A DNA stretch of 39,719 nt from Fusobacteriaceae bacterium (lineage in GTDB: Bacteria; Fusobacteriota; Fusobacteriia; Fusobacteriales; Fusobacteriaceae), in the NCBI GenBank assembly GCA_031289425.1, contig JAITPM010000073.1:1-39719 (forward strand), written 5' to 3'. Below, piece by piece: positions 1 through 39,719 of this stretch. The notes beneath the pieces are model-generated. The model did no database searches. It was not told the origin of the DNA and saw only the letters and a list, made by a program, of their open reading frames with translations. Position 1 is the stretch's first letter, and each line of letters opens with the position of its first letter. The position numbers and the translations under genes are program-made.

Positions 1-1733
<1,733 letters not shown>

Positions 1734-1758
1734 TTCACAATGGGAATGGAGGAACATA

Positions 1759-2565
1759 ATGGCCAAAAATTTGAATCCTGAAAATATAATGGTCAGAGAT
1801 TATGAAATAGATGTTTTTAACGATCTAGAGAGTCATGATGCATTTTTAAATTATTTAAATAGGAATAAAGAGAAAAAATTATTGCTTGATTATAAGCTTT
1901 TAGAACCAACACAAAAAAGAATTTATAGTAGACAAACAGAAGCTGTATTGGATTATTTGGAAGAAATCTCGCTTATTATACCGGAAACAGAGCAAGATTT
2001 ATTTTTAAAAAATATAAGTCAAGTTGCATCAATTGCTTTCTATTATCTCAAAGATGGAATCTCATATTTAGATATTGTACAAGAAGGGAATTTGGGATTA
2101 CTAAATGCAATAGACAATTTCAAAAATTCAGGATTTAGCAATTTTAATGATTATAAAAATTATTGGATAATTCGAGAAATGATACTTTTTATAAAAAAAA
2201 GAATAACAGATATTCAATATGAGTTTGAAAGTTTTTTTAAAGAAAAATATGCTGAATTTTCAGGTGATGATTTTCATGAAGATGATTTTCATGAAGATGA
2301 AGAAAAAGATATTTTGGAATCTCTAGAGATTATTGACAAAAAAGAAATAAAATTAAAAGAAAAATTAGATTTCTTTTCTTCTGAAAATAGATTAACCAAA
2401 AGAGAAATAGAAATACTAAAATACTATTTTGGATTTGAAAAAGAAAAAAGATATTCTATGTATGAAATAGAAAAAGAAATGGGTCTTTCAAGTGGAGAAG
2501 GAGAGCATCTTTTTAAACAAGCATTGATGATACTTTCAGATTTAGATGGGAGAGTTGTTATATGA
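1759..2565 (+). CDS. Degenerate sigma-70-family protein next to rpoD
   Basis: A 268-residue protein that looks like a diverged sigma factor. Seen: residues ~112-150 (YLDIVQEGNLGLLNAIDNF, then NDYKNYWIIREMILFIKKR) align with sigma region 2.2-2.4 of the RpoD just upstream ([35 protein letters not shown]). The C-terminal ~60 residues (LTKREIEILKYYFGF ... MYEIEKEMGLSSGEGEHLF) align with region 4, but the recognition helix lacks the usual RERIRQIE residues. The spacer holds a DDFHE DDFHE duplication. The ATG is preceded by GGAGG at six bases, and the stop overlaps the next start (ATGA). Inference: either an alternative sigma with altered promoter preference or an RNA-polymerase-binding regulator derived from rpoD duplication. 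A working sigma factor is not proven. Confidence 0.72.
   Translation: MAKNLNPENIMVRDYEIDVFNDLESHDAFLNYLNRNKEKKLLLDYKLLEPTQKRIYSRQTEAVLDYLEEISLIIPETEQDLFLKNISQVASIAFYYLKDGISYLDIVQEGNLGLLNAIDNFKNSGFSNFNDYKNYWIIREMILFIKKRITDIQYEFESFFKEKYAEFSGDDFHEDDFHEDEEKDILESLEIIDKKEIKLKEKLDFFSSENRLTKREIEILKYYFGFEKEKRYSMYEIEKEMGLSSGEGEHLFKQALMILSDLDGRVVI
2265..2294 (+). repeat. Short tandem duplication inside the sigma-like gene
   Basis: Two adjacent identical 15-bp units, GATGATTTTCATGAA, encode DDFHE twice in the acidic linker between the region-2-like and region-4-like parts. This is a length-variable site of the kind made by slippage. Confidence 0.85.
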
Positions 2566-3341
2566 ATGGAAGAAAAATTGTAGAAATATTAGAAAACAAA
2601 TTCCCATTATGCAATGCAGAAGATTGGGATAATGTCGGATTAATAGTGGGAAATGTCAATAGAGATATCAAAAAAATTCAATTATCCTTGGATGTTACCA
2701 AAGATTCATTGGAAAATGCAATAAAAGAAAAAGTGGATATGATAATCAGTCATCATCCAATGATATTTGACCCCGTAAAATATATTAGAGATAACGATAT
2801 ATTGGGAAATAAAATTATCAAATTAATAGAAAAACATATTTGCCTTTATACTCTACATACGAATTTGGATAGTAGCAAAAATGGACTTAATGAATATATA
2901 TTAGATTTGCTCGATGTAAAAGATTTCGAGATATTAGATATAAATAATGAAGAAAATGAAAGTGGAATTGGTAGATATTTTATTTTAGATGATAAAATAT
3001 CAATTTTGGAATATATAAATATTTTGAAGGAAAAACTTAAATTAATTAATCTGAGATGTTTTAGTAGAGATATTAATAGAAAGATTGATAAAATTGCTAT
3101 TATAAACGGAGCCGGTGGAAATTACTGGCGAAAGGCAAAAGAACTTGATATAGATCTTTTTATCACTGGGGATGTAAAATATCATGATGGATTGGATTCA
3201 TCAGAATCCGGTGTAGATATTATAGATATTGGTCACTATGAAAGTGAAAAATTTTTTGCAAATGTTATACAAAAATATTTAGAAACAACAAATTTAGATA
3301 TTATCACATATGACGGAGGAAACCTATTTACTATTTTATAA
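2562..3341 (+). CDS. Nif3-like dinuclear metal centre protein (DUF34)
   Basis: A 259-residue Nif3/YbgI family protein, a cytosolic hexamer with a two-metal centre and no settled substrate. It is often annotated 'GTP cyclohydrolase 1 type 2 homolog'. Seen: the metal-binding signatures are SHHPMIF (residues ~63-69), LYTLHTNLDSSKNGLNEYI, and the C-terminal GAGGNYW, TGDVKYHD and IDIGHYESE. The last supplies the conserved His and Glu ligands. It starts in the last four bases of the sigma-like gene (ATGA overlap), so the two are translationally coupled. Length and motif order are normal for the short form without the PII-like insert. The family assignment is firm; the biochemical role is not. Confidence 0.93.
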   Translation: MNGRKIVEILENKFPLCNAEDWDNVGLIVGNVNRDIKKIQLSLDVTKDSLENAIKEKVDMIISHHPMIFDPVKYIRDNDILGNKIIKLIEKHICLYTLHTNLDSSKNGLNEYILDLLDVKDFEILDINNEENESGIGRYFILDDKISILEYINILKEKLKLINLRCFSRDINRKIDKIAIINGAGGNYWRKAKELDIDLFITGDVKYHDGLDSSESGVDIIDIGHYESEKFFANVIQKYLETTNLDIITYDGGNLFTIL

Positions 3342-3356
3342 TACTAGGAGAAAAAA

Positions 3357-4007
3357 GTGAAAAAAATAACAATAATAATTTTTCTATTCTATGCTCTTTC
3401 GATATTTGGTAAAGTAAATGATAATTTAGGTATTTTTACAAAAGAAGGAATAGTACAAATTGATAAGAGAACTAATGAAATCGAAAAAGCGAGAAATGTT
3501 AAAATATACATTAATTCCCTTCCGGAAGGAGAAGGGTTTTCTGTATCTGACCCACAAAAAGTGATTATGGTAAATATATCGACAGAAAAAAAAGATGTTG
3601 CAGTTAATCTGAATATATCTAGAGATATGCCAATGAATGAGTACGATGATGAGATTGATTTTTTATTAAACAATATAAAAAATTTGTTGGAAGCAAATAA
3701 TTATGACCAATATATTCTTGAAATTTTAGATGGGTTAGATGAAATATTGGAAAAAATTAAAATCGAAATTGAAAGAGAAGGATTAATAGGCAATGAAGAT
3801 AGTAATGGCGAAATAAAAATGCCAACTTCAGAAAAAAACAGATCGTTTAATTTTAGTTTAGATTTTAAAAAAGTACTTTTGATAGCAGGAATAGTTGGTG
3901 GAATTGGTTTTTTGGGAATTTTAATTTTTGCAGTGGCTCATAGGATATTCGGTGAAAACGAGTATGTAATCGATCACGGATTAAAAAAAAGAAAAAATTC
4001 TAAATAA
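3357..4007 (+). CDS. Membrane-anchored TPM-domain-like exported protein
   Basis: A 216-residue protein. It has an N-terminal signal peptide (MKKITIIIFLFYALSIFG), then a ~140-residue extracytoplasmic part beginning NDNLGIFTKEGIVQIDKR, one membrane helix (VLLIAGIVGGIGFLGILIF, about residues 172-192) and a short basic tail. The opening of the mature part and the following alternation resemble TPM domains (TPM_phosphatase), thought to act in envelope quality control. The match is by pattern only and is moderate. The start is GTG with AGGAG upstream at 3345-3349; no better ATG exists. It lies 15 nt after the Nif3 gene and is probably the last gene of that operon, before the RNase P RNA. Confidence 0.55.
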   Translation: MKKITIIIFLFYALSIFGKVNDNLGIFTKEGIVQIDKRTNEIEKARNVKIYINSLPEGEGFSVSDPQKVIMVNISTEKKDVAVNLNISRDMPMNEYDDEIDFLLNNIKNLLEANNYDQYILEILDGLDEILEKIKIEIEREGLIGNEDSNGEIKMPTSEKNRSFNFSLDFKKVLLIAGIVGGIGFLGILIFAVAHRIFGENEYVIDHGLKKRKNSK

Positions 4008-4013
4008 TAAAAA

Positions 4014-4358
4014 TATAAACAGGTATTAAAATCAATCGCTGCTTAAGCAATTAAGGAGAGGAAAGTCCAGGCTCCATGGAGCAAGAGGGCAGTTAACGGC
4101 TGCTAAAGGTAACTTTAAGGAAAGTGACACAGAAAAAAAACCGCCATATGGTAAGGGTGAAAAGGTGGTGTAAGAGACCACCAGTTTTTTAGGAGACTAA
4201 AAAAGCTTGTCAAACCCCCTCTGGAGCAAGACTAAAAGAGAAAGGATAAGGGCTGCTCGTCCGTCTTTCGTGGTAAGTCGCTAAAGGTTATAAGTAATTA
4301 TAACCGTAGATAAATGATTGATAAATACAGAACCTGGCTTATTTGATGCCTGTTTATA
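4014..4358 (+). ncRNA. rnpB: RNase P RNA component
   Basis: Catalytic RNA that trims 5' leaders from pre-tRNAs. Seen: the conserved blocks occur in order: GAGGAAAGTCCAGGCTCC (~4057), ACAGAAAAAAAACCGCC (~4129), GGTAAGGGTGAAAAGGTGG (~4151), GTAAGAGACCACCAG, GGAGCAAGACTAAA (~4222), AGATAAATGAT (~4309) and ACAGAACCTGGCTTAT (~4328). The ends pair perfectly as P1 (TATAAACAGG with CCTGTTTATA). The 5' CCAGG and 3' CCTGG segments are a compensatory change from the usual CCGGG/CCCGG, which supports the fold. It sits just upstream of the tRNA operon whose transcripts it would process. Confidence 0.95.
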
Positions 4359-4426
4359 TGGATTACCTTAAAATAATATGATGAAGATGAATTTATAAAA
4401 TAATTCACAAAATTATATGAGAAGAA

Positions 4427-4792
4427 ATGTTGGTGTTTATGGATAAAATATACTATATCTATATCATAAGGAGTGAAAAGAATACATTATATACAGGAAT
4501 AACAACTGATATATTTAGAAGAGTTGAAGAACATTTTTATCAAAGAAAAAAAGCTGCCAGATATACTAAATCATTTAAAATAGAAAATATAGAAATGGTA
4601 TTAATAGCCAATAATAGAGCTATTGCATCTAAAGCAGAGTATTATCTAAAATCATTTTCAAAAGATAAAAAAGAAAAATTTCTTAGAAATCCTCTTTTAA
4701 TTGTAGAGGATTTATATAATGTTAAGCAGATAAATGTATTGATTTACCATCATTTGGATCAAATAAATGAGTTTTTAAAAAAATTAAAATAA
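4427..4792 (+). CDS. GIY-YIG domain protein (YhbQ/UPF0213-like)
   Basis: A small (121 residues) GIY-YIG nuclease-family protein. Seen: YYIYIIRSEKNTLYTGIT carries the paired Y-I-Y and Y-T-G strands. FRRVEEH gives the conserved Arg and His, and SKAEYYLK gives the conserved Glu that binds metal in this family. About 35 extra residues follow the core. Single-domain members are common; some act on structured or flap DNA, and no specific role can be inferred. The start is uncertain: ATG 4427 lies only a few bases from GAGAAG, while ATG 4439 (MDKIYYIY) fits the family N-terminus better. It lies alone between the RNase P RNA and the tRNA operon. Confidence 0.85.
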   Translation: MLVFMDKIYYIYIIRSEKNTLYTGITTDIFRRVEEHFYQRKKAARYTKSFKIENIEMVLIANNRAIASKAEYYLKSFSKDKKEKFLRNPLLIVEDLYNVKQINVLIYHHLDQINEFLKKLK

Positions 4793-4806
4793 ACTATAAA
4801 AAAGCG

Positions 4807-4835
4807 TTGACATGATTAGATAATTATGATACAAT
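4807..4835 (+). promoter_or_regulatory. Near-consensus promoter of the tRNA operon
   Basis: TTGACA at 4807-4812, a 17-bp spacer, then TACAAT at 4830-4835. This is one of the strongest sigma-70 promoters in the window, as expected for a stable-RNA operon. Confidence 0.88.
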
Positions 4836-4839
4836 GATT

Positions 4840-4868
4840 AATGTCCTTGGCAGAAGCCAGAGGACATT
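4840..4868 (+). other. Leader hairpin upstream of the first tRNA
   Basis: AATGTCCT (4840-4847) pairs with AGGACATT (4861-4868), and TGGC (4848-4851) pairs with GCCA (4856-4859), with loop AGAA and one bulged G at 4860. Transcription should begin about here, so the primary transcript would start with this 12-bp stem, six bases before tRNA-Leu. No T-run follows, so it is not a terminator. A role in 5' protection or RNase processing is inferred. Confidence 0.7.
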
Positions 4869-4874
4869 AAAAAT

Positions 4875-4962
4875 GCCTGGATGGCGGAATAGGTAGACGC
4901 ACAGGACTTAAAATCCTGTGGTACTTAGTACCGTGCCGGTTCGATTCCGGCTCTAGGCACCA
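4875..4962 (+). tRNA. tRNA-Leu (anticodon TAA)
   Basis: Cloverleaf of 88 nt with CCA encoded. Acceptor GCCTGGA pairs with TCTAGGC, the anticodon loop is CTTAAAA, the long variable arm is typical of class II tRNAs, and the T-loop is TTCGATT. It is the first tRNA of the operon. Confidence 0.96.
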
Positions 4963-4973
4963 CCATTTAATGT

Positions 4974-5050
<77 letters not shown>

Positions 5051-5076
5051 AAATTATAATGTATGAATATAGATAT

Positions 5077-5152
<76 letters not shown>

Positions 5153-5155
5153 AAA

Positions 5156-5231
5156 GCGTCATTAGCTCAGCTGGTAGAGCACACGACTTTTAATCGTGTT
5201 GTCACAAGTTCGATCCTTGTATGACGCACCA
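5156..5231 (+). tRNA. tRNA-Lys (anticodon TTT)
   Basis: 76 nt with encoded CCA. Anticodon stem CACGA/TCGTG with loop CTTTTAA; acceptor GCGTCAT pairs with ATGACGC. It is separated from tRNA-Gly by only three bases. Confidence 0.95.
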
Positions 5232-5239
5232 GACTCCAT

Positions 5240-5316
<77 letters not shown>

Positions 5317-5322
5317 TAATAC

Positions 5323-5399
5323 GGATCCATAGCTCAGTTGGTCAGAGCACTCGGCTCATAACCGAGTGGTCGTTGGTTCGATTCCAACTGGATCCACCA
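5323..5399 (+). tRNA. tRNA with CAT anticodon: tRNA-Ile2 (lysidine-modified) or elongator tRNA-Met
   Basis: 77 nt with encoded CCA. Anticodon stem CTCGG/CCGAG with loop CTCATAA; acceptor GGATCCA pairs with TGGATCC. It is not an initiator: it has a normal 1:72 pair and no GGG/CCC run. Its GGCTCATAACCG core and GGATCC acceptor look closer to the Ile2 tRNAs I remember from Gram-positives than to elongator Met. The choice cannot be settled without comparison, or without knowing the other CAT tRNAs in the genome. Confidence 0.9.
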
Positions 5400-5400
5400 T

Positions 5401-5475
5401 GGTCCCATCGTTCAGGGGTTAGGACATCAGATTTTCACTCTGGAGACAGGGGTTCGATTCCCCTTGGGACTACCA
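5401..5475 (+). tRNA. tRNA-Glu (anticodon TTC)
   Basis: 75 nt with encoded CCA. Acceptor GGTCCCA pairs with TGGGACT (terminal G:T wobble); the anticodon loop is TTTTCAC with T32, typical for tRNA-Glu. Confidence 0.95.
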
Positions 5476-5539
5476 TTTGATATCATTGAGGAATTATTCC
5501 TTAATTAAATAATATATTTATTTTATTACAAGTTTTTAG

Positions 5540-5623
5540 GGAAGGCTATCCTAATTGGTAAGGAACCGGTCTTGAAAACCGACGCCGTAAGGCTTCAGAG
5601 TTCGAATCTCTGGCCTTCCGCCA
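5540..5623 (+). tRNA. tRNA-Ser (anticodon TGA)
   Basis: 84 nt with encoded CCA. Acceptor GGAAGGC pairs with GCCTTCC; anticodon loop CTTGAAA; a class II variable arm (GCCGTAAGGC) is present; discriminator G, as required for Ser. Confidence 0.95.
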
Positions 5624-5674
5624 TGATTCTAATAATGAAATAAATTGTTATATATGATTTATTTTTATAGTTAT

Positions 5675-5750
5675 GCCCAGATAGCTCAGTCGGTAGAGCA
5701 GGGGACTGAAAATCCCCGTGTCGGTGGTTCGATTCCGCCTCTGGGCACCA
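5675..5750 (+). tRNA. tRNA-Phe (anticodon GAA)
   Basis: 76 nt with encoded CCA. Acceptor GCCCAGA pairs with TCTGGGC; anticodon stem GGGGA/TCCCC with loop CTGAAAA. Confidence 0.96.
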
Positions 5751-5758
5751 TTTTTGAA

Positions 5759-5834
5759 GGTCGCTTAGCTCAGTTGGGAGAGCACCTGCCTTACAAGCAG
5801 GGGGTCATAGGTTCAAGTCCTATAGCGACCACCA
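5759..5834 (+). tRNA. tRNA-Val (anticodon TAC)
   Basis: 76 nt with encoded CCA. Acceptor GGTCGCT pairs with AGCGACC; anticodon stem CCTGC/GCAGG with loop CTTACAA. Confidence 0.96.
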
Positions 5835-5848
5835 TATATATATAATTA

Positions 5849-5926
5849 GGGGGTGTAGCTCAGTTTGGTTAGAGCGCCTGCCTGTCACGCAGGAGGTCGC
5901 GAGTTCGAGTCTCGTCACTCCCGCCA
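5849..5926 (+). tRNA. tRNA-Asp (anticodon GTC)
   Basis: 78 nt with encoded CCA. Acceptor GGGGGTG pairs with CACTCCC (one G:T); anticodon stem CCTGC/GCAGG with loop CTGTCAC; discriminator G as expected. Last tRNA of the operon. Confidence 0.95.
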
Positions 5927-5946
5927 AAATTTATAAATTAAATCTT

Positions 5947-5975
5947 TCCAGATAAAAAAATATCTGGATTTTTTT
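5947..5975 (+). terminator. Rho-independent terminator of the tRNA operon
   Basis: TCCAGATA (5947-5954) pairs with TATCTGGA (5961-5968) around an A6 loop, followed by a run of seven T. Confidence 0.92.
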
Positions 5976-6003
5976 ACTAATAAAATACATAGATATTCTA
6001 TAA

Positions 6004-6032
6004 TAGACTTTTATGCTGAAAAATGATATACT
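6004..6032 (+). promoter_or_regulatory. Probable promoter for uppS-cdsA-dxr-add
   Basis: TAGACT (6004-6009), 17 bp, TATACT (6027-6032), 70 bp upstream of uppS and just after the tRNA terminator. The spacing is ideal; the -35 has one mismatch at a key base. Confidence 0.5.
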
Positions 6033-6101
6033 AGAGTGGTATTTATAGAAAATTTTTTGGAATAATAAAAATATATAGACTTTCATTGGAGATTGATATA
6101 G

Positions 6102-6800
6102 ATGGATATTATAAAACATATTGCAATAATAATGGACGGTAACGGCAGATGGGCCGAACGAAGAGGTTTATTACGTACTTTTGGGCATAATGAAGGTGTC
6201 AATTCATTGAGATGTACATTGGAACATGCCGGAAAATTGGGAATAAAATATTTAACAGTTTTTGCTTTTTCTACTGAAAATTGGAAAAGAAGTACTGAAG
6301 AAGTGAATGCTTTAATGAAGTTATTTAAATTATATTTAAAAAATGAAGAAAAAAATCTTATGGAAAAAAATGTGAAATTCTTAGTATCGGGTAGTAAAAT
6401 AGGAGTTCCAGAAGATTTATTAGAACGTATAGAACATTTAAAAAAAGTTACTGCAAACAATACAGGAATTGTTTTTAATGTAGCATTTAACTATGGCGGA
6501 CGAAGTGAAATAATTGATGCAGTAAATTTGATTCTAAAAGAAAATAGGGAAAATATAGAAAATACTAAAAAAGAAATTACAGAAGAAGAATTTTCTAAAT
6601 ATTTGTACAATGATTTACCTTATCCCGAATTATTGATAAGGACAAGTGGGGAATTCAGGATATCTAATTTTTTATTATGGCAAATAGCATATTCTGAGAT
6701 ATATATTTGCGATACACTATGGCCGGATTTTTCGGAGAAGGATTTAGATGACGCAATTGCCAGTTATAATCAAAGAGATAGAAGATTTGGAGGTATTTGA
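6102..6800 (+). CDS. uppS: Isoprenyl transferase (undecaprenyl diphosphate synthase)
   Basis: Condenses isopentenyl diphosphate onto farnesyl diphosphate in cis, giving the C55 lipid carrier for peptidoglycan and surface polymers. Seen: the P-loop-like IIMDGNGRWA (residues ~9-18) with catalytic Asp, FSTENWKRS, FNYGGRSEI, and the diphosphate-binding C-terminus LIRTSGEFRISNF followed by WPDF. 232 residues is normal. In most relatives RTSGE is followed by QRLSNF; here it is FRISNF, a mild change. It opens the uppS-cdsA-dxr cluster typical of bacteria, and cdsA starts one base after its stop. Confidence 0.96.
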   Translation: MDIIKHIAIIMDGNGRWAERRGLLRTFGHNEGVNSLRCTLEHAGKLGIKYLTVFAFSTENWKRSTEEVNALMKLFKLYLKNEEKNLMEKNVKFLVSGSKIGVPEDLLERIEHLKKVTANNTGIVFNVAFNYGGRSEIIDAVNLILKENRENIENTKKEITEEEFSKYLYNDLPYPELLIRTSGEFRISNFLLWQIAYSEIYICDTLWPDFSEKDLDDAIASYNQRDRRFGGI

Positions 6801-6801
6801 G

Positions 6802-7641
6802 ATGTTAAACAGAATTTTAGTTGCAATTATAGGTATTCCTCTATTATTATTGATGTATATAAAGGGAGGAATATTCATCTTTATAATATCAATTATAATT
6901 TCCGTGTTGGGTCTTCATGAGTATTATTCTATGGCAGAGAAAGATGGATATAATCCATACAAGATATTGGGAATTACTCTATCGCTGATTATTTTATCTA
7001 TCAAGTTTTATTGTTCTACATATACATTGGACTTATTGGTATTTGCCTTTATTATTATGGCTATATTTAGCATAGTCAGAGGTGATACTATCAATATAAA
7101 CAAAGATTTGGGAATAACTTTTGTTGGAGTAGCATATATATCATTGTTTTCATATATTTTTAACATATCAAAATTACTCTATGGTAATACATGGTTAGTG
7201 ATTATACAAATTTCTGTATGGTTATGTGATTCTTTTGCTTATTTTACCGGAATATCAATAGGACGTAAAATTTTTAAAGATGGTTTTACAAAGATAAGTC
7301 CCAAAAAATCAAAAGAAGGAGCTATTGGCGGAATAGTGTTTACTATTTTGTCTATTTATTTAATTGTTAAATTACATTTAATAGATGGTGTAAACATGCA
7401 TTTTGTATCTATTGACGGGACAACTAATTTTATATTTTTAATAATATTCGGACTCATAGTAACTATATCCTGCGAAATAGGTGATTTAATAGAATCAGTA
7501 ATAAAAAGAGGTTTTAATGCAAAAGATTCTGGAAATTTATTATTAAGTCATGGGGGAATACTGGATAGATTTGATAGCTTGATTTTTGTTATGCCGATTT
7601 CATATTTTTTCTTGGCAACATATCAAAATATATGGAAATAA
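6802..7641 (+). CDS. cdsA: Phosphatidate cytidylyltransferase
   Basis: Makes CDP-diacylglycerol from CTP and phosphatidic acid at the inner membrane, the branch point for phospholipid synthesis. Seen: 279 residues with about eight hydrophobic segments. The C-terminal family signature is complete: SVIKRGFNAKDSG (residues ~228-240), then SHGGILDRFDS. The start is ATG 6802, eight bases after GGAGG (6789-6793) in the end of uppS; the earlier in-frame ATG at 6748 lies inside uppS without a site. Coupled translation with uppS is likely. Confidence 0.95.
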   Translation: MLNRILVAIIGIPLLLLMYIKGGIFIFIISIIISVLGLHEYYSMAEKDGYNPYKILGITLSLIILSIKFYCSTYTLDLLVFAFIIMAIFSIVRGDTININKDLGITFVGVAYISLFSYIFNISKLLYGNTWLVIIQISVWLCDSFAYFTGISIGRKIFKDGFTKISPKKSKEGAIGGIVFTILSIYLIVKLHLIDGVNMHFVSIDGTTNFIFLIIFGLIVTISCEIGDLIESVIKRGFNAKDSGNLLLSHGGILDRFDSLIFVMPISYFFLATYQNIWK

Positions 7642-7664
7642 CTAATATGCATGGAGGATAAAAA

Positions 7665-8813
7665 TTGAAGAAAATTATTATTTTGGGTTCTACCGGAAGT
7701 ATTGGAACCAATGCATTGGAAGTAATAAGAAATGCTAAAGATAAATTTCAAGTAATTGGAATTAGTGGGTATAAAAATTATGAATTATTAGTAGAGCAAA
7801 TAGAAGAATTTAAGCCGCAATATGTATGTATCGGGACAGAAGATGGTTATAAATCTTTAAAGGACAAATTTCCTCTGTTAGAGTTATTTTATGGTGAAAA
7901 AGGACTTGTAGAATTATCTCAAATAAAAGATTACGATATTTTGCTTACAGCCGTGAGCGGTGCTGTCGGTATTGATGCCACTGTAGAGGGAATAAAAAAT
8001 GAGAAAACAATTGCTCTTGCCAATAAAGAAACCATGGTGGCAGCAGGTGAATATATTAATCAACTTTTAAAGAAATATAAAAATGCAAAAATCATTCCTG
8101 TAGACAGTGAACACTCTGCTATTTTTCAGAGTATACAGGCTGGAAAGATAGATGAAATCGAAAACTTAATCATAACAGCGAGCGGAGGAACTTTTAGAGG
8201 AAAGAAAAAAGAAGAACTCCAAAATGTGACTATTGACCAGGCTCTAAAGCATCCGACTTGGAAGATGGGGAAGAAAATAACTATAGATTCTTCCACTCTG
8301 GTAAATAAAGGGCTGGAAGTAATAGAAGCACATGGATTATTTGGAATTTGTTATGATAATATAAAGGTTTTGATCCATCCTCAAAGCATTATACATTCTA
8401 TGGTTGAGTTTAAAGATAAAAATATAATAGCACAATTAGGGATTCATGATATGAAATTACCTATCCAATATGCCTTTACATATCCTGATAGAATGGCAAA
8501 TCCTATATTTAATTCCTTAGATTTAGTTAAAATATCGTCGCTTACATTCGAACAACCGGATAATGATGTATTCAGAGGATTAGAATTTGCATATATCGCA
8601 GGGAAAATAGGAGAAACCATGCCTGTTGTGTTAAATGCTGCTAATGAAGTAGCAGTAGATTTATTTTTAAATAAAAAAATAAGTTTTTTAACTATTTATG
8701 AAATAATAGAAAAATCTATTAATCGACATAAAATACAGAAAATTACAGATATTGATATAATAAAGGCTGTCGATAAAGAGACTAGAGAATGGATAAAAAG
8801 TAATTATAAATAA
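7665..8813 (+). CDS. dxr: 1-deoxy-D-xylulose 5-phosphate reductoisomerase
   Basis: Second enzyme of the MEP isoprenoid pathway, converting DXP to methylerythritol phosphate with NADPH and a divalent metal. Seen: the dinucleotide motif [11 protein letters not shown] at residues ~7-17, [12 protein letters not shown], the metal-binding [40 protein letters not shown] and NAANEVAV. 382 residues is standard. The start is TTG with GGAGG eight bases upstream; no ATG lies nearby in frame. Together with uppS it shows that this organism makes isoprenoids by the MEP route. The site-2 protease gene (rseP), which commonly follows dxr, is absent here and add takes its place. Confidence 0.97.
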
Positions 8814-8824
8814 AGGATATGGAT

Positions 8825-9808
8825 ATGGATAGTAGTGGTAGATATAAAATAGATTTGCATTGTCATTTAGATGGGTCTCTTTCTTTAGAGACTATAAAAA
8901 AAATTATAAAAAATGATAAATTACCTAAAGATGATCGCTCTATTTTTAAATTGCTTCAGGTATCAGATATTTGTAAAAATTTAACAGAATATCTGGAAAA
9001 ATTTGATTTACCGTTGGAAGGACTACAGACTAAAGAAAACCTAGAATTAGCTGGTTACAATTTAATCAAAGATGTATCAAAAGAAAATGTAAAATATATA
9101 GAAGTAAGATTTGCTCCCATGTTATCATGTAATTATTTAAAATGTTCAGATGTGATAGAGGCTGTAATAATTGGAGTAAAAAAAGCAGAAAAAGAATTCG
9201 ATATCATGACGAATATTATAGTTTGCGCTATGCGCCATCATACATATGAGACCAATTTTGCTATGTTAAAGAGTGCTTGTGGTTTTTTAGGTAAAGGTGT
9301 ATGCGCATTGGATTTGGCTGGAGATGAAATAAAATTTCCGACAAAATTGCATGTTGAATTATTTAAAAGTGCCAAGAGATTTAAAATTCCTTTCACTATA
9401 CATTCTGGTGAAACGGGAGATATAGAAAATATAAGATTGGCATTAGAGCTTGGTGCAAGCAGGCTGGGGCATGGGATTGCTCTTATAAAAGATGAAAAAC
9501 TTATGAGAGATGTCTATGATAATAATATAGGAATAGAGATGTGCCCTACGAGCAATCTACAGACTAAGGCAGTGGATAATCTTAATAACTATCCTATGAA
9601 GGAATATCTGAAAAAAAATTTATTAGTAAGTATAAATACAGATAATAGGACTGTCAGCAATACTAATTCTACAAATGAAATTGAAATCGTGAAAGAATTA
9701 TATAAAAAAGATTATCCGGAACTGGAAAAGATATTATATATGAATGCTGTAAAAACTTCATTTGCAGAAGATAGAATAAAAGATAAACTAATAATGTTAT
9801 ATAAATAG
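8825..9808 (+). CDS. add: Adenosine deaminase
   Basis: Hydrolyses adenosine (and deoxyadenosine) to inosine for purine salvage; cytosolic Zn enzyme. Seen: the Zn ligands KIDLHCHLDGS at the N-terminus, catalytic HSGETGD (~residue 196 on), ASRLGHGIAL, CPTSNLQT, and the Zn-ligand motif NTDNRTVSN. The second Asp of the eukaryotic NTDDP motif is Asn, as in many bacterial members. AAAGGA at 8812-8817 fits ATG 8825 (seven bases) better than ATG 8819 (one base), so I chose 8825. It is the last gene of the operon, only 11 nt after dxr, and ends inside a terminator stem. Confidence 0.93.
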   Translation: MDSSGRYKIDLHCHLDGSLSLETIKKIIKNDKLPKDDRSIFKLLQVSDICKNLTEYLEKFDLPLEGLQTKENLELAGYNLIKDVSKENVKYIEVRFAPMLSCNYLKCSDVIEAVIIGVKKAEKEFDIMTNIIVCAMRHHTYETNFAMLKSACGFLGKGVCALDLAGDEIKFPTKLHVELFKSAKRFKIPFTIHSGETGDIENIRLALELGASRLGHGIALIKDEKLMRDVYDNNIGIEMCPTSNLQTKAVDNLNNYPMKEYLKKNLLVSINTDNRTVSNTNSTNEIEIVKELYKKDYPELEKILYMNAVKTSFAEDRIKDKLIMLYK

Positions 9809-9843
9809 AAGAGATAGTTGTCCTATCTCTTCTATTTTTTTAT
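9805..9843 (+). terminator. Terminator after add
   Basis: A 13-bp perfect stem (9805-9817 with 9823-9835, loop TTGTC) is followed by a T-run. The add stop codon lies inside the stem. Confidence 0.93.
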
Positions 9844-9895
9844 AATACAGTTAGTATACGTAGTTTCGATTTTTTAGAAATTATTATCATAGTAT

Positions 9896-10351
9896 TCACT
9901 TCCATTTTGCTTCATTTTCAGCTAGATTTCCATCGGCTTTTCCATACTCTTCCAAGGAATTTTCTTTAGTTTGCACACATAAATATATCATGACTTCATC
10001 TGATGAATTATACATTCCTCTCTTTCCGGCCGGAGCGACACGAATGAGACTTCCTTCAGATATAGGGAAATAATCATTATCTACTTGAAAATACCCAGAA
10101 CCTTTTAGAATGATATATAATTCTTCATTCTTATTATGTGTATGAAAATATGGTGAGCCCTTCTTAGGTGGAATTGTAGAATAAGACATCTCTGAACCCG
10201 TAGATTTTATCGCATCTTTTACAAATACTTTTCCTTTAAAGGCTGGTCCACCGTTAGAAGAAGGAATAATATAATCTACCAATTCATCCAATTTACCTAT
10301 ATTTACTGCTGTATAATTTTGGGTTTCTGATATTTTTTCTATTTTTTTCAT
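9896..10351 (-). CDS. Cupin-domain protein
   Basis: A 151-residue single-cupin protein. Seen: a jelly-roll core with the metal-binding set FHTHNKNEELYIILKGSG (two His and one Glu), then PISEGSLIRVAPAGKRGMYN carrying the second cupin motif. The canonical His there appears replaced by the RGMYN context, so a metal ligand may be missing. The N-terminal 50 residues are unlike known enzymes. The start ATG has AGGAGG just upstream. It is monocistronic on the minus strand, with its own promoter nested in palindromes (10380-10443). That arrangement suggests a regulated stress or xenobiotic response, but the substrate is unknown. Confidence 0.85.
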   Translation of the reverse strand: MKKIEKISETQNYTAVNIGKLDELVDYIIPSSNGGPAFKGKVFVKDAIKSTGSEMSYSTIPPKKGSPYFHTHNKNEELYIILKGSGYFQVDNDYFPISEGSLIRVAPAGKRGMYNSSDEVMIYLCVQTKENSLEEYGKADGNLAENEAKWK

Positions 10352-10379
10352 TTTCCCTCCTTAAATTTTAAGTTTTAAT

Positions 10380-10443
10380 GATGTAACTTATTATGTTACA
10401 ATAAAATATAACATATTTTTGATGTAATGTCAATAGTTACATC
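10380..10443 (-). promoter_or_regulatory. Cupin promoter with two palindromic operator-like sites
   Basis: On the minus strand, TTGACA (10428-10433), a 17-bp spacer and TATATT (10405-10410) form a strong promoter. Two related palindromes flank it. GATGTAA-N9-TTACATC (10421-10443) covers the -35. GTAAC-N7-GTTAC (10383-10399) lies over the expected transcription start. Both share the half-site GTAAC/GTTAC. The layout suggests repression by a dimeric regulator whose identity is not shown. Confidence 0.75.
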
Positions 10444-10449
10444 AAAAAA

Positions 10450-10820
10450 TATTTATGTTTTTAATATAAAAAGGTATTATTTTAAACGCCTATTTTTTTA
10501 TCAATTTTTATTATGCAATAATACTTTTTGATTTATTATAAAAATAATTAATATTTGTTTATATTAATAAAATTTATACAAAATAAAAATCACCTATTAT
10601 TGGATTTCTACATACATTATATTCATTATATTATAAGTATTTGCAAGCATAAAATATGTTAGTTTATTACGTTAAAAATATTTTTAACCGCATAACATGC
10701 CGTTTTATTGCATTGTGCATAGTTATATTTATAAACTATGTTAGTTGGTTTATTAGAAATATAATTTATATTTGATACTGTAAAATATAAAGGTATTAAA
10801 GTTCGGATATAGCATATAAA
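10450..10820. other. Non-coding AT-rich interval between cupin and Rrf2 genes
   Basis: About 370 bases with no credible reading frame or RNA gene. The only structure I see is a loose inverted repeat, CATAGTT ... AACTATG (about 10728-10750). The interval lies between two minus-strand genes and receives the Rrf2 terminator on its right side. Confidence 0.5.
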
Positions 10821-10852
10821 ATAAAAATCCTTAGTAGATTAAACTACTAAGG
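10821..10852 (-). terminator. Terminator of the Rrf2 gene
   Basis: CCTTAGTAG (10829-10837) pairs with CTACTAAGG (10844-10852) around a six-base loop. Read on the minus strand it is followed by ATTTTTATTTT. Confidence 0.85.
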
Positions 10853-10870
10853 AAATCCCAATATTTGATA

Positions 10871-11278
10871 CTATTTTTTCTTTATGAATTCTGCGAAATT
10901 CACACTCCCAAGTCCTTTTACAAACTCTTTTTCGATAAGCAAAATTGCCTTTGCAATACCTGATTTCTCATATCTGTCACTACAAGAGCCTCTTTTAGCA
11001 ATTCCAGAAGATATGTTAATCTTATCTTCTATTGCCTCAATAACATCTTTCAGAGAAATTCTTTTTGGATCTTTTTTGAGCCTGTAACCACCACGCGATC
11101 CTTTGAAAACCTCGACTAGCCCATAATCCGCTAGTTTCTTCAGTATTCTTAGACCAAACAAATGTGGTATTTTTTCATTGTTTGAAATCTCAACTGACGA
11201 AATGATCTTTCCTTTAGGAACATTTGTTAGATAGTGGATTGTCCTAAATCCATACTCTACTTCATTTGTTAATCTCAT
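10871..11278 (-). CDS. Rrf2-family transcriptional regulator
   Basis: A 135-residue DNA-binding protein of the Rrf2 family (IscR, NsrR, RsrR and CymR relatives). Seen: the N-terminal winged helix-turn-helix begins MRLTNEVEYGFRTIHYL. The recognition and wing region is FGLRILKKLADYGLVEVFKGSRGGYRL, followed by the dimerisation helix. The usual three-cysteine Fe-S cluster segment is missing; a single Cys (RGSCSDRY, near residue 98) remains. So it either lacks a cluster, like CymR, or uses a different ligand set. AGGAG precedes the ATG. A palindrome over its own promoter suggests autoregulation. Confidence 0.92.
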   Translation of the reverse strand: MRLTNEVEYGFRTIHYLTNVPKGKIISSVEISNNEKIPHLFGLRILKKLADYGLVEVFKGSRGGYRLKKDPKRISLKDVIEAIEDKINISSGIAKRGSCSDRYEKSGIAKAILLIEKEFVKGLGSVNFAEFIKKK

Positions 11279-11303
11279 GTTATCGCCTCTCCTAAAAGTT
11301 AAT

Positions 11304-11347
11304 ACAATTACAAATTAATTGTACCATTAATAGAATACAGTTGTCAA
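11304..11347 (-). promoter_or_regulatory. Rrf2 gene promoter with overlapping palindrome
   Basis: Minus-strand TTGACA (11342-11347), an 18-bp spacer and TACAAT (11318-11323). The palindrome ACAATTA-CAAAT-TAATTGT (11304-11322) overlaps the -10 and the start point, where an autorepressor would bind. Confidence 0.75.
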
Positions 11348-11804
11348 TTTTTTTATAATCTTTTTTTAATATATTTTTAATAATTTACAAGACATCGTTT
11401 ATAGTGTATAATATTATTGCCATTTTATTTATTAACATTGATATTACCAATATTTTTTATTCGAAATATAATGAATTTCCTTTTGAACGATAGTCATTAA
11501 AAAAAATATTTTAGGTATGCACTTTACCTGAATAAATTTAAAACAATACTTTTTAATATGATTAAGTATAATTACTATAAATTTAATGAAAGTATAAAAA
11601 AAACCACATAATAATTTGACTTAAATACATCACAAGTTATTTTTGTTTTAAGATTTCTAACAAAAATATGGTGCATATATCAAGCAATAGAATGTAGAGT
11701 ATTATAAAAATTTAACATTTGTAATAAATAATAATATTAAAAAAAATTTAATGTTTGAAAGTATATTTTACAAATGCTAATTAAATATTAATTTGGAGGT
11801 TTTT
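11348..11804 (+). promoter_or_regulatory. Long AT-rich region upstream of pgi with a possible distal promoter
   Basis: About 450 bases without genes. TTTACA (11384-11389), 17 bp, TATAAT (11407-11412) is a good forward promoter; if used, pgi would have a leader of about 380 nt. I see no riboswitch class that I recognise in the leader. A nearer, weaker promoter cannot be excluded. The pgi ribosome binding site GGAGG is at 11795-11799. Confidence 0.45.
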
Positions 11805-13157
11805 ATGAAAACATTATCTTTTGATTATTCAAATGCTTTAACTTTTTTTAATGAAGAAGAAATTAATATGATGGAAGCTCAAGTAAACTTAGCTGAGAGC
11901 ATAATTAATAACAAGTCCGGGGCTGGGTCTGATTTTTTAGGTTGGGTAGATTTATCAACAAAATATGATAAGAATGAAATAGAAAAAATTAAAGATGCTT
12001 CAAAAAAAATAATCGAAACTTCAGATATTTTATTGGTAATTGGCATAGGTGGTTCTTATCTTGGTGCCAGGGCAGCTATTGATTTTCTATCGCATAGTTT
12101 TTATAATCATTTATCGGCTGAAAAAAGGAAAACTCCCGAAATTTTTTATATAGGGAATAATATTTCAGGAACATATATGACAGACCTTTTGGATTTATTG
12201 GATAAAAAAAATTATTCAATCAATGTTATTTCAAAATCTGGTACAACAACAGAACCTGCGATAGCTTTTAGAATTTTAAAAGAGCATCTTTATAAAAAAT
12301 ATGGGGATGATAAAGCTAAACATAGGATTTTTGTTACTACTGATAAATCTAAAGGTGCACTCAAAAATTTGGCTTCAGAAAAAGGATATGAAACCTTTAC
12401 AATTCCGGATGACATAGGCGGTCGTTTCTCTGTACTTACTTCTGTAGGATTACTCCCTATAGCTTGTGCTGGTATAGATATAGAACGATTACTCACCGGA
12501 GCAAAGGACGCTGAAAAAGATTTTAATGTAAAATTTGATAATAATCCATGCTATAAATACGCTGCGATCAGAAATATTTTAAATAGAAAAGGGAAAAATA
12601 TAGAACTTTTAATAAATTATGAACCAAAACTTCATTATTTTGGAGAATGGTGGAAGCAATTATTTGGAGAATCTGAAGGAAAGGATCAAAAAGGAATTTT
12701 CCCTGCAGCAGCAGATTTTACTACAGATTTACATTCAATGGGGCAATATATACAAGATGGACAAAGAAATATTTTTGAAACTACTATAATAATAGACAAA
12801 CCTTTAAATGATATACAAATAAAAAAAGAGGAAAATGATCTGGATGGATTGAATTACCTTTTGGGAAAAGGAATGGACTTTATAAATAAGCAAGCTTTTA
12901 TGGGAACATTAATAGCTCACACTGATGGTGGAGTGCCTAATTTGATAATAACAATCGATGAGGCGACGCCTTATAATTTAGGATACCTATTCTATTTCTT
13001 TGAGAAAGCGTGTGCAATCAGTGGATATTTACTTGGTGTAAATCCTTTTAATCAACCCGGAGTTGAATCTTACAAGAAAAATATGTTTGCACTTTTAGGA
13101 AAAAAAGGATATGAGAATGAAAGAGAAATTATAAAAAATAAATTAAATAAAAAATAG
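11805..13157 (+). CDS. pgi: Glucose-6-phosphate isomerase
   Basis: Interconverts glucose 6-phosphate and fructose 6-phosphate at the top of glycolysis; cytosolic. Seen: 450 residues, the short bacterial form. It contains [16 protein letters not shown], the phosphate-binding [14 protein letters not shown], the first PROSITE-type block [36 protein letters not shown] and the C-terminal block [15 protein letters not shown] with the catalytic Lys. The start is ATG 11805 after GGAGG with a five-base spacer; the in-frame TTG at 11793 overlaps that site and is rejected. Confidence 0.97.
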
Positions 13158-13255
13158 ACATATTGAGGACATAAAATTTAGGTATAATTTTGATATTAAT
13201 TTGGAGAGTCTTGATTAATTGAGCATACACGATACCCATAGGGGGAAAACCTAAA

Positions 13256-14410
13256 ATGATGCTATATCGCAATCTTATTCTATTTGTATATGTATTTTTA
13301 AGCCTTATACTTCCGTTTCCTATGAAATTTTATTGGAAGATTTTAATAGGATGTTTTTTGGCTGGAGTTTCTCATATGTATAAGTTTTATGCTACTGTTG
13401 GTGGAGCTCTGTTTTCTCCAGAATTACCTAGAATAGTGCTTATTATTTATCCGTGGCTCTTTGGAGGATTGTTTTTTTTATCAGTGCTATGTGCAATAAA
13501 AGATATAACTCTTATAGTTGCTTTTATATTTTGTACTATCAAATCATTGATTTCAAAAATTGTTTCAAATACAGTCGGAAATTCCTTTAGGCCTATATTG
13601 TTTCTTACCTCATCTAATATGAGAAAGCAAACAGTCTATATATTTACTACTTTAGCACTTTTGATTTCAATGTACGGCATATATGAAGCGATAAAAATCC
13701 CAGGAGTAAAAACTCGTGAAATTACTATAAAAGATTTACCGAAAGAATTGGTTGGTTTGAAGCTCATATTTTTACCGGATTTGCATATCAGCGCTTTAAA
13801 TCAACGTCCATATGCCCAAGGGGTTGTAGATAAGGTAAATGCCCTAGGTGGTGATGCCATACTGCTAGGTGGCGATGTGATAGATGGATACGTGAAAAAT
13901 AGAATCAACGACGTAGCGCCGCTTGGAGATTTAAAATCTAAGTATGGGGTATTTTTTATTACAGGAAATCATGAATACTATTCGCAGTATGTTTCTTGGA
14001 GAGAACATTTTAAAAAATTAAATTTTAAAATTCTAGAAAATCAAAATATCATTTTGAATATAAACAATAAAAAATTAGCAATAGCAGGTACAACCGATAA
14101 AGGCCCCGATATAAAAAAAGCAATGGAGGGGATACCAGCGTCTATTCCTACGATATTACTAGAGCATAGACCAGGACTGGCGAGAAGTAATTCTAATTAT
14201 AATATTGATTATCAGCTGTCAGGGCATACCCATGGTGGCATGGTAATAGGTCTGGATAGGATTATAGCAAAATTTAATGGGGGATTTGTAAGAGGATTTT
14301 ATGATGTTAATAAAATGAAACTTTTTGTGAGTCCCGGAAGTGGATTATGGAATGGATTTCCGATTAGGATTGGGATTCCAAGCGAAATAACGGTATTGAT
14401 TTTAAAATAA
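13256..14410 (+). CDS. Membrane-bound metallophosphoesterase (YkuE/YaeI-like)
   Basis: 384 residues. The N-terminal ~150 carry about four hydrophobic helices; the C-terminal ~230 form a calcineurin-like phosphoesterase facing a membrane interface. Seen: all five metal-site motifs occur in order: LPDLHIS (residues ~174-180), GGDVIDG, GNHEYY, LLEHRP, SGHTHGG. Related enzymes act on lipid-linked phosphates such as UDP-diacylglucosamine or phosphatidylglycerol derivatives; the substrate here is open. The start ATG follows AGGGGGA at about nine bases. It ends 3 nt before the large palindrome shared with the convergent flavoprotein gene. Confidence 0.9.
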   Translation: MMLYRNLILFVYVFLSLILPFPMKFYWKILIGCFLAGVSHMYKFYATVGGALFSPELPRIVLIIYPWLFGGLFFLSVLCAIKDITLIVAFIFCTIKSLISKIVSNTVGNSFRPILFLTSSNMRKQTVYIFTTLALLISMYGIYEAIKIPGVKTREITIKDLPKELVGLKLIFLPDLHISALNQRPYAQGVVDKVNALGGDAILLGGDVIDGYVKNRINDVAPLGDLKSKYGVFFITGNHEYYSQYVSWREHFKKLNFKILENQNIILNINNKKLAIAGTTDKGPDIKKAMEGIPASIPTILLEHRPGLARSNSNYNIDYQLSGHTHGGMVIGLDRIIAKFNGGFVRGFYDVNKMKLFVSPGSGLWNGFPIRIGIPSEITVLILK

Positions 14411-14413
14411 AAA

Positions 14414-14457
14414 ATATAGTGTAGAGGCGTTGCATGCAACGCCTCTACACTATATTA
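14414..14457. terminator. Perfect 44-bp palindrome between convergent genes
   Basis: Two 22-bp arms meet between 14435 and 14436 with no unpaired centre. The core GAGGCGTTGC / GCAACGCCTC is much more GC-rich than its surroundings. Read on the minus strand it is followed by a T-rich tail (TTTTTTATTTT), making it a good terminator for the 14476-15543 gene. On the plus strand the T-run is absent. It may also belong to the GC-rich palindrome family at 35360 and 37248. Confidence 0.85.
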
Positions 14458-14475
14458 CTATATTTGTTATACACA

Positions 14476-15543
14476 TTATATATTTAATTTATTAGCAAAT
14501 ATACCTGATCTAATTATAATATTTCTCGTAAAAGGATTATAGATTAATTTAGATTTCAAATATTTGAGTTTTAATTCATACATAATCGAATTGCATTTCT
14601 TCTTATAATATTTCATTCCATGCTCAATTCCGTATTTATTTATGCTTTGAGCAAGATAATATCCGCTTTTTATCGCATAACTAATCCCTTCAGATGAGCT
14701 GGGGCTTATAAATCCGGCTGCTTCTCCGATTAAACCTATGTTTGCATGGCCGACAAATTGTGAATTAAATCCTGGTCTTTTTATAATAGTTCCTTCTTCT
14801 TTTATAAAATCACCAAGGATATTTTCCCGCTCTCTTATTTTATTTTCCAGTATATCAAATTTATCATGTGCATTATCATTTTTATTCAATATACTTCCTA
14901 AGATAATCTCATCATCTTTAGGAATTATCCAAGAGTAATAATCATTTACTTTTTTATCGAAAATAGCATAATATTCTGGGATATCAACTATTTTTTTGTA
15001 TTTTTTTTGTATTGATACATAGTTATTTGCCATGACCGGAACTATCTCATGTGCTACTCTGGAATTTGCACCGTCAGCACCTATTATCATATTGGTCTCA
15101 GCATATTTTAAGACTCCGTCAATCCGGTATTTTATTCGATATACTTTTTTATTGATTCTCTCAAATTGGTTATAGACAGCACCTCTTATTACTTCTACAT
15201 GATTTTTTACTTTTTTTAATAAAAAATCATCAAATTTTTCTCTGTCTATATTTATATATCCTTTATAATATTTTTTAGTTATATTATTGTCAAAATCTAT
15301 AACTTTTACATTAAAAACTTGTGGATTTGCTAGAATTGAATTTGGTATAGAATAATTTAAACTAGCTAGTGAAGCCTGGGCATTTTCACTGAGTAATCCA
15401 CCACAGGATTTGATATGAAAATTATTTTCATCGTTATAATTACGTTTTTCCAATAATAAAGTCTTATATTTTTTATCTATAAAATATGAAAAAATAGCCC
15501 CGCTTGGTCCGCCACCAATCACAATAATATCATATTTTTCCAT
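14476..15543 (-). CDS. FAD-dependent oxidoreductase, geranylgeranyl reductase family
   Basis: 355-residue flavoprotein of the geranylgeranyl-reductase/digeranylgeranylglycerophospholipid-reductase type. Seen: the FAD-binding fingerprint YDIIVIGGGPSGAIFS at the N-terminus, CGGLLSENAQ (the family's CGG motif), the mid-protein IGADGANSRVAHEI, and GLIGEAAGFISPSSSEGISY, which holds the second FAD-binding block. Members saturate isoprenoid chains in archaea and phototrophs; in heterotrophic bacteria their substrates (quinone tails, polyprenyl or other lipids) are mostly unknown. The start is ATG 15543 downstream of GGAGG; an upstream in-frame TTG lies in that site and is rejected. It is transcribed alone from its own promoter. 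Confidence 0.88.
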   Translation of the reverse strand: MEKYDIIVIGGGPSGAIFSYFIDKKYKTLLLEKRNYNDENNFHIKSCGGLLSENAQASLASLNYSIPNSILANPQVFNVKVIDFDNNITKKYYKGYINIDREKFDDFLLKKVKNHVEVIRGAVYNQFERINKKVYRIKYRIDGVLKYAETNMIIGADGANSRVAHEIVPVMANNYVSIQKKYKKIVDIPEYYAIFDKKVNDYYSWIIPKDDEIILGSILNKNDNAHDKFDILENKIRERENILGDFIKEEGTIIKRPGFNSQFVGHANIGLIGEAAGFISPSSSEGISYAIKSGYYLAQSINKYGIEHGMKYYKKKCNSIMYELKLKYLKSKLIYNPFTRNIIIRSGIFANKLNI

Positions 15544-15600
15544 AAATTCCTCCAACAAGTTCGAATAAAAGATTAATATATTTTTTAACCATCTTATCCA

Positions 15601-15629
15601 ATTATAATATATAATTTATTTTTTGACAA
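15601..15629 (-). promoter_or_regulatory. Promoter of the flavoprotein gene
   Basis: Minus-strand TTGTCA (15624-15629), a 17-bp spacer and perfect TATAAT (15601-15606), 58 bp upstream of the start codon. Confidence 0.75.
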
Positions 15630-15690
15630 TAAATTTTAATATATTATTTTTTAATTTTTAATAGATTTTATTTTTTAGAAAAAACACGAA

Positions 15691-16458
15691 TTAGAATACA
15701 GGCACATATGCTCCTTTGAATGTTTCCAATATAAATTTTCTAACTTTTTCAGTTTGATAGGCCTTTACAATTTTTTTTATGTCTTCTCTATCTTTATCAG
15801 GAGTTCTAACTGCAAAAACATTTACATAAGGTGAATTTGCATCTTCTATTATTATATTATCATCAGTAGGTGAAAGACCTGCTTCTACTGCATAGTTAGC
15901 ATTGATAACAGCAGCGTCTACATCTCCTAAGACTCTCGGAAGTTGCGGTGCTTCCAATTCTGTTATTTTATAATTTTTTGGATTTTCTACTATATCAAGC
16001 GGTGTAGCCAACAAGTTAGTAGGGTCTTTTAATTTTATTACACCTTTATCATGTAGTAATATCAAAGCTCTTCCACCATTTGTAGCATCATTAGGTATTG
16101 CTATTTCTGCTCCGGCAGGAATGGCTTCCAATGTTTTATATTTTTTAGAAAACAGAGCAATTGGGCTAACAAAAGTAACTCCAACTTCTGTAAGGTCATA
16201 ATTTTTATCTTTTTTAAAAGTGTTCAAAAATGGTATATGTTGGAAAGCGTTTGCATCTAATGCTCCTTCAGCCAAAGCGATATTTGGAGTTGTGTAATCA
16301 CTGAATACGATTATTTCTATCTCAATACCTTCTTTTTTAAGATCTTCTCTTATAAATTCTAAAACATCTGGGTTTGGAATAGGAGTAACGCCGATTTTAA
16401 CTGGTTTTGCAAATAACACACTTGTGATTAATAATGATAATAAAATAATTTTTTTCAT
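15691..16458 (-). CDS. metQ: D-methionine ABC transporter substrate-binding protein (MetQ/NlpA family), copy 1
   Basis: 255-residue periplasmic methionine receptor for the MetNI transporter. Seen: signal peptide MKKIILLSLLITSVLFA, then KPVKIGVTPIPNPDVLEFI, the usual start of NlpA/MetQ proteins. EGALDANAFQHIPFLN, IPNDATNGGRALILLH and DAAVINANYAVEAGL are family hallmarks. There is no Cys in the leader, so it is secreted, not a lipoprotein as in E. coli. It is the last gene of metN-metI-metQ-metQ and about 60% like the copy upstream by eye. The two may differ in ligand (L-Met, D-Met, sulfoxide or Met peptides); this cannot be told from sequence alone. Confidence 0.94.
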   Translation of the reverse strand: MKKIILLSLLITSVLFAKPVKIGVTPIPNPDVLEFIREDLKKEGIEIEIIVFSDYTTPNIALAEGALDANAFQHIPFLNTFKKDKNYDLTEVGVTFVSPIALFSKKYKTLEAIPAGAEIAIPNDATNGGRALILLHDKGVIKLKDPTNLLATPLDIVENPKNYKITELEAPQLPRVLGDVDAAVINANYAVEAGLSPTDDNIIIEDANSPYVNVFAVRTPDKDREDIKKIVKAYQTEKVRKFILETFKGAYVPVF

Positions 16459-16516
16459 TTTTCCTCCTGAATTTTTCTATATATTTTTAATTTATTGGTT
16501 CCATAGAGTTTAACTA

Positions 16517-17290
16517 TTAAAATGCTGGTACAACTCCACCATTGTAAGTTTTTAGGATAAATTCTTTTACTTTATCTGTTTGTAGAGCTTTTACTAATTT
16601 TATTACATTTTCATTTTTTTCATTTCCGGCTTTTACAGTTACTACATTTACATATGGAGATTTTTCATCTTCTAAAAGTAAAGAATCTTTTGAAGGGTTT
16701 AATTTTACTTCTAATGCATAATTTCCATTTATTACAGCAGCATCTACATCTGGCAATACTCTAGGTAATTGAGCAGCTTCCACGGCTGTAAACTTAAATT
16801 TTTTAGGGTTTTCTATTACATCAATTTCTGTAGCAGATAGGTTAGTAGGGTCTTTTAGTTTTATTATACCGTTGTTGTGTAATAATATTAGAGCTCTTCC
16901 GCCATTAGTAGGATCACTTGGAATTGCTATAGTGCCATTTGCAGGAATATCTTCTATCTTTTTATATTTTCCAGAATATAGTCCCAAAGGTTCTACATGT
17001 ACTTTTCCAACTGCAACTAAGGATAATTTTCTTTCTTCTGCGAATTTATTTTGATAAGGTATATGTTGAAAATAATTGGCATCCAATGAACCGTCGTCTA
17101 ATAATAAATTAGGTGTTACATAATCTGAGATTTCTATAACTTCTAGTTCTACTCCTTGAGATTTTAGATCTTCTTTTACCAGATTTAATAATTCTGCATG
17201 AGGTACCGGAGATGCCCCTACTCTTAATTTTCCTGCAAATAAAGATAACGATGTTAGAGTTATTAATATAAATAATATTATTTTTTTCAT
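16517..17290 (-). CDS. metQ: D-methionine ABC transporter substrate-binding protein (MetQ/NlpA family), copy 2
   Basis: 257 residues and a tandem paralogue of the next gene. Seen: signal peptide MKKIILFILITLTSLSLFA, mature part opening GKLRVGASPVPHAELLNLV, then DGSLDANYFQHIPYQNKF, IPSDPTNGGRALILLH and DAAVINGNYALEV. It lacks a lipobox Cys. It is separated from metI by 218 nt that hold two hairpins and a possible 21-codon frame, so its level may be set apart from metNI. It precedes copy 1 by 58 nt with its own strong ribosome binding site. Confidence 0.94.
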   Translation of the reverse strand: MKKIILFILITLTSLSLFAGKLRVGASPVPHAELLNLVKEDLKSQGVELEVIEISDYVTPNLLLDDGSLDANYFQHIPYQNKFAEERKLSLVAVGKVHVEPLGLYSGKYKKIEDIPANGTIAIPSDPTNGGRALILLHNNGIIKLKDPTNLSATEIDVIENPKKFKFTAVEAAQLPRVLPDVDAAVINGNYALEVKLNPSKDSLLLEDEKSPYVNVVTVKAGNEKNENVIKLVKALQTDKVKEFILKTYNGGVVPAF

Positions 17291-17386
17291 AATTTTATCT
17301 CCTTTTTTACAAGGGATTCGTTCCCCTGTTAATTATATTTTTATCGTAATAAATTCTTTCTCAATTTTTACCAGTGAAATAACAAT

Positions 17387-17452
17387 TTATATGCCGCAAA
17401 GCGGCATTATAAATACTACCTTTATCAGATTAACTTCGTTATATATTCTCAT
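17387..17452 (-). CDS. Possible 21-codon leader peptide between metI and metQ
   Basis: Starting ATG at 17452 and preceded by AGGGAG at a good distance, the frame reads 21 codons (MRIYNEVNLIKVVFIMPLCGI) and stops at 17387. Its 3' end overlaps the GC-rich hairpin ATGCCGC-AAA-GCGGCAT. It could be a translated leader tied to metQ expression, or chance. Only the start context supports it. Confidence 0.3.
   Translation of the reverse strand: MRIYNEVNLIKVVFIMPLCGI
17391..17407 (-). other. GC-rich hairpin in the metI-metQ spacer
   Basis: ATGCCGC (17391-17397) pairs with GCGGCAT (17401-17407) over a three-base loop. There is no clear T-run on either strand, so it is more likely an RNA-stability or processing element than a terminator. 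Confidence 0.55.
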
Positions 17453-17471
17453 TTTATTCTCCCTATGAAGT

Positions 17472-17509
17472 ATTTATTAAGAATAAATATGAGATTATTC
17501 TTAATAAAT
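17472..17509 (-). other. Long AT hairpin directly after metI
   Basis: Fifteen paired bases (17472-17486 with 17495-17509, loop of eight) begin in the metI stop codon. The stem is AT-only except one G:C pair, and no T-run follows. It is probably a 3'-end stabiliser that separates metNI from metQ message levels. Confidence 0.6.
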
Positions 17510-18204
17510 TATCTATTTTTCTTTATTCTATATACCAGATAATTTCCAATCATTTGTATTATCTGTACCAATGCAATTATAACAATTACTGCATATATCA
17601 TTATATCAGTCTTAAATCGCTGATATCCATAACGTATAGCCAAATCGCCTAATCCGCCGGCACCTATAGCGCCAGCCATGGCAGAAAATCCCAATAAACT
17701 GATCATTGTAACTGTAAGACCGTGCACTATATGTGGCAATGTTTCCGGAATCATTACTTTCATTATTATAGTCATGGGGTTGGCGCCCATACTAGAACTT
17801 GCCTCTATAAGCCCTTTATCTACTTCATTTAATGCTCCCTCGATCATTCTCGCTACAAAAGGTGCAGCAGATATAGAAAGAGGCACAATAGCAGCTGTTC
17901 TGCCGATTGTGGTGCCTATTATCATTCTTGTAAGTGGCATTAGACATACCATCAAAATTATAAACGGAATAGAACGAAAAGTGTTTATAACTATCTGTAA
18001 TAATTTATTCAATCTTTTATTTTCCAAAATATTTCCTTCTTTGGTGACTACTAGCAATATTCCTATTGGTGACCCCAATATTGTAGAAAATAATCCTGCT
18101 AAAAATACCATAAATAAAGTATCAAATATGGGAGTTGATACTATTTTTAACATTTTTGGAAATTCTTCTATTATATAAGCTATTATTATTTTAAATTCCA
18201 TCAT
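17509..18204 (-). CDS. metI: Methionine ABC transporter permease
   Basis: 231-residue inner-membrane permease of the MetNIQ importer. Seen: five hydrophobic segments and the ABC-permease EAA loop ([20 protein letters not shown]), which docks onto MetN, followed by [11 protein letters not shown]. Family features [25 protein letters not shown] near the C-terminus are clear. Its start overlaps the end of metN by 14 nt (11 if the second Met is used), showing tight coupling. Confidence 0.96.
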
Positions 18205-19198
18205 ACATCACCTCTATATTTAGGCCTTCTTCTTTGAACCAATCTATAGCTTCTTGTTGTTTTTGCATTGGTCCGCCAAGTTCTATGACTAGATGACCTA
18301 TATTCATTGTAGCTAAATTTTCAATAGTCCCACCAATTATATTTAAGTCTACATCAAATTTTCTGGCTGCCTTTGTAATAATTGGTTCTCTGGTAATTGA
18401 ACCCATAAAATTAGCTCTTATTATTTTATTCCCTTTGTTTTTTAAAAATTCTACTTTATTATCTTCATCATTAGGTAGATTGGAAATGAGAGCTCTTGTT
18501 ATGAGAGTCTTAGGCTCAGAAAAAACATGATGCACTCCGCCTTTTTCTACTATTTCTCCTTCTGACATGACGGCTACTTTATTACAGGTATCTCTTATAA
18601 CTTCCATCTGATGTGTAATCATGAGAACTGTAAGACCCAATTTTCTCTGAATATTTTTAATAAGTTCTAATATTGATTTGGTTGTCTTGGGATCAAGGGC
18701 AGAAGTGGCTTCGTCAGATAAAAGTATATCCGGGCTATTGGCTAGCGCTCTGGCAATGGCGACTCTTTGCTTCTGACCACCGCTCAATTGACTTGGATAG
18801 TATATAGATTTGTCTGTTAGTTCGACCAATTCCAACAATTCTTTTACTCTGGAATTTATTTTAGATTTTTCCCATTTGGCTATTTCTAGTGCAAAAGCTA
18901 CATTTCCGTATACCGTTCTGGAAGATAAAAGGTTGAAATGTTGAAATATCATTCCGATTTTTTTGCGTCTTTCCAATAGACTTGTCTTATCAAGAGCTGT
19001 TATATCTTCATTATCTATTATTATTTGTCCGCTTGTAGGTTCTTCCAATCTATTTATAAGTCTTATAAGAGAAGATTTGCCTGCTCCACTTAGACCGATT
19101 ATTCCGTAGATATCCCCTTTTTCTATTTCTAGTGATACATTTTTTACTGCATGAAATCCATTGGGGTAAATTTTATTCACACTTATTATTTTTATCAT
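18191..19198 (-). CDS. metN: Methionine ABC transporter ATP-binding protein
   Basis: 335-residue ATPase driving methionine import. Seen: Walker [16 protein letters not shown] (~residue 35), Q-loop [11 protein letters not shown] signature [15 protein letters not shown], Walker [13 protein letters not shown] and H-loop MITHQME. The C-terminal ~90 residues ([18 protein letters not shown] ... [20 protein letters not shown]) are the NIL domain, which in MetN binds methionine and inhibits transport when the cell is full. AGGAG precedes the start at eight bases. First gene after the SAM-I riboswitch, so it is controlled at both transcription and protein level. Confidence 0.97.
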
Positions 19199-19220
19199 TT
19201 GAGATGCTCCTTTAAATTAA

Positions 19221-19360
19221 TAAAAAATCTCTAAACTTCCACCAAGATTAGAGATAGGTATAAATATATGTTATATCCATCTGTCTGGAATTAGCACCAC
19301 ACTTCTTGGTAGGTTGCTGAGACATCTTAGGGCCAGTCCCTCAGTCTCTCTTGATGGTAA
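19221..19360 (-). promoter_or_regulatory. SAM-I (S-box) riboswitch with terminator, controlling metNIQQ
   Basis: Read on the minus strand, the aptamer (19360 down to ~19275) shows the S-box core: ATCAAGAGAGACTGAGGGA, CTGGCCCTA, CAGCAACCT and GGTGCTAATTCCAGACAG. P1 is closed by CCATC and GATGG. Downstream, ATCTCTAA (19228-19235) pairs with TTAGAGAT (19248-19255) and is followed by TTTTTTA, a terminator. SAM binding should end transcription before metN when methionine is plentiful. Confidence 0.93.
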
Positions 19361-19392
19361 AAATGGTTTTAATCATTAAAATTAGTTAAAGT

Positions 19393-19421
19393 ATGATATA
19401 ACTTTTAGCCTGATTTGTCAA
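19393..19421 (-). promoter_or_regulatory. Promoter of the met operon
   Basis: Minus-strand TTGACA (19416-19421), 17 bp, TATCAT (19393-19398), placed about 30 bp before the riboswitch aptamer. Confidence 0.8.
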
Positions 19422-19513
19422 GAAAAATTTTTTATTTATTTATATGGAAATTTTGCTGAAAAGTTTGTATAATGTATTTGAAAAATAAATAAAATTGCAT
19501 GGAAGGATATATA

Positions 19514-20290
19514 ATGAAGATCTCAATCTTGGGAAGCGGAAGTGGTGGAAATTCAACGTTTGTAGAATCTGATGGTACTAAAATATTGATAGATGCCGGG
19601 TTTAGTTGCAAGAAAATAGAAGAAAAATTATGCTGTATAAATGAAAAATTATGCGATATTGATGCACTTTTAATAACGCATGAACATACAGATCATATTT
19701 CCGGTGCCGGCATTATTTCTAGGAAATATAATATACCGATTTATATAACCCGCGAGAGCTATCATGCAGGCAAAGCAAAAATAGGTGATATTGGTGATGA
19801 AAATCTAAAATTTATAGACAATTCTTTTATTTTAAACGATAATATACAAGCGATTCCATTTGATGTTATGCATGATGCCGAGAGAACAATAGGTTTTAGA
19901 TTGACATCTCAAAGCGGTAAAACTATTACTATATCAACAGATATTGGATATGTGAATAATATAGTGAGAGAAGCATTCAGGAATACTGATGTTATGGTCA
20001 TTGAAAGTAACTATGATTATAATATGCTTATGAACTGTAGTTATCCTTTCGATTTAAAAGCTCGCATAAAAAGTAGAAACGGACATCTTTCTAATTCTTC
20101 AGCAGCAAAATTTATAGCTGAAATGTATACTTCTAATTTAAAAAAAGTATTTTTGGCTCATGTGAGTAGGGATAGCAACACTTACAATATGGCAAAAGAA
20201 ACGATAACAGATGAATTGATACATAATAAAATAAAACTAGAATTTGAAGTAGCACTGCAAGATAAAAATACAGATATATTTAGATTATAA
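19514..20290 (+). CDS. MBL-fold metallo-hydrolase (YycJ/WalJ-like)
   Basis: 258-residue metallo-beta-lactamase-fold hydrolase, close to YycJ/WalJ, a 5'-exonuclease-like DNA-processing protein in Firmicutes. Seen: MKISILGSGSGGNSTFVES, ILIDAGFSCKKIEEKL, the metal motif LLITHEHTDHISG (HxHxDH), MHDAERTIGFRL, STDIGYV and ESNYDYNML. A late HLSNSSAAKF with VFLAHVSRDSN completes the site. The start is ATG 19514, six bases from AAGGA; the in-frame ATG 19499 has no ribosome binding site. A possible -10 (TATAAT, 19468-19473) lies upstream with only a weak -35. It heads a run with the UDG-like and folate genes. Confidence 0.9.
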   Translation: MKISILGSGSGGNSTFVESDGTKILIDAGFSCKKIEEKLCCINEKLCDIDALLITHEHTDHISGAGIISRKYNIPIYITRESYHAGKAKIGDIGDENLKFIDNSFILNDNIQAIPFDVMHDAERTIGFRLTSQSGKTITISTDIGYVNNIVREAFRNTDVMVIESNYDYNMLMNCSYPFDLKARIKSRNGHLSNSSAAKFIAEMYTSNLKKVFLAHVSRDSNTYNMAKETITDELIHNKIKLEFEVALQDKNTDIFRL

Positions 20291-20301
20291 GGTGAAAATT
20301 T

Positions 20302-20901
20302 ATGGACTATGTAAACGATCTATGGGAAGATTTATTATATGAATTAAAAAAAATAAAAAACCCAATAGTTGAAAATGTAAATGATGAAATAATAGTTGGT
20401 AGTGGGAACAGAGAAGCAAAAGTTGTATTTATTGGTGATGATTCCAGTCTATATGAAAATGATGATTTAAAAGTATCGCCTGGGTCAAGTGGAGAGTTTT
20501 TGTTTAAACTCTGTGATTTGAGAGATATAAAACCTAATAATTATTATGTGACTACATTGACTAAACGTAATTGCAAGTATAGGGATTTTTTGGATAAAGA
20601 TAGAGGTTTATTGAAGGAACTTCTTGATATGCAACTTTCTTTGATTAATCCAAAAATTATTGTAGCTCTTGGTTCTGAAGTTGCTAATTTATTATTTGCT
20701 GAAGAAATAGATTTTAATAAACTTAGAGGAAATGTCATGAATTTAGTTGGCGATACTGAAATTTTAATTACTTACGATGTAAAATTTGCAAAGAAGTCTC
20801 GACATGAAGCAGGCAAAAATTCTAAAGTTGCCACTGATTTTTGGAACGATTTGAATGTTTTAAAAAAGGAGCTTGATAAAATTAATGGAGCAAGTGAATA
20901 A
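20302..20901 (+). CDS. Degenerate uracil-DNA-glycosylase-superfamily protein
   Basis: 199 residues that follow the layout of family 4 uracil-DNA glycosylases but with the signatures eroded. Seen: KVVFIGDDSSLYENDD stands where GEAPGxxED is expected. SGEFLFKLCDLRDIKPNNYYVTTLTKRNC matches the VGxAG...YITNVVKCRP stretch. INPKIIVALGSEVANLLF is the conserved core helix. The last motif (TYHPSxLLR) reads TYDVKFAKKSRHEA. The four Fe-S cysteines are absent, so cluster-free or non-glycosylase function is likely. It begins 11 nt after the MBL hydrolase gene and overlaps the next gene by 17 nt. Confidence 0.68.
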   Translation: MDYVNDLWEDLLYELKKIKNPIVENVNDEIIVGSGNREAKVVFIGDDSSLYENDDLKVSPGSSGEFLFKLCDLRDIKPNNYYVTTLTKRNCKYRDFLDKDRGLLKELLDMQLSLINPKIIVALGSEVANLLFAEEIDFNKLRGNVMNLVGDTEILITYDVKFAKKSRHEAGKNSKVATDFWNDLNVLKKELDKINGASE

Positions 20902-21460
20902 TATTCAAATTTTGAAAAATCAAATTAGAGCTCAGTTAAAAGAAAAAAGGGAGCAGATATCTTTTGATAATATTTTGAAATCTAGCGATAGAATTGCTCA
21001 TTTATTTTTAGAAATTATAAAGAATAATGATTTTAATAGTATAATGAGTTATTGTAGTTTTCGGAATGAAGTCGATACTGATTTTATAAATAAAGAAATA
21101 TTAAAGATGAAAAAGATTTTAATTTTACCCAAAATAGAAAATAATCAAATTATTCCCATAAGAGAAAATAGTTTATTAGGTTTAAAAAAAAATAAATTTG
21201 GTATATATGAACCTGATGGTTATTGCTATACAGATAAAATCGATATGATTATAGTACCGGGAATTGGATTTGATAAGAAAGGAAATAGGATAGGATTTGG
21301 AAAAGGATATTATGATAAATTTTTAAAAAATTATAAAACTGTCTTAAAAATAGCTCTAGCTTTTGAGTTTCAGATTATTAATAATATACCGACTGAAGAA
21401 CATGATATAAAAATAAATAAATTGATTTCAGAAAAAAAATTATATCATTTTTCTGATTAA
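20885..21460 (+). CDS. 5-formyltetrahydrofolate cyclo-ligase
   Basis: 191-residue enzyme converting 5-formyl-THF to 5,10-methenyl-THF with ATP, returning folate to the one-carbon pool. Seen: the N-terminal helix with LKEKREQIS, SYCSFRNEVDTDFI (substrate pocket), LILPKI, and the ATP/Mg signature VPGIGFDKKGNRIGFGKGYYDKFL, which defines the family. Length is normal. The start is set by comparison: ATG 20885 overlaps the previous gene, and the TTG at 20873 is too close to the AAGGAG at 20865. Confidence 0.94.
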   Translation: MEQVNNIQILKNQIRAQLKEKREQISFDNILKSSDRIAHLFLEIIKNNDFNSIMSYCSFRNEVDTDFINKEILKMKKILILPKIENNQIIPIRENSLLGLKKNKFGIYEPDGYCYTDKIDMIIVPGIGFDKKGNRIGFGKGYYDKFLKNYKTVLKIALAFEFQIINNIPTEEHDIKINKLISEKKLYHFSD

Positions 21461-21487
21461 AATTTTTCAATTTATTTAAAATAAAAA

Positions 21488-21516
21488 TTGAAAAATTCTA
21501 ATTATTATGATAGTAT
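21488..21516 (+). promoter_or_regulatory. Promoter of yebC
   Basis: TTGAAA (21488-21493), 17 bp, TAGTAT (21511-21516), about 90 bp upstream of the GTG start. The -35 lies inside the right arm of a 13-bp AT inverted repeat (21461-21473 with 21485-21497) that may end the upstream transcript. Confidence 0.6.
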
Positions 21517-21604
21517 TTTATAGCGACAATTAACTGGTTTTAAGATAAACCAATAAAATATTTAAGATAAATATTCTAAAACTATATTTTAGGAGGGATT
21601 TTTT

Positions 21605-22354
21605 GTGTCTGGACATAGTAAATGGAATAACATACAACATAGAAAAGGCGCTCAAGATAAGAAAAGGGCAAAATTATTTACAAAATTCGGAAGAGAAATA
21701 ACAGTTTCTGCCAGAGAAGGTGGAGGAGATGCTGATTTTAATCCTAGACTTAGACTTGCAATAGAAAAGGCAAAAGCTGGAAATATGCCCAAGGATGCCT
21801 TGGAGAGAGCTATTAAAAAAGGTACAGGAGAATTGGATGGAGCAGAATATGTAGAACTCAGATATGAGGGATACGGACCTGCAGGGACTGCATTTATTGT
21901 AGATACTCTCACAGATAATAAAAATAGGACAGCTTCTGAAGTAAGAATGGTATTCACAAGAAAAGGCGGTAATTTGGGAACGGACGGGGCTGTTTCTTGG
22001 ATGTTTAAAAAACAGGGTAACCTATTTGTAAAATCAGAAGGGATAGATACTGATAAATTTATGATGGACGCAATTGATGCGGGAGCAGAGGATGTTATGG
22101 AAGATGATGAATATTTCGAAGTCATCACTGACCCGGCAGAATTTCAAAATGTACTTGATAAGTTAAAATCATTGGGATACACTTATGAAGATGCAGAAAT
22201 TTCAATGAAACCTGAAAATAAAATTTTGATTGATGATTTAGAAACGGCCAAATCAGTAATGGCTATGTATGATGGATTGGATGATTTGGATGACGTACAG
22301 GAAGTATACTCCAATTTTGATATTCCTGATGCCATTTTGGAACAATTAGATTAG
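21605..22354 (+). CDS. yebC: YebC/PmpR family protein (TACO1-like)
   Basis: 249-residue protein of the YebC/TACO1 family. Older work calls members transcription factors; recent work ties them to ribosome function at difficult sequences such as proline runs. Seen: MSGHSKWNNIQHRKGAQDKK at the N-terminus is diagnostic. KAKAGNMPKDALERAIKKG, YEGYGPAGTAFIVD and GGNLGTDGAVSWMF follow. The start is GTG with AGGAGGG upstream. It is monocistronic between a promoter and a terminator. Confidence 0.96.
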   Translation: MSGHSKWNNIQHRKGAQDKKRAKLFTKFGREITVSAREGGGDADFNPRLRLAIEKAKAGNMPKDALERAIKKGTGELDGAEYVELRYEGYGPAGTAFIVDTLTDNKNRTASEVRMVFTRKGGNLGTDGAVSWMFKKQGNLFVKSEGIDTDKFMMDAIDAGAEDVMEDDEYFEVITDPAEFQNVLDKLKSLGYTYEDAEISMKPENKILIDDLETAKSVMAMYDGLDDLDDVQEVYSNFDIPDAILEQLD

Positions 22355-22377
22355 TTAAATATATTTGTAATTATAAG

Positions 22378-22415
22378 CAAGAGAAGGTTATATTCCCACT
22401 TCTCTTGAATTTTTT
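22378..22415 (+). terminator. Terminator after yebC
   Basis: CAAGAGAAG (22378-22386) pairs with CTTCTCTTG (22399-22407), then AATTTTTT. Confidence 0.9.
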
Positions 22416-22518
22416 GAAAAATTACTAAAATAATTAAAAAAGTATAAAAATACTGATAAATTGGTGTTTAATTTTAAAAAAGACTGATAATCAGGTACTG
22501 TCTTGATGAGGAGAAAAA

Positions 22519-23623
22519 ATGGATTTTTTAGATATAAAAAGAGAATATTTGGAATTAAAAGAAAAAGTTTCAATTGTCAGGGGGTCACTTTGATATTCCC
22601 AAACGACAAAAGAAAATAGAAAATTTGGAAGAAAAAACTAAGGAAGAAAATTTTTGGGGAGATAAGAAAAAAAGTTCTGCTGTAATAAAAGAAATGAATC
22701 AAGAAAAAGAAATAATCGCAACTTTTCTTCATATAGAAAATGAAATTAGCGAAGAAGAAGTTTTGATAGAATTTGTTGATTCCGGAGAAGAAGAATTTGT
22801 ATCCGAATTAAATGAAAAACATAAATATTTAAAAAAGGTTGTCGAAGATTTTGATATTGATCTGTTGTTAGATGGAGAATATGATTCAAACAATGCTATT
22901 GTCACTATTCATTCCGGAGCCGGTGGTACAGAAGCATGTGATTGGGCTGAGATGCTGTATAGAATGTATGCCAGATGGTGTAATTTAAAAAAATATAAAA
23001 TAAAAGAACTGGACTTTATGCCGGGTGACAGTGTAGGAATAAAATCAATCACTTTCCTAGTAGAAGGAAAGAGATCCTATGGATATCTTAAGAGCGAAAA
23101 AGGGGTGCATAGGTTAGTCAGAATATCTCCTTTTGATGCCAATAAGAAGCGTCATACATCATTTGCATCTGTAGAAGTAATGCCGGAAGTGGATGAAACC
23201 GTAGAAGTGACTATAGATCAGAATGATTTAAAAATAGATACATACAGGGCAAGTGGTGCTGGTGGTCAACATGTAAATATGACTGATTCTGCTGTCCGAA
23301 TAACTCATCTTCCTACAGGGATTGTAGTGACTTGCCAGAAAGAGCGCTCTCAACTGGTAAATCGTGAAACGGCTATGAAATTTTTAAAATCTAAATTACT
23401 TGATATTGAAATGGAAAAAAAAGAGGCAAGGCTGAAAGAAATACAGGGAGAACAGAGTGAAATCGGATGGGGAAATCAAATCAGATCCTACGTATTTCAG
23501 CCATATACCATGGTAAAAGACCATAGATTTTCGAAAGAAATCGGAAATATCAAAGCAGTTATGGATGGAGAAATTGATGAATTTATAAATAGTTTTTTGC
23601 GTTGGAAAAAAGAAAATCAGTAA
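22519..23623 (+). CDS. prfB: Peptide chain release factor 2, made by programmed +1 frameshift
   Basis: RF2 releases nascent chains at UGA and UAA. Seen: the first frame starts at ATG 22519 (GAGGAG upstream), reads 24 codons and meets TGA at 22591-22593. Shifting +1 at CTT gives GAT and continues to 23623, 367 residues in all. The body contains the codon-reading SPF tripeptide (RISPFDANKKRH) and the peptidyl-hydrolase GGQ loop (ASGAGGQHVNMT), with TDSAVRITHLPTGI after it. A plain translation from the downstream frame alone would lose the first helix. The gene autoregulates: when RF2 is scarce, the TGA stalls and the shift occurs. Confidence 0.97.
22579..22593 (+). promoter_or_regulatory. prfB: prfB frameshift site
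   Basis: The internal Shine-Dalgarno AGGGGG (22579-22584) is followed three bases later by CTT TGA (22588-22593). This is the same geometry as the well-studied E. coli site; only the three-base spacer (TCA) differs. Confidence 0.95.
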
Positions 23624-23777
23624 TTTAATTAATTACTTCAAAAAAGATAAAATATATGATAAAATTCAATTCTAGTTGAATTATAAATAAAATTTACAGC
23701 GGGTTATATTTATAATCAAGTTATATTTATAATTTTGATAAAAATATATTAAGTATTAATAAAGTATTTGATTTAAA

Positions 23778-23822
23778 AAGTATAAGTATAAAAATAAGTA
23801 TAAAGTATAAGCATAAAGTACA
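23778..23822 (+). repeat. AAGTATAA-type repeats in the gltX leader
   Basis: Six or seven imperfect copies of A-AGTAT/A-AGCAT lie directly before the gltX ribosome binding site AAGGAG. Further up, GTTATATTTATAAT occurs twice (about 23704-23735). The tract is A-rich and unstructured, which would favour translation. The rest of 23624-23835 holds nothing else that I recognise; I looked for a T-box and did not see one. Confidence 0.6.
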
Positions 23823-23835
23823 AGGAGATATAAAA

Positions 23836-25350
23836 ATGGAAAAAAGAGTCAGAACGAGAATAGCCCCATCTCCTACTGGGGATCCACATGTAGGGACGGC
23901 TTATATAGCTCTATATAATTTAGCATTTGCCTGGAAAAATGGCGGTGACTTTATTTTGCGTGTAGAAGATACGGATCAGAATAGATATATCGAAGGTTCT
24001 GAAAAAATGATATTCGATGCATTGAAATGGTTGGGATTGGACTATGCCGAAGGACCGGATGTGGGTGGTAAGTTTGGACCATATAGACAATCTGAAAGAT
24101 TTGGTATATATGGTGAATATGCCAAAAAACTAGTAGAATTGGGAGGAGCATATTATTGTTTTTGCACTCCGGAAAGATTGGAAAACTTGAGAGAAAGACA
24201 AAAAGCTATGGGGAAAGCACCCGGATATGACGGATGCTGCCGTTCACTTACTCCGGAACAAGTGAAGGCAAAAATAGATGCGGGAGAACCATATGTCATC
24301 AGATTAAAGATGCCGTATGAAGGTAAAACAATTATAAATGATAGATTGCGTGGAGAAATTATATTTGAAAACGATAAAATAGACGATCAGGTTTTATTAA
24401 AAGCTGATGGATATCCTACATATCATTTGGCAAATGTTGTAGATGATCATTTGATGGAAATTACACATGTGATAAGAGCCGAAGAATGGATAGCTTCGAC
24501 TCCGAAACATATACAATTATATAAGGCTTTTGACTGGGATATACCTGAATTTATCCATATGCCGCTTTTAAGAAATGCTGATAAAACAAAAATTTCAAAG
24601 AGAAAAAACCCGGTTTCTTTGGTTTGGTATAGAGAACAAGGATATTTGAAGGAAGGTATTGTAAATTTCTTGGGATTGATGGGTTATTCTTTTGGGGAAA
24701 ATAAAGAAATATTTTTTCTTAACGAATTTGAAGAAAGTTTTAATATAGATAACGTATCGTTGGGCGGGCCTGTTTTTGATTTAGTAAAATTGGGATGGGT
24801 AAATAATCATCATATGAGACTTAAGGACTTAGATGAATTGACTAAAATGACTATACCATTTTTTAAAGAACTTGGATTTGTTGGAGAAAATGTTGATCAA
24901 GAAGAATATAAATCATTGGTAAAAATTGTAGAAATTTTACGTGAAGGCGCTCAAACATTAAAAGAATTGGCAAAAAAATCTGAAATGTTTTTTGTTGATG
25001 ATATTGAATTACAACAAGTTACAGAAGAAATGAATAGTAAAGAAAGAAAAAGTTTGGAAAAATTAAAAGCATCTATATATGATCCTACAGCTAAAGAAGC
25101 GATTTCTTTATTTATAGAAAAATTAAAAAAATGGAATAAAGATGACTTTACTATTGATGAAGCTAAGGATTTGTTGCATTCTACAATGGAGGAGCTAGGG
25201 GCAAGTCCAGTCAAAGTTTTTATGCCGTTAAGAGCTGTTATTACTGGGCAATCTGTAGGAACTGATTTGTACAATATGCTCTATGTAATAGGAAAAGAAA
25301 GAACTTTAAAGAGAATAGAAACAATGGTAAAAAAATACAATATATTATAA
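23836..25350 (+). CDS. gltX: Glutamyl-tRNA synthetase
   Basis: Class I aminoacyl-tRNA synthetase charging tRNA-Glu. Seen: RTRIAPSPTGDPHVGTAYIAL with the HIGH-equivalent PHVG (residues ~8-22), LRVEDTDQNRYIEGSE, YPTYHLANVVDDHLM, VIRAEEWIASTPKH, and KTKISKRKNPVSL as the KMSKS loop (~residue 255). The C-terminal third is the helical anticodon-binding domain. 504 residues is normal. It contains C-x-C (YCFC) and a CC pair at residues 100-135, the zinc-binding subdomain, retained here. If the genome also has GatCAB, it may charge tRNA-Gln too; this cannot be told from the window. Confidence 0.97.
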   Translation: MEKRVRTRIAPSPTGDPHVGTAYIALYNLAFAWKNGGDFILRVEDTDQNRYIEGSEKMIFDALKWLGLDYAEGPDVGGKFGPYRQSERFGIYGEYAKKLVELGGAYYCFCTPERLENLRERQKAMGKAPGYDGCCRSLTPEQVKAKIDAGEPYVIRLKMPYEGKTIINDRLRGEIIFENDKIDDQVLLKADGYPTYHLANVVDDHLMEITHVIRAEEWIASTPKHIQLYKAFDWDIPEFIHMPLLRNADKTKISKRKNPVSLVWYREQGYLKEGIVNFLGLMGYSFGENKEIFFLNEFEESFNIDNVSLGGPVFDLVKLGWVNNHHMRLKDLDELTKMTIPFFKELGFVGENVDQEEYKSLVKIVEILREGAQTLKELAKKSEMFFVDDIELQQVTEEMNSKERKSLEKLKASIYDPTAKEAISLFIEKLKKWNKDDFTIDEAKDLLHSTMEELGASPVKVFMPLRAVITGQSVGTDLYNMLYVIGKERTLKRIETMVKKYNIL

Positions 25351-25362
25351 GTATAAAAATTT

Positions 25363-25401
25363 AGGATAAAAATGTTAATGTTAAAATTTTATCCTATTTT
25401 T
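25363..25401 (+). terminator. Terminator after gltX
   Basis: AGGATAAAA (25363-25371) pairs with TTTTATCCT (25387-25395) around a 15-base loop, followed by ATTTTT. Confidence 0.8.
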
Positions 25402-25457
25402 AAATTAAACATAACTTTCGACTTAATAAAAAATTTTTTCAAATATTTTGAAATTTG

Positions 25458-25466
25458 TGATATAAT
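25458..25466 (+). promoter_or_regulatory. Extended -10 promoter of the TPR-glmU-prs run
   Basis: TGATATAAT is an extended -10 (TGn then TATAAT at 25461-25466) with no good -35 box. It is about 75 bp before the TPR gene start. Confidence 0.6.
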
Positions 25467-25540
25467 AACTATAACACGAATAAAATAGAGTCTTATTTTA
25501 AGTTTTTTATTGATGTTTTTTGTTAAATGAGGTGAAGAGT

Positions 25541-26098
25541 GTGTTACGAAGAGATATATTAAAAAAGTATACTGGTAGAGATGTCTTAAAAGAAGAAGAA
25601 AAAATCAGAATCCATCTACTCTCAAAACCTGAAGATAGAAACAAATTAAAAAATTTAGTTTTCATTCTGTGCCATAAAAAAGATTTTGAGGGTGCTATTA
25701 AACTTTGCGAAAAATATTTGGAAAAAAAACCAAAAGATGGAGAATTTTTAGGAATTCTCGGTTATTTATTCTATGAAACGGAAAAAACAAAAAAAGCCAT
25801 AGAATATTTAAATAAATCTTTGGAGGCATTTCCTAACACCGCTTTTATCCATTTTTTACTTGGAAATGCTTATTCACGAGCTGGAAAAGTAAAAGATGCT
25901 ATTTTAAACTATGACTTTGCTATTTGTTTGGATTTGGATATTTATAGTGCTCATATTAATTTCGCTCAAAATTATGAGGAGATTGGTCAAAAAGAAAGGG
26001 CTTTGAATGAATATATTATTGCCTATGAAATTGATCCTAGAAGCAAGAAAATTGAAAAAAAAATTAGAGAACTCTCTATAGAACTAAACAGGCCATAA
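25541..26098 (+). CDS. Tetratricopeptide-repeat protein
   Basis: A 185-residue protein made mostly of TPR units, helical hairpins that bind partner proteins. Seen: from about residue 45, four repeats with the canonical pattern can be read: KKDFEGAIKLCEKYLEKKP, TEKTKKAIEYLNKSLEAFP, AGKVKDAILNYDFAICLDL, IGQKERALNEYIIAYEIDP. There is no signal peptide or membrane helix, so it is cytosolic. The start is GTG 25541, five bases after the strong GAGGTGA; the in-frame TTG at 25520 has none. Its neighbour is a membrane J-protein, which suggests a chaperone or assembly role; this is inference. Confidence 0.85.
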   Translation: MLRRDILKKYTGRDVLKEEEKIRIHLLSKPEDRNKLKNLVFILCHKKDFEGAIKLCEKYLEKKPKDGEFLGILGYLFYETEKTKKAIEYLNKSLEAFPNTAFIHFLLGNAYSRAGKVKDAILNYDFAICLDLDIYSAHINFAQNYEEIGQKERALNEYIIAYEIDPRSKKIEKKIRELSIELNRP

Positions 26099-26123
26099 AT
26101 TTTAGATATTTCGAGGGATAACC

Positions 26124-26711
26124 ATGTCATTTATATTGGCTTTTATTGCAGTAATGTTTTTATTTATTCTTTTGTTCTATGTATTAGGACTTAAGAGTGT
26201 AAAATCTGCTATTCCTTTTTTAATCATTCTTTTTATTCTCTTTGGAATATTAAAATCTGCAAAATTTGATATCGTCAAATATTTAGGAATATTTCTTCTT
26301 ATTATTTTTTCTTTTGTTTCCATTGTTCTGTTTTTTCTATATTTTATATACAGTAAAAAATATAGAAATATAAATAGGCATAGTAATAATAAAAATACTT
26401 ATAATAGGAATAATGGATTTAATTCCAGCGAAAATTTTGAAAATTTTTATAATAAAAAAAGTAGTAAAGATAGTTATAGTAGCCATACAAATAATTATAA
26501 TATTTGGAATAACAAAAGCAAATATTATAAAATATTAAATATACCATTATCTGCTACCTTAGAAGAGGTAAAAAAAGCATATAGAAACCTTATAAAACAA
26601 CATCACCCTGATAAATTTATGAATGCACCTCAGGATGAAAAAAAATATCATGAAAAAAAGATGAAAGAAATAAATGAAGCTTATGATTATATAGAAAAAC
26701 TTTATCAATAG
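26124..26711 (+). CDS. Membrane-anchored J-domain protein
   Basis: A 195-residue protein. The first ~76 residues hold three hydrophobic helices with little between them. Residues ~80-130 are an Asn/Ser/Tyr-rich flexible linker (RNINRHSNNKNTYNRN and on). Residues ~132-194 are a J domain with KYYKILNIPLSATLEEVKKA, the HPD motif at 161-163 (QHHPDKF) and EINEAYDYIEKLY. It should recruit DnaK to the inner membrane. It lacks the Gly/Phe and zinc parts of DnaJ, so it is a class III (C) J-protein, laid out like DjlA in reverse. It follows the TPR gene by 25 nt. Confidence 0.9.
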   Translation: MSFILAFIAVMFLFILLFYVLGLKSVKSAIPFLIILFILFGILKSAKFDIVKYLGIFLLIIFSFVSIVLFFLYFIYSKKYRNINRHSNNKNTYNRNNGFNSSENFENFYNKKSSKDSYSSHTNNYNIWNNKSKYYKILNIPLSATLEEVKKAYRNLIKQHHPDKFMNAPQDEKKYHEKKMKEINEAYDYIEKLYQ

Positions 26712-26741
26712 ACTTCATATTTCATAAATGAAGGAGAAAAA

Positions 26742-28115
26742 ATGGATTTTATGACAATAATTTTAGCCGCCGGAAAAGGGACTAGAATGTGCTCAAATTT
26801 ACCAAAAGTAGTTCATAAAGTAAATGGAATTCCAATGATATGTAAAATAATAGGAGAAATAGAAAAATTAAATCCTCAAAAAAACATTGTTGTATTGGGA
26901 CATATGAAAGAAATAGTAGAAAAAGCTATAGAAGAAAAAATTATAGGGAAAAATGCAAAAATAGAATATGTTTTACAAGAAGAACAACTGGGGACAGGTC
27001 ATGCAGTTTTGAGCACAAAAGGGAATTTTTCTGAATATAATGGTGATATTATGCTATTATACGGGGATACTCCCCTATTAAGAAGTCAAACATTGTCTGA
27101 TTTTTATGAATATCACAAAAAATCTGATGCGACAACTACTGTGATGACTACCATATGCGAAAACCCCTATGGTTATGGTAGAATAATAAAAGATAACAAT
27201 CAGGTAAAAAAAATAATCGAAGAAAAAGAAGCATCTACAGAAGAAAAAAAAATAAAAGAAGTAAACGCAGGAGTATATTGCTTTAAATCTAGGGATCTTT
27301 TGAATGCTCTAGATAAAATAAATAATAATAACGAAAAAGGCGAATATTATTTGACTGATGTAATTTCTATACAGGTATCAGAAAATAAAAATATAAAAAG
27401 TTATATTTTAACTGACAATGTGGAAGTTATGGGAGTCAATTCTAAAATAGAGTTGGCAGAAGCATCAAAAATTTTAAGAACCAGAAAAAATAATGAGCTT
27501 ATGAAAGATGGAGTTATCCTGATAGATCCGGATAATACCTATATAGAAGAAAATGTAGAAATTGGAAAAGATACAGTTATTTATCCAGGAGCTAATTTGC
27601 AAGGTAGGACTAAAATTGGTGAAAATAGTGAGATTATAGGAAATACGAGAATAATTGATAGTATACTGGGGAATAATGTAAAAATAGAGAATTCTGTTAT
27701 AGAAGAAAGTATAGTAGAAAATTATGTAACAATTGGACCTTTTGCACATTTGAGGAAAGGCTCTCATTTGAAAGAATATGTTCATATTGGAAATTTTGTT
27801 GAAACGAAAAAATCTACATTAGAAAAAGGTGTTAAATCTGGGCATTTGACATATTTGGGAGATACCCATGTAGGCGAAAATACAAATATCGGTGCTGGAA
27901 CTATTACGTGCAATTTTGATGGAATTAACAAATTTAAAACTGAAATAGGTAGGGATGCATTTATTGGAAGTGACTCGATTCTTGTAGCACCAGTTGTAAT
28001 TGGCGATAATGCTTTGATAGGAGCAGGTTCTGTAATCACTAAGAATGTTCCGGATAATGCACTATCAGTGGAAAGAAATAAGCAACTCATAAAAACCGGC
28101 TGGAGGAAGAAATAA
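26742..28115 (+). CDS. glmU: Bifunctional GlmU (GlcNAc-1-P uridyltransferase / GlcN-1-P acetyltransferase)
   Basis: Makes UDP-GlcNAc for peptidoglycan and lipid A. Seen: the N-terminal pyrophosphorylase domain (1-~228) has [40 protein letters not shown] and GYGRIIK. The C-terminal left-handed beta-helix (from ~250) has hexapeptide repeats, [19 protein letters not shown] (catalytic His region), [29 protein letters not shown] and [22 protein letters not shown]. 457 residues is full length. It lies one base before prs, a pairing common in bacteria. Confidence 0.97.
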
Positions 28116-28116
28116 A

Positions 28117-29076
28117 ATGATGAAAGTTGAGAATGTTATGATTTTTTCTGGGACTTCGAACAAAGACTTAGCAGAAAAAATTGCAAAAAGATGTGGATTA
28201 GGATTAGGTCAAGCAGAAGTAATAAGATTTAAGGATGGAGAATGTTTTATAAAAATCGATGAAACAGTAAGAGGAAGAGATGTCTTTTTGGTACAATCTA
28301 CATCTAAGCCTGTGAATGAAAATTTGATGGAACTATTAATATTTATTGATGCATTAAAAAGAGCATCTGCCAAAAGCATCAATGTTATTATTCCGTATTA
28401 CGGGTATGCGAGACAAGATAGAAAAGCCAGCCCGAGAGAGCCGATTACTGCAAAACTAGTTGCAAACTTACTTACAAAAGCCGGAAGTGATAGGGTGCTT
28501 ACGATGGACTTGCACGCAGATCAAATACAAGGATTTTTTGATATCCCACTTGACCATTTGCAAGGCTTGCCTCTAATGATACAATATTTCAGGGGGAAAA
28601 AAATTCCGACTGATGATTTAGTAGTAGTATCCCCGGATGTCGGAGGAGTAAAAAGAGCAAGAAAATTGGCCGAAAGATTGGATTGTAAAATTGCTATTAT
28701 CGATAAAAGAAGACCGGGACGTAATATAACAGAAGTGATGAACCTCATAGGTGAAGTAGAAGGTAAAACGGCTATCTTTATAGATGATATTATAGATACA
28801 GCCGGTACGATAACAAATGGAGCTGCTGCAATATTTGCAAAAGGTGCAAAAGAAATATATGCTTGTTGTACCCACGGTATCCTATCAGGGGAGGCTATCC
28901 AAAGGATAATTGATTCTCCTTTGAAAGAGGTCGTTATTACAGATTCTATCGCTCTTGAACCTGAAAAAATGATAGATAAAATCAGAATATTGTCTGTAGA
29001 TGATATTTTTGCAGAAGCAATAAGTAGAATAGTAAATCATTTATCGATATCTGAATTATTTGAATCAAAAATATAA
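28117..29076 (+). CDS. prs: Ribose-phosphate pyrophosphokinase (PRPP synthetase)
   Basis: Makes PRPP from ribose 5-phosphate and ATP for purine, pyrimidine, His, Trp and NAD synthesis. Seen: [20 protein letters not shown], the ATP-site [58 protein letters not shown], and the PRPP loop [16 protein letters not shown]. 319 residues is standard class I. Two adjacent ATGs (28117, 28120) are equally possible. GGAGGA sits in the end of glmU. Confidence 0.97.
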
Positions 29077-29136
29077 TCTATAAAAATAATAATAAAAATA
29101 AAAAATATTATTATTAAAAAAAGAGGCTTATATAAT

Positions 29137-29781
29137 ATGGATCATTTAAAATATAATTTAAACAATATATCATTTGAAGAAATAGCAAAAGAATTAACAA
29201 ATGGTAAGTTAATAATATATCCAACAGACACTGTATATGGCTTGGGGGCATCTATTGACAATGAAGATGCTCTAAAAAATATATATAATGTGAAAGAAAG
29301 AGATTATTTAATGCCATTGATAGTGTTGGTCGATAATTTTGATAAAATAGAAAAAGTAGCTAAAATAAATAAGAACAATAAGACTTTCAAAATTTTAAAA
29401 AAATTAACTGATGTTTTTTGGCCGGGTGCTTTGACTGTTATTCTTGAAAAAAAGGAAGATATCCCGGATATTATTACATCAAATGGAAATACAATAGGAG
29501 TGAGAATGCCGAAGTCTGACATTGCGCTCGATATAATTAAGGCTGCATCCGGTGTGTTACCTACGACAAGTGCCAATATCTCAGGGGAACCTACACCAAG
29601 CTCCTATGGAGAATTATCAGAAGAAATAAAAAAAAGAGTGGAGATACTCATAGATGGTGGAAAATGCCCGATAAGTGTAGCTTCTACAATTATAGATATT
29701 ACTTGTGATACTCCAAAAATTCTGAGATTGGGTGCGATATCTAAAAAGGATATAGAAAATGTTATTGGAAAAATAAATTGA
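29137..29781 (+). CDS. tsaC: L-threonylcarbamoyladenylate synthase (YrdC/Sua5 family)
   Basis: First enzyme of t6A37 modification on ANN-decoding tRNAs. Seen: IIYPTDTVYGLGASI at residues ~26-40, KNIYNVKERDYLMPLIVLV, FWPGALTVILEK, TIGVRMPKSDIALDII and PTTSANISGEPTPSSY, all family motifs. It lacks the C-terminal Sua5 domain, so it is the short TsaC type. Several tRNAs in this window (Met, Lys, Arg-TCT and the CAT tRNAs) would be its end substrates. Confidence 0.94.
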   Translation: MDHLKYNLNNISFEEIAKELTNGKLIIYPTDTVYGLGASIDNEDALKNIYNVKERDYLMPLIVLVDNFDKIEKVAKINKNNKTFKILKKLTDVFWPGALTVILEKKEDIPDIITSNGNTIGVRMPKSDIALDIIKAASGVLPTTSANISGEPTPSSYGELSEEIKKRVEILIDGGKCPISVASTIIDITCDTPKILRLGAISKKDIENVIGKIN

Positions 29782-29794
29782 GGAGGAATAAAAA

Positions 29795-30226
29795 TTGAAA
29801 ACACAAAGAATTAATCCTGGAACAATGGATCCTATGCAAATGAATAATATGTCATCAATGATGAGCATGATGGGGACTATACAAAAAATTGGAAAAGGAA
29901 ATAGAAAATATAGTATAAATTTTGATAAAAATGATAAAAAATTTCTTGGAAAATTTATTATTGAAGTGCAAAAGCAATTTGCAGATAGTCCACAAAAAGG
30001 AAATAATTTATATGATTTCTTTAACTATGTTAAGGCCTATTCTAGTAAAAAAACGGTAGAACCACTTAAAGTAAATTATGAAGAATATGAATTTTTGAAA
30101 AAAATGATAAAAGATTCATTAAAGGGAATGGAAGCTATGCTTTTTCCTTGGTATCATTTTATGAAAAAAATATCTGTTATGCTTATGAAAAAACAATATG
30201 CACAAATATTAGCAAAATTTAAATGA
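29795..30226 (+). CDS. Conserved-looking hypothetical protein with Met-rich N-terminus
   Basis: 143 residues; no family recognised. Seen: the first 35 residues are Met/Asn/Ser-rich (MDPMQMNNMSSMMSMMGT), then a helix-rich, basic remainder (net charge strongly positive) with FLGKFIIEVQKQF and YEFLKKMIKDSLKGMEAML. There is no signal peptide or membrane helix. The start is TTG 29795 with AGGAGG eight bases upstream; there is no ATG nearby. It follows tsaC by 13 nt and ends at a strong terminator, so it is the last gene of the glmU-prs-tsaC unit. Confidence 0.7.
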   Translation: MKTQRINPGTMDPMQMNNMSSMMSMMGTIQKIGKGNRKYSINFDKNDKKFLGKFIIEVQKQFADSPQKGNNLYDFFNYVKAYSSKKTVEPLKVNYEEYEFLKKMIKDSLKGMEAMLFPWYHFMKKISVMLMKKQYAQILAKFK

Positions 30227-30256
30227 GAGATGATTTTTCATCTCTCAATTTTTTTA
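30224..30256 (+). terminator. Terminator after the Met-rich gene
   Basis: TGAGAGATGA (30224-30233) pairs with TCATCTCTCA (30238-30247) around TTTT, then AATTTTTTT. It includes the stop codon of the upstream gene. Confidence 0.92.
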
Positions 30257-30272
30257 ATTAGTTTTTAATCAT

Positions 30273-31268
30273 TTAATCATAATATTTATACATATTTCCG
30301 ACTAATCCGATTATTTCTTTTGCCTTGACTAATTTATCTCTGGCTATAGCACGGGCTTTTTTTCCGCCTTCGTATAAAATTTCTTCTACCAGATGTTTAT
30401 TTTTAGCAAAATTTTCTCTCTTTTCTCTGGCTTCGGCAAAATATTCCAAAATAACATTAAGCAATTCTTTTTTTGCATCTCCGTAACCAAAATTGCCGGC
30501 TAAAAATTTATCTTTTAATTGGTTTTGTTTATCTATATCAGTAAATAATTTATAAAGTGAAAATATATTATTATCAGGATTTTTTGGTTCTTCCAGAGGA
30601 GTGGAATCAGTTACAATACTCATTATTTGTTTTTTTAATTCTTTATTCGAGGCGAACATGTTTATGGTATTCCCATAGGATTTGCTCATCTTTTGTCCAT
30701 CAGTACCTGGTACCACTGCGACATCATCCAAAATTAGAGGTTCAGGGATTTTGAAAAAATCTGTGTTGTATTGTTGATTGAATTTTATTGCGATATCTCT
30801 CGACATTTCCAAGTGTTGCTTTTGATCTTTACCAACAGGGACGACATCACTGTCATATATCAAAATATCGCAGGCCATCAGTACAGGATAGATAAATAAT
30901 CCGGCGTTGGGATAGATATTTTTGGCTATTTTGTCTTTATATGAATGAGAACGTTCCAATAGTCCCATAGGTGTGAGGCATGATAATATCCAGGTCAATT
31001 CTGCATGTTCAGGTATATCAGACTGTAAATATATTACGGATTTATTTGGGTCTAATCCGACTGCCAAATAATCCAATATAATATTATAAGTATTGGCTCT
31101 GACATCATCAGGTCTAGGTAGAGATGTCAAAGAATGATAATCTGCTACAAAATAAAAACATTCATATTTTCCACTATTTTGATTTTCGACAAATTGTTTC
31201 ATAGCACCAAAGTAATTCCCTATGTGTAGAACTCCGCTAGACTGAATTCCTGATAAACTTCTTTTCAT
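30273..31268 (-). CDS. trpS: Tryptophanyl-tRNA synthetase
   Basis: Class I synthetase charging tRNA-Trp. Seen: MKRSLSGIQSSGVLHIGNYF with the HIGH-equivalent HIGN, VADYHSLT, SDIPEHAELTWILSC, PVGKDQKQHLEMSRDIA, and the KMSKS loop PGTDGQKMSKSYGNTI. 331 residues is normal. The start ATG 31268 is six bases from GAGG; the in-frame GTG at 31280 overlaps that site. It is a single gene convergent with the tsaC operon, with its own promoter. Confidence 0.96.
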   Translation of the reverse strand: MKRSLSGIQSSGVLHIGNYFGAMKQFVENQNSGKYECFYFVADYHSLTSLPRPDDVRANTYNIILDYLAVGLDPNKSVIYLQSDIPEHAELTWILSCLTPMGLLERSHSYKDKIAKNIYPNAGLFIYPVLMACDILIYDSDVVPVGKDQKQHLEMSRDIAIKFNQQYNTDFFKIPEPLILDDVAVVPGTDGQKMSKSYGNTINMFASNKELKKQIMSIVTDSTPLEEPKNPDNNIFSLYKLFTDIDKQNQLKDKFLAGNFGYGDAKKELLNVILEYFAEAREKRENFAKNKHLVEEILYEGGKKARAIARDKLVKAKEIIGLVGNMYKYYD

Positions 31269-31316
31269 AATGAACCTCACAATAATTGTAGTGTATTTAA
31301 AATATTTTATTAATAC

Positions 31317-31345
31317 ATAATATCATAAATACTGAAAAAATTCAA
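31317..31345 (-). promoter_or_regulatory. trpS promoter
   Basis: Minus-strand TTGAAT (31340-31345), 17 bp, TATTAT (31317-31322), 49 bp before the ATG. Confidence 0.6.
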
Positions 31346-31477
31346 TTTAATAGGCAAAATTTTTATATTTTATTCATAAATTTTACTATGCCAGGAATAT
31401 GAATTTTTAACCAATAAAGTAAAAAATATATAAGCTACTTTCCTAAAAATAGATACGGGAATACTTGAATTGGAATA

Positions 31478-31506
31478 TTGACTTTATATAATAAATGTGG
31501 TATATT
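31478..31506 (+). promoter_or_regulatory. mglBAC promoter
   Basis: TTGACT (31478-31483), 17 bp, TATATT (31501-31506), 87 bp before mglB. The leader contains GTCC-T6-GGAC (about 31553-31567), a weak hairpin. No clear catabolite-type operator is seen. Confidence 0.75.
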
Positions 31507-31592
31507 CAAAATTAGCGAGAGACGAGTACATCAATGCAATTATTTTATATATTGTCCTTTTTTGGACTATAAAAAACTAGGAGGAAATATCT

Positions 31593-32597
31593 ATGAAAAA
31601 ACTTAGTATTATGTTAGGTGCATTAACAATTTTAGCTTTGGCAAATGTTGGTAACAAAACGGTGTATGCGGCTCCAAAAGTAAAGATAGGATTTACTGCT
31701 TACAGATATGATGATAATTTTATAGCTCTCTGTAGAAAGGTTATCCAAGGTGAAGCTGACAAATTTAAAGATACTGTAGAATTTTTACCGAATGATTCTC
31801 AAAACAGCCAACAAACTCAAAATGATCAAATAGATGTTTTGATATCTAAAGGTGTAAATGCTTTTGCTATCAATCTAGTTGACCCTGCAGCTGGAAAAAC
31901 AGTTTTGGATAAAATTAAAAAAGAAAATATACCATTGGTATTTTATAACAAAAAACCTGATAAATCAGTTTTAGATTCTTGGGATAAGGTATATTATGTC
32001 GGAGTAGATCCAAATGCTCAAGGTATAGCTCAAGGCGAATTAATATTGAAATATTGGAAAGCACATCCTGAAGTAGACCTAAACAAAGATGGTGTAGTAC
32101 AATATGTAATGTTGAAAGGAGAACCTGGACATCCTGACGCAGAAGCTAGAACAGTTTATTCTGTAAAGACTCTTAATGATGCAGGAGTAAAGACTGAACA
32201 ATTGCAACTAGACACTGCAATGTGGGATACTGCTCAAGCTAAAGATAAAATGGACGCATGGTTATCTGGACCAAACGGAAATAAAATAGAAGTTATAATT
32301 TGTAATAATGATGCTATGGCATTTGGTGCTATAGAATCTATGAAAGCTGTAGGTAAAAAATTACCTGTATTCAGTGTTGATGCTCTTCCGGAAGCTCTAG
32401 TTAAGATAGAAAGTGGAGAATTGGCAGGTACTGTATTAAATGACGCTAAAGGACAAGGCTTAGCTACTTGGGTATTATCTAAAAACCTAGCTGAAGGTAA
32501 AGCACCTACAGAAGGGTCTACAATAAAATTGGATGGTAAAGAAGTCTTAGTTCCAAGTGTTGGAATAGATAAAGATAACGTAAAAGAATATAAATAA
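31593..32597 (+). CDS. mglB: Galactose/methyl-galactoside ABC transporter substrate-binding protein
   Basis: 334-residue periplasmic glucose/galactose-binding protein. Seen: signal peptide ending near [10 protein letters not shown]. The Ca2+-binding EF-hand-like loop DLNKDGVVQ and the sugar contacts known for E. coli MglB are all present: YDDNF (Asp14 position), [37 protein letters not shown] and LNDAKGQ. The match to the proteobacterial protein is strikingly close through the middle (about [11 protein letters not shown] to KMDAWLSGP). There is no lipobox Cys. Strong AGGAGG. First gene of mglB-A-C and probably the most expressed. Confidence 0.97.
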
Positions 32598-32635
32598 TTA
32601 AATTAAAAAAATAATATAAATAATTAAATTAAAAA
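32588..32635 (+). repeat. 22-bp direct repeat at the end of mglB
   Basis: The same 22 bases (32588-32609 and 32614-32635), all A/T, occur twice with a 26-bp period. The first copy contains the mglB stop codon. A recent slippage duplication is the simplest explanation. Confidence 0.85.
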
Positions 32636-32660
32636 TAATATGAAATTTTTTATAAATTAT

Positions 32661-32685
32661 AAGGGAGATGTCATATCTCCCTTTT
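32661..32685 (+). terminator. Hairpin in the mglB-mglA spacer (partial terminator or stabiliser)
   Basis: AAGGGAGAT (32661-32669) pairs with ATCTCCCTT (32675-32683) over a five-base loop, with only four T in the tail. It probably cuts mglA/mglC transcript levels relative to mglB, since more binding protein than membrane complex is needed. Confidence 0.65.
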
Positions 32686-32724
32686 CCAAAAGATTGAAAA
32701 TATAAATATTATTAAGGGGATTCT

Positions 32725-34230
32725 ATGAATAATGAATATTTATTAGAGATGAATGACATATCTAAAGAATTTCCAGGAGTAAAAGCTTTAGATCATGCGA
32801 CTCTAAAAGTCAGACCTTCATCAGTCCATTCATTAATGGGAGAAAATGGAGCTGGTAAATCTACTTTGATGAAGTGTCTTTTTGGTATATATAAAAAAGA
32901 TAAGGGAACTATCTTTTTGAATGGAAAGGAAATAAACTTCAAATCATCAAAAGAAGCCTTAGATAACGGTGTTTCTATGGTACATCAGGAATTGAACCAA
33001 GTATCACAAAGAAATATTTTGGACAATATCTGGTTGGGAAGATATCCAAAGAAGGGTTTTTTTATTAATGAGAAAAAGATGTATGAAGATACAGTAAAAA
33101 TTTTTAAAGATTTAGAAATCGATATTGATCCGAGAACTAAAATAGCCAAACTGCAAATAGCTGATAGACAAATGGTGGAAATAGCAAAAGCAGTATCTTA
33201 TAATTCCAAAATAATAGTTATGGATGAACCTACTTCTTCGCTCACAGGAAAAGAAGTATCTCATCTATTTAAGATTATAAATAAATTAAAAGAAAAAGGT
33301 TGCGGAATAATATATATTTCTCATAAAATAGAAGAAATAAAGGCTATTTCTCAGGATGTCACTGTGCTTCGGGATGGGAAATATATCGGTACCGAAAAAA
33401 CTAATGATGTAACTACCGATAAAATCATAAGTATGATGGTCGGAAGAGACTTGACAGACAGATTTCCACCCAAAGACAATAAAATAATGGATAAAACTTT
33501 GTTAAAAATAACAGGATTAACTTCATTAAATCAACCTTCTATCAAAAATGTTTCTTTTGAATTGCGAAAAGGGGAGATATTGGGAATTGCGGGGTTAGTC
33601 GGTGCAAAAAGAACAGATATTGTGGAAACAATATTCGGAATAAGAGAAAAATCAGCAGGTACAATAGAAATAAATGGGAAACAAGTAAAGAATAAGACAC
33701 CAAGAGAAGCTATAAAAAACGGATTTGCGTTGGTTACAGAGGAACGTAGGGCTACTGGTATTTATAGCATGTTAAATATTGTGTTTAATAGCATAATAGC
33801 TAATGTAGGCAATTATATAGGACCTACGAAGATTTTGCTGGATGATAAAAAAATGAAAAATGATACTAAATGGGTAATCGACAGCATGAGGGTCAAGACT
33901 CCTTCACAAAAGACAAATATTGGTTCACTATCAGGAGGCAATCAACAAAAGGTTATTTTGGGAAGATGGCTCTTGACAGAACCCGAAGTATTGTTGCTGG
34001 ATGAACCTACCAGAGGTATCGATGTATTGGCAAAATATGAAATCTATCAACTGATTATAGAACTTTCCAAAAGAGGTAAGGGAATAATAATGATTTCATC
34101 AGAAATGCCGGAGTTACTCGGTGTTACTGATAGAATACTAATCATGAGTAATGGTAGAATCGCAGGAATAGTAAATACGAAAGATACATCTCAAGAGGAA
34201 ATTATGTCTCTTTCGGCCAAATATCTATAA
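32725..34230 (+). CDS. mglA: Galactose/methyl-galactoside ABC transporter ATP-binding protein
   Basis: 501 residues with two fused ABC ATPase domains, as in all MglA/RbsA proteins. Seen: domain 1 has Walker [25 protein letters not shown], an atypical signature ([15 protein letters not shown]) and Walker [10 protein letters not shown]. Domain 2 has a degenerate Walker A ([16 protein letters not shown]), the full signature [14 protein letters not shown] and [12 protein letters not shown]. In this class one ATP site is usually inactive, which fits domain 2 here. SD GGGG upstream at eight bases. Confidence 0.96.
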
Positions 34231-34338
34231 AAATATTAAAAATTTAATTTTTAATTAACAAATTATATTTATGATTTCAATAAAAAATAATATGTTATAA
34301 CTTGAATATTATTTATAGACATATTATACAAGGGGAAA

Positions 34339-35343
34339 ATGATGAAGAAAGATTTGGATATAAAAAAATTTTTATTACAGGGTGGATTATATTTTGTATT
34401 GGGATTGATATTATTAGCAATTATAATTAAGGAACCAACTTTTTTAAATATAAGAAACTTTAAAAATATTTTGACTCAATCTTCAGTTAGAGCAATCATT
34501 GCATTAGGGGTGGCAGGACTTATAGTGACACAAGGTACGGATTTATCGGCTGGTAGACAAGTAGGATTCTCTGCTGTAATCTCAGCGACGTTGTTACAGG
34601 CGATGAATGCACCCAATAAGCTTCTCAAAATAGATGAGGTCTCTTTACCTGTAGCGATATTAGTTGTCGTTGTTGTGGGTATGATAATAGGTTCTATCAA
34701 TGGATTCGTAGTATCAAAGTTTAACTTGCATCCATTTATTGTTACAATGGGAATGATGACTGTAGTATATGGCGCAAATTCGTTATATTATGATAAAGTA
34801 GGTTCATCTCCAATATCCAGCTTTAGTGAAAAATATACAAGCTTTGCCCAAGGAAGTTTTAATATTGGTAGTTTTAATTTACCGTATCTTATTGTCTATG
34901 CATCTATCGCTGCGATAATAATGTGGGTATTGTGGAATAAGACGCAATTTGGAAAGGATTTATTCGCAGTAGGTGGAAATCCGGAGGCTGCTAATGTATC
35001 GGGAGTAAATGTACTCCTAACTTTTATTAAGGTATACGCTCTATCAGGAATGTTCTATGCTTTTGGAGGATTTTTGGAAGCCGGTCGTATCGGTTCTGCT
35101 ACGAACAATCTCGGAAATATGTATGAAATGGACGCCATAGCAGCCTGTGTCATAGGGGGAGTTTCCTTTTACGGTGGAGTAGGGAAAATTTCCGGAGTTA
35201 TTACGGGAGTTTTATCTCTTACGGTAATTAATTATGGTCTGACGTATGTAGGGGTTAATCCATATTGGCAATATATCATAAAGGGTATAATCATAGTAGT
35301 AGCGGTAGCATTTGATTCGTTAAAATATTCGAAGAAAAAGTAA
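34339..35343 (+). CDS. mglC: Galactose/methyl-galactoside ABC transporter permease
   Basis: 334-residue BPD_transp_2 permease with about eight to ten membrane helices. Seen: LTQSSVRAIIALGVAGLIVTQGTDLSAGRQVGF is the MglC start, followed by NGFVVSKFNLHPFIVTMGMM, GGNPEAANVSGVNV (the loop contacting MglA) and CVIGGVSFYGGVGKISGV. Two ATGs adjoin at 34339; AAGGGG lies just upstream. It is the last transporter gene; an mglR-type regulator is not present in the window. Confidence 0.96.
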   Translation: MMKKDLDIKKFLLQGGLYFVLGLILLAIIIKEPTFLNIRNFKNILTQSSVRAIIALGVAGLIVTQGTDLSAGRQVGFSAVISATLLQAMNAPNKLLKIDEVSLPVAILVVVVVGMIIGSINGFVVSKFNLHPFIVTMGMMTVVYGANSLYYDKVGSSPISSFSEKYTSFAQGSFNIGSFNLPYLIVYASIAAIIMWVLWNKTQFGKDLFAVGGNPEAANVSGVNVLLTFIKVYALSGMFYAFGGFLEAGRIGSATNNLGNMYEMDAIAACVIGGVSFYGGVGKISGVITGVLSLTVINYGLTYVGVNPYWQYIIKGIIIVVAVAFDSLKYSKKK

Positions 35344-35359
35344 AATAAATACAAGTGAA

Positions 35360-35379
35360 CAAGGGGGCTTGCCCCCTTG
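35360..35379. repeat. GC-rich palindrome, left border of the nucleosidase/radical-SAM pair
   Basis: CAAGGGGGC (35360-35368) and GCCCCCTTG (35371-35379) with TT between. No T-run follows on the plus strand. It lies between two co-directional genes, 16 nt after mglC and 29 nt before the next start. It closely resembles the element at 37248. Confidence 0.85.
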
Positions 35380-35408
35380 CATATTCTCACAATTATACAA
35401 GGAGAAAT

Positions 35409-36263
35409 ATGATTTATCTATCAATATCCACAGTAATAGAAGCCAAACCAATCATAAAATATTTAAACCTAAAAAAAAATAATAGTTTTACAAAAGCACA
35501 AGTATTTTTCAATGAAAGAATAACCCTAGTAATAACAGGAATCGGAAATATTGATGCTGCTATTGTTTTAACTTATGTTTTTTCTAAGCTAAATATAACA
35601 CCATCTGATTTACTTATAAATATAGGTGTTTGTTTTGGAAAGAATTGTTATAATTCCGGAGATGTTATTATTTGTAATAAAATAATAAATATCACAAAGA
35701 AAAAAGAATTCTACCCGGATATGATATATATTCATAATTTTAAAGAAGATTTTCTGGAAAATCTTCTTTTAACATCGGATAAAAATAATATTAGAAATAC
35801 TTTGGTTGATTATGAATCTTTTGGAATTTATAAAAGCGGTAGTTATTTTTTTGATAATCATCAAATGATTTTTATCAAAATATTTTATTGTTTGGATGAT
35901 TATGACCTTATTTCCAATGATAAAATAAATGAGATAATAAATAATAGTTTGGAAAGTATTTTTTCATGGATATTTGAAATATCTGATTTATTAAAACAGA
36001 ACAAGATTCTTTTTTCTATTGATGAAAAAGAAATGATAGACAAATTTATTGAAAAATTTAAATTTTCTGTTACTATGTCTATAGAATTTAAAAATTTATT
36101 AAAATATTATAAACTTAATAATAAAAATATCAGTATAGATATTTTATTAGAAAAATATTTTAAAGAAGAAAATATTAAAGAAAAAATTATTAAAGAAGAA
36201 ATTATTAGTAAAAAAAGGGGGAAATATATATTTGAACTCATCAAAAAAGAAATTATGGAATAA
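35409..36263 (+). CDS. MTA/SAH nucleosidase-like protein (nucleoside phosphorylase fold)
   Basis: 284 residues, a diverged 5'-methylthioadenosine/S-adenosylhomocysteine nucleosidase with a ~100-residue helical C-terminal addition. Seen: the order of motifs follows MtnN: STVIEAKPI (Glu12 position), TGIGNIDAAIVLTYVF, LLINIGVCFG, SGDVIICNKI, NTLVDYESFG (the catalytic-site Glu of VEMEA) and FYCLDDYD (the general-acid Asp of SDVAD). All catalytic acids therefore seem kept, but spacing and surroundings are loose. The C-terminus is Lys/Glu-rich with repeats (KEENIKEKIIKEEI). ATG 35409 is preceded by AAGGAG; the in-frame start at 35355 lies within the palindrome. It overlaps the next gene by 32 nt. 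Confidence 0.72.
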   Translation: MIYLSISTVIEAKPIIKYLNLKKNNSFTKAQVFFNERITLVITGIGNIDAAIVLTYVFSKLNITPSDLLINIGVCFGKNCYNSGDVIICNKIINITKKKEFYPDMIYIHNFKEDFLENLLLTSDKNNIRNTLVDYESFGIYKSGSYFFDNHQMIFIKIFYCLDDYDLISNDKINEIINNSLESIFSWIFEISDLLKQNKILFSIDEKEMIDKFIEKFKFSVTMSIEFKNLLKYYKLNNKNISIDILLEKYFKEENIKEKIIKEEIISKKRGKYIFELIKKEIME

Positions 36264-37242
36264 TTTTTTTTCACATGTATATGTAGAGCGGGATGCTTAT
36301 GATTATAGTCTCACGAGAGAAATTTTGTCTAAGCTGAGATATCGTGAAATTATAGAAATTAATGATTATAAGAGTGCTTTTTCAAAAAATAATCAGAATT
36401 TTCGAATTCAAAAAAATTCGCCTAATATTATTTTTGCTGTAAAAAAGGAGAATTATATATATAAGGGAGCCAAGGTATGTGAGAGTTTTGGAAATGATAA
36501 TTTTTATTATACTTCTTCAATTGTAAATTGTATATATAATTGTGAATATTGTTATTTGCAGGGAGTATATACGTCGGCTAATATAGTTATTTTTGTAAAT
36601 ATAGAGGATATGTTCAATGAAATAACTAATTTTCTAAAAAATGATTCCATGTATTTATGTATATCCTACGATACAGATATGCTGGGGCTAAATAATATCA
36701 CAGGATTTATAGAAAAATGGTATGGTTTTGCGGAAAAAAATAAAAATTTAACAATAGAACTCAGGACTAAAAGTGATAATATAGCAGTTTTAAGAAATAA
36801 AAATATAAATAAAAATTTTATTTTGGCGTGGACTCTATCTCCGGAAAATTTTATAAAAGAGCATGAATTATTAACTGCTAAATTGGAAAATAGGTTGAAA
36901 GCTATCAAGGAAGTCATAAGTTTGGGGTATTCTGTCAGAATTTGCTTTGACCCGATTATTTATATAAAAAATTTTGAGGAAGAGTACGGGGATTTGATAG
37001 AGCAAACGTTTTCGTATATAAAAAATTCCGATATACTTGATGTAAGTATCGGAACTTTTAGAATTTCTAAAGAATATTTAAAAAGGATGAGGAAAAATAT
37101 GGAAGATTCATCCATTTTGATGTATCCGTTTACGTGTGTAGATGGGGTATATTCATATTCAGAAGAACGGAATTTGTACATGATAAATTATGTGAAAAAT
37201 CTTGTTTTGAGGCATGTTAATGATAATAAGGTATATATATAA
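36232..37242 (+). CDS. Spore-photoproduct-lyase-like radical SAM protein
   Basis: 336 residues. Seen: the radical SAM cluster motif NCIYNCEYCYLQG (Cys100, 104, 107; C-x3-C-x2-C, with the YLQ that marks the SPL group), then LCISYDTDMLGLNN, ELRTKSDN and AWTLSPENFIKEHE, in the order of SPL proteins. In spore-formers SPL repairs UV thymine dimers using a conserved Cys after the cluster. In my alignment by eye that place is Tyr146, with Cys143 three residues before. The start TTG 36232 has AGGGGG ten bases upstream and overlaps the nucleosidase gene. No sporulation genes are in the window, so DNA repair by this protein is uncertain. Confidence 0.78.
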   Translation: MNSSKKKLWNNFFSHVYVERDAYDYSLTREILSKLRYREIIEINDYKSAFSKNNQNFRIQKNSPNIIFAVKKENYIYKGAKVCESFGNDNFYYTSSIVNCIYNCEYCYLQGVYTSANIVIFVNIEDMFNEITNFLKNDSMYLCISYDTDMLGLNNITGFIEKWYGFAEKNKNLTIELRTKSDNIAVLRNKNINKNFILAWTLSPENFIKEHELLTAKLENRLKAIKEVISLGYSVRICFDPIIYIKNFEEEYGDLIEQTFSYIKNSDILDVSIGTFRISKEYLKRMRKNMEDSSILMYPFTCVDGVYSYSEERNLYMINYVKNLVLRHVNDNKVYI

Positions 37243-37247
37243 AATAA

Positions 37248-37268
37248 ACAAGGGGCATTGCCCCTTGT
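37248..37268. repeat. GC-rich palindrome, right border of the pair
   Basis: ACAAGGGGC (37248-37256) and GCCCCTTGT (37260-37268) with ATT between. Read on the minus strand it is followed by a T-rich stretch (TTATTTTATAT), so it may end the autotransporter transcript. The plus-strand flank AAAATAAA...CAAGGGG is shared with 35360. Confidence 0.85.
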
Positions 37269-37281
37269 CCATAGATATTCC

Positions 37282-39719
37282 CTAGAATTTGTATCCTAGC
37301 TTCAAGCTTCCACTGATACCTTCGATCTTACCGATATATCCTTGTATTCCTATTTTTGTATCGAATCTTACTCCTTCATAACGGAATCCGATTTCCCCTA
37401 TTCCTACAGAACCTCTCATGCTTGGGGCATCGATGTCTCCGAAACCTACTACAGAGCCGTTTGTTGTTCCTCTGAATTCATTTTGATATGCTATACCTGA
37501 ATATAATCCGAAACTATTTTCTATCTTATGAGTGAAACGCACACCCACTTTAGTTCTTAAACTACTCATTGCTCCAAATTCTACCTTTTGATTTAGAACG
37601 TGGACAGAATCTTTTTGTTGGCGATTGTAGAATACTTTTCCGTACCAATCTATTACGTTAGCCTCTGTCTTATATTGATAACCAAGTCCAAAATGTGCTC
37701 CGTAATATACGTTAGAACTCTTATAATCTGCGTGTTGTCCGCCTAAATTAGAAGTTTTGAACTCATAATCTGTTCTTCCCAAACGTACGGATGCATCCCA
37801 ATATAAGCCGCTCTCATAGTCTGTTCTTAATATTAATCCTACTCCAAAGTACTTATTTTCTCCTTTACCGTGTACAGAAGAGTAGCCCACAAAATCATTG
37901 TATGTCTTATAACTTCCATTTCCACCTTCAAAGAATACTCCGGCTTTTAGAGTAGAGTTACCTATATTTTTATTTTTACTGATTCCGCCTAAGAAATGGA
38001 ATCCTTTTACATCTATATGTGACCCTGTATTGTATCTGAGAGAGCTACCGCCCATAGCACCAAAGGTATTGTTTTCCAGTTTATTTTCTTGTAATAAGCT
38101 ATCTAGACCTTCTGATGTTAATAAATCTTGACCTTGTGTTAGAAAGGCTATATTTCCAAGTCTTGCCTCAGATAAGGCTTTTGTTGCAGGGTTTACTTGT
38201 CTAGAAACTTGTGCTATAAGGTTATTTGCATCTGTAAATAATTCAAAACTGTATAATCCAAGACCTACACCTACTGGTGGAAGGGCTTTGACACCGATAG
38301 AGTCCAATCCGGAAGTAGCATTTAGTAATAATACTTCGTCTTTATCATTGAATAAGGTATTGGTAGTAAATTGTAATAAAACATCAGAATTTGTTATATC
38401 GGCATTTCCATTTACACTTAATAATGGATTTGCAGCATTTACAGCACTTGGTTTTATATCGCTGAAAATGAGCGTAGAATTTACAGCATTGAGGTTGCCA
38501 TTGTATGTTGCATTGCCGCTTACAGTTAGTTTGTTAACTGTAGGTGGAGTTCCTGATGCAGCATCAAAAGTAGTTCCATCATGTAAGAAAAATTCTGTAG
38601 AGGCCAAAGAACCTGCTAGTACAAATGTACCATTTTCTATGGAAGTAGTACCTGTGTAAGTATTATTTCCTGCAAAAGTTAATGTTCCTGAACTTACTTT
38701 TGTCAATCCACCAGTATTGGAATTATCCATATTTCCGGTAAAAGTACCACTTTCAACGATAAATCCATCTGTGTTTTGAACATCTCCTGCTCCGGATAAT
38801 CCATTTATTTTTCTCTCCGAACCATTACCATCATATATTGCACCGGATGCTATTGATAAATCTGTATCGACTGCTATATTTCCCTTTAATGTACCATTAT
38901 TGATTACAGTATTTCCTGTATAAGTATTATTTCCTGTAAGGGTTAAAGTTCCTGTACTATCTTTTGTCAAGTCGCCTGTATTTGTACTATCTATATTTCC
39001 GTCAAAAGTACCGCTTTTAGCAGTGATTCCAGTTGTATTTTGGACATTTCCTGCTCCGGATAATTCGTTTATTGCTCTTAGCTGACCATCACCATCGTAT
39101 GATGCGCCAGATGCTATTGATAAATCTGTATCAACTGCTATATTTCCTTTTAATGTACCATTATTAATTATAGTATCTCCTGAATAAGTATTATTAGTTC
39201 CTGTGAGGATTAATGTCCCGGAACCTTCTTTAACAAGAGAAGCATTTATAGATGCATTTTCATCTTCCAGGTCAGCATTCAATGTAAAGTTTTGATTATC
39301 GTTTTTAATATCTACATTCAAAACTCCACTTAATTTGGCATTTGGTAAGATTACATTATTATTATTTGGACTGGCAGCGATTGTTCCAATAGTTGCTCCG
39401 TCTGAGAATATGGCAGAACCACCCTTGATTTCACCATCACCAGCAATAGCCAATGTAGCATTTTCTCCAACAGTAAAGTCCCCAATATTATCATTTGCAC
39501 CAAAAATTGCTCCATTTTGTAGTAATATTGTTCCATAACTAATTTTTGCACCAATACCTGGTGATTCAAAGTAAACATTAGATTGATATGTATCGAATAA
39601 AATAACTCCTGTTTGAGAAGGGTCATCGTTAATTTCAATTTTCAACCTTCTGTTTACAGTTGCAGGGTTACTAGCTATGGGGTCATAAAAATAGATTGTA
39701 TTTCCATTAGTGGCCGTTA
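37282..39719 (-). CDS. Autotransporter (type Va) adhesin-like protein, N-terminus cut by window edge
   Basis: Outer-membrane protein whose C-terminal barrel carries a repetitive passenger to the surface. Seen: the frame stays open to the right edge (upstream of 39645 it reads NGNTIYFYDPIASNPATVN), so ~812 codons are visible and the true start, signal peptide included, is missing. The passenger has GTLTLTGNNTYTG-type beta-helix repeats. The last ~250 residues (GAMGGSSLRYNTGSHIDVKG onward) form a beta-barrel ending in Tyr-Lys-Phe, the BAM-recognised terminal Phe. No Cys is seen. It is probably an adhesin; ligand and processing are unknown. Confidence 0.92.
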   Translation of the reverse strand, partial: TATNGNTIYFYDPIASNPATVNRRLKIEINDDPSQTGVILFDTYQSNVYFESPGIGAKISYGTILLQNGAIFGANDNIGDFTVGENATLAIAGDGEIKGGSAIFSDGATIGTIAASPNNNNVILPNAKLSGVLNVDIKNDNQNFTLNADLEDENASINASLVKEGSGTLILTGTNNTYSGDTIINNGTLKGNIAVDTDLSIASGASYDGDGQLRAINELSGAGNVQNTTGITAKSGTFDGNIDSTNTGDLTKDSTGTLTLTGNNTYTGNTVINNGTLKGNIAVDTDLSIASGAIYDGNGSERKINGLSGAGDVQNTDGFIVESGTFTGNMDNSNTGGLTKVSSGTLTFAGNNTYTGTTSIENGTFVLAGSLASTEFFLHDGTTFDAASGTPPTVNKLTVSGNATYNGNLNAVNSTLIFSDIKPSAVNAANPLLSVNGNADITNSDVLLQFTTNTLFNDKDEVLLLNATSGLDSIGVKALPPVGVGLGLYSFELFTDANNLIAQVSRQVNPATKALSEARLGNIAFLTQGQDLLTSEGLDSLLQENKLENNTFGAMGGSSLRYNTGSHIDVKGFHFLGGISKNKNIGNSTLKAGVFFEGGNGSYKTYNDFVGYSSVHGKGENKYFGVGLILRTDYESGLYWDASVRLGRTDYEFKTSNLGGQHADYKSSNVYYGAHFGLGYQYKTEANVIDWYGKVFYNRQQKDSVHVLNQKVEFGAMSSLRTKVGVRFTHKIENSFGLYSGIAYQNEFRGTTNGSVVGFGDIDAPSMRGSVGIGEIGFRYEGVRFDTKIGIQGYIGKIEGISGSLKLGYKF
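38668..39226 (-). repeat. 264-bp tandem repeat in the autotransporter passenger
   Basis: The block starting GTLTLTGNNTYTG (with variants) recurs at 264-267 bp spacing at about 39226, 38962 and 38698. The first two units also share NNGTLKGNIAVDTDLSIASG almost without change, so one 88-residue unit was duplicated recently. The third unit has diverged after its first strand. Confidence 0.88.

Follow-up and report, generated by a model that had tools for sequence, protein, structure and literature searches.

A nucleosidase-fold partner closely tied to a spore photoproduct lyase-like branch of radical SAM proteins in Clostridia and Fusobacteriota

A branch of the spore photoproduct lyase (SPL) superfamily, which we termed SPL-A after the radical SAM protein of the window (the whole analyzed stretch of 39,719 nucleotides from a Fusobacteriaceae genome), occurs in Clostridia and Fusobacteriota in a close to obligate pair with a gene coding for a protein with the fold of MTA/SAH nucleosidases (MTAN; Pfs). 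We propose, at about even confidence, that the two constitute a two-subunit radical SAM enzyme, in which SPL-A would be the catalytic subunit and the MTAN-fold partner a dedicated subunit that hydrolyzes 5'-deoxyadenosine and couples to SPL-A. The C-terminal helical region of the partner is retained beside an intact SPL-A in lineages where the predicted catalytic residues, or the entire N-terminal core, have been lost, the window copy being one such case.

Organization of the locus

The features of the pair in the window are as follows:

35409..36263, plus strand: partner gene, coding for an MTAN-fold protein with a C-terminal helical region (284 aa; ORF with AGGAG at 35400-35404; AF2/Foldseek)
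36232..37242, plus strand: SPL-A, an SPL-like protein of the radical SAM type (336 aa; TTG start codon within the partner gene; PF20903 and solved-SPL profile matches)
36232..36263, plus strand: overlap of the two genes, 32 nt (from the ORF coordinates; geometry kept in relatives)
35712..35747, plus strand: YPDxxxxHxFxE segment of the partner, residues 102-113 (88-96% conserved in relatives)
35886..35891, plus strand: Tyr160-Cys161 replacing Ser-Asp (EcMTAN Asp197), a predicted loss of catalysis (Asp in 95% of relatives)
35916..36260, plus strand: C-terminal helical region of the partner, residues 170-284, the proposed coupling part (five model helices; survives core loss)
36529..36552, plus strand: radical SAM motif C100-x3-C104-x2-C107 of SPL-A, with Tyr106 and Tyr108 (invariant in 22 aligned SPL-A)

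The pair lies downstream of an mgl-type sugar ABC operon and is followed by a convergent autotransporter-like gene. The two genes and the 32-nt overlap described in an earlier note on this DNA are correct to the nucleotide (the partner gene stops at 36263 and SPL-A starts at 36232), whereas the start that it gave, 35360, is about 50 nt too early: positions 35360-35379 form a noncoding hairpin that separates mglC from the gene pair. Since the GTG at 35355 precedes this hairpin and the ATG at 35409 immediately follows the AGGAG, the latter is most likely the start of the partner gene. A G-rich, ribosome-site-like stretch (36217-36221) precedes the TTG start of SPL-A. Two similar hairpins flank the pair (35353-35379 and 37242-37267; 83% alike over 23 nt), and the second, at 37244-37272, is terminator-like, for the convergent minus-strand gene. 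Mobility of the pair was considered on account of these hairpins and rejected, as SPL-A is also found 3' of mglC in the sister species and within the genome of the window the exact hairpin pattern is seen at 37249 alone. Elsewhere in the window, 11 tRNA genes are clustered at 4875-5926.

Pairing across genomes

Across 84,980 scanned species genomes, at least 557 SPL-A relatives were recovered. The 80 best of them come from Clostridia-type and Fusobacteriota genomes, and in 78 of the 80 loci the partner lies directly 5' of SPL-A; the two exceptions are a locus that starts at a contig edge (L089) and an SPL-A without a partner (L105). To avoid selecting on the pair, we also drew 147 class-mates of the Clostridium tyrobutyricum genome evenly and searched them with each profile separately, calling SPL-A at E < 1e-100, a level followed by a gap up to 1e-33. 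SPL-A was found in 23 of these 147 genomes and had an adjacent partner in all 23: 15 separate and full-length, two fused, four N-terminally shortened with the E, ME, and SD positions kept, one with a broken frame (G115), and one comprised of the YPD segment and tail (G179). Among the 124 genomes without SPL-A, a strong nucleosidase match was found only in G129, whose protein (L153) is a tail-less nucleosidase related to the partner family; weaker matches (E > 1e-10) cover approximately the first 100 residues and are housekeeping-MTAN-like. Likewise, in the 61 genomes of the window's own family, all 17 with a strong nucleosidase match have SPL-A. The two genes thus occur together in these samples and not mostly apart.

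In L022, L081, and L152 the partner frame is broken beside an intact SPL-A, with the tail readable in another frame, pointing to an assembly error or recent breakage; these were not taken as counter-examples. Viral carriage was likewise set aside, there being only nine distant hits in viral contigs. A 2.1-Mb Fusobacterium vincentii record filed as a plasmid (NZ_CP084075.1) has an SPL-A match, 55% identical, at a place where no gene is listed.

Gene geometry, fusions, and neighbors

In 79 of 89 unfused pairs, the partner stop precedes the F.HIY motif of SPL-A by 1, 4, or 7 nt (4 nt in the window, from the coordinates), the same relative frame is kept in 82 of the 89, and the two genes are fused in four instances (L034/L014, L128, L154, and L155). 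The suggestion made earlier of a self-contained unit hence finds strong support in the near-obligate pairing, the kept overlap geometry, and the fusions. In five Fusobacterium-type loci (L024-L027, L037) a gene coding for a SUFU domain (PF05076; E 1e-28 in L024) lies just 5' of SPL-A, following the partner gene where the latter is on the contig, which indicates that strict overlap is not essential.

In 73 of 103 loci, SPL-A is followed, on its own strand, by a gene coding for a short-chain dehydrogenase (SDR); the median gap is 1 nt. Beyond this, no recurrent neighbor such as a kinase or aldolase was found around the pair, only scattered common genes. The order partner, SPL-A, SDR would also fit a small biosynthetic or repair pathway instead of by-product disposal, in which a modified nucleoside or base, either consumed or made by SPL-A, is what the MTAN-fold partner acts on, with the SDR carrying out a further step. 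The presence of an ordinary MTAN in the genomes anyway, and the family-specific YPD/H/F/E segment and Cys75, suggestive of a substrate unlike that of an ordinary MTAN, agree with such a pathway; however, predicted catalysis has disappeared on at least three occasions with SPL-A intact (see below), a loss that an essential step should not tolerate, and we regard this explanation as unlikely, though worth keeping in mind. Nor is the SDR a strict companion of the nucleosidase activity, as G179 has lost the partner core and kept the SDR, which counts against a tight link between the two.

SPL-A in relation to spore photoproduct lyase

The SPL likeness noted earlier holds: the window protein scores 74 bits in the Pfam SPL family (PF20903; cut-off 27, E 1.1e-20), retains the CxxxCxxC motif, and matches the solved Geobacillus SPL in a profile comparison (E 3e-19). 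It shares with spore photoproduct lyase (SplB; PF20903, TIGR04070; PDB 4fhc-4fhg) the fold over the whole domain (Foldseek against 4fhg, TM 0.81 on target) and both active-site tyrosines: C100, C104, C107, Y106, and Y108 are invariant in 22 aligned SPL-A proteins, and Tyr106 and Tyr108 align with Y96 and Y98 of Gt SPL in the profile alignment. These shared features would be expected of a genuine spore photoproduct lyase, in which case the pair would repair UV damage. However, SPL-A lies far below the cut-off of 400 of the SP lyase equivalog TIGR04070 (86.7 bits for the window protein, 75.7 for a clostridial SPL-A), six of eight clostridial genomes tested hold a second, distant SPL homolog, and SPL-A is accompanied by its MTAN-fold partner also outside spore formers, occurring as it does in Fusobacteriota, which are not known to form spores. 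Moreover, in the profile alignment no SPL-A cysteine falls at the H-donor positions established in SP lyases (C141 Bs/C140 Gt, C74 Ca; PMC3742179, PMC5368176), which are occupied by Tyr146 and an acidic residue, a near-invariant Cys143 lying three residues off beside a gap; this mismatch is weak by itself because the H-donor position varies among true SP lyases (PMC5368176). Taken together, we consider a spore photoproduct lyase function highly improbable, and nothing in the analysis speaks for UV repair.

The partner protein and the fate of its catalytic site

The AF2 model of the window partner (pLDDT 90.4) has MTANs as its top Foldseek matches in the PDB (E 7e-11), so that the fold part of the MTA/SAH nucleosidase assignment in the earlier note stands. 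The sequence likeness of the window copy is weak: it has no Pfam match, including PNP_UDP_1, its NCBIfam match is to fut_nucase (E 8e-5), and it reaches 12.9 bits against an NCBIfam MTAN cut-off of 73.8, a threshold also missed by the relatives, of which L053 and L083 (Clostridium tyrobutyricum) score above the Pfam PNP_UDP_1 cut-off. The partner family resembles MTAN in its fold and, in most members, the Glu/Glu/Asp triad, and differs in its tie to SPL-A and in two additional elements. One is the YPDxxxxHxFxE segment, which is absent from MTAN. The other is the helical C-terminus of about 100 residues, which had been remarked upon and is real: five helices are seen in the model (170-196, 204-216, 221-237, 243-258, and 268-283), with conserved positions among relatives in the alignment. 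Nothing in the analysis favors the nucleic-acid binding once considered for this tail. In the window copy, a 15-nt tandem repeat (36149-36208) forms a Lys/Glu-rich insert in the tail that is absent from relatives.

The MTAN triad (equivalents of EcMTAN Glu12, Glu174, and Asp197) is complete in 97 of 107 partners, so the catalytic-site residues are present in most orthologs, and 5'-deoxyadenosine removal is plausible for family members with an intact triad. For the window copy the same proposal is probably wrong. Glu11 and Glu136 are kept, and in an alignment with 14 close relatives Cys161 stands at the position of the catalytic Asp; Tyr-Cys replaces Ser-Asp, and a Tyr replaces the Met beside the Glu174 equivalent. 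Given this Cys, and given MTAN crystals with an Asp-to-Asn change at this position that, by their entry titles, contain active-site MTA or SAH (1z5o, 4oy3), the window partner is probably catalytically inactive. A sequencing error is an unlikely source of the change, as adjoining positions are also altered and the two sister species of the window genus (L030, L032/L051) show more extensive loss, their partners of about 172 aa consisting of the YPD segment and tail without the N-terminal core. These species and the window copy form one clade on a quick SPL-A tree. In a second clade (L090, L093, L094) the catalytic Asp is replaced by Gly, and in G179 (L151) the core was lost separately. Judged from these sequences, catalysis would have been lost independently three times, in the window genus, the L090/L093/L094 clade, and G179, with the C-terminal region and SPL-A kept. 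The conserved segment persists in the core-less L030 and L051, and as YPD in L151, and the SPL-A reading frame is open in every lineage with a predicted dead partner. A canonical MTAN scores above the cut-off in all 15 genomes checked, including all those with a dead partner. The core of the window copy also shows a modest trend toward faster decay than its tail, which is common to some other lineages and was not used as evidence.

Since the C-terminal region is retained beside an intact SPL-A after loss of catalysis, a further role of the partner, independent of catalysis, is probable; coupling to SPL-A via this region is the best candidate for it. As the part that survives, the C-terminus is indirectly suggested to bind SPL-A. 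This persistence, together with the fixed stop-to-motif geometry, might lead one to view the partner as serving SPL-A chiefly in a structural or regulatory capacity in all lineages, its nucleosidase chemistry being ancestral and minor; against this, the triad in 97 of 107 partners points to selection for the chemistry in most lineages, and we find this view quite improbable. Contact between the two proteins stays inferred, as a structural check on a natural fusion (L128) gave two well-folded domains and no confident docking or orientation (pTM 0.59).

Proposed mechanism and implications

Radical SAM enzymes are inhibited by 5'-deoxyadenosine, which a nucleosidase cleaves (PMC6079011). We propose that SPL-A generates a 5'-deoxyadenosyl radical as the catalytic subunit with the SPL fold, and that the MTAN-fold core of the partner would ancestrally hydrolyze the resulting 5'-deoxyadenosine, relieving product inhibition, with the C-terminal helical region coupling this core to SPL-A by docking, assembly, or folding. 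The SDR, where present, might reduce the released 5-deoxyribose, in line with a reported reduction to 5-deoxyribitol in rats (as cited in PMC6079011), or act on the product of SPL-A. In canonical SPL, some or most of the SAM is regenerated (PMC3742179); a dedicated remover of 5'-deoxyadenosine would suggest that SPL-A would consume SAM. In the window genus, the hydrolase part would have decayed with the C-terminal part and SPL-A kept, leaving the housekeeping MTAN to dispose of 5'-deoxyadenosine. That genomes with a housekeeping MTAN tolerate the loss of the nucleosidase chemistry fits by-product removal better than an essential pathway step. The fuller version of this scenario, namely an obligate, co-translated by-product-removing subunit whose fold in several lineages is now dead yet required as a scaffold or allosteric subunit, is more tentative, and we lean somewhat against it.

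Besides the docking result, the partner-less L105 and the SUFU gene within the pair in Fusobacterium-type loci count against the two-subunit interpretation. Disposal of 5'-deoxyadenosine is usually credited to the housekeeping nucleosidase, and the need for a dedicated one is not evident, since in other genomes the housekeeping MTAN by itself deals with the by-product of radical SAM enzymes.

A further parallel is the drd 5-deoxyribose salvage clusters, likewise operon-grouped genes proposed for radical SAM by-product disposal (PMC6079011); unlike these, the present pair ties the nucleosidase to a single radical SAM enzyme, overlapping or fused, and is not joined by a recurrent kinase or aldolase. 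No description of the pair or operon was found in the open-access literature, subscription papers falling outside that scope. The conservation of the pair in two phyla, its fixed overlap, and the repeated fusions make dedicated product removal directly testable. SPL-A itself represents a large, uncharacterized SPL-like branch of gut and environmental anaerobes, whose members annotation may mistake for the spore DNA-repair enzyme.

Other Fusobacteriota (L038-L048) lack SPL-A and have a different SPL-like branch, 28-33% identical, the two never occurring in one genome in the order scan. This other branch is usually followed by a gene resembling that for DNA polymerase III delta (holA).
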